Shown one piece after another: positions 1 to 59,191 of a stretch of DNA of 59,191 nt. Position numbers and translations under genes: made by a program. Source of the stretch: Actinomycetota bacterium (GTDB taxonomy: Bacteria; Actinomycetota; Acidimicrobiia; Spongiisociales; UBA11373); assembly GCA_020444505.1 (NCBI GenBank), contig JAHLKU010000012.1, forward strand, positions 1 to 59,191, written 5' to 3'. The number at the start of each line of letters is the position of its first letter. The first letter of the stretch is position 1. The notes beneath the pieces were generated by a model. The model worked only from the letters and a program-made list of their open reading frames with translations, was not told where the DNA came from and searched no databases.

Positions 1-403
1 ACCGGTCGGCCATGCCCCCGAGGTCGGGGCGGTTGACGTCGGGAAGGTGGCGGCGGCGGGTGGTGGCATAGCCCACCCTGGGGGCGGAGCCGGCCTGGTA
101 GCGCTGCTCGGCCTCGCCCAGCAGGCGGCGCAGGCGCGACACCTGGTGCTGCAGCCGTTCGATCTCGTCGCGCATCTCCATGATGCGGCGGACGCCCTCC
201 AGGTTGACGCCGTCGGCGGTCAGTTCCTGGATCATGCCGAGGCGCTCCAGGTCGTCCTCGGAGTAGCGGCGGGTGCCGCCGGGGGTGCGGTGCGGGCTGA
301 TGAGGCCGCGCCGCTCGTAGATGCGCAGCGTCTGGGGGTGGACGCCTGCCAACTCGGCGGCCACCGAGATGATGTAGACGGCATCGCCGGGTTCACGGGC
401 CAT
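1..403 (-). CDS. hspR: HspR, MerR-family heat-shock repressor (partial, C-terminus beyond window)
   Basis: About 134 codons are visible before the gene leaves the window. HspR represses the dnaK operon by binding inverted repeats, with DnaK as co-repressor (family knowledge). The N-terminus has a MerR winged helix: after a Val-Tyr-Ile-Ile-Ser start, the helix ends in HPQTLRIYERRGL, followed by the wing TPGGTRRYSEDDL and then a helical segment EMRDEIERLQHQV that should form the dimer coiled coil. The ATG at 403 lies 3 bases after the dnaJ stop, and its AGGAG ribosome site (about 8 bases upstream) lies in the last dnaJ codons, so it is the last gene of dnaK-grpE-dnaJ-hspR. That order is the standard actinobacterial one and implies autoregulation from the dnaK promoter. 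Identity is secure; only the C-terminal tail is unseen. Confidence 0.93.
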   Translation of the reverse strand, partial: MAREPGDAVYIISVAAELAGVHPQTLRIYERRGLISPHRTPGGTRRYSEDDLERLGMIQELTADGVNLEGVRRIMEMRDEIERLQHQVSRLRRLLGEAEQRYQAGSAPRVGYATTRRRHLPDVNRPDLGGMADR

Positions 404-406
404 GGC

Positions 407-1330
407 TCACACTCCTAGGTGGGCTCGCGGGTTGCGGGGGGCTTCCAGGTCGCGCAGGCGCTCGAGCAGCGCGCGGGCGTCGTCGTCGAGGTGGTCGGGC
501 ACCTGCACCTCGACCGTCACCAGCAGGTCGCCGGTGCGCTTCGGGGTGGCGATGCCGCGGCCCTTCACCCGGAACGTCTTGCCGCTCGGGGTGCCGGGCG
601 GGATGCGGAGGGTCACCTTGCCGTCGAGGGTGGGGGCGGTCACATCGGCGCCGAGGGCGGCCTCGGTGTAGGACACCGGCACCTCGACCCGCAGGTCGGC
701 GCCGGAGCGGTCGAAGATGGGATGGCGCGCCGCGTGCACCCGCACGTACAGGTCGCCGGCGGGCCCGCCGGCGCCGCCCGGCCATCCCTTGCCGCGCACC
801 CTGATGCGGGCGCCGTCCTCCACGCCGGGGGGGATCTTCACCGTCACCCGGCGGCCGTCGGCCTCGATGGCCTTGGTGGCGCCGGACACGGCCTCGTGGA
901 AGGTCAGCGAGACCTCGGCCTCCCGGTCGCCGCCCCGCTGCGGGGCGGGCCGGCCCGTGCGGCCGCTGAAGCCGAACAGGTCGCCGAGGCCGCCGAACAT
1001 GCCTCCCCCGAACAGGTCGCCCAGGTCGCCGAGGTCGTCGATGCGCACGTACTGGGCGCCGCCGCCCGGCCCTCCGGTGAAGGTGCCCCGCCGCACCGCG
1101 TCGCGGGCGGCGTCGTACTGCTTTCGGTCCTCTGCGTGGGACAGCGTGCCGTACGCCTCGCTGACCTCCTTGAACTTCGCCTCGGCGTCGGCGTCGCCCG
1201 GGTTGTTGTCGGGGTGGTACTGCTGGGCGAGGCGCCGGTAGGCCTGCTTGATCTCCTTGTCGGACGCGCCGGGGTCGACCCCGAGGGTCTGGTAGTAGTC
1301 CTTCTCGAGCCACTCCCGGCGCATCGACAT
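407..1330 (-). CDS. dnaJ: DnaJ-type co-chaperone without zinc finger
   Basis: 307 aa. The J-domain spans about residues 10-75 with the HPD motif at 39-41, which stimulates DnaK ATPase. A Gly/Phe-rich segment follows (about 85-130), then the two C-terminal beta-barrel substrate-binding domains (about 137-290). The four CxxCxGxG zinc motifs of type I DnaJ are absent, so by architecture this is a type II / CbpA-like J-protein occupying the dnaJ slot of the operon. The ATG at 1330 shares one base with the grpE stop (TGATG), so translation is coupled. A second ATG two codons in (MRREW) is an equally possible start. Function as DnaK partner is strongly implied by the operon. Confidence 0.93.
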   Translation of the reverse strand: MSMRREWLEKDYYQTLGVDPGASDKEIKQAYRRLAQQYHPDNNPGDADAEAKFKEVSEAYGTLSHAEDRKQYDAARDAVRRGTFTGGPGGGAQYVRIDDLGDLGDLFGGGMFGGLGDLFGFSGRTGRPAPQRGGDREAEVSLTFHEAVSGATKAIEADGRRVTVKIPPGVEDGARIRVRGKGWPGGAGGPAGDLYVRVHAARHPIFDRSGADLRVEVPVSYTEAALGADVTAPTLDGKVTLRIPPGTPSGKTFRVKGRGIATPKRTGDLLVTVEVQVPDHLDDDARALLERLRDLEAPRNPRAHLGV

Positions 1331-1913
1331 CAGGCTTCGTCCTCGTCGGCGACCTGCACCATGGCGGGGCGGATCACCCTCCCGCCCAGGGTGTAGCCGC
1401 GCCGCATCTCGGCGGTCACCACCAGGTGGCCGTCGCCGCCGCCCATGACGGCCTCGTGGACGGCGGGATCGAACGGCTCGCCCACCGACGGCACCACGGC
1501 GAGGCCCTCTGCCGCCAGCACGGTCATCAACTGCTGGTACGTGCCCTGCATGCCGCCCAGCATCGCCTCCTCACCCGGGGTGCCCGCCTCGTGGGCGAGC
1601 GCCCCGTCGAAGGAATCGAGCACCGGCAGCAGCGCCTCGACGAGGCGCTGCGTGGCCCGGGCGACCAGGTCGTCGCGCTCGCGGGCCGAGCGCTTGCGGA
1701 AGTTGTCGAACTCGGCGGCGACACGCTGCAGGTCGTCGGTGCGGGACTCGAGCGCAGCCCGCGACTCCATCAGCGCTTCGATCAGCACCGGCACCGCTTC
1801 GGCCGGGTCGTCGGGCAGGTCGGGCGGGGGAGCGGCCGGCGTGTCCGCCGCCTCCTCCCGTCCGGCCGCCTCGTCGCCGGGGAGGCCGTCGCCCGGCTGC
1901 AGTTCCTCGGGCG

Positions 1914-1917
<4 letters not shown>
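1330..1917 (-). CDS. grpE: GrpE nucleotide exchange factor
   Basis: 195 aa. GrpE releases ADP from DnaK. The acidic, disordered N-terminus (about 1-40) leads into a long coiled coil carrying the family motif FDNFRKR at 70-76. The C-terminal beta-wing has FDPAVHEAV at about 149-157 and a Gly-Tyr-x-Leu-x-Gly-Arg-Val-Ile-Arg-Pro-Ala end typical of the family. The start is GTG at 1917; its GTGA overlaps the dnaK TGA by four bases, so it is translated by coupling to dnaK. Length matches actinobacterial GrpE. Confidence 0.95.
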
Positions 1918-3737
<1,820 letters not shown>

Positions 3738-3806
3738 GATGCTCCTCGCTGCTTCCTGCGGAATCCGGTTGCGGTTCTCGTCAAGTGTGGTCGTTTCTCA
3801 GTCTGT

Positions 3807-3840
3807 ACACAAGTTATAACTTGAGTCAGACGTTATCAAT
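3807..3840 (-). promoter_or_regulatory. dnaK promoter with HspR-type operator
   Basis: An AT-rich island in otherwise GC-rich DNA. The minus strand carries a perfect HAIR half-site ACTCAAG (3820-3826). Seven bases upstream is a weak partner ATTGATA (3834-3840; consensus CTTGAGT). The half-site is also one arm of a near-perfect 20-bp palindrome (3807-3826) with core CAAGTTATAACTTG. A TAACTT or TATAAC -10 box lies within the palindrome. Binding by HspR is inferred from motif and operon. The same region may also serve the divergent gene at 3919. Confidence 0.7.
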
Positions 3841-3918
3841 TCCCGGTGGCTCGAAGTTGTGCAGCGATCCTGACTTTCGGCTCTAGGCGATGTGGCCCCG
3901 GGTCATCACTGTGCACCC

Positions 3919-4722
3919 ATGGCGATGTGTGGGGCGTGTGGGGCAGCCGTTGCGGAGGGCCGCGCCTTCTGCTCTGCCTGCGGCGCCCCTGCCGGTGCCG
4001 CCCCGTCACCCCCTCCGCCGCCCTCCCCTGCCGCACCCGACCCGTCCCGCGCCGGCGGCGCCGGCCGGTGGGTGGTGGCCGTCGGCGTCGCCGCCATCCT
4101 GGGCGCAGGCGGGTTCACCACGTGGTGGCTGCTGAAGGACGGCGGATCACCCGGGGAGAGCGCCGCGACGGTGGCCGCTTCCTCCACCACCACCGTCACG
4201 ACGGACGCCGCAGGCGGGCCCGCACCCACGACCCCGTCGGGGACGTTGCGGGCGGTGCCGGTGGAGGCGTTCGACGCGGTCCCGCCCGAGTGGGTCTCCG
4301 GCGACGACCAGGTGCGGGTCGTCGAGGAGTTCGGGTTGCCCTCCGTGTTCACCATCGTCTTCGGCCAGGACCCCGAGGGGGTGCTCGACGACGCTGAGGA
4401 CCACCGGTTCGAGTACTGGGACTACCACGACATGGGGGTCCGGTTCGTCTTCCGGGACGGGGCCGTGATGGGCACCCGCACCATCCCGCTGCTGGGACCG
4501 GGGTACGACTACCCGGCCGTCGCTCCCGGGTGGTTTGCGGCGGGGATGACGCTCGACGACGTGGCCGGACTCCTCGGCGGCATGCCCACCTCGGGGGCCG
4601 AGGTGGTGCCCGAGATCGCCGGTGAGTTCGTGGTGGCCGTATGGAACGACGTCGTGGCCGTCGGCTTCGTGGACGGGGTGATCGTGTCCGTCGAGACCGC
4701 GCCGGTGGAGGTGGGCGAATGA
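3919..4722 (+). CDS. Zinc-ribbon, single-TM membrane protein of unknown function
   Basis: 267 aa from the ATG at 3919; a second ATG two codons later and a GTG at 3892 are alternatives, and no clear ribosome site decides. The N-terminus is a short zinc ribbon with two CxxCG knuckles (MCGACG and CSACG), then a Pro-rich linker, one membrane segment (GRWVVAVGVAAILGAGG), a Thr/Ser-rich linker (SSTTTVTT) and an outer domain of about 165 residues. The outer domain has no motif I recognise; it contains FGLPSVFTIVFG and repeated short beta-like stretches. Predicted topology is ribbon inside, domain outside. It is coupled by an ATGA overlap to the next gene, so the two probably act together. Function unknown. 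Confidence 0.8.
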   Translation: MAMCGACGAAVAEGRAFCSACGAPAGAAPSPPPPPSPAAPDPSRAGGAGRWVVAVGVAAILGAGGFTTWWLLKDGGSPGESAATVAASSTTTVTTDAAGGPAPTTPSGTLRAVPVEAFDAVPPEWVSGDDQVRVVEEFGLPSVFTIVFGQDPEGVLDDAEDHRFEYWDYHDMGVRFVFRDGAVMGTRTIPLLGPGYDYPAVAPGWFAAGMTLDDVAGLLGGMPTSGAEVVPEIAGEFVVAVWNDVVAVGFVDGVIVSVETAPVEVGE

Positions 4723-5795
4723 GGTGGCGCGACGACCGGGGCTTCGCCATCTGCACCATCCTGCTGATCACCGGCATCGCCTCGGCGATCATCGTCGGCG
4801 GGTCGAAGACGGCAGCGTCGGTGTACGACCGCGAGATCACCCACGAGGCGACCGGCCATCTGCGCCACGTGGCCGACGGCCTCCGCGACGCCGGCGAGGA
4901 TGTCGGCGGTGCGGAGGGCGCGGGACTGCAGGACCGGGCCCGCCGGATGACCGAGGTCGCCAACCTGCTCGACGACCAGGCCACCGACCGGCTGGTGTCC
5001 GATGTGGTGGGGAACGCCGGGGACGCCCTGCTGATACCGCTGCAGGGCGGCGCCGTCGTCGAGGCCGTCAAGGCGGCCTGGGACGTGAAGGGCTACCTGG
5101 AACTGGGCGGCACGGCCGTGAACGCGTACACCCCCACCGACCCGACGCTCGTCCAGGGGATCTCCGACCTCCAGGACCTCGACCCGATCGACGTGGCCGT
5201 GGTGGAGGCGAAGGTGCGGGCCGCCAAGAACGCGGTGCAGGCCACCGACCCGGCGCACGACGAGGCGGCGGTCGAGGAAGCCGCCATCGCGGCGCTCCTC
5301 GCGCTCGACGAGTCCGAGATCATCCCCGGCCCGCCCGAGGACCCGTTCGACAACCCGGCGTGGGACGAGATCGTCCTGTACGTCGGCGTCCCCGAGGTGC
5401 CGGCGTCCACGACGACCACGGCGACCACCACGACCATCGCCGCCGGGCGCCCCGCCGAACCGCTGCGGCTCACCTGGGCCTACGAGGAACTGGCCGACGG
5501 CCACGACCTGGTGACCTTCTCCATCGAGAACGTGAGCGGCGAGACCATCGAGGGCATCCACTTCTGGAACCTCGACCTGCCCGGCGAGAACTGGACGCCC
5601 GCGGGGCCGCCCTGGACGCTGGAGCCGGGCGAGGTGATCGCGGGCACCGCCAGGTTCCGTGTCTCCTACTACGGGCTGGCCTCGTGGGACGTGGCGACCG
5701 GGCTCTACGCCTCCGATTGGGAGGACGCCTACTCCAACGGCATCGCCACCGACACGGGTGAGGACTACCCGTGGGAAGAGCACCTCATGCCCTAG
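4719..5795 (+). CDS. Membrane-anchored secreted protein, partner of the zinc-ribbon protein
   Basis: 358 aa. The ATG at 4719 overlaps the preceding TGA (ATGA), which fixes the start despite a longer open frame upstream. An N-terminal anchor (about residues 8-28, FAICTILLITGIASAIIVGG) is followed by an Ala/Asp/Glu-rich, probably helical region (30-215), a Thr-rich linker (ASTTTTATTTT), and a C-terminal domain of about 120 residues. That domain looks like an Ig-like or beta-sandwich fold (VTFSIENVSGETIEGIHFWNL...GEVIAGTARFRVSYYGLASW). It is probably a surface-exposed partner of the gene at 3919. I recognise no family. Confidence 0.8.
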   Translation: MRWRDDRGFAICTILLITGIASAIIVGGSKTAASVYDREITHEATGHLRHVADGLRDAGEDVGGAEGAGLQDRARRMTEVANLLDDQATDRLVSDVVGNAGDALLIPLQGGAVVEAVKAAWDVKGYLELGGTAVNAYTPTDPTLVQGISDLQDLDPIDVAVVEAKVRAAKNAVQATDPAHDEAAVEEAAIAALLALDESEIIPGPPEDPFDNPAWDEIVLYVGVPEVPASTTTTATTTTIAAGRPAEPLRLTWAYEELADGHDLVTFSIENVSGETIEGIHFWNLDLPGENWTPAGPPWTLEPGEVIAGTARFRVSYYGLASWDVATGLYASDWEDAYSNGIATDTGEDYPWEEHLMP

Positions 5796-5798
5796 GGC

Positions 5799-6629
5799 TC
5801 ACGCCCGCCCGATCCCCAGCAGGTGCGGGCTGGCGCCGAGCAGTGCCGGGTCGGTCTCGGTGGCCCGCACGATCTCGAGGACGATCTCCCGCCGCTCGGG
5901 GTCTTCGAGGCGCTCGGACAGGTCGGACGCCGCCCAGGAGATCCCTTCGACGGCGTAGACGACGATGTCCCCGAACCCGGCCTCCGCCATCTCCTCCCGC
6001 AACTCCTCGGGATGGTGCAGGAAGGCGGTGGTGAAGTAGGCGGGGTGGCCCGACGGGTTGCGGTGCTGCCCTTCGTCGAGATCGCGGCGGAGGATCTCGA
6101 CGAAGGCGGGATCGTCGACGAAGCCGCTGTCGAGCCCGTCGATCGCCGAGGCGAACCTCGTGATGGCGGCGGCGGCGACCACGCCGCCCGGCCGCACCAC
6201 GCGCCGGGCCTCACGGAGGGCGGCCACACGGTGGTCGTGACCGGTCAGGTGGTAGAGCGGCCCCAGCAGCAGCGCGGCGTCGAACGAGGCATCGGAATGG
6301 TCGAGGGCCCGGGCGTCGCCGAGCGCAGCCGAGACGGGGGCCGGGAGGCCCCCGTCGGGCCGGGCGGCGGCCTCCACGTGGCGGGGGACGGGGTCCAGCA
6401 GGTGCACTTCGTAGCCGCCGGCGGTGAGCCGGCGCGCGTAGAAGCCGGGCCCGCCTCCCACGTCCAGCACCCGTCCCGGCGGAGGGGGCAGATGCCGGGC
6501 CAGCAGTTCCAGGGTGCGGATCGCCTCGATGGCACCGGTCCCGTCCCCGCCCGGTGCCAGGCGCCGGGCTTCGTCGTACCGCTCCTGGTAGTGGGCGAGG
6601 ACCTCGTCGTCGGGCCGGGTGCCGTCCAT
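5799..6629 (-). CDS. Class I SAM-dependent methyltransferase
   Basis: 276 aa. Rossmann-type methyltransferase: motif I VLDVGGGPGFYA (54-65), acidic residue ending beta-2 (VHLLDP), motif II/III around GDARALDHSDASFDAALLLG, and a post-I RRVVRPGGVV helix-strand. The substrate is not deducible; the general pattern resembles small-molecule methyltransferases (Methyltransf_11/25). The promoter box TAGCCT ends exactly 6 bases before the ATG, predicting a leaderless mRNA separate from murI, whose stop codon the promoter overlaps. Confidence 0.85.
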   Translation of the reverse strand: MDGTRPDDEVLAHYQERYDEARRLAPGGDGTGAIEAIRTLELLARHLPPPPGRVLDVGGGPGFYARRLTAGGYEVHLLDPVPRHVEAAARPDGGLPAPVSAALGDARALDHSDASFDAALLLGPLYHLTGHDHRVAALREARRVVRPGGVVAAAAITRFASAIDGLDSGFVDDPAFVEILRRDLDEGQHRNPSGHPAYFTTAFLHHPEELREEMAEAGFGDIVVYAVEGISWAASDLSERLEDPERREIVLEIVRATETDPALLGASPHLLGIGRA

Positions 6630-6635
6630 GGGGGG

Positions 6636-6641
6636 AGGCTA
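6636..6641 (-). promoter_or_regulatory. -10 box for leaderless methyltransferase mRNA
   Basis: TAGCCT, six C residues, then ATG at 6629: transcription should start on the A of the start codon. It overlaps the murI stop region (6639). Confidence 0.6.
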
Positions 6642-7397
6642 GGCGGGGGCGGCGCCCTCGACGGCTGCGTCGATCCCCAGGAGGCGGCGCACCTGGCCGG
6701 CGAAGCGCACCGGGTCGCCGGTGGTGAGGAAGGCCGTCGTCCCCGAGCCCGACCCGTCCGCCACCCGGGCCACCTGGCGGGCCACCGCAGCCGCAGGGTC
6801 GATCAGGGCTACGCCGTCGCCTGCGGCTGCGGCGATCTGGGGCGCCACGAACGAGTAATGGGTGCAGGCCAGCACCAGCGTGTCGGCCCCGGCCTCCACC
6901 ACCGGCCGGACGTGGCGGGCGATCACCTCCGGGTCGACGCCGCCGCCGTCGCGCTCGACCAGGTCCGCCCATCCCGGGCAGGGGTGGGCCAGCACCTCGA
7001 TGCCGGCAGCGAAACGGCCCACCAGGTCGTCGAACACCTCCGCCTGGAAGGTGGTCGGAGTGGCGAGGACGCCGACCACCCGGGTGCGGGTGGCGGCGGC
7101 GGCGGGCTTCACGGCCGGCTCCATGCCGACGAACGGCACGCCGGGGTGGCGGTCCCGCAGCGCACGGAGGGCGGCGGCCGACGCGGTGTTGCAGGCGACC
7201 ACGATGGCCTCCGCTCCCCGGGCGAGCAGGAGGTCGGAGGCCTGTTCCGCCAGTCCGCGGACCTCCTCCAGGCTCCGCTCGCCGTAGGGGTGGTGGGCCT
7301 GGTCTGCCAGGTACACCAGGTCGGCGCCGGGCAGCAGCGCCCGCACCTCGCGCAGCACCGACAGGCCGCCGACCCCCGAGTCGAAGAGGCCGATCAT
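6639..7397 (-). CDS. murI: Glutamate racemase
   Basis: 252 aa. Interconverts L- and D-glutamate for peptidoglycan. The N-terminal GLFDSGVGGLSVL (3-15) is the family signature. The two catalytic cysteines are Cys69 (VVACNTAS) and Cys178 (LACTHY). YGERS (about 38-42) is the usual substrate loop. Cytosolic. There is no ribosome site directly upstream of the ATG at 7397; the start overlaps the stop of an 11-codon ORF (7394-7429), so reinitiation is plausible. Confidence 0.96.
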   Translation of the reverse strand: MIGLFDSGVGGLSVLREVRALLPGADLVYLADQAHHPYGERSLEEVRGLAEQASDLLLARGAEAIVVACNTASAAALRALRDRHPGVPFVGMEPAVKPAAAATRTRVVGVLATPTTFQAEVFDDLVGRFAAGIEVLAHPCPGWADLVERDGGGVDPEVIARHVRPVVEAGADTLVLACTHYSFVAPQIAAAAGDGVALIDPAAAVARQVARVADGSGSGTTAFLTTGDPVRFAGQVRRLLGIDAAVEGAAPA

Positions 7398-7429
7398 CGA
7401 GGGCTCGCGCTGGTGCGGGAGGTCGTCAT
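7394..7429 (-). CDS. Possible 11-codon leader ORF coupled to murI
   Basis: ATG at 7429 encodes MTTSRTSASPR and ends with a TGA whose last bases overlap the murI ATG (ATGA). A TACGCT -10 box ends 7 bases before this ATG, the spacing seen at leaderless genes here. It would deliver ribosomes to murI, which lacks its own Shine-Dalgarno. Inference from layout only; the peptide itself has no known motif. Confidence 0.4.
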   Translation of the reverse strand: MTTSRTSASPR

Positions 7430-7436
7430 CGACGGG

Positions 7437-7442
7437 AGCGTA
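7437..7442 (-). promoter_or_regulatory. -10 box upstream of murI leader ORF
   Basis: TACGCT followed by 7 bases and ATG 7429. The predicted transcript begins at about 7430, 33 bases before murI. Confidence 0.5.
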
Positions 7443-7469
7443 CCGGCCCGCCCGGCGCCGTCCGGCCGG

Positions 7470-7997
7470 CTAGCCCTGGGCGGGGGGAACGCAGTCGTCC
7501 AACGAGAGGCCGGCGGCGGCCTCGGCGACCTCGGCCTCGGCCTGCTGTGCCGTCAGCAGGAGGCTCTCGTCGATGTCGGCTTCGACCATCTCGGCCAGGT
7601 TGCCGTTCGGCACGATGACGACCCCTCCGCTCTCCAGGAACATGAAGGTCATCATCGGGGCGTCGATCGCCTCGATCTCCGGCCGGATCGCCGCACTGAA
7701 GGCGTCCCAGGCGTCGGCGGCGCGCAGCATGGCGTCGGCGAGTGCCGCGCCTCCCGGGGCGGATGCCTCGGTGTAGTCGAGAGCGGCGAGACCGGCGTGG
7801 GCGGTCCGGTACTCGGGGCCGTGGTCGAAGATGGTCGGGAGCGCACTGTCGGCGCGCGAGGCGGCGAGGTCGTCGGCGAACGCCGCGCAGATCGGAGCCG
7901 CCTCCTCGGCGAATCCCTCATCGGTGAGGCCGCCACCTCCGCAGGCGGAGAGGGCGACTGCCAGCAGGGCCGCCAGAACGGGCTTCCGTCGGGACAT
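7470..7997 (-). CDS. Small secreted lipoprotein, unknown function
   Basis: 175 aa. Basic start MSRRK, hydrophobic stretch, and lipobox LSAC with the acceptor Cys at residue 19. The mature part is Ala/Asp/Glu-rich and probably helical, with two further cysteines (PICAAF and DDCVPP) that could form a disulphide. A strong GAGGAGG ribosome site precedes the ATG at 7997. Similar small Cys-pair lipoproteins are common in actinobacteria but I cannot name a family. Confidence 0.8.
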   Translation of the reverse strand: MSRRKPVLAALLAVALSACGGGGLTDEGFAEEAAPICAAFADDLAASRADSALPTIFDHGPEYRTAHAGLAALDYTEASAPGGAALADAMLRAADAWDAFSAAIRPEIEAIDAPMMTFMFLESGGVVIVPNGNLAEMVEADIDESLLLTAQQAEAEVAEAAAGLSLDDCVPPAQG

Positions 7998-8160
7998 CGG
8001 TACCTCCTCGGGGCCGTTCCTCCATTCGACCGTCCGACGGACGGCGCGCCAAGAGGACTTCGCCCCGTTCTCGGCCTCACGACCGTTTCAGGGAACCCTT
8101 CAGGAGGCGGGAGCGTTGACCGACATGGCAACCAGACTCCTCCCTATTGGTTGAAGCGCT

Positions 8161-8184
8161 GAAGGGCCCGGCAACGGGCCCTTC
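8161..8184 (+). terminator. Hairpin, possible terminator of a small RNA
   Basis: A 9-bp perfect stem (GAAGGGCCC with GGGCCCTTC) and 6-base loop, followed by TCC rather than a T-run. No protein gene ends before it on either strand, so it would terminate an unannotated short transcript, or be structural only. Confidence 0.45.
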
Positions 8185-8223
8185 TCCGCGTCCCGGGGTG
8201 CCGCATCCGGCGCGGCGGCGCCC

Positions 8224-8229
8224 TACGCT
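8224..8229 (+). promoter_or_regulatory. -10 box of the DNA ligase gene
   Basis: TACGCT, 7 bases before ATG 8237, the spacing expected for an mRNA with no or one leader base. It supports this start over a GTG 90 bases upstream. Confidence 0.6.
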
Positions 8230-8236
8230 CCCCGCC

Positions 8237-9259
8237 ATGACCGCATGGCCGTTCGACCCGCCGATCTCCACCATGGAGGCGAAGGTCCGCGACGCCATCC
8301 CGGCCGGCCGCTATGCCTACGAGCCCAAGTGGGACGGCTTCCGGGCCCTGGCCTGGAGCGGAGAGCCGCGCCTCGACAGCCGCAACCGCAAGCCGCTGCT
8401 CCGCTACTTCCCCGAGTTGCGGCCCGCCCTCGGCGCCCTCCCGCACGGCACGGTGGTCGACGGCGAGGTGGTGGTGGTGCTCGACGACGTCCTCCAGTTC
8501 GACGTCCTGGCGAACCGGCTGCACCCGGCCGAGTCGAGGGTGGCCGCGCTCGCAGAGCAGACCCCCGCCGCGCTCGTGGCGTTTGATCTGCTGGCGCTGG
8601 AGGGTGAGGACCTGCGGCAGGCGCCCTTCGAGGAGCGCCGGGCCGCCCTCGAGGGCCTGGCCGGGTCGCTGCCGGCGCCGTGGCACCTGACCCCGTCCAC
8701 CACCGACCCGGCCGTCGCCGGGCGGTGGTTCGAGGAGTTCGAGGCCGCGGGGTGCGACGGCATCGTGGCCAAGCCCCTCGACGGCCGGTACGTGGAGGGC
8801 AAGCGGGAGATGCTGAAGATCAAGCACCGGCGCACCGTGGACTGCGTGGTCGGCGGCTACCGGGTGCACAAGGACGGCGACAAGATCGGCTCGATCCTCC
8901 TCGGCCTCTACCAGGGCGGCGAACTGGCCTTCCTCGGGCACTGCTCGGGGTTCTCCGAGCACGACCGGGTCGGGATGCTGCGCCGTTTCGAGGAGATCCG
9001 CGCAGAGGACTCCTTCGGCGACGGGGTGCGCCGACCCGGCGCCGAGAGCCGCTGGTCGGGCGGCAAGGACCTGTCGTGGGTGCCGGTGGTCCCCGGCGTG
9101 GTGGTGGAGGTGTCCTACGACCAGTTGACGGGCGGCCGCTTCCGCCACGCCACCCGGTTCGAGCGGTGGCGGCCGGACAAGGACGCCGCCGACTGCACCA
9201 CCGACCAGTTGGCCCGGCCCGACGGCCCCGGGTTCTCCGGGGTCGTGTCGGCCCGGTGA
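8237..9259 (+). CDS. ligC: ATP-dependent DNA ligase (LigC type)
   Basis: 340 aa, the catalytic core only. Motif I EPKWDGFRAL puts the AMP-accepting lysine at Lys31. Also visible: SRNRK (Ia), VDGEVVV (III), CDGIVAKPLDGRY (IV), LKIKHRRTVDCVVGG (V), and an OB-fold domain ending in SYDQLTGGRFRHATRFERWRPDK. Seals nicks in DNA; LigC enzymes act in repair, often alongside Ku and LigD polymerase. A LigD-type polymerase is encoded 2 kb downstream on the other strand (11323-12855), so the two LigD activities are encoded separately at this locus. Confidence 0.92.
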   Translation: MTAWPFDPPISTMEAKVRDAIPAGRYAYEPKWDGFRALAWSGEPRLDSRNRKPLLRYFPELRPALGALPHGTVVDGEVVVVLDDVLQFDVLANRLHPAESRVAALAEQTPAALVAFDLLALEGEDLRQAPFEERRAALEGLAGSLPAPWHLTPSTTDPAVAGRWFEEFEAAGCDGIVAKPLDGRYVEGKREMLKIKHRRTVDCVVGGYRVHKDGDKIGSILLGLYQGGELAFLGHCSGFSEHDRVGMLRRFEEIRAEDSFGDGVRRPGAESRWSGGKDLSWVPVVPGVVVEVSYDQLTGGRFRHATRFERWRPDKDAADCTTDQLARPDGPGFSGVVSAR

Positions 9260-9311
9260 GCGGGAACCGGTCGGTGCCTGCCCGGCGTCCCACCGATGGA
9301 GGTTCCCACTC

Positions 9312-10616
9312 ATGCGATCCAGACTCGTACCGTTGTTCCTGACCCTGGCGGTGGTCGCCGCCGCCTGCGACGCCGGCGGCTCGGCATCCGCCGGCGAGTC
9401 GCAGGCCGGCCTCGCCGCCTCCGACGTGGCCCGCGCCGCCGCCGACGCCCCCGCGCCCGATGTGGCCGCCGCCGTCGCCGGCAACCGGGCGTTCGCCGCC
9501 GACGCCTACGCCGTCCTCACCCCGACGGCCGACGGCAATCTGGTGTTCTCGCCGGCCAGCATCCGCCTCGCCCTGGCGATGACCTGGGCCGGCGCCGACG
9601 GGGCCACGGCCGAGCAGATGGCGGCCGCCCTCCACTTCGACCTGGCGCCCGACGACATGCACGCCGCCCTCAATGCGGTCGACGCCCTGCTGGCGTCCCG
9701 CAACCGGGAGGAGCCTCCGGGGCCCGACGGAGCCGAGCGCACGGTGGTGCTCACCATCGCCAACGCCCTGTGGGGCCAGGCCGGCTTCACGTTCCTGCCG
9801 GGCTTCCTCGACACGCTGGCCCGGGACTACGGCGCCGGGATGCGCCTGGTGGACTTCGTGGCCGATGCCGAGGCGGCTCGCGTCCAGATCAACGGCTGGG
9901 TGGCCGACATGACCAGCGACCGGATCCCCGAGCTGATCCCCGCGGGGGTCCTGAGCGACCTCACCCGCCTGGTGCTCACCAACACGGTGTACTTCAACGC
10001 CTCGTGGGACCGCCCCTTCGACGACGCCCTCACCGCCGACGGGCCCTTCACGCTCCTCGACGGATCGGTGGTCACCGCCCCGACGATGCACGCCTCCGAG
10101 GCGATGCCGTACGCCGCCGGCGACGGCTGGCAGGCGGTGGAGATCCCCTACGTCGGCGGCGAGCTCGCCATGCTGGTGCTGGTCCCCGACGTCGGGCGCT
10201 TCGCCGAGGTGGAGGGGTCGCTGGCCGCCGTGCTCGACGAGGCCCGCGACGACGCGTCCCGCACCGACGTCGCGTTGGGGCTGCCGTCGTGGGAGTTCCG
10301 CACCCAGGCCGGGCTGGTCCCGGTGCTGCAGGCGCTCGGCATGACCGACGCCTTCGACCCGGCGCTGGCCGACTTCACCCCGATGACCGGCGCTCGCGAC
10401 CTGTTCGTCAGCGACGTCCTCCACGAGGCCTTCATCAGCGTGGACGAGGCCGGCACCGAGGCAGCGGCCGCCACCGCGGTGATCATGGACCTGCGGGCCG
10501 CCATGCCGGGCGACACCGTGGAACTGGAGATCGACCGGCCGTTCCTGTTCGCGATCCAGGACACCGCGAGCGGCGAGATCCTCTTCCTCGGGCGGGTCCT
10601 CGACCCGACGGCGTAG
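9312..10616 (+). CDS. Serpin-family protease inhibitor, lipoprotein
   Basis: 434 aa. Signal peptide with lipobox VAAAC (Cys19), so it is tethered outside the membrane. A full serpin fold follows, with shutter motifs NLVFSPASIRLALAM and VLTNTVYFNASWDRPF and the C-terminal DRPFLFAIQDTASGEILFLGRV. The reactive-centre hinge EAGTEAAAATAV (379-390) is the small-residue type required for inhibition. Counting 17 residues from Glu379 puts P1 at Arg395 (sequence MDLR then AAMPG), predicting a trypsin-like protease target. GGAGG ribosome site before ATG 9312. Bacterial serpins usually guard the cell against host or neighbour proteases. Confidence 0.93.
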   Translation: MRSRLVPLFLTLAVVAAACDAGGSASAGESQAGLAASDVARAAADAPAPDVAAAVAGNRAFAADAYAVLTPTADGNLVFSPASIRLALAMTWAGADGATAEQMAAALHFDLAPDDMHAALNAVDALLASRNREEPPGPDGAERTVVLTIANALWGQAGFTFLPGFLDTLARDYGAGMRLVDFVADAEAARVQINGWVADMTSDRIPELIPAGVLSDLTRLVLTNTVYFNASWDRPFDDALTADGPFTLLDGSVVTAPTMHASEAMPYAAGDGWQAVEIPYVGGELAMLVLVPDVGRFAEVEGSLAAVLDEARDDASRTDVALGLPSWEFRTQAGLVPVLQALGMTDAFDPALADFTPMTGARDLFVSDVLHEAFISVDEAGTEAAAATAVIMDLRAAMPGDTVELEIDRPFLFAIQDTASGEILFLGRVLDPTA

Positions 10617-10618
10617 CA

Positions 10619-11326
10619 GTGGCTCGGCGGGTCGCCAGGGTCGAGTTGCTGCGCCGGTTGGCAGTCTCGATCGAGTCCAAGTTGGGCACGGGCTGCGTGC
10701 GGGTGGGCATCGATGGGCCCGACGCCGCGGGGAAGACCACGCTGGCCGATGGGTTGGCGGTGATGCTGTCGGAGCGGGGCGTCGTCGTGGTGCGGGCATC
10801 CATCGACGGGTTCCATCGGCCCGCCGCGGACCGTCACCGCAGGGCGGGGCGCGATCCGGCCGCGTCGTACTACGAAGACTCCTTCGACTACGAGTCGTTG
10901 CGCCACGTGCTGCTCGGCCCGCTTGGGCCCTCCGGCGACCGGGTGATCCGCCGGCGGGTGTTCGACTACCGGATCGACTCGCCGGTCGACGACCCTCCTG
11001 AGGAGGTTCCACCCGGGTCGGTGCTGGTGTTCGACGGCGTGTTCCTGTTGCGGCCGGAGACGACGGCCTGCTGGGACCTGTCCATCTACCTGAAGGTGCA
11101 GCCGGAGGCGACCGTGGAGCGGGCCCGCCGAAGGGATCGGCACCTGTTCGGCGCTCCCGACGAGATCGAGCGCCGGTATCGGGAGCGGTATCTGCCTGGC
11201 CAGGCGCGCTATCGGGCGGCCGCCCATCCCGAGGAGCGCGCCGACGTGCTGGTGGGGAACGACGATCCGGAGGCACCGGTGATCCTGCGCATGCCGGAGG
11301 CAGGTCCGAGCTCGCCGGCGCGCTAG
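10619..11326 (+). CDS. Uridine-kinase-like P-loop kinase
   Basis: 235 aa from a GTG two bases after the serpin stop. P-loop GIDGPDAAGKTTL (about residues 31-43), substrate segment ASIDGFHRP (Asp in the uridine kinase position), and the FDGVFLLRPE Walker-B-like strand. The lid segment ERARRRDRHLFG and RYRERYLPGQ close the core. Likely phosphorylates a nucleoside or related small molecule; exact substrate unknown. Its TAG shares the tetranucleotide CTAG with the stop of the convergent gene at 11323. Confidence 0.85.
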   Translation: MARRVARVELLRRLAVSIESKLGTGCVRVGIDGPDAAGKTTLADGLAVMLSERGVVVVRASIDGFHRPAADRHRRAGRDPAASYYEDSFDYESLRHVLLGPLGPSGDRVIRRRVFDYRIDSPVDDPPEEVPPGSVLVFDGVFLLRPETTACWDLSIYLKVQPEATVERARRRDRHLFGAPDEIERRYRERYLPGQARYRAAAHPEERADVLVGNDDPEAPVILRMPEAGPSSPAR

Positions 11327-12855
11327 CCCTCCGTCTTCCGCTTCGAGGGCTGCACCCGGGGCGGCTCGCCGGGCTGCTTGCGGTAGTGGGGCGGCCAGGG
11401 GGCGTCGCCCAGGCCCCGCTGCTCGTCGGCGGCGACCATGGCGAGCAGCGGCTCCAGCGACCCGGCCGCCTCGTCGATGCCCGCCGTGAGGTCGCCCACC
11501 GCCGCCCAGCGAGCAGGGAAGGCATCGAGCGTCATCTCGGTGGGGTCGATGGACCGCACCTCGTCCCAGGAGAACGGTGTGGAGACCAGCCCGGTCTGGC
11601 GCACGCTGTAGGCGCTGGCGATGGTGCGGTCCCTGGCGTTCTGGTTGTAGTCGAGGAACACGCCCCGCCGCTCCTCCTTCCACCAGGCGGTGGTGGCGAG
11701 GCCGGGGAGGCGCCGCTCCAACTCGCGCCCGACGGCCAGGGCGGCGCGGCGGACCTCCCCGAACGACCACCGGGGCCAGAGCCGCGCGTACACGTGGATG
11801 CCGCGGGAACCGGAGGTCTTCGGCCATCCCGTCAGCCCCTTCTCCTCCAGGAGCGCCCGGCAGGCGTCGGCGACCTCCCGGCAGTCATCGAACGAGAAAC
11901 CCTCGGTGGGGTCGAGGTCGAGGCGCAACTCGTCGGGGTGGTCGAGCGCCTCGGCCCTGCTGTTCCACGGGTTGAGGTCGAGCACGCCCAGTTGCACCTG
12001 GTCGACGATGTCGGAGACGTCGGAGACCACCGCCATCCTCCCCGGCCGGGCCGAGGGGAACTGCACCGGGACCGCCTCCCGGATGGTGGACGGCGCCCGC
12101 TTGGTGAAGAAGAAGTCGGCGCCCACCCCGTTGGGCCAGCGCTTCAGCGAGCACGGGCGGCGCAGCACGCCGCGGACCGCGCCCTCGGCGCAGCCCAGGT
12201 AGTGGCGCGCCACGTCGAGCTTGGTCCAGCCGCGCTCGGGGAACAGCACCTTGTCGGGGCTGCTGAGGCGGACGGTGCGCCCGGCTGCGTCCAGGTGGGT
12301 CTCGGTTGCGGCCATCGCCGCCGGATTATGGCCCGGCCCGCCCCGCTCCGCCTGCACCAGGGCGTCGTGCGCCACCACCAGCAGGTGGGCGGAGAGCGCG
12401 GTGGCGCCGACCAGGGTGCCGGCCAGGACGGCCCACCTGCCGCGCCGCGCCGATGCCTCGCCCCGGGCGGTGCGCTGCATGGCGAGGCCGGCGCCGATCG
12501 CGACGACGGCCAGCGCCTGGATCGCGAGCGCCGGCACGACGGACGACGACGCCCGCCACCCCGGGGCCAGGTCGCCTGCGGCGTAGGCGAACAGGGAGAG
12601 CAGCGTCACCGATCCGCCGAGCGGCGCCAGCACCAGGGCGAGGATGGCGGCGCCGATGCCCCACTCCCGGAACCGCACGTCCACCAGCGGCAGGGCCTCG
12701 AGCACGGCGACGGCGGACGTGAGGCCCACGACCATCGCCACGATCCGCCAGTCGATCGCCTCCGGGACCCCCACGGCCGCCAGCGCCGTCACCCAGGCGG
12801 CGGCGAAGGCGGCGGGGAGGGCCAGCGGCGCCGCGCGCCGCGCCTCACGCACCAT
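11323..12855 (-). CDS. LigD-type DNA polymerase/primase with N-terminal membrane domain
   Basis: 510 codons from ATG 12855. Residues 181-510 are a LigD polymerase (PrimPol fold): SPDKVLFPERGWTKLDV, metal-binding LDLDP (312-316), TSGSRGIHVY (347-356), and FLDYNQNARDRTIASAYSVR. Such enzymes fill gaps with ribo- or deoxynucleotides in end-joining. Residues 1-180 encode about five hydrophobic segments with coding-type GC3 and no stop before the polymerase. Residue 181 is an ATG (12315) preceded by CATAAT (12325-12330), which could start a shorter soluble enzyme. So either a membrane-tethered polymerase or a nested gene. The first 11 bases overlap the upstream hydrolase. Confidence 0.85.
   Translation of the reverse strand: MVREARRAAPLALPAAFAAAWVTALAAVGVPEAIDWRIVAMVVGLTSAVAVLEALPLVDVRFREWGIGAAILALVLAPLGGSVTLLSLFAYAAGDLAPGWRASSSVVPALAIQALAVVAIGAGLAMQRTARGEASARRGRWAVLAGTLVGATALSAHLLVVAHDALVQAERGGPGHNPAAMAATETHLDAAGRTVRLSSPDKVLFPERGWTKLDVARHYLGCAEGAVRGVLRRPCSLKRWPNGVGADFFFTKRAPSTIREAVPVQFPSARPGRMAVVSDVSDIVDQVQLGVLDLNPWNSRAEALDHPDELRLDLDPTEGFSFDDCREVADACRALLEEKGLTGWPKTSGSRGIHVYARLWPRWSFGEVRRAALAVGRELERRLPGLATTAWWKEERRGVFLDYNQNARDRTIASAYSVRQTGLVSTPFSWDEVRSIDPTEMTLDAFPARWAAVGDLTAGIDEAAGSLEPLLAMVAADEQRGLGDAPWPPHYRKQPGEPPRVQPSKRKTEG
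12325..12330 (-). promoter_or_regulatory. Possible internal promoter for soluble LigD polymerase
   Basis: CATAAT, 9 bases before the internal ATG at 12315. The same hexamer, 6 bases before a GTG, stands in front of mgtE (58192-58197). Its presence inside an open reading frame suggests a second, shorter product. Confidence 0.45.
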
Positions 12856-13819
12856 CGAGGGCGGCGAGGCGGTCGAACGACTGCACGATGCCGTCGGCCA
12901 TGCGGTCCTTGTTGCGCCACAGCAGGGTGGCGTGCCCGGCGTTGACCCACTCCATCTTCGATCCCGGCCAGTGGCGGTGGAGCGCCAGGACGGCGCTGGT
13001 GGGGACGAACCCGTCGATGGTGCCTGCCACCATCACGGCGGCGGCGGTGTGCGGTGGTGGGTCGTGGTCGAGCACGCTGGCCGACCGGAAGAACCCCCGG
13101 AGCCGCTCGCGGGTGTCGGGGTCGTCGCCGCCGAGGGCGTCCCAGGCGATCGCCGTGCGGATGACACCCTGCAGGAACGGCGGCGCCGGGGAGTGCGACC
13201 CGGCGGCGGGGGAGATCGCAGTCGGGAACGGAGCCATCGCCCCGACGAAGGCGGCCATGTTGCCGCCCATGCTGAAGCCGGCTACGCCCGGCGTCCTGCC
13301 CTCCCGGCGGACGGCCGCCAGCACGGTCAGGCCCTCGACGACCGCAGCCCTGCCCATGACCGCGAAGTCTGCGACGGTGGCGAGCGGGCGGTCGTCGCCG
13401 GGATCGGCCCTCCGGGCCCCGTAGTGCGGGTTCTCCAGGATCACCGAGGCGATGCCGTGGGGTGCCAGCAGCCGGGCCAGCCTGGTGCGGGCGTCGTAGC
13501 CGTGCTCGTTCCAGGCCGCCATCAGGACGCAGGCCCGCTCGGCGCCGTCCGGCGGCTCGATCACCCGCGCCCGTCCCGGGTGGGCGGCTGCGGGGAGGTG
13601 GAGCGCCGGGGTGTCGAAGGTGAGGTCGGTGGCCACCAGGCCGTCGAGGCGGTGCCGGGCGCCGGCACGCAGGGCCACCTCGGGGATCTCGGGGGGCTCT
13701 CGCACGATGGACGCGTACCAGTCGAGGACATCGGGGTCGCCCCACCCGTCGCGGAACACCTGCCGCTGCGGAGGGGTGCGGGCGAGCATCGCCGCCGAGA
13801 CCCGGTCGAGCCACTGCAT
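12845..13819 (-). CDS. Alpha/beta hydrolase (ABHD18/DUF2048-like)
   Basis: 324 aa. The nucleophile elbow GFSMGG puts the catalytic serine at Ser183. A later acid is probably in AGTIDGFVPTS and the histidine in NAGHATLLWR. A conserved-looking AAWNEHGYDARTRLARLLAPHG precedes the elbow. No signal peptide; cytosolic. The layout resembles the ABHD18 (DUF2048) group of hydrolases with unknown substrate. Start ATG 13819 has TAACCT exactly 6 bases upstream. Its stop lies inside the next gene, so that gene may be co-transcribed. Confidence 0.8.
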   Translation of the reverse strand: MQWLDRVSAAMLARTPPQRQVFRDGWGDPDVLDWYASIVREPPEIPEVALRAGARHRLDGLVATDLTFDTPALHLPAAAHPGRARVIEPPDGAERACVLMAAWNEHGYDARTRLARLLAPHGIASVILENPHYGARRADPGDDRPLATVADFAVMGRAAVVEGLTVLAAVRREGRTPGVAGFSMGGNMAAFVGAMAPFPTAISPAAGSHSPAPPFLQGVIRTAIAWDALGGDDPDTRERLRGFFRSASVLDHDPPPHTAAAVMVAGTIDGFVPTSAVLALHRHWPGSKMEWVNAGHATLLWRNKDRMADGIVQSFDRLAALDGA

Positions 13820-13825
13820 CGGGGC

Positions 13826-13831
13826 AGGTTA
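13826..13831 (-). promoter_or_regulatory. -10 box of leaderless hydrolase mRNA
   Basis: TAACCT, 6 bases before ATG 13819. It is divergent from a TAGCAT (13875-13880) that could serve the peptidase gene at 13907. Confidence 0.6.
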
Positions 13832-13906
13832 GGCCGCCGGGCGTCCTGCAACCCCGGGGCGGTGCGGCGGGTCGTAGCATCGGGACCAGAGCGAGGCGAG
13901 GGAGCG

Positions 13907-15385
13907 ATGCCGAAGAAGACGACGCAGATCGGGTGGATCGCCGGCGCGGGCATGGGGGCGGCGGCCGCCGCCGCGTTGCGGCGGCGCTGGGGCCGCGGCG
14001 AGGACGAGCAGGCCGAGCCGCTGGGCCCCGACCGGGCCGCCACGGCCGCCGGGGAGCGGTTCCTCGACCGGCTCGCGGAGGCCATCCGCATCCCCACGGT
14101 CGGCCACGAGGACCGATCACTGGTGGACACCTCGCAACTGGACCGCATGCACGCCTTCCTGGCCGAGTCGTACCCGCTCACCCACCAGCACCTGGCCCGG
14201 GAGACCGTCGCCGGCCACTCCGCCCTCTACACGTGGGAGGGCTTGGACCCGGCCGCGGCGCCCATCCTGCTGATGGCCCACATCGACGTGGTGCCGGTGG
14301 AGCCCGGCACCGAGGCGTCCTGGCAGCAGGAGCCGTTCTCCGGGGTCCGCTCCGGCGGGTACCTGTGGGGGCGGGGCGCCCTCGACGACAAGTGCGCCGT
14401 CATCAGCGTGTTCGAAGGAGTCGAGTCGCTGCTCGCCGACGGCTTCACGCCGACGCGGACCGTCTACCTCTCGATCGGCCACGACGAGGAGACCGGCGGC
14501 GGCGAAGGTGCCGCCGCCGTCGCCGCCCTGCTCGCCGAGCGGGGCGTCCGCCTCGACTTCGTGCTCGACGAGGGCGGCGCCGTCGCCCTGGACATGCTCC
14601 CCGGCGTGGAGGACCCCGTCGCCCTGCTCGGCGTCGCCGAGAAGGGCTACCTGAACGTGGAACTCACCGCCGCGGGAGGAGGCGGCCACTCGTCGATGCC
14701 GCCGCCGTCCACCGCGGTGGGGATGGTCGCCGCCGCGGTCGCCGCCCTGGAGCGGCAGCCGATGCCGGCGCGCCTCGACGTGCAGCGGGAGTTCTTCGAC
14801 GCGATCGTCCCGGTGCTGCCGTCCAAGCTGGCATTCGCGCTGCGGCACGCCGACCGGCTGGGACCGCTGCTGGAGCGGCGCCTGGGCGCCTCGCCCACCA
14901 CCAACGCCCTCATCCGCACCACGGCGGCCGTCACCATCGTCGAAGGCGGCGTGAAGCCCAACGTGCTGCCGCAGCAGGCCCGGGCGGTGATCAACTTCCG
15001 CATCATGCCGGGTGACACGCCTCAGAGCGTCCTGGCCCACGTCCGGCGGGTGATCGGCCCCGACGTGAGCGCCCTCCCGCTCGACGGCACGTTCACCGCC
15101 GAGCCGAGTGCCATGTCGGACACCCGCTCCCCGGCCTTCGACGCGGTGGCCGACGCCATCCAGGACGTCTACCCGGGGGTGGTGGTGGCGCCGTGGATCC
15201 TGATGGCGGCCACCGACTCCCGGCACTTCGCACCCCTGGCCGACCAGGTGTACCGCTTCGCCCCGTTCTCGGCGACCCCCGCCGACATGACCCGCATCCA
15301 CGGGACGGGGGAGCGGTTCCCGATCGCCGACGCCGACCGGGCCGTCGAGTTCACGGCCCGGCTCATCCGCCGCGCCGCCGGCTGA
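13907..15385 (+). CDS. M20-family metallopeptidase (PM20D1/carboxypeptidase S-like)
   Basis: 492 aa. M20 metal site residues: MAHIDVVPVE (His), WGRGALDDKCAV (bridging Asp), HDEETGGGEG (Glu-Glu), and RIHGTGERFP near the end (final His). The inserted dimerisation domain contains GGGGHSSMPPPSTAVG. The N-terminus has a short hydrophobic stretch (IAGAGMGAAAAAA) after MPKKTTQ, possibly a membrane anchor. The order and the GRGALDDK pattern match the carboxypeptidase S/PM20D1 branch, which cleaves or forms N-acyl amino acids and dipeptides. ATG 13907 has a GAGGGAG ribosome site. Confidence 0.9.
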   Translation: MPKKTTQIGWIAGAGMGAAAAAALRRRWGRGEDEQAEPLGPDRAATAAGERFLDRLAEAIRIPTVGHEDRSLVDTSQLDRMHAFLAESYPLTHQHLARETVAGHSALYTWEGLDPAAAPILLMAHIDVVPVEPGTEASWQQEPFSGVRSGGYLWGRGALDDKCAVISVFEGVESLLADGFTPTRTVYLSIGHDEETGGGEGAAAVAALLAERGVRLDFVLDEGGAVALDMLPGVEDPVALLGVAEKGYLNVELTAAGGGGHSSMPPPSTAVGMVAAAVAALERQPMPARLDVQREFFDAIVPVLPSKLAFALRHADRLGPLLERRLGASPTTNALIRTTAAVTIVEGGVKPNVLPQQARAVINFRIMPGDTPQSVLAHVRRVIGPDVSALPLDGTFTAEPSAMSDTRSPAFDAVADAIQDVYPGVVVAPWILMAATDSRHFAPLADQVYRFAPFSATPADMTRIHGTGERFPIADADRAVEFTARLIRRAAG

Positions 15386-15400
15386 TCCGTCTCCCGCCGA

Positions 15401-15967
15401 TCAGCGGGGCGTGGGTGCCCCGGCGGTCACCTGGGCGCGCGCCCGGCTGGCGAGGTCGAAGCCCGGCTCCAGCAGTTTGGTGACCAGGAACCCGTTGAGG
15501 GTGGCGATGAGGTGCTGGGCCCGTTCGTGGGCCTCGGCCTCCGACAGTGACGCGTCGCCCCTGGCGATGGCGTCGGCGAACCGCTCGATGCGGTAGTGGT
15601 GGTGGCGCAGCAGCCGCCCGGCGAGGTGCCGGTCGCTGCCGTTGCCGGTGACGGCGATCTGCAGGTAGATGCGAGCCAGTTCGGGTTGTCCCTCCACGAA
15701 CTCCACCCATGCCTCGACCAGGTCGTCGATGGTGTCGGTGCCCTCGCCGTCCTTGTCGGGGTCTACGGCGGCGATGGCCTGGCGCACCACCGTCACCAGC
15801 GCCTCCTCCTTGGAGGTGAACAGGTTGTAGAAGGAGCCGGGCAGGATGCCGGCGCGCTGGCAGATGGCCTTGATCGTGGTGCCATCGATCCCCACCTCGG
15901 CGAGCAGGTCCCGGGTGGCTTCGATGATGCGGCTCCTGGTCTCCATCCCAGCGCGGTACCGGCCCAT
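15401..15967 (-). CDS. TetR-family transcriptional regulator
   Basis: 188 aa from ATG 15967, chosen because AAGGAG lies correctly spaced upstream; an ATG 39 bases earlier lacks one. N-terminal HTH: RSRIIEATRDLLAEVGIDG then TTIKAICQRAGILPGSFYNLF, the TetR signature. The C-terminal ligand domain is all-helical. It is divergent from the acyl-CoA dehydrogenase, with a palindrome between the two starts, so an acyl-CoA-type inducer is a reasonable guess. Its own -10 box is TATCAT (15988-15993), placing the operator upstream of both genes. Confidence 0.88.
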   Translation of the reverse strand: MGRYRAGMETRSRIIEATRDLLAEVGIDGTTIKAICQRAGILPGSFYNLFTSKEEALVTVVRQAIAAVDPDKDGEGTDTIDDLVEAWVEFVEGQPELARIYLQIAVTGNGSDRHLAGRLLRHHHYRIERFADAIARGDASLSEAEAHERAQHLIATLNGFLVTKLLEPGFDLASRARAQVTAGAPTPR

Positions 15968-16002
15968 GGCGCTCCTTCGTCCGTTCCATGATACCTGAAC
16001 AG

Positions 16003-16020
16003 ACATTCAAATTTGTATGT
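16003..16020. promoter_or_regulatory. Palindromic operator between tetR and acyl-CoA dehydrogenase
   Basis: 18-bp near-perfect palindrome ACATTCAAATTTGTATGT (8 of 9 pairs match), strikingly AT-rich for this genome. It abuts the dehydrogenase -10 box TAGACT (16020-16025) and lies upstream of the tetR -10 box. Binding by the adjacent TetR protein is inferred. Confidence 0.75.
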
Positions 16021-16074
16021 AGACTCAAGACAGGAGATTGACCCTCCCGGTGGCCGGGGGGAGAGAGGTACGTC

Positions 16075-17886
16075 ATGACGCACTACAAGACCAACCTCCG
16101 GGACATCGAGTTCAACCTGTACGAGGTGGGCGACCTCGGCGACCTGCTCGGCTCCGGGCCCTTCTCGGCCCTCGACGTCGACACCGCCAAGGCCATCCTG
16201 CGCGAGATCGAGCGCCTGGCGATCGAGGACTTCGCCGAGTCGTTCGAGGAGGCCGACCGGGTGACCCTGGAGCTGCGGGACGGCGAGATCGAACTCGCCC
16301 CCGGCCTCAAGAAGAGCCTCGACGCCTTCTACGACGGCGGCTGGCACCGCTTCGCCCTCTCCGAGGAGTTCGGCGGGGTCGGCGCCCCGCCCTCGCTGCG
16401 GTGGGCCGTCAACGAACTGCTCGCCGGCGCCAACCCCGCCGCGCACCTGTTCCTGTCCGGGCCGCTGATGACGGAGATCCTCATCAAGACCGGCACCCAG
16501 GAGCAGGTGGAGACGTGGGTGGAGCCCATCCTGGAGCGCCGCTGGGGCGCCACCATGGTGCTCACCGAGCCGGACGCCGGCAGCGACGTCGGGGCGGGCA
16601 CCACCAAGGCGCACCCCACCGACGAGGAGGGCGTCTACCACCTCGAGGGCGTGAAGCGCTTCATCACCAGCGGCGAGGCCGACTACTTCGAGAACATCGT
16701 GCACCTGGTGCTCGCCCGCCCCGACGGGGGCCGGCCGGGCACGAAGGGCCTGTCGATGTTCATCGTGCCCAAGTTCCTGCTGAACCCCGACGGCACGCTG
16801 GGCGAGCGCAACGGCGTGGTCGCCACCAACATCGAGCACAAGATGGGCATCCGCGGGTCCACCACCTGCGAGCTGACCTTCGGCATGGACCGGCCGGCCG
16901 TCGGCTATCTGGTCGGCGGGGTCCACGAGGGCATCAAGCAGATGTTCTACGTGATCGAGGAAGCCAGGATGTCGGTGTCGCAGAAGGCCATCGCCACGCT
17001 GTCCACCGGCTACCTGAACGCCCTGGAGTACGCCAGGGAGCGGGTGCAGAGCCCCGACATCCTGGCCACGCGCGACCCCGAGGCGCCCAAGGTGACCATC
17101 ATCAACCACCCCGACGTCCGCCGGATGCTGATGATGCAGAAGGCCCACGTCGAGGGGCTGCGGGCGCTGGTGTTCCTGGCGGCGCGGGCCCAGGACCAGG
17201 CGGTCCTGCACCCCGACGACCCGTACTGGGCCAAGCTCAGCGACCTGCTGCTGCCGATGATCAAGGGGTACGGCCCCGAGCGTGCCTTCGAACTGCTCCA
17301 GCAGACCATGCAGGTGTTCGGCGGGTCCGGGTACACCCAGGACTACCCGATCGAGCAGTACATCCGCGACGTGAAGATCGACTCGATCTACGAGGGCACC
17401 ACCGGCATCCAGGCGCTCGACCTGCTGTTCCGCAAGATCGCCCGTGACCAGGGCCAGACGCTCATGCGCCTCAGCGGCGAAGTGCTGGAGACGGTCAAGG
17501 GCGGCGGAGGTGACGACCCGCTGGCCATCGAGCGGGAGCTGCTCGGCAAGGCCGCCGAGGACGTGCAGGGCCAGCTCGGCGTGATGGTGGGGGCGATGAT
17601 GGCCTCCCAGGCCGAGCCGACCGAGCTGTACAAGCCGGCCCTGCACGCCAACTCGCTGATGGAGTCGCTGGCCGAGCTGCTCATGGGCTGGCTGCTCATC
17701 CGTCAGGCCGAGATCGCCATGGCTGCGCTCGACGGGGCCAACGAGGCGGACACCGTCTTCTACGAGGGCAAGGTGGCGGCCGCCAGGTGGTTCGCCGCCA
17801 ACGTGCTGCCCAAGGCGCACGTCCGCCGGGTCCTGGCCGAGAAGGAACAGGCCGACCTGATGCAACTCTCCGACGAGGCCTTCTAG
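16075..17886 (+). CDS. Acyl-CoA dehydrogenase (FadE5-like long form)
   Basis: 603 aa, the longer class with an extra C-terminal helical domain. FAD-binding middle domain: TMVLTEPDAGSDVG, EGVKRFITSGE and HKMGIRGSTTCEL. The catalytic base is Glu440 in IYEGTTGIQALDLL. Also FGGSGYTQDYPIEQYIRD of the C-terminal helical bundle. Oxidises acyl-CoA to enoyl-CoA, passing electrons to ETF, and thereby to an EtfD/EMO-type protein such as the one at 25657. Probably controlled by the divergent TetR through the palindrome at 16003. A strong terminator hairpin follows. Confidence 0.93.
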   Translation: MTHYKTNLRDIEFNLYEVGDLGDLLGSGPFSALDVDTAKAILREIERLAIEDFAESFEEADRVTLELRDGEIELAPGLKKSLDAFYDGGWHRFALSEEFGGVGAPPSLRWAVNELLAGANPAAHLFLSGPLMTEILIKTGTQEQVETWVEPILERRWGATMVLTEPDAGSDVGAGTTKAHPTDEEGVYHLEGVKRFITSGEADYFENIVHLVLARPDGGRPGTKGLSMFIVPKFLLNPDGTLGERNGVVATNIEHKMGIRGSTTCELTFGMDRPAVGYLVGGVHEGIKQMFYVIEEARMSVSQKAIATLSTGYLNALEYARERVQSPDILATRDPEAPKVTIINHPDVRRMLMMQKAHVEGLRALVFLAARAQDQAVLHPDDPYWAKLSDLLLPMIKGYGPERAFELLQQTMQVFGGSGYTQDYPIEQYIRDVKIDSIYEGTTGIQALDLLFRKIARDQGQTLMRLSGEVLETVKGGGGDDPLAIERELLGKAAEDVQGQLGVMVGAMMASQAEPTELYKPALHANSLMESLAELLMGWLLIRQAEIAMAALDGANEADTVFYEGKVAAARWFAANVLPKAHVRRVLAEKEQADLMQLSDEAF

Positions 17887-17904
17887 CCCCGGAGCCGATC
17901 CCGA

Positions 17905-17934
17905 ACGGGCCCGCCTACTCGTGGGCGGGCCCGT
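17905..17934 (+). terminator. Terminator hairpin after acyl-CoA dehydrogenase
   Basis: 11-bp perfect stem (ACGGGCCCGCC with GGCGGGCCCGT), 8-base loop, 18 bases after the stop codon. There is no long T-run (TCTCG follows), as is common at this GC content. Confidence 0.75.
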
Positions 17935-18009
17935 CTCGCGTGCGGTGCCGCCGGGTGGCCCGCCTGCAGCGGTAGGGTCGGCCCGCTGCGACCACCCGGG
18001 AGCACCGAG

Positions 18010-18978
18010 ATGACCGGCACCGCCCGGAGCCGCTCCACCTTCACCACGCTCGTGCTGGGCGCCACCGGCGCCGCCGGCGCCGTCGCCGCGCTCGCCACGC
18101 TCGGCGGCCTCTCCGGGGGCCTGTGGTGGCCGCTCGACCTGCTCTCGTCGTTCCACCCCCAGTACCTGGTGGTGCTGGCCGCCGCCGCCCTGGTCCACCT
18201 GGCGCTCCGCAGCCCGGCGTCGGGGGTGTGGCTGCTCGCGGCGGCGCTGATCAACGCCGCGATCGTCGCCCCGCTGTTCCTGGGGAGCGGGGCCGATCCG
18301 GACGCCGCCGGCGAGCGGCTGACGGTGGTCTCCTTCAACGTGGGGGTCAGCAACCCGGCACGGGACGACATCGCCCGGTACCTCGCAGCCGAGGAGCCCG
18401 GCCTGCTGTTCGTCATCGAGAGCAGCTTCGAGTGGGAGGACGCCCTCGAGCGGCAGGGGCCGCCGCTCGCCACGCTGGCCATCGTCCCCCGGGGAAGGGT
18501 CTCGGGGATCACCGTGATGGCCGACCCGTCCCTCGGGGCCCGGGTGATCCCGGCAGGCTTCGCCGACCCGGGCGAGGCCATCGCCGTGGAGGCCACCCTC
18601 GGGGGCGAGCGCCTGACGGTGCTGGGCCTGCACCCGCCGTCGCCGACGAACGGCGAGCGCGCCGCCCGCCGCGACGAGGTGATGGCGGCTGCCGCCGAGT
18701 GGGTACGAGGCGTCGAGGGGCCGGTGCTGGTGATCGGCGACCTCAACGCCACGCCCTGGTCGAGCGCCTACCGGTCGTTCCGGTGGACGGCCATGCTGGC
18801 CGACACCTCGCACGGATCCGGCTTCCAGCCGTCGTGGCCGGCCGGGTGGGGACCGGCGATGATCCCCATCGACCACGCCCTGCACTCGGGGGGCCTGGTG
18901 CTGGTGGAGCGGCGCACCGGACCGTCGTTCGGGTCGGCGCATCGGCCGCTTCTGGTGACCGTGGCCGCCGCCGGTTGA
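18010..18978 (+). CDS. Membrane-anchored endonuclease/exonuclease/phosphatase family protein
   Basis: 322 aa. Residues about 10-95 contain three hydrophobic segments; the C-terminal EEP domain has SFNVG (metal-side Asn), IGDLNATPWS (catalytic Asp-Asn), IDHALHSG (Asp-His) and GSAHRPLLV (terminal His). The expected Glu is in FVIESSFEW. The same architecture (three TM helices plus EEP) is seen in actinobacterial proteins acting outside the membrane; substrate could be DNA, phospholipid or phosphoinositide-like. TAGGGT (17973-17978) is a likely -10 box and GGGAG a ribosome site. Confidence 0.85.
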   Translation: MTGTARSRSTFTTLVLGATGAAGAVAALATLGGLSGGLWWPLDLLSSFHPQYLVVLAAAALVHLALRSPASGVWLLAAALINAAIVAPLFLGSGADPDAAGERLTVVSFNVGVSNPARDDIARYLAAEEPGLLFVIESSFEWEDALERQGPPLATLAIVPRGRVSGITVMADPSLGARVIPAGFADPGEAIAVEATLGGERLTVLGLHPPSPTNGERAARRDEVMAAAAEWVRGVEGPVLVIGDLNATPWSSAYRSFRWTAMLADTSHGSGFQPSWPAGWGPAMIPIDHALHSGGLVLVERRTGPSFGSAHRPLLVTVAAAG

Positions 18979-19001
18979 GGACCGGCCGGCCTGCGACGAG
19001 G

Positions 19002-19508
19002 ATGGGCCCGAACGGGGGAGTCGTGGCCGGGGAAGCCGAGGTCATCACCACCTACCTGGAGATGCGGGAGCCGCTGCAACTCCAGGTGACCCCGCCGCAC
19101 CGGGCGGGCATGCAGTTGCGCCTGTCCGAGCCCGATCCCGCCTTCTACCGCTACCTGGCCGGTCGCCGCGGCCTGGAGGCCGACGCCGGCGACGAGGCGC
19201 TCGTCGAGCGGATGACCGACGACGACTACGACGTGTACGTGCTGTTCCTCGGCGGGGTGCCTGCGGCCGTCTTCGAACTGGACCGCCGCACGCCCGACGA
19301 GGCGGAACTGGTGTCGTTCGGCGTCCTCGACGGCTTCGACGGCCGGGGCCTCGACAAGTACGTGCTGTCGCAGGCGGTGGAGACGGCGTGGGGCCACGGG
19401 CCGCAGCGGGTGTGGGTCCGCTCCACCAATCGGGACGACCCGCGCCGCATCCTGCTCCTGCAATGGGCGGGGTTCACCCCGTACCGGACGGAGCGGGAGC
19501 GCGGCTGA
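19002..19508 (+). CDS. GNAT-family acetyltransferase
   Basis: 168 aa. The C-terminal part has the GNAT shape: VYVLFLGGVPAAVFELDRR strands, then VLDGFDGRGLDKYVLSQAVETAW (motif A loop, here xGRGLx rather than the full RxxGxG/A), then RVWVRSTNRDDPRRILLLQWAGFTPYRTE, the usual end where the C-terminal strand follows Gly-Phe. Start may be ATG 19002 or GTG 19023; neither has an ideally spaced ribosome site. Substrate unknown. Confidence 0.8.
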   Translation: MGPNGGVVAGEAEVITTYLEMREPLQLQVTPPHRAGMQLRLSEPDPAFYRYLAGRRGLEADAGDEALVERMTDDDYDVYVLFLGGVPAAVFELDRRTPDEAELVSFGVLDGFDGRGLDKYVLSQAVETAWGHGPQRVWVRSTNRDDPRRILLLQWAGFTPYRTERERG

Positions 19509-19511
19509 GGC

Positions 19512-19679
19512 TCAGCCGGCGGCGGCGGCCCGGGGTTCCTCGTCGTCGTCGTCCTCCCGACCCGGGGGAGGCCAGGCGACGACCACCCGGTCGCAGCGGC
19601 GGATCTGGTCGCGGTGCTGCCAGCCGTCGGCCCCGAACTGGAGCACTCCGCCGCAGGCACGACATACGAGCGTCTGCAT
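19512..19679 (-). CDS. Small CxxC protein of unknown function
   Basis: 55 aa from ATG 19679: MQTLVCRACGG, then GADGWQHRDQIRRCDRVVVAWPPPG and an acidic tail (DDDDEE). One CxxC pair plus one later Cys and a His could bind a metal, but a full zinc ribbon is not obvious. It is divergent from alkD. A longer frame upstream looks non-coding. I consider it probably real because of the compact, motif-bearing sequence; function unknown. Confidence 0.55.
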   Translation of the reverse strand: MQTLVCRACGGVLQFGADGWQHRDQIRRCDRVVVAWPPPGREDDDDEEPRAAAAG

Positions 19680-19727
19680 GGCGGCTGTATCGGCTCGCCC
19701 GGCCCCGACCTGAACGCTTCGATCCGC

Positions 19728-19733
19728 GAGAAT
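19728..19733 (+). promoter_or_regulatory. -10 box of alkD-like gene
   Basis: GAGAAT, 7 bases before ATG 19741. The same hexamer and spacing occur before the diguanylate cyclase start at 35943. Confidence 0.5.
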
Positions 19734-19740
19734 CCGCAGC

Positions 19741-20454
19741 ATGTGGGACACCGCTGCCGAGGCCGGGCGCATCTCCGCCCTGCTCCGCGGGCTCTCCTCG
19801 ACGCCGGTCGACCCGTCGCCGATCATCCGCACCGCCCTGCCCTTCTACGGCGTGAGGGTCGGCGACCTGCGGAAGGTCGCCATCCGGTGGCACCGCGACC
19901 ACCCGGGCGCCGACCCGCACCGGGTGGCGGCCCTCGCCGACGCGCTCTGGTCGGCGCACGTGCGGGAGGAGATGGTGGTGGCGGCGCTGCTGCACGGCCG
20001 GGACGCCCGGAGCCGCTCGGTGTTCGGGTTGCGCCGCGCCGACCGCTGGGCGGCTGCCGTGGACAACTGGGAGACCGGCGACGCCGTGGGCGCCTGGCTG
20101 GCGGCCCCTGCCACCGCAGACGAGCCTGCCCGGCGCTACCCGATGCTCGAGTCGCTGGCGGGCCGCCGCAACCCGTGGGCCAGGCGCCTGGCCCTGGTGG
20201 GCTGCATCGGCACCGCTCGGGATCCCGCGGCAGCGGGCGAGTGGTGGCCGGCCGTCGCCGGCATCGTGGTGCGGTTGGCCGCCGACCGGGAGGCCGGCAT
20301 CCCCAAGGCGATCTCCTGGGTACTGCGGGAGCACACCCGCCACACCGCCCCGGAGGTGGCCGGGTTCCTCGACGCGGAGGCGGGCGCCCTGCCGGCGATC
20401 GCCGTCCGGGAGACCCGGGCCAAGCTCGCCACCGGCACCAAGCGCGGCCGCTAG
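19741..20454 (+). CDS. DNA alkylation repair protein (AlkD/AlkC-like HEAT repeats)
   Basis: 237 aa. All-helical HEAT-like protein of the DNA_alkylation family: FYGVRVGDLRKVAIRWHRDH near the N-terminus, AVDNWETGDAVGAWL in the position of the catalytic NWD segment of AlkD, and GIPKAISWVLREHTRHT, the family's most recognisable helix, near the C-terminus. AlkD glycosylases excise 3-methyladenine or 7-methylguanine without base flipping; here the usual Asp of NWD is Glu, so activity should be tested. The stop codon overlaps that of the convergent VOC gene in the shared CTAG at 20451-20454. Confidence 0.85.
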   Translation: MWDTAAEAGRISALLRGLSSTPVDPSPIIRTALPFYGVRVGDLRKVAIRWHRDHPGADPHRVAALADALWSAHVREEMVVAALLHGRDARSRSVFGLRRADRWAAAVDNWETGDAVGAWLAAPATADEPARRYPMLESLAGRRNPWARRLALVGCIGTARDPAAAGEWWPAVAGIVVRLAADREAGIPKAISWVLREHTRHTAPEVAGFLDAEAGALPAIAVRETRAKLATGTKRGR

Positions 20455-20849
20455 CCGGCGGGGGCCGACCACTGCGGGTCGAGGAACCGCTGGATCTCGA
20501 GCAGGTACCCGTCGGGGTCGCGGTAGAAGGCGTGGTAGACGCCGTAGGTGTCGTTGCGGCGGGGCGCCTGTTCGACCGGCACCCCGACCCCGGCGAGGCG
20601 GTCGTGCCACCCGTCGACGTCGGCGGCCACCAGCGTCACGATCACTCCGTCCGGCGACGCGGCGCCGGGGCGCTCACACACCCCCAGGTACCCGCCGGCC
20701 GCCCGGTAGATGCGGCACGACCCCTGGTCCACCACCAGGGGCAGGCCGAGCACCGACCCGTAGAAGGCGTCGCTGCGGGCCAGGTCCTCCACGGAGAGGA
20801 ACGTGATGACGTCGTCGATCGGGGGGATCGGCTGCGGTGTGCCCGGCAT
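20451..20849 (-). CDS. VOC-family (glyoxalase/bleomycin resistance-like) protein
   Basis: 132 aa. Two beta-alpha-beta-beta-beta modules: DVITFLSVEDLARSDAFYGSVLGLPLV, then VADVDGWHDRLAGVGVPVEQAP and the closing YHAFYRDPDGYLLEIQRFLDP with the metal-ligand Glu (EIQ). Could be a lyase, dioxygenase or antibiotic-binding protein; the sequence does not say which. ATG 20849 chosen because the sequence upstream of it loses coding character. Confidence 0.85.
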   Translation of the reverse strand: MPGTPQPIPPIDDVITFLSVEDLARSDAFYGSVLGLPLVVDQGSCRIYRAAGGYLGVCERPGAASPDGVIVTLVAADVDGWHDRLAGVGVPVEQAPRRNDTYGVYHAFYRDPDGYLLEIQRFLDPQWSAPAG

Positions 20850-20902
20850 GGCGGCCTCCCGTGGCTGCTGCGGCGCCCGCCGTCGGCGGGGCCTCCCGGC
20901 CA

Positions 20903-20908
20903 TATACT
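20903..20908 (+). promoter_or_regulatory. -10 box of proC
   Basis: TATACT, 7 bases before ATG 20916, one of the clearest leaderless promoters in the window. Confidence 0.65.
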
Positions 20909-20915
20909 CAAGCCG

Positions 20916-21722
20916 ATGGAACACCCCTCTGTGGCCGTCCTCGGCGCCGGAGCGATGGGCGAGGTGCTCGTCGGCGGCCTGCTGCGGGCCGGTTGGCGGC
21001 CCGACGACCTCGTGCTCGCCGCCCGCCGCGAAGAGCGCCGCGCCGAGGTGGAGGAGACGCTGGGCGTGACCGCCACCCTCGACGCCGCCGGGGCCGCCGC
21101 CGGGCGCGACGTGGTGGTGGTGGCCGTGAAACCGGCCGACGTCCCCACCCTGCTCGGCCAGGTGGCCGGTGCCGTCACCGGTTCGCAAACCGTGCTGTCG
21201 ATGGCGGCCGGCGTCCCCACGACCCGTTTCGAGGATGCCCTGCCCGGCGTGCCGGTGGTCCGGGCCATGCCCAACACCCCGGCGCAGATCGACCAGGCCA
21301 TCACCGCGCTGTGCGGCGGCGCCCATGCCACCGAGGACTCCCTCGTGCTGGCCGAGCGGGTGCTCTCGGCGGTGGGGTCGACCATCCGCCTCGACGAGCA
21401 CCACCTCGACGCGGTCACCGCGGTGTCCGGCACCGGGCCCGCCTACCTGTTCCTGCTGGCGGAGGCGCTCACGGAGGCGGCCATCCGGGAAGGCCTGCCC
21501 CGGCACGCCGCCGAGCGCCTGGTCCGCCACACCATGCGCGGCGCCGGCATGCTGCTCACGGCCGTCGACGAGGGCCCGCGCTACCTGCGGGCCCAGGTCA
21601 CCTCTCCCGGCGGCACCACGGCGGCGGCCGTCCACGTGCTCGAGGAGCGCGGTTTCCGCGCCCTGGTGGAGGACGCGGTGCGCGCCGCCGCCTCCCGTGC
21701 CCGCGAGATGGGCGGCGGATGA
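20916..21722 (+). CDS. proC: Pyrroline-5-carboxylate reductase
   Basis: 268 aa, normal length. N-terminal NADPH site VAVLGAGAMGEVLVGGLL, then VVVAVKPADVP, RAMPNTPAQI and the C-terminal signature AVSGTGPAYLFLLAEAL with LRAQVTSPGGTTAAAVHVLEE. Makes proline from pyrroline-5-carboxylate in the cytosol. Its TGA overlaps the ATG of proline dehydrogenase (ATGA), so synthesis and oxidation of proline are co-translated. Confidence 0.97.
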   Translation: MEHPSVAVLGAGAMGEVLVGGLLRAGWRPDDLVLAARREERRAEVEETLGVTATLDAAGAAAGRDVVVVAVKPADVPTLLGQVAGAVTGSQTVLSMAAGVPTTRFEDALPGVPVVRAMPNTPAQIDQAITALCGGAHATEDSLVLAERVLSAVGSTIRLDEHHLDAVTAVSGTGPAYLFLLAEALTEAAIREGLPRHAAERLVRHTMRGAGMLLTAVDEGPRYLRAQVTSPGGTTAAAVHVLEERGFRALVEDAVRAAASRAREMGGG

Positions 21723-22627
21723 GCCTGCTGTCGCGTCTCGTCCTCCGCGTGACCGGGTGGGGGTGGGTCCGCTCGCTGTTCACCAGGCGCTTCGGCCGCC
21801 GCATGGCCATGCGCTTCGTGGCGGGGGAGACGCTGTCCGACGCCGTGGCGGCCACCCGGGCGCTCAACGAGCGGGGCATGGCGGTGTCCCTCGACCACCT
21901 GGGCGAGCACGTCACCACCCGCGACGAGGCGATCCGGGCGAGAGACGACTACCTGGAGTGCATCGCCGCGATCGCCGCCGAGGGCCTGGGCGCCAACGTG
22001 TCGGTGAAGCTGAGCCAACTCGGGATGGGCCTCGACGACGCCCTCGCCGCCGAGTCGCTGGGGGCACTCGCCCGCGCCGCCGCCGCCGCCGGCACCACGG
22101 TGACGGTGGACATGGAGGAGAGCGCCGTCACCGGGCTCACGCTCGACCTGTACGAGGCGGCGCAGCGGGCCCACGGCAACCTGGGGGTCGCCCTGCAGGC
22201 CTACCTGCACCGCACCCCGGGCGATCTGGAGCGGGTGATCCCCCTCGGCGGTCACATCCGGTTGTGCAAGGGCGCCTACGACGAACCGGACACCGTGGCG
22301 ATGCGCGACAAGGGAGAGGTGAATCGGGCGTTCGATCGGCTCGCCGCCACGCTGATGGCGGCGGCGGGGACGGTGCCGGCCATCGCCACCCACGACGAGG
22401 CCAGGATCACGCCGGTGGCCGAGGCCGCCGCAGGCCGGTCTGAGCCGTGGGAGTTCCAGATGCTCTACGGCGTGCGGGGCACCATGCAGGAGGCACTGGT
22501 CGCCGACGGCCACCCGCTCCGGCTGTACGTGCCCTACGGCGACTCCTGGTACCCGTACCTCACCCGCAGGATGGCGGAGCGCCCCGCCAACCTGTGGTTC
22601 TTCCTCCGGGCGCTGCTGGGGCGCTGA
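21719..22627 (+). CDS. Proline dehydrogenase (monofunctional PRODH)
   Basis: 302 aa. FAD-dependent oxidation of proline to pyrroline-5-carboxylate, with electrons to the quinone pool. TIM-barrel motifs: VSLDHLGEHV, VSVKLSQLG, VTVDMEESAVTG, LQAYLHRTPGDL, IRLCKGAYDEP, AIATHDEA, and the C-terminal LYVPYGDSWYPYLTRRMAERPANL that contains the proline-binding arginines. Length matches monofunctional enzymes of actinobacteria; the P5C dehydrogenase half of PutA is not here. Starts at 21719 within the proC stop. Confidence 0.95.
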   Translation: MSLLSRLVLRVTGWGWVRSLFTRRFGRRMAMRFVAGETLSDAVAATRALNERGMAVSLDHLGEHVTTRDEAIRARDDYLECIAAIAAEGLGANVSVKLSQLGMGLDDALAAESLGALARAAAAAGTTVTVDMEESAVTGLTLDLYEAAQRAHGNLGVALQAYLHRTPGDLERVIPLGGHIRLCKGAYDEPDTVAMRDKGEVNRAFDRLAATLMAAAGTVPAIATHDEARITPVAEAAAGRSEPWEFQMLYGVRGTMQEALVADGHPLRLYVPYGDSWYPYLTRRMAERPANLWFFLRALLGR

Positions 22628-22659
22628 CCGCCCGCAGGCGCCAGTTGCGGCCGCCGCCC

Positions 22660-22665
22660 TAGAGT
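22660..22665 (+). promoter_or_regulatory. -10 box of TPM-domain gene
   Basis: TAGAGT, 6 bases before GTG 22672, so transcription should start on the G of the start codon. It supports GTG rather than the ATG one codon later. Confidence 0.6.
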
Positions 22666-22671
22666 TCTGGC

Positions 22672-23979
22672 GTGATGAAGCGCCACCACCCCTTCCTGCT
22701 CGCCGCCGTTGCGGCACTCGTCCTGTTGTCGGCTGCGCCGGCGGCGGCCCAGGCCTCGCCCGACGAGGCGGCATCCGTGGCCGCCGACCAGGGCTACTAC
22801 GTCGAGCCCGGTCTGGACGTGGACGAGGACGCGATCTCCGACGTCGTCCGCGCGGTACGCGACGCCGGCGACGAGTTCTACGTGATCCTGCTGCTCGACG
22901 ACCCCGCCGGCGGTGCCACGACGTTCGCCGGGTCGGTCCTGACCCGCCTCGGGTCGGGCACGGTGCTGGTGCTGTCCGAGAACCAGTACGGCATGGAGAG
23001 CTTCGACTTCTCCGAGGAGGAGATCCGCGCGGCCCTCGAGCGTGGCAACGACCAGGACTCCGGCGACGCCGCCTTCGCCGCGGCGGTGGCGTCGGCGCTC
23101 TACGCCGACGCCACCACGGTCACCACCGTCGGCGGCGCCTCGTCGTCCGGCGGCGGATCGAAGACCGGGCTGTTCGTGATCCTGGGCATCGTCGCCGCCC
23201 TGGTGCTGCTGGTGTGGTGGGCCATCCGCCGCCAGCGGACCGCCTCTGAGCGGTCGGCGCAACGCCTGATCGACGAGGCCAGGGCCGAGATCAGGGCGCA
23301 GCTGGACGCCATGGCGAACACGATCCTGGAGATCAGCGACCGGGTGTCGGCGACCGACACCAAACAGGACAACGAGTACCTGGAGCTGGGCGGCGTCACC
23401 TACCGCACGGCCCTGGAGGAGTTCGACCAGGCGCTGGACCTGAAGGCTCTGGAGGAGATGGCCGACCGGCTCGACGAGGCCCGCTGGCAGCTCGACGCCG
23501 CGGCTGCGGTGGCCTGGGGGCGGGAGGTCCCGCCGAAGCCGGAGAAGGAAGTCCGCCACCAGTGCTTCTTCGACCCCAACCACCCCGAGGCCACCGAGAT
23601 CGCCGAGATCACCACGTCGGCCGGCACCAAGAAGGTGCGGGTGTGCAAGGACGACGCCGAGAAGCTGCGTCGGGGCCAGCAGCCGGAGCCGCGCATGATC
23701 CGCGTGGCCGGCCGCAATGTGCCCGCGCCCATGGCCCCCCGCTCCCACGGCGGGGGCGGCATGGACTGGCTCGGGCTGTTCTCGGTGCTGGTGGGCGGCA
23801 TGGGCCAGCAGCGTTCGTACGACTGGTCGCGCTCGCGCAGCAGCAGCGGCGGGCTGTTCCGCTCGGGAGGCGGCACGTCGAGGGGGCGTTCGTCGGGCGG
23901 GTCGTCCCGTTCCTCGTCGTCCCGCAGCAGGAGCCGCGCCGGCGGCACCCGCAGGGGCGGCGGGCGCCGGCGTCGCTGA
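22672..23979 (+). CDS. TPM-domain membrane protein
   Basis: 435 aa. Signal peptide (1-27), a lumenal TPM-type domain (about 30-150: YYVEPGLDVDEDAISDVVRA, DEFYVILLLDD, GTVLVLSENQYG), one TM helix (165-185), then a cytoplasmic helical region, a C/H cluster (HQCFFDPNHPE ... VRVCKDD) that could bind a metal, and a tail dominated by Arg, Ser and Gly. The PspA gene follows by 74 bp, an arrangement seen in other actinobacteria and pointing to envelope stress. The RS/RG tail could bind nucleic acid or acidic membrane lipids; this is inference. Confidence 0.82.
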   Translation: MMKRHHPFLLAAVAALVLLSAAPAAAQASPDEAASVAADQGYYVEPGLDVDEDAISDVVRAVRDAGDEFYVILLLDDPAGGATTFAGSVLTRLGSGTVLVLSENQYGMESFDFSEEEIRAALERGNDQDSGDAAFAAAVASALYADATTVTTVGGASSSGGGSKTGLFVILGIVAALVLLVWWAIRRQRTASERSAQRLIDEARAEIRAQLDAMANTILEISDRVSATDTKQDNEYLELGGVTYRTALEEFDQALDLKALEEMADRLDEARWQLDAAAAVAWGREVPPKPEKEVRHQCFFDPNHPEATEIAEITTSAGTKKVRVCKDDAEKLRRGQQPEPRMIRVAGRNVPAPMAPRSHGGGGMDWLGLFSVLVGGMGQQRSYDWSRSRSSSGGLFRSGGGTSRGRSSGGSSRSSSSRSRSRAGGTRRGGGRRRR

Positions 23980-24053
23980 GCGGCCTCCGTGGGCGCCCGG
24001 CCGGACCTAGGATTGGCGCCCGGATCACATCGACGCGACCAAAGGACCGACCC

Positions 24054-24776
24054 ATGGGCTTTCTGAAGCGGCTCTGGGGCTACATCAAGGCGCTCTTCCG
24101 CAGCAAGGCGGAGGACATGATGGACCCCGAGATCGAGATCAAGCAGGCGATCGACGAGGCGCGCAAGCGCGATCAGGACCTGCGCAACCAGGCGGCCAAG
24201 GTCGTCGCTCACCGCCACGAGCTGGAGAGCAAGATCGAGCGGGCTGCCGAGGACGTCGGCGAGGCCCGCGAACTGGCCAAGCAGGCGCTGATGAAGGCCC
24301 AGGAGGCCACCGCCGGCGGCGACGCCGCCGCCGCCGACAAGTGGACCCGTTCGGCGCAGGGCCTGGCCATGAAGCTGCAGGCGAGCGAGAACACGCTGGC
24401 CGAGATGCGCAGCCAGTACGAGACCGCCGTCCAGCAGGCCGAGGAGGCCAAGACGGCCGTCCAGCAGAACGCCATGCGCCTGCAGGAGCTGACCGCCAAG
24501 AAGATGGAGCTGCTCGGCACGCTCGAGGCGGCCAAGATGCAGGAGTCCGTCAACGAGGCGGTCGAGGCCGTGTCGGCCACGATGGGCGACGAGGGCGTCA
24601 GCCTCGACAAGGTCGAGGACAAGATCGAGTCCCGCAAGGCCGAGGCCATGGCCCGCGCCGAGTTGCGCGAGGCCACGCCGGAAGGCGCCGAGATCGAGTT
24701 GCGTGAGGCCGTGTCGCTGGCACAGGCCGATGCCAAGCTCGAGGAGCTCAAGGCGGAGTTGGGGATCGAGGGCTAG
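24054..24776 (+). CDS. pspA: PspA/IM30 (ESCRT-III-like) membrane stress protein
   Basis: 240 aa. The amphipathic N-terminal helix GFLKRLWGYIKALFRSK is followed by a continuous coiled coil (DPEIEIKQAIDEARKRDQDL...) through residue 185, and a C-terminal AELREATPEGAEIELREAVSLAQADAKLEELKAELG helix. Binds stressed membranes as oligomers. AAAGGA ribosome site; TAGGAT (24008-24013) is the likely -10 box, so it has its own promoter besides possible readthrough from the TPM gene. A strong terminator follows. Confidence 0.95.
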   Translation: MGFLKRLWGYIKALFRSKAEDMMDPEIEIKQAIDEARKRDQDLRNQAAKVVAHRHELESKIERAAEDVGEARELAKQALMKAQEATAGGDAAAADKWTRSAQGLAMKLQASENTLAEMRSQYETAVQQAEEAKTAVQQNAMRLQELTAKKMELLGTLEAAKMQESVNEAVEAVSATMGDEGVSLDKVEDKIESRKAEAMARAELREATPEGAEIELREAVSLAQADAKLEELKAELGIEG

Positions 24777-24796
24777 CCCCCTCCCACGACTCCAGG

Positions 24797-24834
24797 AGGC
24801 GCCGCACCGTGCTGGGTGCGGCGCCTCGTCTTTT
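24797..24834 (+). terminator. Rho-independent terminator after pspA
   Basis: 12-bp perfect stem (AGGCGCCGCACC with GGTGCGGCGCCT), 6-base loop, then CGTCTTTT. The most canonical intrinsic terminator in the window. Confidence 0.9.
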
Positions 24835-24850
24835 CCAGGAGGTCGCTCCG

Positions 24851-25573
24851 ATGACCGGGCCGTTCCATCCCACCGCTCACCTCTACGACGCTTTCTATGC
24901 CCACCTCGACTACGAGGCGGCGGCGACAACGGTGGCGGAAACCGTACGGGAGCGCTGTCCCGGCGCGGCCTCGCTGCTCGATGTGGCCTGTGGGACGGGG
25001 CGCCACCTCGAGACACTGGAGCGGACGTTCGAACACTGTGAGGGCGCCGACATCGATCCCGCGATGCTGGAGATCGCCCGGGAACGGCTGCCGGAGGTGC
25101 CGCTGCACGTCGCCGACATGGAGACCCTCGACCTCGGCAGGACCTTCGACGCCGTGATCTGCATGTTCTCGTCCATCGGGTACGCCGCCACGTCGGAGCG
25201 GATGCGCGCCGCGGTGCGGGCGATGGCCGCTCACCTCGGTCCGGGGGGTGTGCTGGTCGTGGAGCCGTGGCTGTGGCCCGACATGATCACGCCACCGCTG
25301 GTGCGCGTCCAGACCGCCGAAGCCGAGGACCTGGTCATCGCCCGGACCACCCGCACCAGGGTGCGCGGCGGGGCCACCCACATGGAGTTCGCCTACCTGG
25401 TGACCACCGAAGAGGGGTCGCAGACGTTCACCGAGGAGCACGTGATGGGCCTCTTCACGCCGGATGAGTACACGGCGGCGATCGGCGCGGCCGGACTCGA
25501 CGCCGAGTTCCTGATGCCCGGGCCGATTGGACGCGGCATGGCGGTGGGCACCGCTCCCCGGAGCGCGGCCTGA
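24851..25573 (+). CDS. SAM methyltransferase of the TylM1/DesVI sugar N-methyltransferase type
   Basis: 240 aa from ATG 24851 (AGGAGG upstream). Motif I SLLDVACGTGRHLETLE, DAVICMFSSIGYAATSE, HLGPGGVLVVEPWLWPD, GGATHMEFAYLV and a C-terminal MPGPIGRGMAVGT follow, in order, the pattern of TylM1/DesVI, which dimethylate the amino group of dTDP-amino-sugars in macrolide pathways. No other deoxysugar or polyketide gene is nearby, so the native substrate is uncertain; it may be a housekeeping relative. It follows directly after the pspA terminator with no obvious promoter. Confidence 0.85.
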   Translation: MTGPFHPTAHLYDAFYAHLDYEAAATTVAETVRERCPGAASLLDVACGTGRHLETLERTFEHCEGADIDPAMLEIARERLPEVPLHVADMETLDLGRTFDAVICMFSSIGYAATSERMRAAVRAMAAHLGPGGVLVVEPWLWPDMITPPLVRVQTAEAEDLVIARTTRTRVRGGATHMEFAYLVTTEEGSQTFTEEHVMGLFTPDEYTAAIGAAGLDAEFLMPGPIGRGMAVGTAPRSAA

Positions 25574-25656
25574 TCGGCGGCCAATTGGGGCCGATCGTCC
25601 CGGGCCGGCCCGGGACCCCGGGGGTAGCCTGACGACAGCCCATCCGAAGGAGCGTC

Positions 25657-27798
25657 ATGGAACCCCGCCGGCGGATCACGGTCTCGAAGGTGCTGATCGG
25701 CCTGGCGGTGGCGGCTCCCCTCGGCACGATGGCCCTCTGGTGGTTGGGCTCGCTGCCCGACCACTACCACCCCGAGATCGGCCGGACGGTGTTCGGGCAC
25801 GTGCCGGACCTGGTGGTGGCCCTCTTCTACATCGGGGCCGCCGTGTTCCTGGGGCTCGCCTTCTACCTGTTCGCCCTGCGAGCCCGCAACTGGGAGCGGG
25901 GCTCCTCCGAAGCGCGGACCGGGCGATGGGCCGCTCGCGCCAGGGAGTTGTGGCGCGGCCTCAGCATGCAGTCCGTGCTGGAGGAGCGGGCGGCCGGTGT
26001 GATGCACAGCCTGATCTACTACGGATTCGTCCTCCTGTTCATCGGCACGATCATCGTGGAGATCGACCACCTGCTGCCCGGCAACCTCAAGTTCGTCGAA
26101 GGCGGCTTCTATCAGGCCTTCTCCGCCGTCCTCGACGCCGCCGCGGTGGCCCTGCTCGTGGGCGTGCTGTGGGCGGCCGTCCGCCGGTGGGTGGCGAGGC
26201 CGTGGCGGCTGCGCGGCAAGACGAAGCCCGAGGACGCCTGGATCCTGCTGGTCCTGGGGCTCATCGGAGCGACCGGCCTGGCCACCGAGGCGGCGCGCAT
26301 CGCGCTCGAGGGGCGGCCCGATTTCGAGGTGTGGTCGTTCGCCGGGTACGGCCTCTCGTACCTGTTCCCGAGCAGCGTCGCCGCCGGCGCCCATCAGGTG
26401 GCTTGGATCTCCCACGCCCTGACGTTCGTGGCCTTCCTGGTGATGCTGCCGACCACCAAGCTCCGCCATGCCCTCACCTCGCCGACCAACATGGCGCTGG
26501 CGCTGCGGGACCGCCCCAAGGGGGCGATGCGGGAGATGCCGAATCTGCTGGAGGCCACCGACATCGAGACGGTCGGGGCCTCCCGGGTGGCGGAGTTCAC
26601 CTGGAAGCAGCTGCTCGACACGGACGCCTGCACGGTCTGCGGGAGGTGCACCTCGGTGTGCCCTGCCAACCACACCGGCAAGCCGCTCGATCCCCGCGAG
26701 ATCGTCCTCAAGCTGGGCGAGGTGGCCGCCGCCAGCGGGACGCCGGTGGTGTCCCCGACGGTCGGCGCCGACCGGGAGATCACGGTGACCTCCGACTCGG
26801 TGTTCGAGCGGATCACCGCCGCCGAGTTGTGGGCCTGCACCACCTGCCGGGCCTGCGACGAGGTCTGCCCGGTGGACATCGAGATCGTGGACAAGATCCT
26901 CGACATGCGCCGCTACCTGGCGCTGATGGAGGCCGACTTCCCCGAGCAGCTCGGGTCGGCGTTCATCTCCATGGAGAACTCGTCCAACCCCTACGGCATG
27001 AGCCAGCAGGACCGGGCCGCCTGGACGAAGGAGCTGGACTTCGAGGTGAAGGTGCTCGGCGAGCCCGGCGTGACGGCCGAGTACCTGTACTGGGTGGGGT
27101 GCGCCGGGTCGTTCGACGACCGGAACCGCAAGGTGACCGTGGCCACCGCCCGCCTGCTCCACGAGGCCGGCGTGGACTTCGGCATCCTCGGCCCCAGGGA
27201 GCTGTGCACCGGTGACCCGGCCCGGCGGGCCGGCAACGAGTACGTGTTCCAGCAACTGGCGCTGCAGAACATCGCGACGCTGGCCGAGGCCGGGGTCACC
27301 AAGGTGATCACCCAGTGCCCGCACTGCTTCAACACCCTGATGAACGAGTACCCGCAGTTCGGCGGCGAGTACGAGGTGATCCACCACAGCCAGATGCTGA
27401 TGGGCCTGCTCGAGGAGGGGCGGATCACCCCCAGGCCGAACGGGGCGAAGGCCACCTACCACGACCCCTGCTACCTGGGACGCCACAACGACGAGTTCGA
27501 TGCCCCGCGCGGCGTCCTCCGCTCCGTGGCCGGCGAGGTGGTGGAGATGGGCCGCAGCGGGGCCGACGCCTTCTGCTGTGGCGCCGGCGGCGCCCAGATG
27601 TGGATGGAGGAGCACGACGGCAAGAAGATCAGCATGGAGCGCACCGAGGAGGCCGTCGCCACCGGCGCGGAGCAGATCGCGACCGGGTGCCCGTTCTGCT
27701 ACGTGATGCTGGACGACGGGGTGCGGGAACTCGGGGTGGAGGAGGAGGTGGCCGTCAAGGACATCGCCATGCTGCTCGCCGAGGGCCTCGACGACTGA
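25657..27798 (+). CDS. Membrane Fe-S oxidoreductase, EtfD/EMO-like (heterodisulfide reductase-type)
   Basis: 713 aa. Residues 1-270 hold about five or six TM helices (nitrate reductase gamma-type cytochrome b region, with His in HSLIYYGFVLLF and HQVAWISHALTF). Two 4Fe-4S motifs follow: CTVCGRCTSVCP (about 325) and CTTCRACDEVCPVD (about 394). Two CCG-type domains: VGCAGSFDD, QCPHCFNT, then HDPCYLGRHN and FCCGAGGAQMW. This is the layout of ETF:menaquinone oxidoreductase (EMO; EtfD of mycobacteria), which takes beta-oxidation electrons to menaquinone. ATG 25657 with GAAGGAG; TAGCCT -10 at 25625-25630. The etfAB genes are not in the window. Confidence 0.85.
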   Translation: MEPRRRITVSKVLIGLAVAAPLGTMALWWLGSLPDHYHPEIGRTVFGHVPDLVVALFYIGAAVFLGLAFYLFALRARNWERGSSEARTGRWAARARELWRGLSMQSVLEERAAGVMHSLIYYGFVLLFIGTIIVEIDHLLPGNLKFVEGGFYQAFSAVLDAAAVALLVGVLWAAVRRWVARPWRLRGKTKPEDAWILLVLGLIGATGLATEAARIALEGRPDFEVWSFAGYGLSYLFPSSVAAGAHQVAWISHALTFVAFLVMLPTTKLRHALTSPTNMALALRDRPKGAMREMPNLLEATDIETVGASRVAEFTWKQLLDTDACTVCGRCTSVCPANHTGKPLDPREIVLKLGEVAAASGTPVVSPTVGADREITVTSDSVFERITAAELWACTTCRACDEVCPVDIEIVDKILDMRRYLALMEADFPEQLGSAFISMENSSNPYGMSQQDRAAWTKELDFEVKVLGEPGVTAEYLYWVGCAGSFDDRNRKVTVATARLLHEAGVDFGILGPRELCTGDPARRAGNEYVFQQLALQNIATLAEAGVTKVITQCPHCFNTLMNEYPQFGGEYEVIHHSQMLMGLLEEGRITPRPNGAKATYHDPCYLGRHNDEFDAPRGVLRSVAGEVVEMGRSGADAFCCGAGGAQMWMEEHDGKKISMERTEEAVATGAEQIATGCPFCYVMLDDGVRELGVEEEVAVKDIAMLLAEGLDD

Positions 27799-27836
27799 CA
27801 CCGGCGCCGCTCAAGGAGCGCCTGCCCGATGCCGAC

Positions 27837-28046
27837 ATGGCAGGCATGCAGTGCGAACTCTGTGGCGAGAGCGCCGTCTCCCAGCGCGGCGACGCCTACC
27901 TCTGCGGCCGGTGTGCGCTCCGCGCCGACTGGGTGGACGTCGCCAGGTCGGTGCAGGGCGTGCCCGTGCGCCGGGCCGCGGCGGCCCCCCCGCCGCCGCC
28001 CCCGCAGGCGGCCGCGCCGGCGCCTCCCGCCGACCCCTTCTCCTAG
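27837..28046 (+). CDS. Small zinc-ribbon protein
   Basis: 69 aa. MAGMQCELCGES, then YLCGRCALRADW: two CxxC knuckles 14 residues apart, a treble-clef/zinc-ribbon size, followed by a Pro/Ala-rich disordered tail. ATG 27837 or 27846. An AAGGAG at 27813 is 18 bases upstream, too far for ideal spacing. Positioned 38 bp after the EtfD-like gene on the same strand, likely the same transcript. Function unknown. Confidence 0.7.
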   Translation: MAGMQCELCGESAVSQRGDAYLCGRCALRADWVDVARSVQGVPVRRAAAAPPPPPPQAAAPAPPADPFS

Positions 28047-28179
28047 ACCCCGTACCCGCCGGGCCGCATCCCCGGCGCGCGACGTGTCGGGATCCCGTCG
28101 ATGATCTCCGGCGGCTCCGACGCGGCCCGGCGCGTGTCGCCCCGGCCCCGGGGGCCTGCTGCCGGGCCCTCGTCCCCCC

Positions 28180-29442
28180 TCAGCCCTCGTCGGGCCGGAG
28201 CGAGGCGGCTGCGGCGGAGAACGCCGCCCGGGCGTCGGCGGTGCCGTCGGATGCGATCGCGGCGACCGCTCCGCCCAGCGCGTCGAGGAGATCGCCGGCC
28301 TCCGGGTCCCACGGCAGCACGCTGGCGGCCCCGGCGGGGGCGAACGCGGCGATCCGCGGGTCGGTGGCGACGGCGTCGTCGTAGGGGGCGAGCCGGGCCG
28401 GTACGGTGAAGCCCTCCAGGAACAGGTCGAACATGGGGGCGTCCCGCCCGGCGAACTCGGTCAGGAACACCCTCGCCGCCACCGGTTGGTCGGACGCCGA
28501 GGAGACCATGAACCCGTACACCTCGGCTGCCGCGGCCACGGCGTCGGACCCGGACGGGTAGAACGGCACGGCCGCCCACTCGGAAGGCCCGGGGTCGGCC
28601 GACGGCGGGCCGACCAGGAAGGCGGTCTGGCCCGAGGCGAAGGCGGCCTCGGCATCGGCGGCCGGCACCAGCGAGCCCAGCAGGGCCCTGGCGTCCAGGT
28701 AGTCGGCGGCGGCGAGGGCGCCGGCGGAGTCGAGGCCGACGTCGGCGGTGTCCCACCCCTCCTCGCTGTGGGCGTACCCGTACCCGCCGAAGGACCTCAC
28801 GACCGCGAGCGCGGTCACCGGGTCGGACGGCAGCGCCAGGCACTGCCCGTCGTGCTCCGCGTCCTCGCAGATGCGGTCCAGGTCGGTGCCCTCCAGCGCC
28901 TCCTCGGGGACGAGCGCGGTGTTGGCGTACAGGCCGGGGGAGACGATCTCGAACGGGAGGCCCACCAGGTCGCCGTCGGGGGTGAAGGCTTCCAGCGCAC
29001 CGGCCACGTACGCCTCGGGGTCGGGGATGGGGACCGCCACTACGGCGCCGTCGGCGGCCAGCGTCGCGGCGGCGCGGTGGCTGCCGTAGAAGACGTCCGG
29101 GCCTGCGCCGCCGGCGATGGCCTCGGCCGCCGCCGGGGTGATGGCGTCGAGGTCCTGCACCTCGATCTGCACCGGGATGCCGGTCGCCACCTCGAAGTCT
29201 GCGGCGTACCCCTCCAGGACGCCGGCGAGGCGGGCGTCGGCCCACACCACGAGCGGGGGGATCGGTGCGGTGGTCGTGGTGGTGGTCGTGGGTGCGGCGG
29301 TGGTGGAGCTGGTCGCCGGGACGGCCGTGGTGGTGGTGGCGTCCGGGACCGTGGTGGTGGGCTCGGCGGACTCCCCGCTGCTGCACGCGGCGGCGAGGAG
29401 GGCGAAGGCGAGGAGCGCGGCCCCTGCGGTCGTGCGTTGCAT
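28180..29442 (-). CDS. Extracellular solute-binding lipoprotein (ABC sugar type), orphan
   Basis: 420 aa from ATG 29442 (GGGAGG upstream). Lipobox LAAACSS, then a long Thr-rich linker with a run of seven threonines, then an SBP_bac_1-type domain: [79 protein letters not shown]. Resembles maltose or oligosaccharide binders. No permease or ATPase lies within the window, so it either serves a distant transporter or acts as a sensor. Upstream 151 bp is shared with the divergent DNA methyltransferase. Confidence 0.88.
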
Positions 29443-29593
29443 TGCGGCCTCCCTGGTCGGTCGCGGGCATCCGGGTGCGATCGCCCGGGAACGGGGGGAT
29501 GGTACCCGCAATGCGCCGGAGCGCCTCCGGAAATGCCCGGGGCGGCAGGGCCCTCTGGCTAGCGTGACGCAGAGTCACCGGAGGTCACGCGAC

Positions 29594-30463
29594 GTGGCGA
29601 CAGAGACCGCGAGTTTCGGCGCGGGCAAACGGGAGGGGCACGACGCCTCTGCCTTCTATCGACGGCGCCTGCACACCGCCGCCGAGCCTGCCCCGCTGGG
29701 CGAGCCGGCGTCACCCCCCGAGGACGTCCTCGACACGTTCCACTGCGCCTCGTCGGAGGACATGGGCGTCCTCCCCGACAACACCGTGGCGCTCATGGTC
29801 ACGTCGCCGCCGTACAACGTGGGCAAGGAGTACGACGACGACCTGAGCCAGGACGAGTACCTGGGGCTGCTCGCCAGGGTGCTGGAGGAGACCCACCGGG
29901 TCCTGGAGCCCGGCGGCAGGGTGGCGGTGAACGTCGCCAACCTGGGCCGCAAGCCCTACCTGCCGCTCAATCACATGGTGGCCGGCCTGCTGCGCGACCT
30001 GGGCTTCCTGCTGCGGGGCGAGATCGTGTGGCAGAAGGCACAGGGCGCCGGCGGTTCGTGCGCCTGGGGGTCGTGGCAGTCGGCCAAGAACCCCACGCTG
30101 CGCGACGTCCACGAGTACGTGCTGGTGGCCAGCAAGGGCAGCTACCGGCGGATGCGCATCGGGGAGGACAGCATCGACCGGGACGAGTTCCTCGCCGCCA
30201 CGCTGTCGGTGTGGAACATCCCGCCCGCCTCCGCCCGACGGGTGGGCCACCCCGCCCCGTTCCCGGTGGAGTTGCCCCGGCGCCTGATCGAGCTGTACAC
30301 GTTCCGGGGCGACCTGGTGCTGGACCCGTTCATGGGATCCGGCTCTGCGGCGGTGGCCGCGGTGGAGACCGGTCGCCACTTCGTCGGCTTCGACACGGTG
30401 CAGGGCTACCTCGACCTGGCCGCCCGGCGCGTCGCCGAGGCCCGCGTCGCCGCCGGGGCCTGA
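29594..30463 (+). CDS. Orphan site-specific DNA methyltransferase (beta class)
   Basis: 289 aa from GTG 29594, with GGAGG 9 bases upstream and a TAGCGT -10 (29560-29565). The catalytic motif IV TSPPYNVG (about residue 70) comes before the SAM motif I DPFMGSGSAA (about 243), the circular order of beta-class enzymes. A Ser-Pro-Pro-Tyr motif is typical of N4-cytosine methyltransferases, whereas N6-adenine enzymes usually have D/N-PPY. The segment between about 130 and 230 should hold the target recognition part. No restriction endonuclease is adjacent, so a regulatory or protective role is possible. Confidence 0.88.
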   Translation: MATETASFGAGKREGHDASAFYRRRLHTAAEPAPLGEPASPPEDVLDTFHCASSEDMGVLPDNTVALMVTSPPYNVGKEYDDDLSQDEYLGLLARVLEETHRVLEPGGRVAVNVANLGRKPYLPLNHMVAGLLRDLGFLLRGEIVWQKAQGAGGSCAWGSWQSAKNPTLRDVHEYVLVASKGSYRRMRIGEDSIDRDEFLAATLSVWNIPPASARRVGHPAPFPVELPRRLIELYTFRGDLVLDPFMGSGSAAVAAVETGRHFVGFDTVQGYLDLAARRVAEARVAAGA

Positions 30464-30533
30464 CGGCCGGCCCACCCCCCGCGAGAATGGCCGCAGACGG
30501 CCGCCGGAGCGCGGGCGCGGAGAGGGTTCCCAC

Positions 30534-31964
30534 ATGAAGCTGATCGTGGTCGGCGCCGGAGGGGCCGCCCGGGCCCTGCTGCGCCGGATCGGCGAGGTGT
30601 GGGAGGTGGTGGTGGTCGACCCGGACGCCGGGCGCCTGCGCCGGATCGCCGCCGTCCGCCGGGTGCAGACCCTTCTGGGCGACGGCAGCCGGCGGGAGGT
30701 GCTCGACGAGGCCGGCCTCGCCGGGGCCGCCGCCGTGGTGGCCGCCCTCGACGACGACGACGCCAACCTCGAGGTGTGCCGGGTGGCAGGCGACAAGGCG
30801 ATCGTCGCCGCCGCCGTGGCCGCCGAGCCGGAGCGCCTCGACGACTACCGCTTGCTGGGCGCTCACGCCTTCTCTCCCGACCGCCTCGCCGCCCGCCGGG
30901 TGCAGTCCCTGCTGGAGCATCGCACCGAGTTCTCCGCCTCCATCGCCGGCGGCCTCGCCGAGGGCCTCGACGTCCGGGTGGTGGCCGATTCGCCGGTGCG
31001 GGGCCAGCCGCTGCGAGACGTGACGGCCCACGACTGGCTGGTCGTGTCGGTGGTCCGGGACGGGCGGATGATCGTCCCCCACGGGGGCACGGTGCTGGAG
31101 ACCGGCGACCTGGTGACGGTGATCGGCTCGGTGGAGGCGTACCCGGCCATCGTCGCCTCCTTCACCTCGGGGGTGGCACGGTTCCCCACCGACGTCGGGA
31201 CGTCGGTGGGCGTCGCGCTCCGCTCGGCCGCCGACCTCGAGGCCGCGGTGGCCGAGGCCGCCGGCCTCGCAGCCACCAGCGCCGCCGAGTCGGTGACGCT
31301 GGTGCACGAGGCCGCCCCGCCGGGAGAGGACGGCCCGGCGCAGGAGTTGATCCGCACCGTGATCGGGTGGGACACCGACCTCCCGGTGCGGACCAGGGCC
31401 GTCACGGGCGATCCCGGCGACGCCCTGCTGGGGTGGCCCCGGGACGGGGCGATCGGGCTGGTGGTGGTGCCGTCCCGCGGCAAGCGGGGGCCGGTCGGCC
31501 GACGCCGGGTCGCCGCCGTGTGCCGTGCGGCCACCCGCAGGCGGCGGCCGGTGCTGTTCTCCCGCGGAGCCACCCGCTACCGGCGGATCGTGGTGCCCGC
31601 CCGCGACACCGGCGCCGGCTGGGCGGCGGCGAGGGCGGCCATCGACCTGGGCTCCCACACCGGGCTGCCGCTGACGGCGGTCGCGGTGGTGCCGCCGCTG
31701 TTCATCGCAGGCGACGAGGCCAGGGGCGAGGCGGCGCGGGCCGCCGCCCGCCTGCAGGACGAGGCGGCCGTGCAGGGGGTCTCGGTCCGGCCGGTGATCG
31801 AGCAGGGCAACCCGGTGCGGGTGCTCGAGCGGCACGTCGATCGCACCAGCCTGCTGGTGCTGGGCCTGAGCGGCCGCCGCTTCCGCACGCTCGCCCCCGG
31901 CATCACCGGCCACCTGGCCCGGCGGGCGGCGGGCTCGGTGCTGGTGGTCCCGGTGGAGCCGTGA
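30534..31964 (+). CDS. RCK (TrkA-N/TrkA-C) plus universal-stress-protein regulator of the antiporter
   Basis: 476 aa. The N-terminus KLIVVGAGGAARALLRRIG is a Rossmann NAD-binding RCK_N domain (to about 135), then RCK_C (about 140-210, VRVVADSPVRGQPLRDVTAHDWLVVSV). A divergent middle region (215-340) and a C-terminal USP domain (345-476: YRRIVVPARDTGAGWAAARAAIDLG ... LLVLGLSGRRF ... SVLVVPVEP) follow. RCK domains gate K+ transport by binding NAD or nucleotides; the USP domain may bind ATP. The stop overlaps the start of the antiporter gene (GTGA), so the two are coupled. GAGAGGG ribosome site. Confidence 0.85.
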   Translation: MKLIVVGAGGAARALLRRIGEVWEVVVVDPDAGRLRRIAAVRRVQTLLGDGSRREVLDEAGLAGAAAVVAALDDDDANLEVCRVAGDKAIVAAAVAAEPERLDDYRLLGAHAFSPDRLAARRVQSLLEHRTEFSASIAGGLAEGLDVRVVADSPVRGQPLRDVTAHDWLVVSVVRDGRMIVPHGGTVLETGDLVTVIGSVEAYPAIVASFTSGVARFPTDVGTSVGVALRSAADLEAAVAEAAGLAATSAAESVTLVHEAAPPGEDGPAQELIRTVIGWDTDLPVRTRAVTGDPGDALLGWPRDGAIGLVVVPSRGKRGPVGRRRVAAVCRAATRRRRPVLFSRGATRYRRIVVPARDTGAGWAAARAAIDLGSHTGLPLTAVAVVPPLFIAGDEARGEAARAAARLQDEAAVQGVSVRPVIEQGNPVRVLERHVDRTSLLVLGLSGRRFRTLAPGITGHLARRAAGSVLVVPVEP

Positions 31965-33139
31965 GCGGCCAATCCGCCTCCGATCAGGCCGCCCTCGCCC
32001 TGGTGTTCATCGTGGCGGCGGCGTTCCTGCTGCCGCTGGTCGGCCGCCGGGCGCGGGTGCCCGCCGTGGTGCTGGAGATCCTCTTCGGCGTGCTCGTCGG
32101 CCCGGTGTTCGGCTGGGTGGAGGGGGCCGAGTTCCTCGATCGCCTGGCCGAGCTGGGGTTCTTCCTGCTGATGTTCCTCGCCGGCTTCGAGATCGACGTC
32201 CGCACCTTCTCCAGGCGGGGCCGCGACCAGGTGGTGACCGGCCTGGTGGTGTTCGCCCTCACCATGGGCGGGGCGGTGCTCGCCGCCGAGGTGCTGGGGC
32301 ACGGGGTGTTCGTGGCCTTCGTGCTGGCCACCACCTCGGTGGGGCTGGTGGTGCCGACCCTCCGCAGCACCCGGCGGATGCAGACCCGGCTCGGCCAGTC
32401 GATCCTGGTGTCGGCGCTGCTGGCCGACTTCCTGACGCTGCTGGGTGTGACCGCGTACGCGCTGTGGGTCGATCGGGGCGCCGGCTTCCACCTGCTCGCC
32501 ATCCCCGGGTTCTTCGGGGTGGCGGCCCTGGTGCTGCTGCTGTTGAAGTGGGTGGTGTGGTGGCGGCCGGAGTGGTTCGACCGCCTGTTCGAGATCGACG
32601 ACCCCGAGGAGATCGGCACCCGGGCGTCGCTGGCGCTGATGCTGGTGTTCGTGGCGGTGTCGATCGCCTTCGGGATCGAGAAGATCCTCGGCGCCTTCCT
32701 GGCCGGCACGGTGTTCGCCATGGTGTTCCGCAACCGGACGGCGCTGGCGCGGCAGCTGAACGGCTTCTCCTACGGCTTCCTCATCCCCATCTTCTTCATC
32801 AACGTGGGCCTGCACTTCGACATGCACGCCCTCCGGGAGCCGGGGGCGGTCACCGGCATGCTGGTGCTGGTGGGCGCCGCCGTGGCGGTGAAACTGCTCC
32901 CGGCGCTGGTGCTGCTGTTCCGCCGGCTGAGCCTGCGAGAGTCGCTGGCGGCCGGGGCGCTGCTGTCGGCGCGGCTGAGCCTGATCATCGCCGTGGCCGA
33001 ACTGGGGGTGCGGCTCGAGGTGATCGACCGGACGCTGGAGGCCAGCATCATCGTCCTCGCCGCGGTGACAGCCACCCTGGCCCCCATCGTGTTCAGGCTG
33101 CTCGCCCCTCCGCTCCCCGCCCGCGACGAGGCCGCCTGA
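31961..33139 (+). CDS. CPA2-family cation/proton antiporter
   Basis: 392 aa, about 12 TM helices. The KefB/NapA-type pattern is visible: LEILFGVLVGPVFGW, ELGFFLLMFLAGFEID (the helix carrying the conserved acidic region), LATTSVGLVVPTL, GIEKILGAFLAGTVFAMVF, FLIPIFFINVGLHFD (NapA/KefC-like) and LSARLSLIIAVAELG. GTG 31961 overlaps the RCK-USP stop. Membrane exchanger of K+ or Na+ for protons, with the RCK-USP protein as cytosolic gate. Confidence 0.92.
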   Translation: MSGQSASDQAALALVFIVAAAFLLPLVGRRARVPAVVLEILFGVLVGPVFGWVEGAEFLDRLAELGFFLLMFLAGFEIDVRTFSRRGRDQVVTGLVVFALTMGGAVLAAEVLGHGVFVAFVLATTSVGLVVPTLRSTRRMQTRLGQSILVSALLADFLTLLGVTAYALWVDRGAGFHLLAIPGFFGVAALVLLLLKWVVWWRPEWFDRLFEIDDPEEIGTRASLALMLVFVAVSIAFGIEKILGAFLAGTVFAMVFRNRTALARQLNGFSYGFLIPIFFINVGLHFDMHALREPGAVTGMLVLVGAAVAVKLLPALVLLFRRLSLRESLAAGALLSARLSLIIAVAELGVRLEVIDRTLEASIIVLAAVTATLAPIVFRLLAPPLPARDEAA

Positions 33140-33230
33140 GCGGTCGGCAGAGGGGCCCGACGGCTCGTTGCCGTGCTGAGGGGGGCCCCTGCCGCCCCGC
33201 GCGCGGCTCGGGTAGGCTCGGCCAGGTACC

Positions 33231-33250
33231 GGCTGGAACCAGTTCCAGCC
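33231..33250 (+). promoter_or_regulatory. Perfect palindrome, LacI autoregulatory operator
   Basis: 20-bp palindrome with 9-base arms: GGCTGGAAC, two central bases CA, GTTCCAGCC. It lies just after the predicted start of transcription (TAGGCT -10 at 33213-33218, start near 33225) and 24 bases before the GTG, a position suited to blocking transcription. The arms lack the central CG usual in LacI operators, so its owner should be tested. Confidence 0.75.
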
Positions 33251-33274
33251 TGGGTCGAGCACGGGAGGGCCCCG

Positions 33275-34276
33275 GTGGCCACCATCCAGGACGTCGCCCG
33301 CGCCGCCGGCGTGGGCGTGGGCACGGTGTCCCGGGTGCTCAACGGCAGCCCGCTCGTCAGCGACACCACCCGGGCCAGGGTCCAGGGGGTCATCGACGAA
33401 CTGGGGTACCGGCCGTCGTCTCTGGCGAGGGCGCTCTCCCTGGGGAGATCGGCCACCGTCGCCGTCATCGTCCCGCACTTCACCCGGCCCTCCGCCGTGG
33501 AGCGGCTGCGGGGCCTGGCGGACGTGATCAAGGAGAGCGACTACGACCTGGTGCTCTTCGACGTGGAGACCTCCGACCAGCGCGAGCAGCGGTTCTCGAT
33601 GGCCGCTCAGGCCGACCGGGCGGCGGGGCTGGTGATCGTGTCGTTGTCGGCGGACCCCGATGAGGTGGGACGCCTCGCCGGGGCCTCGGTGCCCGCCGTG
33701 TTCCTGGACCGGCACGTCGAGGGACTGCCCGACGTGCACATCGACGACCACGCCGGGGGCCGCATGGCCGCCGAGCACCTGCTGGGGCTCGGCCATCGGA
33801 GGGTGGCGTTCGTCGGGGACGACGACGAGGCGGGCTTCGGGTTCACCAGCAGCGACGACCGCCTGGCCGGCTACCGGGAGGCGCTGGAGGCGGCAGGCGC
33901 ACCGCTGGACCCGACGCTGGTGCGGACCGGCCCGCCCAGCCGGGAGGCGGCCCACCGCCTCACCGCCGACCTCCTGGACCGTCCCGAGCCGCCGACGGCG
34001 GTGTTCGCGGTGTCCGACCTGCAGGCCTTCGGTGTGATCGAGGCCGCCAGGGAGCGCGGGCTCGACGTGCCCGGCGACCTGTCGGTGATGGGCTTCGACG
34101 ACATCGACGTGTCGGCGTACCTGGGCCTCACCACCGTGCGGCAGCCGCTGTACCACTCGGGCCGCCTCGCCGCCGAGATGCTGCTGCATCTGCTGGACGA
34201 CGCCGGCGCCGAGGTGGAGGGCGTGGCGCTGCCGGTGGAACTGGTGGTGAGGAAGACCACCGGCCCTCCCCGTTGA
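33275..34276 (+). CDS. LacI-family transcriptional regulator
   Basis: 333 aa from GTG 33275 (GGGAGGG at 33263-33269). The HTH reads ATIQDVARAAGVGVGTVSRVLNGSPLVSDTTRARV with the VSRVLN recognition helix, then the hinge SSLARALS. The periplasmic-binding-like core has DHAGGRMAAEHLLGLGHRRVAFVG and VMGFDDIDVSAYLGLTTVRQPLYHSGRLAAEMLL. Sugar-type ligand likely; neighbouring genes give no target other than itself. The orphan solute-binding protein at 28180 is the only carbohydrate-like gene nearby. Confidence 0.93.
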   Translation: MATIQDVARAAGVGVGTVSRVLNGSPLVSDTTRARVQGVIDELGYRPSSLARALSLGRSATVAVIVPHFTRPSAVERLRGLADVIKESDYDLVLFDVETSDQREQRFSMAAQADRAAGLVIVSLSADPDEVGRLAGASVPAVFLDRHVEGLPDVHIDDHAGGRMAAEHLLGLGHRRVAFVGDDDEAGFGFTSSDDRLAGYREALEAAGAPLDPTLVRTGPPSREAAHRLTADLLDRPEPPTAVFAVSDLQAFGVIEAARERGLDVPGDLSVMGFDDIDVSAYLGLTTVRQPLYHSGRLAAEMLLHLLDDAGAEVEGVALPVELVVRKTTGPPR

Positions 34277-34285
34277 GGCGCCCGC

Positions 34286-34933
34286 TCAGATCCGCAGGAA
34301 GCCCACCTCGTAGTCGCGGCTGATCAGCACGTCGGCGCGGGTCTTGTGCTCGGAGATGATGCGGTGCTCGATCTCGAGCACCTCCTCGATGAACGGGTCG
34401 AAGTCCTCACGCGCCCGCTTCTGGCGGTGCTCCATGGTGTCCAGCCGATTGCGAGCGATGAACACCCGGCGGTCCACGTTGGACAGCAGGCTGGTGTAGG
34501 TGCCCTCGGCGATCACCACGCGGGCGTCTCCGAACTCGAGCCGTTCCTCGGTGATGCGGTCCTCTTCGTAGATCACGAGCGGCTTCACCATGGAGGCGGC
34601 GCCCTCCCGGGCCGCGGCGAGGTGCTCGTCGAGCAGGTCGAGGCGGACCTCGGTGGGGCCCACCCAGCACAGGTTGGCCCGCCGGGTCCGATCGTTGGTC
34701 TTCGGGGGGTGGACGAAGTAGTCGTCCTGCTGCAGGATCGCCGCCTCGATGCCGAGCGGCTCCAACGCCTCGGCGATGGCCTTGGCGGTCTCCGACTTCC
34801 CGCTGCCCGACTCGCCCGCAACCGTCAGGGTGGTGCGGCGGGCCCGGTCGCGGATCTCGGCAACCAGCCGCTCCACGATCATCTCGGCCGCCCGCCGGTG
34901 GTGCTCCTCGACGATGATGATGTCGCCCTTCAC
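34286..34933 (-). CDS. Uridine-kinase-like P-loop kinase with AAA-type P-loop
   Basis: 215 aa from GTG 34933, with GGAGGG upstream and TATACT (34961-34966) as -10. Walker A GESGSGKSETAKAIAEAL, then LQQDDYFVHPPKTNDRTRR (uridine kinase-like substrate loop with Asp-Asp), and VVIAEGTYTSLLSNVDRRVFIARN (Walker B-like Glu). The end is HRQKRAREDFDPFIEEVLEIEH. Probably phosphorylates a nucleoside or a small alcohol. A second, different kinase of this superfamily is at 10619. Confidence 0.8.
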   Translation of the reverse strand: MKGDIIIVEEHHRRAAEMIVERLVAEIRDRARRTTLTVAGESGSGKSETAKAIAEALEPLGIEAAILQQDDYFVHPPKTNDRTRRANLCWVGPTEVRLDLLDEHLAAAREGAASMVKPLVIYEEDRITEERLEFGDARVVIAEGTYTSLLSNVDRRVFIARNRLDTMEHRQKRAREDFDPFIEEVLEIEHRIISEHKTRADVLISRDYEVGFLRI

Positions 34934-34970
34934 GGTCCCTCCGGGTCGATCGCCGTGCGGAGTATACGAA

Positions 34971-34987
34971 CCGCCTGCGAGAGGCGG
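34971..34987 (-). terminator. Weak hairpin after diguanylate cyclase
   Basis: 6-bp stem CCGCCT/AGGCGG with 5-base loop, 6 bases beyond the cyclase stop codon on the minus strand. No T-run. Confidence 0.35.
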
Positions 34988-34992
34988 CCCGC

Positions 34993-35943
34993 TCAGCCGG
35001 CCGTCCGGGCGGGCACGATCTCCACGTCCACGGTGACCGCGTCCACCGCGCCGTCGCTCCCGACGCCGTCCCACCGCAGCCACGGCCCGGCGATGACGGA
35101 GCCGACGATCCGGTCCTTGCCGAGCCGCTTGGCCCGGTACATCAACTCGTCGGCCGCATCCACCATGGCGCCGACGGTGGTGGGCACGATGCGGAACGTG
35201 GCGATGCCGATGGACGAGGTGACCGGGGTCTCCTCGTCGCCCAGGGTCCGCCTGGCGCGCTGCAGCACCGCCGCCGCCTCCCGGGCGTCGGTGTCGGGGA
35301 GCAGCAGGGCGAACTCGTCGCCCCCGATGCGGCAGAACAGGTCGGTGCCCCGGATGGTCCGCATCACCCGGGCGGCCAGTTCCTCCAGGATCCGGTCTCC
35401 CGCCTGATGGCCCCGCCGGTCGTTGAGCTCCTTGAATCCGTCCAGATCGAGGTAGGCCACGCTGATCGGCTCTCCGCGCCGCTCGGCACGCAGCCGTTCC
35501 CGTTCGGCGGCCTCCTGGAAGGCGCGGCGGTTGAGCGCCCCGGTGAGCGGGTCGGTGGCCGCCGCCTCGGCATGGCCGGCCAGTGCGGCCCGCGCCCGGC
35601 CCGGCAGGACGGCGGCGGCCAGGAGCACCGCCAGCAGGGCGAGCGCGCTCCACGCCCCGGCGGCGTCGGGCCGGACGGCGAATGCGCCCCCTGCCGCAGC
35701 GACGGCCAGGGCGACGGCGTGGGCGACGGGGGCGCACCACCCGGTGACGGCCACCGGGAACACGGCGAGAGCCGACAGGAACACGGCCCGCCCGGCGGTG
35801 GCGTCGGCGGCGACGACGGCGGCCGCCGCCGCGGCGGCGGCCATGGTGACGAGGAAGGGGGAGCGGCCGCAGCCGCCCGGCTCGGGGGCGGTGCGCGGTG
35901 CCGCCCCGTCCGCCCCGGTCGTCTCCCTGCCCATGAATCCCAT
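34993..35943 (-). CDS. Membrane diguanylate cyclase (GGDEF)
   Basis: 316 aa. Residues about 30-120 are hydrophobic (about four TM segments). The GGDEF domain starts at DPLTGALNRRAF (131-142), with YLDLDGFKELND, and has RIGGDEF at 205-211. An inhibitory I-site RGTD (198-201) lies at the standard position, so product inhibition by c-di-GMP is expected. Makes cyclic di-GMP. ATG 35943 has GAGAAT 7 bases upstream (leaderless); an ATG three codons later is an alternative. No PilZ or EAL gene is in the window. Confidence 0.93.
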   Translation of the reverse strand: MGFMGRETTGADGAAPRTAPEPGGCGRSPFLVTMAAAAAAAAVVAADATAGRAVFLSALAVFPVAVTGWCAPVAHAVALAVAAAGGAFAVRPDAAGAWSALALLAVLLAAAVLPGRARAALAGHAEAAATDPLTGALNRRAFQEAAERERLRAERRGEPISVAYLDLDGFKELNDRRGHQAGDRILEELAARVMRTIRGTDLFCRIGGDEFALLLPDTDAREAAAVLQRARRTLGDEETPVTSSIGIATFRIVPTTVGAMVDAADELMYRAKRLGKDRIVGSVIAGPWLRWDGVGSDGAVDAVTVDVEIVPARTAG

Positions 35944-36000
35944 TGGTGTGATTCTCGGCCGCGCGGCGGCGTTCCTTGAGCCTTTCCGTGCGGAGGGGCG

Positions 36001-36651
36001 CTAGCCGCCTATGGGGCAGTCGCCGTCGCCGGGCGACCGCATGCGGTACGTGTCGATGAACTCGTCGACGCCCGCGGCGGTGTCGTAGGCCATCAGGCGC
36101 CGCCATGCGGTGGCCACGATCGGCGCCTCGAGGCCCTCCTGGGGGCTCACCACCACATGGGAGTCGTAGGCCGAGGCTGCGGCGATCAGCGCCTCCCGGT
36201 CGGCGGCGGGCAGGTCGGGGGAGTACCACAGCACGACCGCGCCGTAGTAGACGGCCGTGGCGGCGGCTTCGGTGGTGATCTCCTCGTCGAAGACGCCGCA
36301 CGCCTGGGCGTCCTCGCGGTACTCGCCGCTGGTGGGCGTGGAGGTGCCGTACTCCACCGTCTGGCCCTCGGCCAGCGGGACGGCACGGATCTCCGGCACC
36401 ACCGTGACCCCCTCCACCTCGGAGTCCGGCCAGAAGAACCACAGTGCGGCCGCCGTCACGCCGGCCCCGACCAGGGCCATGCGCGACCAGCGCTTCACGA
36501 GGGACATGCGCTGGTCCTTGCGTTGCTGGGCCATGGCGGCACGGCGGCGCTCCTCGCGCTGGCGGCGGCGTGCCTCCTCGCGCTGGGCGGCGACCCTGGC
36601 GCGGTCGGGATCGTGGCGGTTGCGGCGGCGCTTCTTCTTCTGCTGAGCCAT
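36001..36651 (-). CDS. DUF3105 family membrane protein
   Basis: 216 aa. A strongly basic N-terminus (MAQQKKKRRRNRHD and an Arg/Gln/Glu-rich helix to about 50), one TM segment (about 58-75, MALVGAGVTAAALWFFW) and an outer domain with VEYGTSTPTSGEYREDAQACGVFDEEI, VVLWYSPDLP and VVVSPQEGLEAPIVATAWRRLM. The HxxCGxY-like heme/copper type of motif of DUF3105 is represented by AQACGVF. Two Cys (ACGVF and GDCPIGG) could pair. TACACT (36661-36666) is the likely -10 box, giving a leader of about 3 bases. Function unknown. Confidence 0.75.
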   Translation of the reverse strand: MAQQKKKRRRNRHDPDRARVAAQREEARRRQREERRRAAMAQQRKDQRMSLVKRWSRMALVGAGVTAAALWFFWPDSEVEGVTVVPEIRAVPLAEGQTVEYGTSTPTSGEYREDAQACGVFDEEITTEAAATAVYYGAVVLWYSPDLPAADREALIAAASAYDSHVVVSPQEGLEAPIVATAWRRLMAYDTAAGVDEFIDTYRMRSPGDGDCPIGG

Positions 36652-36708
36652 GAGGACCACAGTGTACGTGAGCCGGGCGGTGCCCTTGCTTGCCGGCGGG
36701 CCCTTCCA

Positions 36709-36714
36709 TACCCT
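36709..36714 (+). promoter_or_regulatory. -10 box of HTH-clpS operon
   Basis: TACCCT, exactly 6 bases before GTG 36721. It identifies the GTG as start of the small HTH protein and as first base of the clpS transcript. Confidence 0.65.
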
Positions 36715-36720
36715 GTCGGT

Positions 36721-36942
36721 GTGGAGCGGATCACCGTGGACCTCGGGAGGGAATGGCTGTCGGTCGCCGACATCTGCGACTACATGGCCGTGTCGACCTT
36801 CGTGGTCACGCGCCTCCTCCGTTCCGGCGACCTGCCCGGCATCAAGATGGGCAGGGAGTGGCGCGTGGCGGCGGCCGACTTCGAGGACTGGCTGAACGAC
36901 GAGCGCTCCCGCAGCACGACCCGCCGGGCTCCCGGGCACTGA
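36721..36942 (+). CDS. Small helix-turn-helix (excisionase/MerR-like) DNA-binding protein
   Basis: 73 aa. LSVADICDYMAVSTFVVTRLLRSGDLPGIKMGREWRVAAADFEDWL is the standard HTH_17/excisionase-like single-domain wing protein. It is first in an operon with clpS (2-bp gap) and the DUF2017 gene (4-bp overlap), so it may regulate its own operon. A phage origin is unlikely: no integrase is present. Confidence 0.8.
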   Translation: MERITVDLGREWLSVADICDYMAVSTFVVTRLLRSGDLPGIKMGREWRVAAADFEDWLNDERSRSTTRRAPGH

Positions 36943-36944
36943 CC

Positions 36945-37232
36945 GTGCCGCTGGCACCCGACCGCATCCACCGGCCCGACACGGGCGACGCCCCCGCCAC
37001 CGACCGCGGGTGGCAGGTGGTGGTCTGGAACGACCCGGTGAACCTGATGTCGTACGTGGTGTACGTGCTCCGCAAGCTCTTCGGGCACTCGCTCGAGGAA
37101 GCCACCCGGCTGATGCTGGCCGTGCACCACGAGGGGCGGGCGGTCGTGGCGCACGGTCCGCTCGAGAAGGCCGAGTCCGATTGCCACCGGCTCCATCACC
37201 ACGGCCTCTGGGCCACGCTGGAGCGGCTGTGA
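36945..37232 (+). CDS. clpS: ClpS, N-end-rule adaptor of Clp protease
   Basis: 95 aa from GTG 36945. The core VVVWNDPVNLMSYVVYVLRKLFGHSLEEATRLMLAVHHEGRAVVAHG matches ClpS: the NDP/N motif binds the N-terminal residue pocket and the VHHEG segment the His that contacts the alpha-amino group. Delivers N-degron proteins to ClpC/ClpA. Cytosolic. Co-transcribed with the HTH gene upstream and DUF2017 downstream. Confidence 0.95.
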   Translation: MPLAPDRIHRPDTGDAPATDRGWQVVVWNDPVNLMSYVVYVLRKLFGHSLEEATRLMLAVHHEGRAVVAHGPLEKAESDCHRLHHHGLWATLERL

Positions 37233-37690
37233 CCTACCCGTTCGCCAACGTGGCCGGCGGCGTCGCCGTGCTGCTCGCCCCCGCCGAGCGGGAGGTGCTG
37301 CTGGCGGTCCCGATCCTGCTGCGGAGCCGCTCCGGAGACGCCGACGGCGCCCCGGCGTGGGCCCGGCTCCGCGCTGCGGGCCACCTCGACGACCCCGAGG
37401 CCGCTGCCCGCTTCGCCGACCTCACGGCCGGGATGCTCGCCGGTGCCCAGGCCGACGACCTCGACCGCTTCGAGGAGACCCTCGACGACGAGGTGCTGGA
37501 CACCGCGTCGGCGGAGTGCTGGATGCGCGCCATCGGCGAGGCCCGGCTGCTGGTGGCGGCCCGGCTCGGCATCGAGGAGGACGGCTGGGAGGACGATGCC
37601 GGCGAGCAGGACCTGGTGGAGATGACCGTGCTGCGGGTGCTCGGCTATCTGCAGGAGGGCCTGGTGGCCGCGCTCTCCGAGCGCATCTGA
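37229..37690 (+). CDS. DUF2017 protein (ClpS-associated)
   Basis: 153 aa; GTG 37229 overlaps the clpS TGA (GTGA). Contains AEREVLLAVPILLRSR, AAARFADLTAGMLAGAQADDLDRFEETLDD and EEDGWEDDAGEQDLVEMTVLRVLGYLQEGLVAAL. Mostly helical and acidic. In actinobacteria DUF2017 regularly follows clpS, suggesting a shared role in Clp proteolysis; biochemical role unknown. Confidence 0.85.
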   Translation: MTYPFANVAGGVAVLLAPAEREVLLAVPILLRSRSGDADGAPAWARLRAAGHLDDPEAAARFADLTAGMLAGAQADDLDRFEETLDDEVLDTASAECWMRAIGEARLLVAARLGIEEDGWEDDAGEQDLVEMTVLRVLGYLQEGLVAALSERI

Positions 37691-37735
37691 GGCGCCGTCC
37701 CTAGGCTCGGGGTGGACTCCGAAGGGAGGGATTGC

Positions 37736-38884
37736 GTGCTCGACCGCTCCACCGTCGACCGCCTCCGCTCGGCCGACACCGCCGGCGCCCCCGTCCTGTC
37801 CGTCTACCTCGGCGTGCCCACCGACGTGGCTGCCTTCCGGGGGCTCCCCGCTCGATTGAAGGCGGCGCTCCGCCCGGTGAGGGAGCAGCTCGCCGCCGGA
37901 TGGTTCGACGCCGGGGCGATGGCTGCACTGGAGGCCGACCTCGACGCCGTTGCCCTGCTGCTCGAACGGGCGCCCGAGGCACGGGGCGGGTCGCTGGCGC
38001 TGTTCGTCTGCGGGGAGGCCGGGCTGGCAGAGGCCGTGCCGCTGCCGGGACCGGTGCGCGACCGGGCGGTGGCCGACCGGGCGCCGTACCTGGGCCCGAT
38101 CGAGGCGATGCTGGCCCACTACCGGCGGTACTGCGCGGTGGTGGTGGACCGCCGGATCGCCTCCATCTACCGCTTCTCCCAGGGCCGGCTGCGGGCGTGG
38201 GAGCAACTGGGCGAGGAGGAGGTTCGCAAGGACAACTACGGGGGCTTCGACGGGCGCGAGGAGCAGGCCGTCCGGGCCCGGGCCGAGACGGTGGCCAGGC
38301 GGCTGTTCCGGTCCACCGCCGACCGCCTCGCCGGCCTGCTGCGGGACGGGCGCTTCGACCTGGTGGTGCTCGGCGGGAACCCGGCCAACGTCCGGGGCCT
38401 GGAGGCCGAACTGGCTCCGGAGGTGCGGTCGGTCCTGGCCGGGACGTTCACGCTGGATCCGGGCACGGCGACGCCGGCGGACGTGCTGGCCCGCTGCACC
38501 GAGACCACCGAGGCCTACGAGCGTGCCGCGGCGGCCGCCGAGGTGGCGTCGCTCCTCGACACTGCGGCGGCCGGAGGGCGGGCCGTCACCGGCATCGAAG
38601 GGGTGCTCGCCGCCGTCAACCAGCGGGCCGTCGCCCTGCTGGTGGTCGCCGCGACCGGGACCACTCCCGGCGTGGCGTGCTCCGAGTGCGGCTGGCTGGG
38701 ACGGCGCGGCGGCCTGTGCGGCTACTGCGGCGAGGCGACCGTCGTGGTGCCGGACCTGATCGACCGGATGGCCGAGCGTGTCCGCTCCGACGGGGGCGAG
38801 GTGGTGTACGCGCTGGGTGACACCCCGCTGCAGGACGACCAGGTGGGCGCCCGTCTCAGGTTCGAGGTGACCGTGGGCCGGTGA
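37736..38884 (+). CDS. Bacterial eRF1-like (baeRF) protein
   Basis: 382 aa from GTG 37736 (GGGAGGG, 6-base spacing). APVLSVYLGVPTD near the start, then the RNase-H-like middle domain (CAVVVDRRIASIYRFSQGRLRAWEQL) with KDNYGGFDGREEQAVRARAE where eRF1 has its GGQ loop, and a C-terminal L7Ae/eRF1-3-like domain with zinc cysteines ACSECGWLGRRGGLCGYCGE. This matches the bacterial baeRF families related to peptidyl-tRNA release factors; many are proposed to act in ribosome rescue. The canonical GGQ is absent. A DUF-type annotation is also possible. Confidence 0.78.
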   Translation: MLDRSTVDRLRSADTAGAPVLSVYLGVPTDVAAFRGLPARLKAALRPVREQLAAGWFDAGAMAALEADLDAVALLLERAPEARGGSLALFVCGEAGLAEAVPLPGPVRDRAVADRAPYLGPIEAMLAHYRRYCAVVVDRRIASIYRFSQGRLRAWEQLGEEEVRKDNYGGFDGREEQAVRARAETVARRLFRSTADRLAGLLRDGRFDLVVLGGNPANVRGLEAELAPEVRSVLAGTFTLDPGTATPADVLARCTETTEAYERAAAAAEVASLLDTAAAGGRAVTGIEGVLAAVNQRAVALLVVAATGTTPGVACSECGWLGRRGGLCGYCGEATVVVPDLIDRMAERVRSDGGEVVYALGDTPLQDDQVGARLRFEVTVGR

Positions 38885-38933
38885 GCCCGTCGAATCGTTC
38901 AATGGCCGGCGGCCGCCGGTCGATACAACATCG

Positions 38934-40511
38934 ATGTTCACGCGCTCCACCAGAGTGGGCAGGCCGCGCTCCGGGCGGCCCCGCTCCCGACGGACCCGGC
39001 TGGCCGCCATCGCGCTCGGCTCGGGTGTGGTCATGGTGCTGGTGTTCGCCCTGGTGTTCTCGATCGCCTTCGGCACCCGCAAGGTCTCCGCCCATGCCGA
39101 GGCGCTCCACAGCGCCGACGAGGCGCTCCGCGCCGCCACCGTCGCCCGCGCCCAGGCCGGGATGGCCGCCCACCTGATCATCCTCCAGGAGGGTTTCGGC
39201 TTCGACGCGGCCGAGGGCATCGACATCGCCCTCGGCGAGGCCAACACCGCCGTTTTCGACCTCCAGGCCAGCCTCGACGAGTTGGACGGACAGACCGGCG
39301 GGCTCGACGGGAGGCTCGCCGCCGCCGCCGCCGACTTCTCGGACTCCGTCGCCGGTATCACCACCGCCGTGGTCGGCGCCGACGTGGACGCCGCCGAGGC
39401 CTACGGCGCCTCCCTCGACGAGGCCTTCCGGGTGCTCACCGGGGCGGTGGTGGTGGAGCGCGACTATCAGGCGTCGCAGGTGGCGGCCGCCAACCAGACC
39501 ATGGGCCGGGTCGGCGACCTGGTGCGCTTCCTGGTGGCGTTCCTGGTGCCGACCGCCGTGATCCTGCTGTACCGGGAGCTGTCGCAGCGCCAGCAGCGCC
39601 AGTCGGAACTGGAGGTGCGCCTGAGGTCCGAGCAGGAGCTGGGGAAGGCCAGGGACGAGTTCGTCGCCAACGCCAGCCACGAGCTGCGCACGCCGCTCAC
39701 CGCCGTCTTCGGCCTCGCCCACATCCTGGAGGAGGACCCGGAGGTGGCGGCTTCGGAGACCGCGTCCGAGATGGTCGGCATGATCATCAGCGAGACCCAC
39801 GACCTGTCCCGCATGGTGGACGACCTGCTCACCACGGCCCGCCTCGACGCCGGGGCCCTCCATTTCCAGTTCGAGGACATCGGGGTGCTGGAAGAGGTGC
39901 GGGAGGTGGTGGACCCCATGGCGAGAGCCGGCACCGAACTGGGGGTGGACGTGCACCCCGCCGTGGTGCGGGCGGACCGGCTGCGGCTGCGCCAGGTGAT
40001 CCGCAACCTGCTCTCCAACGCGGCCAAGTACGGCGGTGCCGACATCCGGCTCATCGGCCGGGTGGAATCCGGCTGGTACGAACTGGTCGTCGCCGACGAC
40101 GGCGAGGGCGTCCCCACCGAGATCGAGAGCCGCCTGTTCCAGCGCTTCCTGCACCACGGCGACGTGCCGCTGGTACTGGGGAGTGTGGGCCTGGGACTGT
40201 CGATCGTCCAGGCCCTCGCCGAAGGCATGGGCGGAGCGGTCTGGTACGAGCGTGACGGCGGCTGGACCAAGTTCGTGGTGCGGGTGCCGCTGGCGAAGGC
40301 CCGCTCCGAGAGCCGGTTCCGCGAGGCCGATCTGACGCGCTCCCGCGCCCGCCTGCAGAGCCCGGGTGGTGTGGAGGACCCCGTCGCGGCGGTTCCCGCA
40401 GGCGCCGCACCCGAGCCGCCTCCGATCCCCGCCCTGAGCGGCGCCGACGCCGGCCTCGGGGCCTTCGCCGCGGCGGAGCAACTCCGCCGTCTGGGTGCCC
40501 GCAAGCGGTGA
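38934..40511 (+). CDS. Membrane sensor histidine kinase, orphan
   Basis: 525 aa. TM1 at about 22-46, outer sensor region 48-190 (all-alpha, CHASE3-like), TM2 about 196-214, coiled linker, HisKA with phosphorylated His249 in NASHELRTPLT, and HATPase: RQVIRNLLSNAAKYGG (N box), VVADDGEGVP (G1), VGLGLSIVQALAEGMGG (G2). The tail from about 470 is Ala/Pro-rich. No response regulator lies in the window. Downstream is the giant surface protein; sensing linked to that surface structure is possible but unproven. Confidence 0.92.
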   Translation: MFTRSTRVGRPRSGRPRSRRTRLAAIALGSGVVMVLVFALVFSIAFGTRKVSAHAEALHSADEALRAATVARAQAGMAAHLIILQEGFGFDAAEGIDIALGEANTAVFDLQASLDELDGQTGGLDGRLAAAAADFSDSVAGITTAVVGADVDAAEAYGASLDEAFRVLTGAVVVERDYQASQVAAANQTMGRVGDLVRFLVAFLVPTAVILLYRELSQRQQRQSELEVRLRSEQELGKARDEFVANASHELRTPLTAVFGLAHILEEDPEVAASETASEMVGMIISETHDLSRMVDDLLTTARLDAGALHFQFEDIGVLEEVREVVDPMARAGTELGVDVHPAVVRADRLRLRQVIRNLLSNAAKYGGADIRLIGRVESGWYELVVADDGEGVPTEIESRLFQRFLHHGDVPLVLGSVGLGLSIVQALAEGMGGAVWYERDGGWTKFVVRVPLAKARSESRFREADLTRSRARLQSPGGVEDPVAAVPAGAAPEPPPIPALSGADAGLGAFAAAEQLRRLGARKR

Positions 40512-40740
40512 GCGCCGCGGCGCACCGCGCCGGCGGTCGATTCGTGCCGATCTCCTCGCAGAACCGCGCAAGCCGCGGCCGCAACCTTCCGATGGTCCGG
40601 GGATGATGGGACGACGCGCGCGTCCCCCGCACGCCCCTTCAGGCAGGCGCGACGGGGCTGTGAATCGGGGGGTGACGAGTCCTCCCGTGGCTCGCGGAAC
40701 CATCACGCCCTCCCCGCGCGTCGGTGCCGATGACACGACC
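40512..40740. other. Intergenic region before the giant surface-protein gene
   Basis: 229 bp with no gene and no recognised riboswitch. It contains a GGGACG/CGTCCC hairpin (about 40606-40624) but no clear -10 box of the TANNNT kind, so promoter position and 5' leader of the giant gene are unknown. Earlier starts (ATG 40603) are open but the sequence has little coding character. Confidence 0.5.
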
Positions 40741-43700
40741 ATGGGTGCAGCGGGGAACCGGCCGTTCGAGCAGTATCGCCGCGGCGTCGCCGCGCGCCGA
40801 CGCCGCCACTCCCGGCCGGGCCGCCTGCTCGCCGCGGCCGCGGGGTTGCTGGTGGCCGCCGGGGTCGTGATGGCGCCGTTCCTGATGCGGGCCTCGGAGG
40901 CCCTGTCCGTGCCGGACGCCGTCATGCTGTTCTCGACCAGGGACGACGTCGGGTCGAGCGGCATCCCCGGCCTCGCTTCCTGGAACGACGGCTCGGTGCT
41001 CATGTTCGGGGAGCCGGGGGCGCAGTGGGACCCGCCGCTCACCGCGGGCACGTTCGGCCTCGGCACCGACCTGGAGACGCTCGGCGCCGACGACGTCGCA
41101 GGGGTGCACCTGGTCACCAGGACGGTCACGGTGGGGTCGGCGCCGTCGGTGGCCCTGCAGCCCGGCGACCTTCTGTTCTCGCTCGACGGCGACCGCACGC
41201 TGACCAGCCTCACCACCGTCACGGTCCAGCGCAACGACGTGGTGCTGCTGCGCCCGGCCACCCCCGGCGACTACACATCGGGGACCCTGTCGGTGCTGCT
41301 GGACGATCCGCTCGGCGCCGAACTGCGCGGCCTCACCCTGGTCGAGGTGGGGACCACGGTCGGCGACGTCCCGCTGGCTGCGGGGGAGTTCCTCCTCGCC
41401 CGCGCCGGCGGGTCCGAGGACGAGGACGTGTACCGCTACGTCCCGACGGGGACCGGGGAGGGGACGACGTCCGGAGCCTGGTCGGTGCTCCTGACGGGCG
41501 AGGAGATGGGCATCCAGGCGCAACTCCACGGTCTCGACCTGATCGAGGAGGGTTCCGGGGGGTCCCTGACCGCCGGTTCGCTGGTCGTGACCCTCGACGC
41601 ATCCGACTCGATCGGGTCCGGCGACGTGCTGCCGGTGCAGGCCTCCGACGTGGCCGTGCTCCACGTCACCGGGTCCGGGCCGGCCACCACCACCGCCGAC
41701 CTGCTGTTCGACGGCTCCGACGTCGGCATCTCGAACGCGCTCGACGCGGTGTACGTCGACGGCAACCACCCGCCGTCGCTCGACCAGGACCACGGGGACC
41801 GCACCGACGCCGAAGGAGCCGCCGTCTCGCTGGCCAACCCTGCGACCGACCTGGACGGCGACCCGCTCACCTGGTCGGCCACCGGCCTGCCGCCGGGCCT
41901 GTCGATCGACCCCGGCAGCGGCCTCGTGTCGGGGACGATCCCGTACACGGCGTCCGGGGGGTCGCCGTACACGGTGGAGATCCGGGTCGAGGACCCCGCC
42001 GGAGCCGCCGACACCGACGCGTTCACCTGGGCGGTCACCGACGTCAACGGCGTGCCATCCGTCGACGACCCCGGCGCGCAGTCGGGAGCGGAGGGCGATG
42101 TCGTGTCGGTGGTGGTGGCCGCCACCGATCCCGACGGCGACGGCCTCACCTGGTCTGCGATTGGCCTGCCCGACGGCCTCGGGATCGACCCGGCATCGGG
42201 TGAGGTCTCCGGCACCATCGGCTACGACGCGGCTGCGGGCTCGCCGTTCACCGTCGAGGTGACCGCCACGGACGACGGATCGCCTCCCGCCGCCGGGTCC
42301 GTCACCTTCTCCTGGTCGGTGGCAGACACCAACCGCCCGCCGTCCTTCGGGTACGACCTCTCCGATCGAGTCGACGTGGAGGGCGGCGTGGTGTGGCTGC
42401 CGACGCCGGCGTCCGATCCCGATGGGGACTCCCTGACCTGGTCGGCCGCGGGCCTGCCCCCCGGTCTGGTGATCGACCCGGGCACCGGCGTGATCTCCGG
42501 CACGGTCGCTGCCGGCTCCTCGGCGGGGTCGCCCTACCCGGCGGAAGTGCGCGTCGAGGACCCGGCCGGCCTGTTCGTCACCGATGCCTTCTCCTGGTCG
42601 GTGCTCGAGGGCGTGGTCACCTTCCAGCAGGGGACGGACGGGTACACCGGGAACGAGGACACCCTGGTCTACGAGGGCGCCCCCACCACGGCGTACGGCG
42701 CCGAGGACTACGTCCGGGTGGACGCCGACTGGGTGACACCCGGCGGCGGCGCCACCCAGGGGTTGATCCGCTTCGGAGGGTTGGTGGGCACCGGCCCCGG
42801 GCAGATCCCCCCCGGCTCCACCATCGGGGCGGCCACGCTCCAGGTGTTCGTGACCAACACCAGCCCCGGGGAGGTGGCCCTCCACCGGGTCCTGGCCCCG
42901 TGGAGCGAGGCGTCCACCTGGAACTCGCTCGGGGCCGGCATCCAGGCCGACGGCGCCGAGGGCGCCGTCGCTGCCGATGCGGTGTTCATCGACACGTCCA
43001 CCCCGGGGCAGGTGTCGATCACCGGCCTCGCCGCCTCCGTCCAGGCGTGGGCCGACGGCTCGATCAACCGCGGCTGGGTGCTGTACCCGAGCAGCCCCAC
43101 CGGGTGGCAGTTCAGTTCCTCGGAGTACGTCACCGTGTCGCAGCGCCCCCGGCTGGTCGTGTCGTTCACCCCCAACGCGGCCCCGGTGTTCGGCCAGGAC
43201 CTCGGCGACCGCACCGACCCGGAGGGCACGACGGTGAACCTGTCGGCGGCGGCGTCCGATCCCGAGGGCCACGCCGTCGTCTACGCGGCAACCGGCCTGC
43301 CGGACGGCCTGGCCATCGACACCGGGACGGGACTGATCACCGGGACCATCACCTTCGACGCTGCGGCCGGGTCGCCGCTGGCGGTGCAGATCACCGCCAC
43401 CGACGAGTACGGCGCAGCGTCCACCGACACGTTCACCTGGACGGTGCAGGACCTCAACCGACCGCCCTCGGTGGCGAACCCGGGCGACCGCTCCAACACC
43501 GAGGGCGATCCGGTCACGTTCGCGGTCGGCGGCTCCGACCCCGACGGCGACACGCTCACCTGGACGGCCACCGGCCTGCCCGACGGCCTCTCGATCGATC
43601 CCGGCACCGGAGTCGTGTCGGGCACCCTGTCCTACGCCTCCCAGGGCGTTCACGCGGTGACGGTGCGCGCCACCGACGACGGCGCCCCCGGGTTGTGGGA

Positions 43701-46700
43701 CGAGGTCGCGTTCACGTGGGACGTCGAGAACGTGAACCGTGCCCCGGTGGTGGCCGACCCCGGCGCGCAATCGGTCTCGGAGGGCGCCGCCGTCTCCCTC
43801 GTCGTCACCGCCGTTGATCCCGACGGCGACGGGATCACCTGGTCGGCGGCCGGCCTGCCGGACGGCCTGTCGATCGACCCATCGACCGGGGAGGTCTCGG
43901 GCACGGTCGGCTTCGACGCCTCGCCGTCGTCGCCGTTCACGTCCACCATCACCGCCACCGACGACGGGTCGCCTGCGCAGGCCGGGGCCGTCGTGGTCCC
44001 GTGGACGGTCGCCGACACCAACCGGCCCCCGGTGGTGGCCGCCCCGGGCGACCGGACCGACGTCGAAGGCGACCTCGTGGTGCTGCCGATCACCGGCTCC
44101 GACCCCGATGGTGACGCCATCGCCTGGTCGGCGAGCGGTCTGCCGGACGGCCTGTCGATCGACCCGGACTCGGGCACGATCTCGGGGGTCCTCACCTTCG
44201 ATGCCGCCGCCGGGTCCCCCTACGGCGTGATCGTGACCGCCACCGACGCCGGCACTCCGGTGCAGTCCTCCGACGTCTCCTTCACCTGGACCGTGGACGA
44301 CGCCAACCGGCCGCCCGCCGTCACCTCGCCGGGCGATCAGGCCGACGACGAGGGTGCGGTCGTCTCGCTCGCGATGGCCGGCTCCGATCCCGACGGCGAC
44401 GGTCTCACGTGGTCGGCGGCCGGCCTGCCGCCCGGCCTGTCCATCGACCCGGCCACCGGGCAGATCTCGGGGACGATCACGTACGAGGGCGCCGGCCTCT
44501 ACCCGGTCACCGTGCGCGCCACCGACGACGGCGCCGGCAACCTCTACGACGAGGAGACGTTCACCTGGGACGTGGCCGACGTCAACCGGCCGCCGGCGGT
44601 CTCCGATCCCGGAGCGCAGATCACCGCCGAGGGTGAGATGGTGGTGCTGGCGGTGTCCGCTACCGACCCCGACGGTGACGGACTCGGCTGGTCCGCCGCC
44701 GGCCTTCCCCCGGGGCTGGCGATCGACCCCGTGACGGGCCAGATCACCGGTGACATCACGTACGACGCTTCGGTGGGATCCCCCTACACGGTGACCGTCA
44801 CCGCAGCCGACGACGGGACCCCGGCCCAGGCCGGTCAGGTGGTCTTCGCCTGGACCGTGACCGACGTGAACCTCGCCCCATCGGTCGCCGACCCCGGCCC
44901 GCAAGTGTCCAGCACCGGCGAGGCCGTGACCCTGGCGCTCACGGCCGTCGACCCGGAGGGCGGCACGATCACCTGGTCGGCGACCGGCCTGCCCGACGGG
45001 CTCTCCATCGACCCCGTCACCGGCGTCGTCTCCGGCACCGTGACCGCCCCGTTCGGCTCGGTCTTCACCGCCGAGGTGTCGGCCACCGACGACGGGACGC
45101 CCCCCGCCAGCGGCACGGTGGGGTTCACCTGGGCGGTCGCCGGCGACCTGGACGTCTCCAAGGTGTCGGATGCCGGCGGCGCGGCGGCGATGGGCCAGAC
45201 GATCACCTACACCGTCACCGTCGACAACCCCGGTCCCGCGGCGCACACCGGCGTGGTGGTGGCCGACCCGCTCCCGGCGGGGACCACCTGGGTCTCGACG
45301 GAGGTGACGGCACCCGTCGACGGAGCGACCGGCACCCTCGGGGACGGTTGGGAGACCCAGGACTACAGCGGATCGACCGGGACCATCCCGTGGCTCGGTC
45401 CGTGGGTGGAGACCAACGACGACGGGTCGCCGGGCGGCGGCAAGATCCACCTGCACCGCCACGACGGGGTGTGGCTCATCGAACTGGAACAGGGCGAGAA
45501 GTGGATCACCCGTACCGCCGACCTGTCGGGATACTCCGCAGCGACGCTGTCGTATCGGTTCCGGCGTCACGACCTCAAGGACGCCGGCGACATCGTGGTG
45601 GTGGAGGTGTCGGGGGACGGTTCGTCGTGGACCGAGGTCGCCCGCCACGTCGGGCCGGGCAACGACGTCTGGCAGGTCAGGGCGCCCATCGACATCTCCG
45701 AGCACCTCTCGGCGACGACCTCCATCCGGTTCCGGTCACTGGCGTCCCACGACGGGGGCGAACTGCGGGTGGATTGGGTCGAGATCACGGCCGACGAACG
45801 GGTGCCCGCCGCGGCGCCCGGAGGCGCTCCGCCGACGCTCGCCTCCGGGCTCACGCTGCTGCCGGGGGAGTCGATGACGGCCACCGTCGTCGTGGCGGTG
45901 GACGACCCGCTGGATCGATCGATCCTGTCCATCGAGAACACGGCCACGGTGACGAGCGACCAGCAGGTCACCGACGAAGCGTCGTCCACCTCGGATGCGG
46001 TGAACCACGAGCCGCGGTTCGACCTGGAACGCACCGATCGCACCGATGCGGAGGGCGCGGCGATCTCCCTCGACAACCCGGCGACCGATCCCAACGGCGG
46101 CCCCCTCACCTGGTCGGCGAGCGGCCTGCCGTACGGCCTGTCGATCGACCCGGCGACCGGTGAGATCACGGGGACGATCTCCTACGACGCTGCGGCGGGC
46201 TCGCCCTTCGCCACCGTGGTGACGGTGACCGACGACGGCAGCCCGGCCCTGGAGGATCAGGTGGCGTTCACCTGGACCGTCACCGAGACCAACCGGGCGC
46301 CGATCGTCGACCCGATCCCCGACCGGGCATCCGACGAGGGCGCGACGGTCCTCGTCGTGCCCGTGGGCAGCGACCCCGACGGCCACGGCCTGACCTGGTC
46401 GGCGGCCGGCCTTCCCCCGGGCGTGTCGGTCGACCCGGTCTCCGGCGCGGTCGCGGGCACGATCGGCTTCGACGCGGCGGAGGCATCGCCGTACGAGGTG
46501 ACCGTGCGGGCCACCGACGACGGGACGCCGGTGCTGTGGGCCGAGGCCGCCTTCACCTGGGACGTGGCCGACGTCAACCGCCCGCCGTCGATCACCCCGC
46601 CCGGCGACCGCTCCTCGGCCGAGGGAGCAGCCGTCTCCTGGGTGCTCGAGGCGTCCGACCCCGACCCCGACACGCTCACCTGGTCGGCAGCCGGCCTGCC

Positions 46701-48645
46701 CCCGGGCGTGTCGATCGACCCGGCGACCGGGGCGATCTCCGGGACGATCACCTTCGACGCCTCGCCGGGGTCCCCGTACACGGTGACGGTGGCGGTGACC
46801 GACGACCGGGAGCCGGTCCTGACCGATCAGGCCGTGTTCACCTGGACGGTCGCCGACACCAACCGGGCTCCGATCGTCGACGAGATCGGCGACCGTTCCG
46901 ACGACGAGGGGGCGGTGGTGGTGGCGTCGGCCGCGGCCACCGACCCCGACGGCGACGCCCTCACCTGGTCGGCCACCGGGCTGCCGCCGGGAGTCTCCAT
47001 CGCCCCCTCCGGTGGGGCGATCACCGGTGTGGCGGGCACACCCGGCGTGTTCGCCGTCACCATCACCGCCACCGACGACGGCTCGCCGAACCTGGGCGCC
47101 TCGGTCGGGTTCACGTGGACGGTCGTGGCCGCCCAGCCGGAGGCGCCGGTGGTGGAGCCGCTCGACGATCGGGAGGGCCTCGTCGGCGACGAGGTCGACT
47201 TCCAGGCCGCCGCCTCCTCGCCCGACGGTGAGGTGCTCACCTGGTCGGCGTCGGGCTTGCCCGACGGCATCTCGGTGGAGGAGGCGACGGGGCAGGTGCA
47301 GGGGACCCTGGAGGCCGCAGGCGTCTTCGATGTCGAGGTCACGGTCTCCGACGGCCGCGGCCTCACCGGGTCGGCCGGGTTCACCTGGACGGTGGGCGAG
47401 GGCCTCCTCGTGGACGAGCCCCCGCGCGCCGCGGACGACGTCGTCACGGCCTCCGTCGGGGACCTCGACGGCGGCCGCCTCGTGATCGAGGTGACCGGCA
47501 ACGACATCGACCCGGAGGGTGGGGCCTTGCGGGTGGTGTGGGCCGGCCGGCCGGACGCGGGCACGGTCGAGATCGTCGATGCGGGCGCGGTGGGGTTCAC
47601 CCCGCCGTCCGGCTGGAGCGGGACCGCCACGTTCTCGTACCGGGTGGCCGACGAGCCCGGCAACACGGCCACCGCCGACGTGACGGTGACGCTCCGGCCC
47701 GACCTGCTGGCCGGCGGCGGAGGGAGCGCCCTGCTGTGGTCGCCGCCCGAGGAGGCCCGCCCGACGGCGGTGCTCGGCACCGTGCGGCCTGCGGAGGCGC
47801 AGCTCGTGGTCGGGAGCATCGTGCAATCCCTCCACGTGCTGCGGATGCCGCTGGCACTGCTCGGCGGCGCCGTGATCTGGTCGCTGCTGCTGGGAGGGGC
47901 CCTCAACCTGACGGTGCTGCTCCGGGGAGGCCTGCCGTTCATCGCGAGGAGGGCGACCATCCCGATGGCGGTGGTGCTGGCCGGCCATGGGCAGAAGGTC
48001 CCGGCCCACGCCGAGCCCGGCGGAGGAGAGGTGATCCACCGCTTCCTGGCCACCGACGACGGGATCGCCGGCACCGGCAAGGTCGTCGAGGTGGACGGTG
48101 TCGAGTGGGCGCAGGTGGAGACTCCTGCCGGACGCGGCTGGGTGGAGGCGGTGCACCTCACCGAGGACCTGGACCGGGAGACGTTCGCCGACGACCGGCG
48201 TCCGGTGGCCCTGCTGGAGGAACTGGTGGGCACGCTGCGGGACGGCGGGCCCCTCGACGGGTTGGTGTCCCGCCATGGGCTGTGGGTGTCGCACCACGGG
48301 GCACCCGTCCACTTCCCGCCTGAGCGTCTGACGGGCCTCTGCCGGTCGCCGCAGACGGCGCTCTGGGCAGGCCGCCACGGTGCCGACCCCGATGTGCGCG
48401 GCACGTTCGCCGAGGTGGTGGCGGCCGGGATCGTGGCGGCCTGGGACCGGCCGGGGAGGCTGCTGACGACGGACCGGACCTCGATGCCGTCCACCGTGGT
48501 CCCCGTGGAGTACACCAACCTGCACGCCGTCTCCATCGGCGCCGACCTCACCGGCAGGGCCCGGCTCGACCAGGTGGCCTGGATGCTGCACTTCTCCTAC
48601 GAGGACGGCCGTCCCCGCGTGATCGCGATCACCAAGGAGGGCTGA
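40741..48645 (+). CDS. Giant cell-surface protein with 15 Ig-like repeats and predicted cytoplasmic tail
   Basis: 2,634 aa from ATG 40741 (no strong ribosome site; an ATG at 40603 and a GTG near 40660 are in frame). Layout: basic N-terminus and TM (about 28-50); about 290 residues of short beta repeats (55-345); He_PIG-type Ig repeats 1-3 (347-622); DNRLRE-like domain (626-811); repeats 4-10 (815-1466); DUF11 domain split by an inserted domain (1470-1755); repeats 11-15 (1759-2219); a cadherin/Big_9-like domain (2224-2320); TM (2369-2395); SH3-like domain (2406-2480) and a further unknown domain to 2634. Arg-rich flanks of both TMs predict repeats outside and the C-terminus inside. Likely adhesin or sensor. 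Confidence 0.88.
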   Translation: MGAAGNRPFEQYRRGVAARRRRHSRPGRLLAAAAGLLVAAGVVMAPFLMRASEALSVPDAVMLFSTRDDVGSSGIPGLASWNDGSVLMFGEPGAQWDPPLTAGTFGLGTDLETLGADDVAGVHLVTRTVTVGSAPSVALQPGDLLFSLDGDRTLTSLTTVTVQRNDVVLLRPATPGDYTSGTLSVLLDDPLGAELRGLTLVEVGTTVGDVPLAAGEFLLARAGGSEDEDVYRYVPTGTGEGTTSGAWSVLLTGEEMGIQAQLHGLDLIEEGSGGSLTAGSLVVTLDASDSIGSGDVLPVQASDVAVLHVTGSGPATTTADLLFDGSDVGISNALDAVYVDGNHPPSLDQDHGDRTDAEGAAVSLANPATDLDGDPLTWSATGLPPGLSIDPGSGLVSGTIPYTASGGSPYTVEIRVEDPAGAADTDAFTWAVTDVNGVPSVDDPGAQSGAEGDVVSVVVAATDPDGDGLTWSAIGLPDGLGIDPASGEVSGTIGYDAAAGSPFTVEVTATDDGSPPAAGSVTFSWSVADTNRPPSFGYDLSDRVDVEGGVVWLPTPASDPDGDSLTWSAAGLPPGLVIDPGTGVISGTVAAGSSAGSPYPAEVRVEDPAGLFVTDAFSWSVLEGVVTFQQGTDGYTGNEDTLVYEGAPTTAYGAEDYVRVDADWVTPGGGATQGLIRFGGLVGTGPGQIPPGSTIGAATLQVFVTNTSPGEVALHRVLAPWSEASTWNSLGAGIQADGAEGAVAADAVFIDTSTPGQVSITGLAASVQAWADGSINRGWVLYPSSPTGWQFSSSEYVTVSQRPRLVVSFTPNAAPVFGQDLGDRTDPEGTTVNLSAAASDPEGHAVVYAATGLPDGLAIDTGTGLITGTITFDAAAGSPLAVQITATDEYGAASTDTFTWTVQDLNRPPSVANPGDRSNTEGDPVTFAVGGSDPDGDTLTWTATGLPDGLSIDPGTGVVSGTLSYASQGVHAVTVRATDDGAPGLWDEVAFTWDVENVNRAPVVADPGAQSVSEGAAVSLVVTAVDPDGDGITWSAAGLPDGLSIDPSTGEVSGTVGFDASPSSPFTSTITATDDGSPAQAGAVVVPWTVADTNRPPVVAAPGDRTDVEGDLVVLPITGSDPDGDAIAWSASGLPDGLSIDPDSGTISGVLTFDAAAGSPYGVIVTATDAGTPVQSSDVSFTWTVDDANRPPAVTSPGDQADDEGAVVSLAMAGSDPDGDGLTWSAAGLPPGLSIDPATGQISGTITYEGAGLYPVTVRATDDGAGNLYDEETFTWDVADVNRPPAVSDPGAQITAEGEMVVLAVSATDPDGDGLGWSAAGLPPGLAIDPVTGQITGDITYDASVGSPYTVTVTAADDGTPAQAGQVVFAWTVTDVNLAPSVADPGPQVSSTGEAVTLALTAVDPEGGTITWSATGLPDGLSIDPVTGVVSGTVTAPFGSVFTAEVSATDDGTPPASGTVGFTWAVAGDLDVSKVSDAGGAAAMGQTITYTVTVDNPGPAAHTGVVVADPLPAGTTWVSTEVTAPVDGATGTLGDGWETQDYSGSTGTIPWLGPWVETNDDGSPGGGKIHLHRHDGVWLIELEQGEKWITRTADLSGYSAATLSYRFRRHDLKDAGDIVVVEVSGDGSSWTEVARHVGPGNDVWQVRAPIDISEHLSATTSIRFRSLASHDGGELRVDWVEITADERVPAAAPGGAPPTLASGLTLLPGESMTATVVVAVDDPLDRSILSIENTATVTSDQQVTDEASSTSDAVNHEPRFDLERTDRTDAEGAAISLDNPATDPNGGPLTWSASGLPYGLSIDPATGEITGTISYDAAAGSPFATVVTVTDDGSPALEDQVAFTWTVTETNRAPIVDPIPDRASDEGATVLVVPVGSDPDGHGLTWSAAGLPPGVSVDPVSGAVAGTIGFDAAEASPYEVTVRATDDGTPVLWAEAAFTWDVADVNRPPSITPPGDRSSAEGAAVSWVLEASDPDPDTLTWSAAGLPPGVSIDPATGAISGTITFDASPGSPYTVTVAVTDDREPVLTDQAVFTWTVADTNRAPIVDEIGDRSDDEGAVVVASAAATDPDGDALTWSATGLPPGVSIAPSGGAITGVAGTPGVFAVTITATDDGSPNLGASVGFTWTVVAAQPEAPVVEPLDDREGLVGDEVDFQAAASSPDGEVLTWSASGLPDGISVEEATGQVQGTLEAAGVFDVEVTVSDGRGLTGSAGFTWTVGEGLLVDEPPRAADDVVTASVGDLDGGRLVIEVTGNDIDPEGGALRVVWAGRPDAGTVEIVDAGAVGFTPPSGWSGTATFSYRVADEPGNTATADVTVTLRPDLLAGGGGSALLWSPPEEARPTAVLGTVRPAEAQLVVGSIVQSLHVLRMPLALLGGAVIWSLLLGGALNLTVLLRGGLPFIARRATIPMAVVLAGHGQKVPAHAEPGGGEVIHRFLATDDGIAGTGKVVEVDGVEWAQVETPAGRGWVEAVHLTEDLDRETFADDRRPVALLEELVGTLRDGGPLDGLVSRHGLWVSHHGAPVHFPPERLTGLCRSPQTALWAGRHGADPDVRGTFAEVVAAGIVAAWDRPGRLLTTDRTSMPSTVVPVEYTNLHAVSIGADLTGRARLDQVAWMLHFSYEDGRPRVIAITKEG
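41776..47396 (+). repeat. Fifteen tandem He_PIG Ig-like repeats
   Basis: Units of about 85-92 residues (about 260-276 bp) with the core DPDGDxLTWSAxGLPxGLSIDPxTGxxSGTI and ending in FTWxVxD. At DNA level the word CACCTGGTCGG recurs once per unit. Blocks 1-3, 4-10 and 11-15 are separated by the DNRLRE-like and DUF11 regions. The last two units have drifted furthest (units 14 and 15 lack parts of the SIDP box). Confidence 0.9.
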
Positions 48646-48655
48646 CCGGGGGCGG

Positions 48656-48661
48656 TAGGGT
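48656..48661 (+). promoter_or_regulatory. -10 box of MobA-like gene
   Basis: TAGGGT, 9 bases before ATG 48671, predicting a 3-base leader; it lies after the giant gene's stop at 48645. Confidence 0.45.
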
Positions 48662-48670
48662 GGCGGCCTG

Positions 48671-49264
48671 ATGGAAGCCACCGTCGCCCTCGTCCTCGCC
48701 GCCGGCGCCTCGCGCCGGCTCGGCCGCGCCAAGCAGTTGATCGACTGGCACGGGGTGCCGCTGCTGCAGCGGGTCGTCGAGGCCGCCGCAGCGTGGCCGG
48801 TGGAAGCCGTCACCGTCGTGCTCGGCGCTCACGAGGAGGAGATCCTCGGGGCGGTGGAGTTCGGCGACGCGATCGTGGTGGTCAACCCGGAGTGGGAGGA
48901 GGGGATCGCCTCGTCGCTGCGGGTGGGGCTCGATGCGATCGGGCGCGACTCGCACCTGCGCCGGGCGTTCGTGGTGCTCGCCGACCAGCCCTTCATCCCC
49001 GCCGACGTCCCCCCGGGCCTGCTCGACGGCATGGACCGCTCCGGCAAGCCGGCGGTGGTGCCCAAGTACCGCTACCAGCGCGGCAACCCGGTGCTGGTGG
49101 ACCGTTTCCTCTGGCCCCGGCTGATGAGCCTCGAGGGCGACGCCGGCGCCGCCCGGCTGCTGCAGGCGCACCCCGAGTGGGTGCACGAGGTGCGGTTCGA
49201 CCACCCGGCGCCCCGGGACATCGACACGGAGCAGGATCTGGGCGATCTGCTGGGAGGCAGGTAG
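48671..49264 (+). CDS. MobA/MocA-like nucleotidyltransferase
   Basis: 197 aa. ALVLAAGASRRLGRAKQLIDWHG is the NTP-transferase P-loop with its Lys; then VVNPEWEEGIASSLRVGL, VVLADQPFIPADVP (metal Asp) and KYRYQRGNPVLVDRFLWPRL. This is the MobA-like NTP_transf_3 group that includes MocA (CTP to molybdopterin). Molybdenum genes are not adjacent, so the cofactor is an inference. Confidence 0.87.
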   Translation: MEATVALVLAAGASRRLGRAKQLIDWHGVPLLQRVVEAAAAWPVEAVTVVLGAHEEEILGAVEFGDAIVVVNPEWEEGIASSLRVGLDAIGRDSHLRRAFVVLADQPFIPADVPPGLLDGMDRSGKPAVVPKYRYQRGNPVLVDRFLWPRLMSLEGDAGAARLLQAHPEWVHEVRFDHPAPRDIDTEQDLGDLLGGR

Positions 49265-49360
49265 CCGGCCGCCGCCCCCTGGCGAGGCCTCGGGCACGTC
49301 CGGTATGCTGCTGCGCCATCGGGCCACGGGTGGCCGGCCGCTGCGAATCGAGAGGACGCG

Positions 49361-49765
49361 ATGGGATCGATCGACACCATCGAGGGGATCGGCGTCAAGA
49401 ACGCCACGAGGCTCCGCAAGCACCGCATCCGCACCACCGAGGCGCTGTTGAAGAAGGGCGCCACCCGCGCCGGCCGCCGCGCCATCGCCGCCGCCACCGG
49501 CCTCACCACCACCCAGATCCTCGAGTGGGTGAACCGCGCCGACCTGATGCGGGTGAAGGGCATCGGTGAGGAGTACTCCGATCTGCTCGAGGCCGCAGGG
49601 GTGGACACCGTCAAGGAGCTCCGCAACCGCAACCCCGAGAACCTGCTGGCCAAGATGACCGAGCTCAACCGGCGCAAGCGCCTGGTGCGGCGCCTGCCGA
49701 CCCTCCCCATGGTGGAGCGCTGGGTGGCCCACGCCGCCGCACTGGACCCGATGGTCAGTCACTGA
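49361..49765 (+). CDS. DUF4332 helix-hairpin-helix protein
   Basis: 134 aa. Two helix-hairpin-helix-like units: DTIEGIGVKNATRLRKHRIRTTEALL and LMRVKGIGEEYSDLLEAAGVDTVKEL, then NPENLLAKMTELNRRKRLVRRLP. Fits DUF4332, a small predicted nucleic-acid-binding family. GAGAGGA ribosome site; TATGCT (49304-49309) probably its -10 box. No DNA-repair partner adjacent. Confidence 0.85.
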   Translation: MGSIDTIEGIGVKNATRLRKHRIRTTEALLKKGATRAGRRAIAAATGLTTTQILEWVNRADLMRVKGIGEEYSDLLEAAGVDTVKELRNRNPENLLAKMTELNRRKRLVRRLPTLPMVERWVAHAAALDPMVSH

Positions 49766-49832
49766 GGCCGTACCGGCCCCTGGGAGCGGCCGCCGGGGTA
49801 CTAACGTCTCCTCCGCACCCTCTTGGAGCCCC

Positions 49833-50894
49833 ATGCCCCCGCTGGATCACGCGACCCCGAAAGGCGACGACTCCTTGCTGATCGTCCTTCGCCCCGACGC
49901 CACCGACCAGGACATCGACCACATCGTCGGGCGCCTGCGGGAGATCGGCGCCGACGCCCACGTCTCGCGGGGCAAGACCAGGACGATCATCGGAGCCGTC
50001 GGCGACCGCATCCGGATCCAGCAGCTGCCGTGGGAGGCGTTCCCCGGGGTGGACCGCACGGTGCCGGTGCTCAAGCCGTTCAAGTTCGTCAGCCGTGAGT
50101 TCCAGGCCGCCGACTCGGTGGTGGACGTCGGCGGGGTGGAGGTCGGCGGCGGCCACGTCACCGTGATCGCCGGGCCGTGCGCCGTCGAGGACCGGGAGCA
50201 GTTGTTCTCCGCGGCCTCTGCGGTGAAGAAGGCCGGCGCCGCCATCCTGCGGGGCGACGCCTTCAAGCCGAGGACGTCCCCCTACTCGTTCCAGGGCCTG
50301 GAGGAGCGGGGCCTCGAACTGCTCGCCGAGGCCCGCGAGGAGTTCGAGATGCCGTTCGTGGCCGAGGTGCTCGACCCTCGCCGGGTGACCCTGGTGTCGG
50401 AGTACGCCGACATGATCCGCATCGGCGCCCGCAACATGGCCAACTTCACCCTGCTCGCCGAGGTGGGGCGCCAGGACAAGCCGGTGCTGCTGAAACGGGG
50501 CATGAGCGCCACCATCGAGGAGTGGCTGCACGCCGCCGAGTACGTCTACAAGGAGGGCAACCATCAGGTGGTCCTCTGTGAGCGCGGTATCCGCACCTTC
50601 GAGGACCAGACCCGCAACACGCTGGACATCGCCGCCGTGCCGGTGCTGCACCGCCTCAGCCACCTGCCGGTGGTGGTGGACCCGTCCCACAGCGGCGGGC
50701 GCCGCGACCTGGTGGCGCCGCTCACCAGGGCCGCGGTGGCGGTGGGCGCCGACGGCGTGCTCATCGACGTCCACCCGGCGCCGGAGACGGCGCTCGTGGA
50801 CGGTGCGCAGGCCATCCTTCCGCACGAATTCGAGGGCCTGATGGATCAGGTGCGGGCCCTCGCCGCCGCACTCGGGCGCGACGTGATCGGCTAG
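49833..50894 (+). CDS. aroF: 3-deoxy-7-phosphoheptulonate (DAHP) synthase, AroF type with ferredoxin-like domain
   Basis: 353 aa. First step of the shikimate pathway: phosphoenolpyruvate plus erythrose 4-phosphate. The N-terminal ferredoxin-like regulatory domain (about 1-85: [25 protein letters not shown]) is followed by the (beta/alpha)8 barrel with [38 protein letters not shown] and [13 protein letters not shown]. This is the type I-beta (AroQ/Thermotoga-like) class, in which the N-terminal domain mediates tyrosine feedback in relatives. TAACGT -10 at 49802-49807, TTGGAG ribosome site. Confidence 0.96.
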
Positions 50895-51388
50895 GCCGGT
50901 TCCTCGAGAACGAAGGCGAACATCCGCTCGGCCTCGATGCGGGCATACACCGCATCGGCGGTCCAGGTCTCCCACTCGGGGCCGTAGGTCTCGATGCACA
51001 CCTCCCGGAATCCCTCCCACCCGGGGGCGGCGACGTCGACGACCCCTGCCGTGCCGTGCACCGTGACGCCGAACGGCTCCCCCTGCAGGTGCACGGCGCT
51101 CACCGCCGGGCGCTCGGCGAGGTGCCGCATCAACAGCGACGACGGGGCCGAGCCGAACACGAAGGCACCCCGGTAGAAGAAGCCGTCCACCGGGCGGGCC
51201 AGGGGGCGGCCGTCCCGGGTGGTCGTGGCGACGGTGAGGAGGCACATGCCCTGGAGGCGCTCGGCCAGGTCGGCGGCGTCGGGCCTCCGCTCCGGCGTGT
51301 GGATCGATGCCAGGTGGGTCCCGGCGGCGGCGTAGGAACGATCCAGCAGCGCCTGGAGGCGGCCGAGGTCGCCGGGCGTCTCCCTCAT
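50891..51388 (-). CDS. FMN-binding split-barrel (pyridoxamine 5'-phosphate oxidase-like) protein
   Basis: 165 aa. QGMCLLTVATTTRDGRPLARPVDGFFYRGAFVFGSAPSSLLMRHLAERPAVSAVHL is the split-barrel core of the PNPOx-like family, and GEPFGVTVHGTAGVVD the second strand pair. Such proteins bind FMN, heme or F420. ATG 51388 overlaps the upstream amidohydrolase stop (ATGA), and the stop shares CTAG 50891-50894 with aroF. Confidence 0.85.
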   Translation of the reverse strand: MRETPGDLGRLQALLDRSYAAAGTHLASIHTPERRPDAADLAERLQGMCLLTVATTTRDGRPLARPVDGFFYRGAFVFGSAPSSLLMRHLAERPAVSAVHLQGEPFGVTVHGTAGVVDVAAPGWEGFREVCIETYGPEWETWTADAVYARIEAERMFAFVLEEPA

Positions 51389-52560
51389 GACCGGTGGGCG
51401 TCGAGCAGACGCAACAGGCCGGCGGCGCCCACCTCGATCCCCACCGGGATGGCCCGCTCGTCGAGATCGAAGGTGGCGGAGTGCAGGTCCACCCGCCGGT
51501 CGGGGAGTGCGGTCCCGAGGCGGATCAGGGCCCCCGGCGCCTCCTCGAGGTACCAGGCGAAGTCCTCGGCGCCCAGGCTCTGGTGCGTGGGCAGCACACC
51601 GCCGGGGCCCAGCGCCTCGGTGGCGGCCTCCGTGATCGTGTCGATGACGGCGGCGTCGTTCACCACCGGCGGGGCCCCCCGCTCGTAGACGACGGTGGCG
51701 GCGGCGCCGAACGGGGCGACGATCTCGTGCACGAGGCGCTCCACCAACGGCGGCAGCCCCCTCCAGAACGCGAGGTCGAACAGGCGCACGGTGCCGCCCA
51801 GGTCCACCCGGGCCGGGATGACGTTCTCGGTGGTGCCGCCCGACATCCACCCGAACACCACCACCAGGGCGCTGCGGGGATCGTGCACGCGGCGGAGGTG
51901 GGCCGGCAGGTCGACGACGAGGCGGGCTGCGGCCTGCAGCAGGTCCACGGTCTGATGGGGCCGGCTGGTGTGGCCGCCGGGGCCTTCGAGGGTCACCTTG
52001 AGCCGGTCGGACGCCCCGGTGATGGCGTCCGCCCGCAGGCCCACCGACCCCGGGGGGATCGAGGGGTCCACGTGGAAGGCGAGGATGGCCCGGACGCCGT
52101 CCATCACGCCCTCGGCGACCATCGCCTCGGCCCCGCCCGGGATCGTCTCCTCGGCGGGCTGGAACAGGAACCGCACCCGGCCCTCCAGGCCGTCCAGGCC
52201 GGCCAGCACCCTGGCGATCCCGATGCCGATGGCCGTGTGGGCGTCGTGGCCGCAGGCGTGCATCACGCCGGGCATCTCCGAGCGGAACGGGAGCACGTTG
52301 GCCTCGTCGAGGGGGAGGGCGTCGATGTCGGCCCGGAAGGCGACGAGCGGCTCGCCCTCGCCCACCTCCACGGTCAGGCCGGTGCCTGCCTCCCTGATCC
52401 GGGGCTGCAGCCCGGCGCCGGCGAGGGTCTCGGCCACGAGTGCGGTGGTGGCCTTCTCCTCGTGGCTCAGCTCGGGGTTGCGGTGGATGGCGCGCCGCAG
52501 CGAGACGGCCTCGTCGGCGACGGCGGCGGTGAGGGCGCGGACCCGGTCGAGCTGGCTGAT
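51385..52560 (-). CDS. M20D amidohydrolase (hippuricase/AmhX type), apparent ATC start
   Basis: 391 aa if started at the ATC (52558-52560). From there ISQLDRVRALTAAVADEAVS leads into LRRAIHRNPELSHEE, the conserved N-terminus of M20D amidohydrolases, and MHACGHDAHTAIG (metal His/Asp), FQPAEETIPGGAEAM (Glu-Glu), AFHVDPSIPPGSVGL and SLGAEDFAWYLEEAPG follow. No ATG, GTG or TTG exists between an in-frame TAG and the ATC, whereas GGGAGGA lies 5 bases before it. A GTG at 52437 is the only standard start and would cut off the first strand. Cleaves N-acyl amino acids. Confidence 0.8.
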   Translation of the reverse strand: MSQLDRVRALTAAVADEAVSLRRAIHRNPELSHEEKATTALVAETLAGAGLQPRIREAGTGLTVEVGEGEPLVAFRADIDALPLDEANVLPFRSEMPGVMHACGHDAHTAIGIGIARVLAGLDGLEGRVRFLFQPAEETIPGGAEAMVAEGVMDGVRAILAFHVDPSIPPGSVGLRADAITGASDRLKVTLEGPGGHTSRPHQTVDLLQAAARLVVDLPAHLRRVHDPRSALVVVFGWMSGGTTENVIPARVDLGGTVRLFDLAFWRGLPPLVERLVHEIVAPFGAAATVVYERGAPPVVNDAAVIDTITEAATEALGPGGVLPTHQSLGAEDFAWYLEEAPGALIRLGTALPDRRVDLHSATFDLDERAIPVGIEVGAAGLLRLLDAHRS

Positions 52561-52605
52561 GGTCGTCCTCCCGTGGCGGCGCCGAGCGGCGACGCGATGG
52601 GCGCC

Positions 52606-52611
52606 AGTCTA
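52606..52611 (-). promoter_or_regulatory. -10 box of the amidohydrolase gene
   Basis: TAGACT, predicted start of transcription near 52599, giving a 39-base leader with GGGAGGA (52566-52572) placed before the ATC. Overlaps the glnE stop codon. Confidence 0.55.
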
Positions 52612-55500
52612 GAGAACGCCTTCCCCGCCCCGCCCGGCCCCGTAGAACGCCCCGTCCACCACCCTCCTGGCCCGGCGGGTGACGCGGCGGTAGTCCTCCC
52701 GGAGCGCCGCTCGGGGCTCGCGGACGTACCCGAGCGACCTCGCCAGGCGGGTCACCTCCAGCGGGTCGGGCGGCAACGAGTCCCTGGCCCGCCCCGCCTG
52801 CAAGTACAGCCGGTTGCGAACGGCGGCGCACAGCCCGTAGGCGGCCTCCAGCACCCCTCCGTCCTCCGGGCCGAGGTGGCCGGCGCTCACCACGGCCGCC
52901 AGCGCGTCGAGGGTGCCGGGCCGCCGCAGGCCGGGTTCGGTGCGGCCGTGGACGAGTTGCAGCAACTGGACGGTCCACTCGACGTCGGACAGGCCGCCGC
53001 GTCCCAGCTTCATGTGGAAGTCGGGATCCTCGTCGGAGGGGATCCGCTCCCGCTCGATCCGGGCCTTCATCGCGCGCACCGCCCGCAGGCCCTCGTCCCC
53101 GAACGGCGCGGCGAACACGGCGCGGTGGGCGGCGTCCAGGAACGCGGCGCCGAGCGCCGGGTCGCCGGCGGCCGGACGGGCGCGCAGCAGCGCCTGGAAC
53201 TCCCACGTCTCGGCCCACCGCTCCCAGTAGGCCCGGTAGGACGCCAGGGACCTGACCAGGGGCCCCCGGCGGCCCTCCGGCCGCAGGTCGAGATCGGCTC
53301 CCCTGCCGGGCCCGTCGGCGGCCACGGCGTCGAGCACCGTCACGAACCGCTCGGCGACGGCCAGTGCCGCCGCGGTGGCGCCGTCGCCGTCGCCGCCGTG
53401 CACCAGGAGGGCGTCCAGGTCGGATGCGTAGTTCAGTTCGCCGCCGCCCCACTTGCCCATCGCGATCACCGCCATCGGCGGAACCGGGGCGCCGGTGGCT
53501 GCCACCTCGCCGGCGGCGCGGTGGAGGGCGGCGGCGGCGAGGGCGTCGGCCACGGCGGTGAGGCGGGCGCCCACCACGCGATGGCCGGCCATCCCGGCGA
53601 GGTCGGAGGCGGCGATCCAGAGCAGGTGGTGCTGGCCGAAGCGGCGGAGCGTCGCCACCACGGCGTCCCGCCCTTCCCGCACCCCGGTCCTGCGCCCCGC
53701 GTCGGCGATCAGGGCGTCCGGCTCCGGGAACGCCGCCAACTGTGCGTCGTCGCCGACGGTGACGAGTGCCGCCGGGATGCGGTCCACGAGGCGCCCGAGG
53801 AGCCGGCTGGTGCCCAGCAGCCTGCAGAGGCGCTCTGCGGCGACCGGGTTGTCCCGCAGCGCGGCGATCAGTTCGGCGTTGTCGGGAGTGGTGGTCACCA
53901 GCAGCCGTAGCTGGGCGAGGCCGAGGTCGGGGTCCGGGGCCTCCGACAGCCAGTCCAGCATCAGCGGCAGCATCTGCTGCATCAGACGGCTGCGGCGGCT
54001 GAGGCCGCCGGTGAGGTCGGCGAAGGCGCGCCGTGCCGCATCGGTGTCGGCGTACCCGAGGGCGGCGAGCTGGCGAGCGGCCCCGTCCTCCGACAGCCGG
54101 ACGGCCGACGAAGAGGCGAACGCCTCCAGCAGGGGCCGGTAGAAGAGCCGTTCGTGGATGGTGCGCACCTCGGCCCGCCGCTCCACGAGATCGGCGTCGA
54201 AGGCCTCCGGTGCGGTGGCCCCGCCTCCGTCGCGATAGCCCATGGCCCTGGCCACCCGCTCCCGCCGGGACGGGTCGTCGGGCAGCGTGTGGGTGGGGCG
54301 GAGGGCACGTAGCTGCAACCGGTGCTCGACGTCCCGCAGCCAGCGGTAGGCGCCGGCCAGCGCCTCGGCGTCCCCGACCCGCACGTAGCCGCCTTCGCCG
54401 AGGCGGGCGAGGGCATCGAGCGTGTTGGCCCCCCGCAGCGCCGGGTCGGACCGCCCGTGCACGAGTTGCAGCAGCTGCACGGCGAACTCCACGTCGCGGA
54501 TGCCTCCCACGCCCCGCTTGATCTCGACCCCCTCCCCGCCCGCCGCCTCCTCGGTGCGGCCCTTCATGGCCCGGATCTCCTCCACGGCGCCTGCGCCGAG
54601 GGTGTCGGGGAACACGAACGGCTCGGCGGCGGCGACGAACGCCGCCCCCAGCCGGGCGTCCCCGGCGGCGTGGCGGGCCTTCAGCAGGGCCTGAGCCTCC
54701 CAGGTCTCCGCCCAGCGCTCCCAGTAGGCCCGGTAGGAGTCGAGGGAGCGGGCGAGCGGGCCGTTGCGGCCCTCGGGACGGAGCCCGGCGTCCACCCGGA
54801 ACGCCCCGTCGCCCCTGCCGTCGAGGACGGCGATGAACGTCTCCGCCATGCGCCGTGCCGCGGCGCCTGCCTCGTCGCCGCCCTCGTACACGAACAGCAC
54901 GTCGATGTCGGAGGCGTAGTTGAGTTCCCGGCCGCCCCACTTGCCCATCGCCACCACGGCGAACGGCGGCGCCGTACGGCCCAGCGCCGCCCCGGCGACG
55001 GCCACCGCAGCGGTTGCGGCGTCGTCGGCGGCTGCGGCGAGGGCGGCGCCCACCTCGGGCATCGACAGCCGCCCGGTGAGGTCGCCCACGGCGACGGCCA
55101 GCAGGGCGGCGCGGACACTCCTCCGGAGGTGGCGGGACGCCTCCGCCACGTCGGCGCCGGGGGGCGGGGCGCCGACCCGGGGGATGCGCCCCGCCGCGGC
55201 GGCACGGAGGGCGCCCGGGTCGGCCGCCGCCGTCTCCGCCAGGGCGCGGCTGGCCCCGGCGACGGCGACGGCGGCGGCCCCGAGGGCGGGGTCGTCCAGC
55301 AGGTCCGCTGCCATCGAGGGCTCCGCCTCCAGGATCGCGCCCAGCCGCTGCCGGGCGCCGCCCGGGTCGGGCCCCCGCGCCGCCTCGGCCAGCAGGGCGG
55401 CGGCGGCAGGTCTCAGGTGGGGGCCGTCCAGCCAGCCGGCGGCGGTGTAGCGCGCCAGCAGCGGCTCCCGCAGGCCGAGACGCGCCGGTGACGTGGGCAT
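52609..55500 (-). CDS. glnE: Glutamine synthetase adenylyltransferase/deadenylyltransferase GlnE
   Basis: 963 aa, normal length. Two nucleotidyltransferase halves carry VAMGKWGGRELNYASDIDVLF (N-terminal, deadenylylation) and IAMGKWGGGELNYASDLDALL (C-terminal, adenylylation), each followed by the D-x-R-P-E-G box (AGLRPEGRNGPL and LDLRPEGRRGPLV). Adenylylates GlnA in nitrogen regulation. ATG 55500 lies 6 bases after TACGCT; an upstream in-frame start is not needed. No glnA or glnB in the window. Confidence 0.97.
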   Translation of the reverse strand: MPTSPARLGLREPLLARYTAAGWLDGPHLRPAAAALLAEAARGPDPGGARQRLGAILEAEPSMAADLLDDPALGAAAVAVAGASRALAETAAADPGALRAAAAGRIPRVGAPPPGADVAEASRHLRRSVRAALLAVAVGDLTGRLSMPEVGAALAAAADDAATAAVAVAGAALGRTAPPFAVVAMGKWGGRELNYASDIDVLFVYEGGDEAGAAARRMAETFIAVLDGRGDGAFRVDAGLRPEGRNGPLARSLDSYRAYWERWAETWEAQALLKARHAAGDARLGAAFVAAAEPFVFPDTLGAGAVEEIRAMKGRTEEAAGGEGVEIKRGVGGIRDVEFAVQLLQLVHGRSDPALRGANTLDALARLGEGGYVRVGDAEALAGAYRWLRDVEHRLQLRALRPTHTLPDDPSRRERVARAMGYRDGGGATAPEAFDADLVERRAEVRTIHERLFYRPLLEAFASSSAVRLSEDGAARQLAALGYADTDAARRAFADLTGGLSRRSRLMQQMLPLMLDWLSEAPDPDLGLAQLRLLVTTTPDNAELIAALRDNPVAAERLCRLLGTSRLLGRLVDRIPAALVTVGDDAQLAAFPEPDALIADAGRRTGVREGRDAVVATLRRFGQHHLLWIAASDLAGMAGHRVVGARLTAVADALAAAALHRAAGEVAATGAPVPPMAVIAMGKWGGGELNYASDLDALLVHGGDGDGATAAALAVAERFVTVLDAVAADGPGRGADLDLRPEGRRGPLVRSLASYRAYWERWAETWEFQALLRARPAAGDPALGAAFLDAAHRAVFAAPFGDEGLRAVRAMKARIERERIPSDEDPDFHMKLGRGGLSDVEWTVQLLQLVHGRTEPGLRRPGTLDALAAVVSAGHLGPEDGGVLEAAYGLCAAVRNRLYLQAGRARDSLPPDPLEVTRLARSLGYVREPRAALREDYRRVTRRARRVVDGAFYGAGRGGEGVL

Positions 55501-55506
55501 GGCGCC

Positions 55507-55512
55507 AGCGTA
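55507..55512 (-). promoter_or_regulatory. -10 box of glnE
   Basis: TACGCT exactly 6 bases before ATG 55500. Its mirror gene, the aminotransferase, has its own box 30 bp away on the other strand. Confidence 0.65.
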
Positions 55513-55542
55513 GGGGGCCGGGGTGGCGTCGGAGGTCGGGGC

Positions 55543-55548
55543 TAACCT
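55543..55548 (+). promoter_or_regulatory. -10 box of class IV aminotransferase gene
   Basis: TAACCT, 7 bases before ATG 55556. Confidence 0.6.
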
Positions 55549-55555
55549 CGGCGCC

Positions 55556-56377
55556 ATGAGGGTGATCATCGACGGGGTGGAGTTGTCCGGCACCGACGCC
55601 CGCGTGTCGGTGCTCGACTGGGGCCTGCAGCGGGGGTTCGGGGCGTTCGAGGTCATCCGGTCCTACGGCGGCGCGCTGTTCCGGGCGGGCGGACACCTCG
55701 ACCGGCTGACCCGCAGCCTGGAAGCCCTCCACATCCCCGTGCCCGACCGCAACGAACTGGAGTGGTGGACGGCCCGCGCCGCCGAACTGGGCGGCGACGG
55801 GGCGGTGCGGGTCATCGTCACCGGGGGAGGGCGCGATCCCCTGGAGCACGTCCCCTCGTCCACGGTGGTCATCTGGGAGCCGCTCGCCGAGGTCCCCGAC
55901 CGGCTCCGGCTGGAGCCGATGACGGCGTCCTGGCATCCCGGCACCGACCGGGCCGCGTTCCACGGCATCAAGTGGCTGTCGTACGCCCCCAACATGGCGG
56001 CCGCCGACGCCGCCCGGCGCAACGGGTTCGACGACGCCCTGCTCCTCACGGCCGCCGGCGACGTGCTCGAGGGCCCCACCTTCACCGTGGCGTGGGTGCG
56101 CGGCGGCGCGGTCGAGACGCCCGGCATGGAGATGGGCATCCTGGCCTCCATCACCCGCGAAGTGCTGTTCGAGTCCTGCGCCCGGCTGGGCCTGCCGGTC
56201 GCCGAGGGCAGGTACCCGCTCGCCCGGATGCTCGGGGCCGACGAGGCGATGGCGCTGTCCACCACCAAGGAGGTGACGCCGATCGCCTCCGTCGGCGACA
56301 CCGCCCTGGCAGACGGGCCGGTGGCCGGCAGGCTGGCGGCGGCCCACCGGCAGATCGTCGCCGAGGAGATCGGGTGA
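55556..56377 (+). CDS. Class IV PLP enzyme (branched-chain aminotransferase or aminodeoxychorismate lyase)
   Basis: 273 aa. VSVLDWGLQRGFGAFEVIRSYGGALFRAGGHLDRLTRSLEAL is the N-terminal pattern; the PLP lysine is in FHGIKWLSYAPNMAAADAAR; then FDDALLLTAAGDVLEGPTFTVAWVRGG and EAMALSTTKEVTPIASVGD. Folds as IlvE/PabC. PabC-type (folate, p-aminobenzoate) and D-amino-acid transferase activities cannot be distinguished by eye. The GTGA overlap with the following gene marks an operon. Leaderless promoter supports ATG 55556. Confidence 0.88.
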   Translation: MRVIIDGVELSGTDARVSVLDWGLQRGFGAFEVIRSYGGALFRAGGHLDRLTRSLEALHIPVPDRNELEWWTARAAELGGDGAVRVIVTGGGRDPLEHVPSSTVVIWEPLAEVPDRLRLEPMTASWHPGTDRAAFHGIKWLSYAPNMAAADAARRNGFDDALLLTAAGDVLEGPTFTVAWVRGGAVETPGMEMGILASITREVLFESCARLGLPVAEGRYPLARMLGADEAMALSTTKEVTPIASVGDTALADGPVAGRLAAAHRQIVAEEIG

Positions 56378-56805
56378 GCCGTTCGCTCCTGGCGCTCGTC
56401 GAGGCGCTCGACCACGTGTACGAGCGGGTGGCCGCCGATCCGGGCGTGCGGGACGGGGACATCCTCTCCTGGGTGGGCGAGGCGCTGCAGGTGGTCGAGC
56501 CGCCGGTGGACAAGCGGGTGGCCCGGGAGGCCCGCCGGGTGGCCCGCCTGGCCCGCCGCCTCGGGGAGTTCTGGAGCAGGCCGGATGCCGGGCCGCTGCC
56601 GGACGACTGGCGCAGCGCCGTCGACGAGGCGCTGGGGAGCCGGGGGTGGCAGCCGACGCTGGACATCATCCGCTTCGGCCTGGACACCGACCCGTCGCCG
56701 GAGTTGTTCGAGGAGATGCAGTTCCGCTTCGCCGTGGTCCACTTCCGGCCGTGGCTGGAGGGCATCGACTACGAGTCGTACCTGGCCGGCCGCGGCGACC
56801 TGTAG
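56374..56805 (+). CDS. Hypothetical protein coupled to the aminotransferase
   Basis: 143 aa; GTG 56374 overlaps the preceding TGA. Helical: SLLALVEALDHVYERVAADPG, ALQVVEPPVDKRVAREARRVARLARRLGEFW and ELFEEMQFRFAVVHFRPWLEGIDYESYLAG. No motif recognised. Translational coupling suggests a shared function or stability link with the aminotransferase. Confidence 0.7.
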   Translation: MSRSLLALVEALDHVYERVAADPGVRDGDILSWVGEALQVVEPPVDKRVAREARRVARLARRLGEFWSRPDAGPLPDDWRSAVDEALGSRGWQPTLDIIRFGLDTDPSPELFEEMQFRFAVVHFRPWLEGIDYESYLAGRGDL

Positions 56806-56816
56806 GCGCTACAGCA
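56802..56816. terminator. Palindromic hairpin covering two convergent stop codons
   Basis: CTGTAG-GCG-CTACAG: a 6-bp stem and 3-base loop; the TAG of the left gene and the complement of the mgtE TAG lie in opposite arms. Could be a weak bidirectional terminator. Confidence 0.4.
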
Positions 56817-58185
56817 GCAGCGTGGCGATGCCGAGGAACCCGGCGAATCCCATCATGTCGGTGACCAGGGTGAGGAAGATGTTCGACGCCAGGGCGGGGT
56901 CCTGACCCAGGCGGTCGAGCAGGATCGGGATGCCGGTGCCGGCCAGGCTGCCGACGGCCATGTTGGTGGCGGCGGCCGCGCCGATGACGGCGCCGATGCG
57001 GATGCTCCCGGTGGCTGCGGCGGCGATGCCGCCGGAGACGACCCCGACGGCGAGGCCGTTGGCGAGGCCGACGGTCGCCTGGCGGGCGATGACCCGCCGG
57101 ACCAGGTGCGGCGGCACCGACTGGACGGCCATCGCCCGGATGACCACGGCCTGGCTCTGGTTGCCGCTGTTGCCGCCGAGGGTGGCCACCACCGGCATGT
57201 AGGCGGCCAGCACCGCCAGCCGCTCGATCACCGGCTCGAACATGCTGACGGCGGCGGCCACCAGGAAGGCGAGCGTCATGTTGACGAGGATCCAGGGGAG
57301 CCGTTCCCGCATGGACCGCCGCACCGGCGTGTAGAGCGTCTCGTCGGGACCGGCGCCCACCATGGCGGCGATGTCCTCGGTGGCCTCCTGCTGCACGGCC
57401 TCGATGACGTCGTCGACGCCGATCATGCCCAGCAGCGCCCGCCGCTCGTCCACCACCGGCAGGGAGAAGTACCCGTACCGCTGGATGATGTCGGCGACCT
57501 CTTCCCGATCGGTGTCGGGCCGTACCGCCACCGGGTGCTCCACCATCACCTGGTCGAGGCCCTGCCCGGGCCGGGCGAAGACGAGCTCCCGGAACGACAC
57601 CACGCCGACGAGGCGCTGGGCATCGTCCACCACGTACACGTAGGAGAGGTCCTCGTAGGTCTCGTGGAGGCGGCGGAGGGCTTCGATCGCCTCGCCGGTG
57701 GTGATGCCGGAGGGCAGCGTGGCGACGTTGGTGCTCATCAGGCCGCCCGCCGAATCGGGGGCGTAGGCCAGCAGGCGCTCGACGCGCGCCAGGTACTCGC
57801 CGGGCAGCGCCTCGAGCAGCGCCTCCCGCGCCTCCGGCTCCAGGGCTGCGACGACGTCGGCCGCCTCGTCGGCGGGCATCTCGGCGAGCATCGCCGCCGC
57901 CGCGTCCGGCGCCAGCTCCTCCAGGACGTCGGCGGCCGCCTCGTCCTGCATCTCCTCGATGATCTCGGCGGCGAGGCCGGCTTCGAGGCTGCTGATCAGG
58001 TCGGCGGCCGCCTCCTCGTCGATGGCCTCCAGGATGTCGGCGGCGTCGTGGGGGTCGGCGTCGACGAGCGCGCCCCATTGCTCCTGGTGCGTGTCGAGGT
58101 AGTCCTCGGCCTCCTTGGGGTCGCGCCGCGCCAGCTCGCGCAGGGCGATGGCCAGGTCGCGGGGGCGGAGGAGACGCAGCTTCAC
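56809..58185 (-). CDS. mgtE: MgtE magnesium transporter
   Basis: 458 aa from GTG 58185, which lies exactly 6 bases after CATAAT; a start 33 bases further upstream is unsupported. N-domain of acidic helical repeats (EEAAADLISSLEAGLAAEIIEEMQDEAAADVLEEL), then two CBS domains (LMSTNVATLPSGITTGEAIEALRR and VMVEHPVAVRPDTDREEVADII), then the TM domain with GGNSGNQSQAVVIRAMAVQ. Mg2+ channel gated by cytoplasmic Mg2+. Convergent stops with the gene at 56374 are 3 bp apart. Confidence 0.96.
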   Translation of the reverse strand: MKLRLLRPRDLAIALRELARRDPKEAEDYLDTHQEQWGALVDADPHDAADILEAIDEEAAADLISSLEAGLAAEIIEEMQDEAAADVLEELAPDAAAAMLAEMPADEAADVVAALEPEAREALLEALPGEYLARVERLLAYAPDSAGGLMSTNVATLPSGITTGEAIEALRRLHETYEDLSYVYVVDDAQRLVGVVSFRELVFARPGQGLDQVMVEHPVAVRPDTDREEVADIIQRYGYFSLPVVDERRALLGMIGVDDVIEAVQQEATEDIAAMVGAGPDETLYTPVRRSMRERLPWILVNMTLAFLVAAAVSMFEPVIERLAVLAAYMPVVATLGGNSGNQSQAVVIRAMAVQSVPPHLVRRVIARQATVGLANGLAVGVVSGGIAAAATGSIRIGAVIGAAAATNMAVGSLAGTGIPILLDRLGQDPALASNIFLTLVTDMMGFAGFLGIATLLL

Positions 58186-58191
58186 ATGGGG

Positions 58192-58197
58192 ATTATG
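58192..58197 (-). promoter_or_regulatory. -10 box of mgtE
   Basis: CATAAT, 6 bases before GTG 58185; the same hexamer is in front of the internal start of the LigD-type polymerase. Confidence 0.6.
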
Positions 58198-58236
58198 GCC
58201 CGACGGGCCGGCCGGCACGAACGTTCCCGCGGGCCG

Positions 58237-59191
58237 TCACCGGCGCACGATGACGGCCGTGCCGACCATGCCCGTCTCGGTGAGGGCGCCGGAGGTGAGG
58301 TCGTACTCGAGCACGGGGAGTGAGGCGTGCCCGATGTCATCACCGTCCGACGGACCGGCCCGCGAGATGAGGATCCGCTCGGCATCGGCGCTCAGGCGGG
58401 TGTACACGAGCGCCGATTCCTCGGGGAGCGGCGCCAGGGAGGTCTCCTCTCCGGTGCCGAGGTCGAACAACATCAGGCTCGTCTCCGGGCCGATGATGGC
58501 ACCGTCCGGGTGGGCGACGGTGGCGATCTGGTAGCCGTACGGCACCGTCGCCAGGAGGTGGACTGACCACCCGGGGCAACCGCCGGCACGGCAGTAGCCC
58601 TGAAAGAGCAACGGCGCCGGGTTGTGCCCCAACTCGACTTCGCCGCCGTCCAACCCGGTGGCGCCGATCCACTCGACGCCCTCGGCTTCGAAGACGAATA
58701 CCACGGCGCCTTCCATCCACACGGCTCCCGAGAATCCGCCCTCCCACGACGTGCCCTCCACCAGCGTGACCGGGCCGCCGAGGCGGAGCGGCATTGCCAC
58801 GAGATGGTCGATCATCCAGTCTTCCACCTCTCGTTCCTCGGCGAACAGCAGCCAGGTGGTGGAGGCGGCGTCGGTGAATGGCTCGAAGAGCTTGATGCCG
58901 CCGGGAGCCTCGCATACGGCCTCTGCAGTCCCGTTGCCGTGCAGTCGCCACAGGACGGTGGCTCCCCGGCCGAATGGGTCGATCCGTTCGGGCGTCTCGG
59001 TGGGTAGGGCGACGATGCCGCCGTTCCCGTCGCCGACGGCAGTCTGCACCGGGACCGTGACCGGTTGTGCCACCGTCTCGCCGTCGCGGACGATGGTGAT
59101 GCCGTCCAGTCCGGCGAGTAGCACGTCGCCGGGCCGAACCTCCCACCCCGTGGCGACTTCCGGGAGCGCCGGCCACGGCGCGGTGGTGGTC
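58237..59191 (-). CDS. Secreted protein of unknown function (partial, 5' end beyond window)
   Basis: The frame runs from the right edge for 318 codons to the stop at 58237; a GTG at 59124 exists but the frame upstream of it has no stop and carries a Thr-Thr-Thr-Ala-Pro linker, so the real start is outside. Beta-rich: LLAGLDGITIVRDGETVAQPVTVPVQ, GCPGWSVHLLATVPYGYQIATVAHPDG and SLMLFDLGTGEETSLAPLPEESALVYTRLSADAERILIS suggest beta-propeller-like blades. Probably an exported (lipo)protein. No family recognised. Confidence 0.75.
   Translation of the reverse strand, partial: TTTAPWPALPEVATGWEVRPGDVLLAGLDGITIVRDGETVAQPVTVPVQTAVGDGNGGIVALPTETPERIDPFGRGATVLWRLHGNGTAEAVCEAPGGIKLFEPFTDAASTTWLLFAEEREVEDWMIDHLVAMPLRLGGPVTLVEGTSWEGGFSGAVWMEGAVVFVFEAEGVEWIGATGLDGGEVELGHNPAPLLFQGYCRAGGCPGWSVHLLATVPYGYQIATVAHPDGAIIGPETSLMLFDLGTGEETSLAPLPEESALVYTRLSADAERILISRAGPSDGDDIGHASLPVLEYDLTSGALTETGMVGTAVIVRR

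Follow-up and report, generated by a model that had tools for sequence, protein, structure and literature searches.

Histidine kinases that work with an accessory envelope protein are a known kind of bacterial signalling unit. In the actinobacterial three-component system MtrA-MtrB-LpqB, LpqB modulates MtrB, and this envelope partner is encoded adjacent to the kinase (PMC3353115); in mycobacteria the MtrB activator TapA is reported to bind MtrB, probably via the TM/HAMP region, and to be needed for phosphorylation of the response regulator (PMC12338722). RsgI-type anti-sigma sensors are single-pass proteins with a variable ectodomain and a conserved cytoplasmic part, and a membrane protease cuts them within the TM helix (PMC12203970). 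He_PIG/cadherin-like bacterial surface proteins carry ectodomain repeats (Pfam He_PIG). Bacterial adhesins are usually viewed as stalks with a passive role, fixed to the cell wall or a membrane.

Here we describe a giant repeat protein whose gene lies directly 3' of a sensor histidine kinase gene in a stretch of 59,191 nucleotides from an Actinomycetota bacterium (Acidimicrobiia); this whole stretch is referred to as the window. As with LpqB, the gene of the envelope partner directly follows that of the kinase. Unlike LpqB, however, the giant spans the membrane, is no lipoprotein (there is no Cys, and hence no lipobox Cys, in its first 60 residues) and shows no GerMN domain in a Pfam scan; its kinase is not MtrB (86 bits against NCBIfam NF040691, cut-off 450), and its SH3b and NTF2-like module is predicted to lie across the membrane, on the other side. 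With TapA, which is reported to bind through the TM/HAMP region, the giant would share the action of a membrane protein on a kinase, but an Ig stalk is not known in TapA. The single pass, the variable ectodomain and the conserved cytoplasmic part recall RsgI, but the orientation is opposite and the partner is a kinase instead of a sigma factor; we found no match to an anti-sigma domain in the giant and no sigma factor gene among the six genes scanned in the window. The repeats are those of He_PIG/cadherin-like proteins, from which the giant differs by its C-terminus, a TM helix with a conserved cytoplasmic two-domain tail, and by its conserved unit with a kinase gene. This architecture is unusual and had no match in the literature searched, where we also found no description of the kinase-giant unit.

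The giant is encoded in a single frame, which is stop-free 5' of the ATG as far as GTG 40495 (Table 1). A preliminary description made from the sequence alone had recorded two membrane segments with Arg-rich flanks, Ig repeats between them and a tail of about 240 residues, and all of these statements hold. TM1 has a Kyte-Doolittle value of 2.25; RGGLPFIARRAT comes after TM2 (about residues 2366-2394, Kyte-Doolittle 1.9), from which 240 residues remain to the C-terminus. He_PIG (PF05345) matches with E 4e-173 and 562.9 bits (cut-off 24), 15 stretches exceeding the cut-off individually, and at the DNA level 15 copies of a unit of ~285 nt are found. The N-terminal 290 residues of the ectodomain (40888-41766) are without Pfam match (best E 0.1) and are common to the giant at locus L036. 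A different conserved domain (YRDEF...SGSDG...W) stands at the start of other giants and of several short partners of kinases.

Table 1. Features of the kinase-giant unit in the window, and loci of related giants with a cold-shock domain (CSD) tail
Feature	Position or locus	Strand	Basis
Sensor histidine kinase, partner gene	38934..40511	+	Pfam HisKA + HATPase_c; conserved pairing
Giant single-pass repeat protein, 2634 aa	40741..48645	+	ORF, Pfam
TM1 / signal segment, residues 29-47, after RRRRHSRPGR	40825..40881	+	Hydropathy
Ectodomain, He_PIG Ig repeats	41764..47415	+	Pfam, DNA repeat units
DNRLRE domain, inserted among He_PIG repeats	42655-43161	+	Pfam
DUF11 domain, inserted among He_PIG repeats	45145-45363	+	Pfam
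Big_9 / tandem-95 type Ig domain, membrane-proximal	47416..47691	+	Pfam
Continuous juxtamembrane + TM2 helix, residues 2351-2395	47791..47925	+	AlphaFold2 (pLDDT 50-60 here), hydropathy
Basic post-TM linker, GGLPFIARRAT after R2395	47926..47958	+	Basic in 31/35 homologues
SH3b-like domain, predicted cytoplasmic	47959..48165	+	Homologue Pfam match, tail profile, AlphaFold2, Foldseek
NTF2-like domain, predicted cytoplasmic	48175..48639	+	AlphaFold2, Foldseek
Ig giants with single TM + CSD tail, directly behind kinase	L217, L219, L222, L223, L227, L262-L270, L274		

The kinase consists of TM1, a sensor of ~145 aa, TM2, a short linker, HisKA and HATPase_c; Pfam finds no HAMP domain in it. It had been named as a possible partner of the giant, and its homologues strongly support this. 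Kinase homologues adjoin giants with the tail of the window protein (class A, see below) both in the window's family and in further families of the host order. Across this order, homologues of at least 300 bits were present in ~35 genomes. Of 37 unique loci of these kinases that could be tested, 36 have immediately downstream, in the same orientation, a gene for a giant that is exported and carries an N-terminal TM (34 loci by an automatic rule, plus L182 and L197 by reading the start of the giant; L048 and L206 are one locus, and three loci whose fetched stretch contains no downstream sequence were excluded). The sole true exception, L200, has no giant. Giants behind kinases mostly run off the contig; most relatives are represented by MAGs, whose assemblies break inside the repeats, and the tail is often absent from the same contig. 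Kinase, giant and tail are intact on one contig in the window and at L035, L036, L048 and L049. Over 138 genomes, the presence of a kinase (at least 300 bits) and of a class A tail is distributed 28/4/7/99, with agreement in 28 + 99 genomes; the corresponding Fisher p of 1e-18 is indicative only, since the genomes share ancestry and the value overstates their independence. The ectodomains behind the kinases comprise Ig, YCF48/BNR repeats, beta-helix, PKD and DUF7948. Across the kinases mean identity is 54% in TM2, 56-58% in the linker, 64% in HisKA and 33% in the sensor; the ratio of TM2 to HisKA identity, compared with control sets (0.85 and 0.70 vs 0.59), points in the expected direction but is a weak signal, as the MtrB-like set is not cleanly segmented. 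A stand-alone CheY-like receiver without output domain lies directly upstream of the kinase at L048, L176, L180, L183, L193 and L227; no receiver gene is found beside the window kinase. Judged from sequence, layout and partnership argue strongly that window kinase and giant form a conserved two-gene unit.

No Pfam or NCBIfam family names the tail of the giant. An AlphaFold2 model with seven sequences in its alignment (overall pLDDT 81, >90 over most of the tail) predicts a continuous helix, an SH3-like barrel and an alpha+beta domain. The SH3-like domain of the preliminary description is backed by this model, by a homologous tail (SH3_3, PF08239, in L008: 31.7 bits, 1.8e-7) and by the tail profile, which matches PDB sequences in the SH3 part only (Abl SH3 at 6e-4), but in the window protein taken alone it stays below threshold (12.6 bits, E 0.16; cut-off 27). 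Searching the PDB with the model, Foldseek returned the SH3b structures 2krs and 4krt with probability 1.0 but E 0.02. Nearly all top matches were NTF2-like structures (best E 1e-3, probability 1.0; TM-score to target of the best matches 0.49-0.60), which suggests an NTF2-like fold for the domain left unnamed before; no Pfam family matches this domain. On the model, we read the tail as SH3b plus NTF2-like, the latter part by fold similarity alone.

With a loose cut-off the tail profile matches in 73 of the 138 genomes of the host order, some matches covering the SH3 part only. All 50 strong matches in a class-wide sample of 395 genomes fall in the host order, a phylum sample added one further full-length tail, this one in a lipoprotein whose contig bears the title Nitriliruptorales, and a profile search of genome contigs with the family-level tail alignment gave 6 loci. 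The tail family is almost wholly restricted to one order, Acidimicrobiia relatives. It comprises two classes. Class A tails (n=35) have a hydrophobic segment just before the SH3, a conserved helix-like stretch ahead of it and basic residues behind it; mean K+R is 1.2 before and 3.9 after the TM. Their ectodomains vary (Ig, YCF48/BNR, beta-helix, PKD), while the TM/tail block and the kinase stay. A tail of this kind behind a TM in other genomes, with varied repeats in front, had been named as support to look for, and the class A proteins provide it. Class B tails (n=23) are without the hydrophobic segment and belong to proteins with a lipobox-like signal at the start, either GerMN + SH3_3 + tail or short lipoproteins, the tail being the C-terminus. 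Many of these lipoproteins adjoin an MtrB-like kinase, one of which reaches 240 bits against NF040691, and they sit at the place of LpqB, after a receiver gene and the kinase. Such MtrA-MtrB-LpqB-like operons are found at L043:3271-6999 and likewise at L037, L044, L102, L104, L107 and L108, with a GerMN + SH3 + NTF2-like lipoprotein in the LpqB position. In K+R content, class A tails exceed class B tails about twofold (0.089 vs 0.048). In a tree of 60 tails (37 class A, two of them added later, and 23 class B) one branch, present in all bootstraps, parts the two classes with support 100/99. At L004:1866-2420 a broken partial second tail copy lies right behind an intact one, possibly the remnant of a tandem duplication.

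Weaker paralogues of the kinase (25 loci, 216-295 bits) were used as a control set for the pairing. They are no clean negative control, since behind many of them, too, lies the gene of an exported protein with a TM near its C-terminus. Five of these proteins have a cold-shock domain after the TM at the C-terminus (Pfam CSD over cut-off in four), and a TM + CSD profile recovered 19 proteins, well apart from ordinary cold-shock proteins, which match the CSD columns only. Of the 19, 15 are Ig-repeat giants whose gene directly follows that of a histidine kinase; in the four remaining cases the kinase is not in the fetched stretch or no stretch was fetched. In a phylum sample this profile gave just one weak match of 102 residues, which lies outside the host order. 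A kinase tree computed with a quick method and no bootstrap (99% SH-aLRT) places all direct partners of SH3 tails in one clade and 15/15 CSD partners in the other; on these sequences, kinase clade tracks tail type. The CSD clade contains one SH3-labelled row, L050, whose kinase gene comes after that of an SH3 giant in the order giant - receiver - receiver - kinase (G025:C248); this kinase most likely belongs to the next unit, so that SH3-type and CSD-type units probably stand side by side here.

Starting from this architecture, the conserved pairing and the tracking of kinase clade by tail class, we infer a signalling role for the giant, and with it a ligand, mechanosensing, direct contact and a direction of the signal. 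We consider it rather probable that kinase and giant form a dedicated kinase/co-receptor pair, of which the giant, with its tail in the cytoplasm, is the large subunit exposed at the surface. TM1 would export the giant or anchor its N-terminus, the Ig-repeat stalk would extend far from the cell, and a single helix would recross the membrane, with the SH3b and NTF2-like tail in the cytoplasm beside the HisKA/HATPase part of the kinase. Most likely the stalk would capture a surface, a polymer or a neighbouring cell, and occupancy, clustering or tension could be passed via the juxtamembrane/TM helix and the tail to TM2, linker and HisKA of the kinase; in several relatives the stand-alone receiver is the likely phospho-acceptor. 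Since kinase and juxtamembrane-TM-tail block are conserved and the stalk is variable, we would most simply take the stalk for an interchangeable input and the TM/tail block for the coupling part, which would meet the kinase in and under the membrane. A sensing role is plausible, and the giant may be an adhesion sensor or mechanosensor as suggested before; the gene pair may also be co-regulated without contact between kinase and giant.

The prediction of repeats outside, one pass and a cytoplasmic tail was already part of the preliminary description, which named an extracellular tail in other proteins as evidence against it. Such tails do exist: homologous tails form the C-terminus of the 23 exported class B proteins, and the fold can therefore exist outside the cell. 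SH3b domains usually act on cell walls, and the tail of the giant might be extracellular as well, with a re-entrant or non-spanning TM2 and an SH3b that binds peptidoglycan. We regard this as highly improbable. A hydrophobic segment precedes the tail in 35/35 class A proteins and in none of the lipoproteins, the flank behind it is the more basic one in 31/35, as expected from the positive-inside rule, and the higher K+R of class A points the same way. Cold-shock domains are cytoplasmic nucleic-acid binders, and their occurrence at the same post-TM place in sister giants gives independent support for a cytoplasmic tail. The exported tails form a separate sister clade and do not overturn the prediction for class A.

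Even with a cytoplasmic tail, the giant could be no more than an adhesin or stalk at the surface; the kinase would then merely control its expression, and the tail would anchor or stabilise the protein or act as stop-transfer domain. Genes of kinases and regulators often lie next to their targets, and the lack of a receiver gene beside the window kinase fits this as well, but we think it unlikely: the kinase clade goes with the cytoplasmic tail class and not with the ectodomain, TM2 and linker of the kinase are conserved, and an SH3/NTF2-like or cold-shock domain would be superfluous for a mere anchor. Alternatively the tail could be the output, freed by regulated intramembrane proteolysis as in RsgI or Notch, with the kinase as parallel or upstream regulator. 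Cleavage in the TM helix by a membrane protease has a precedent in RsgI (PMC12203970), and cold-shock tails, as nucleic-acid-binding folds, would be plausible released effectors; in the SH3/NTF2-like tail, however, there is no recognised DNA- or RNA-binding domain and no sign of a cleavage site was seen, and the kinase pairing would be left unexplained, which makes release of the tail a quite doubtful explanation.

If the co-receptor reading is true, bacteria would have their own version of adhesion receptors in a conserved unit of a stalk of several thousand residues, a TM helix, a cytoplasmic tail and a dedicated kinase; thanks to the kinase/giant pairing, two genes suffice to test this idea directly. 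The related units with a cold-shock (RNA/DNA-binding) instead of an SH3/NTF2-like tail suggest a new type of kinase co-receptor. More tentatively, one might envisage a modular family of bacterial surface receptors that have a histidine kinase of their own. Huge, variable ectodomains (Ig, propeller, beta-helix) would be joined by a single helix to interchangeable SH3b/NTF2-like or CSD tails, and contact outside would act on the kinase and, in the CSD class, perhaps also on RNA/DNA at the membrane. Downstream of the giant (48671-50894) the window contains genes for a MobA-like NTP transferase, a small protein and a DAHP-synthase-like protein; the NTP-transferase and DAHP-synthase-like genes adjoin the giant in no family but its own and were rejected as partners. 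At L123/L125 (G493:C109) we observed a tandem order giant - kinase - giant, in which the frame of the second giant stays open for 6476 residues or more.
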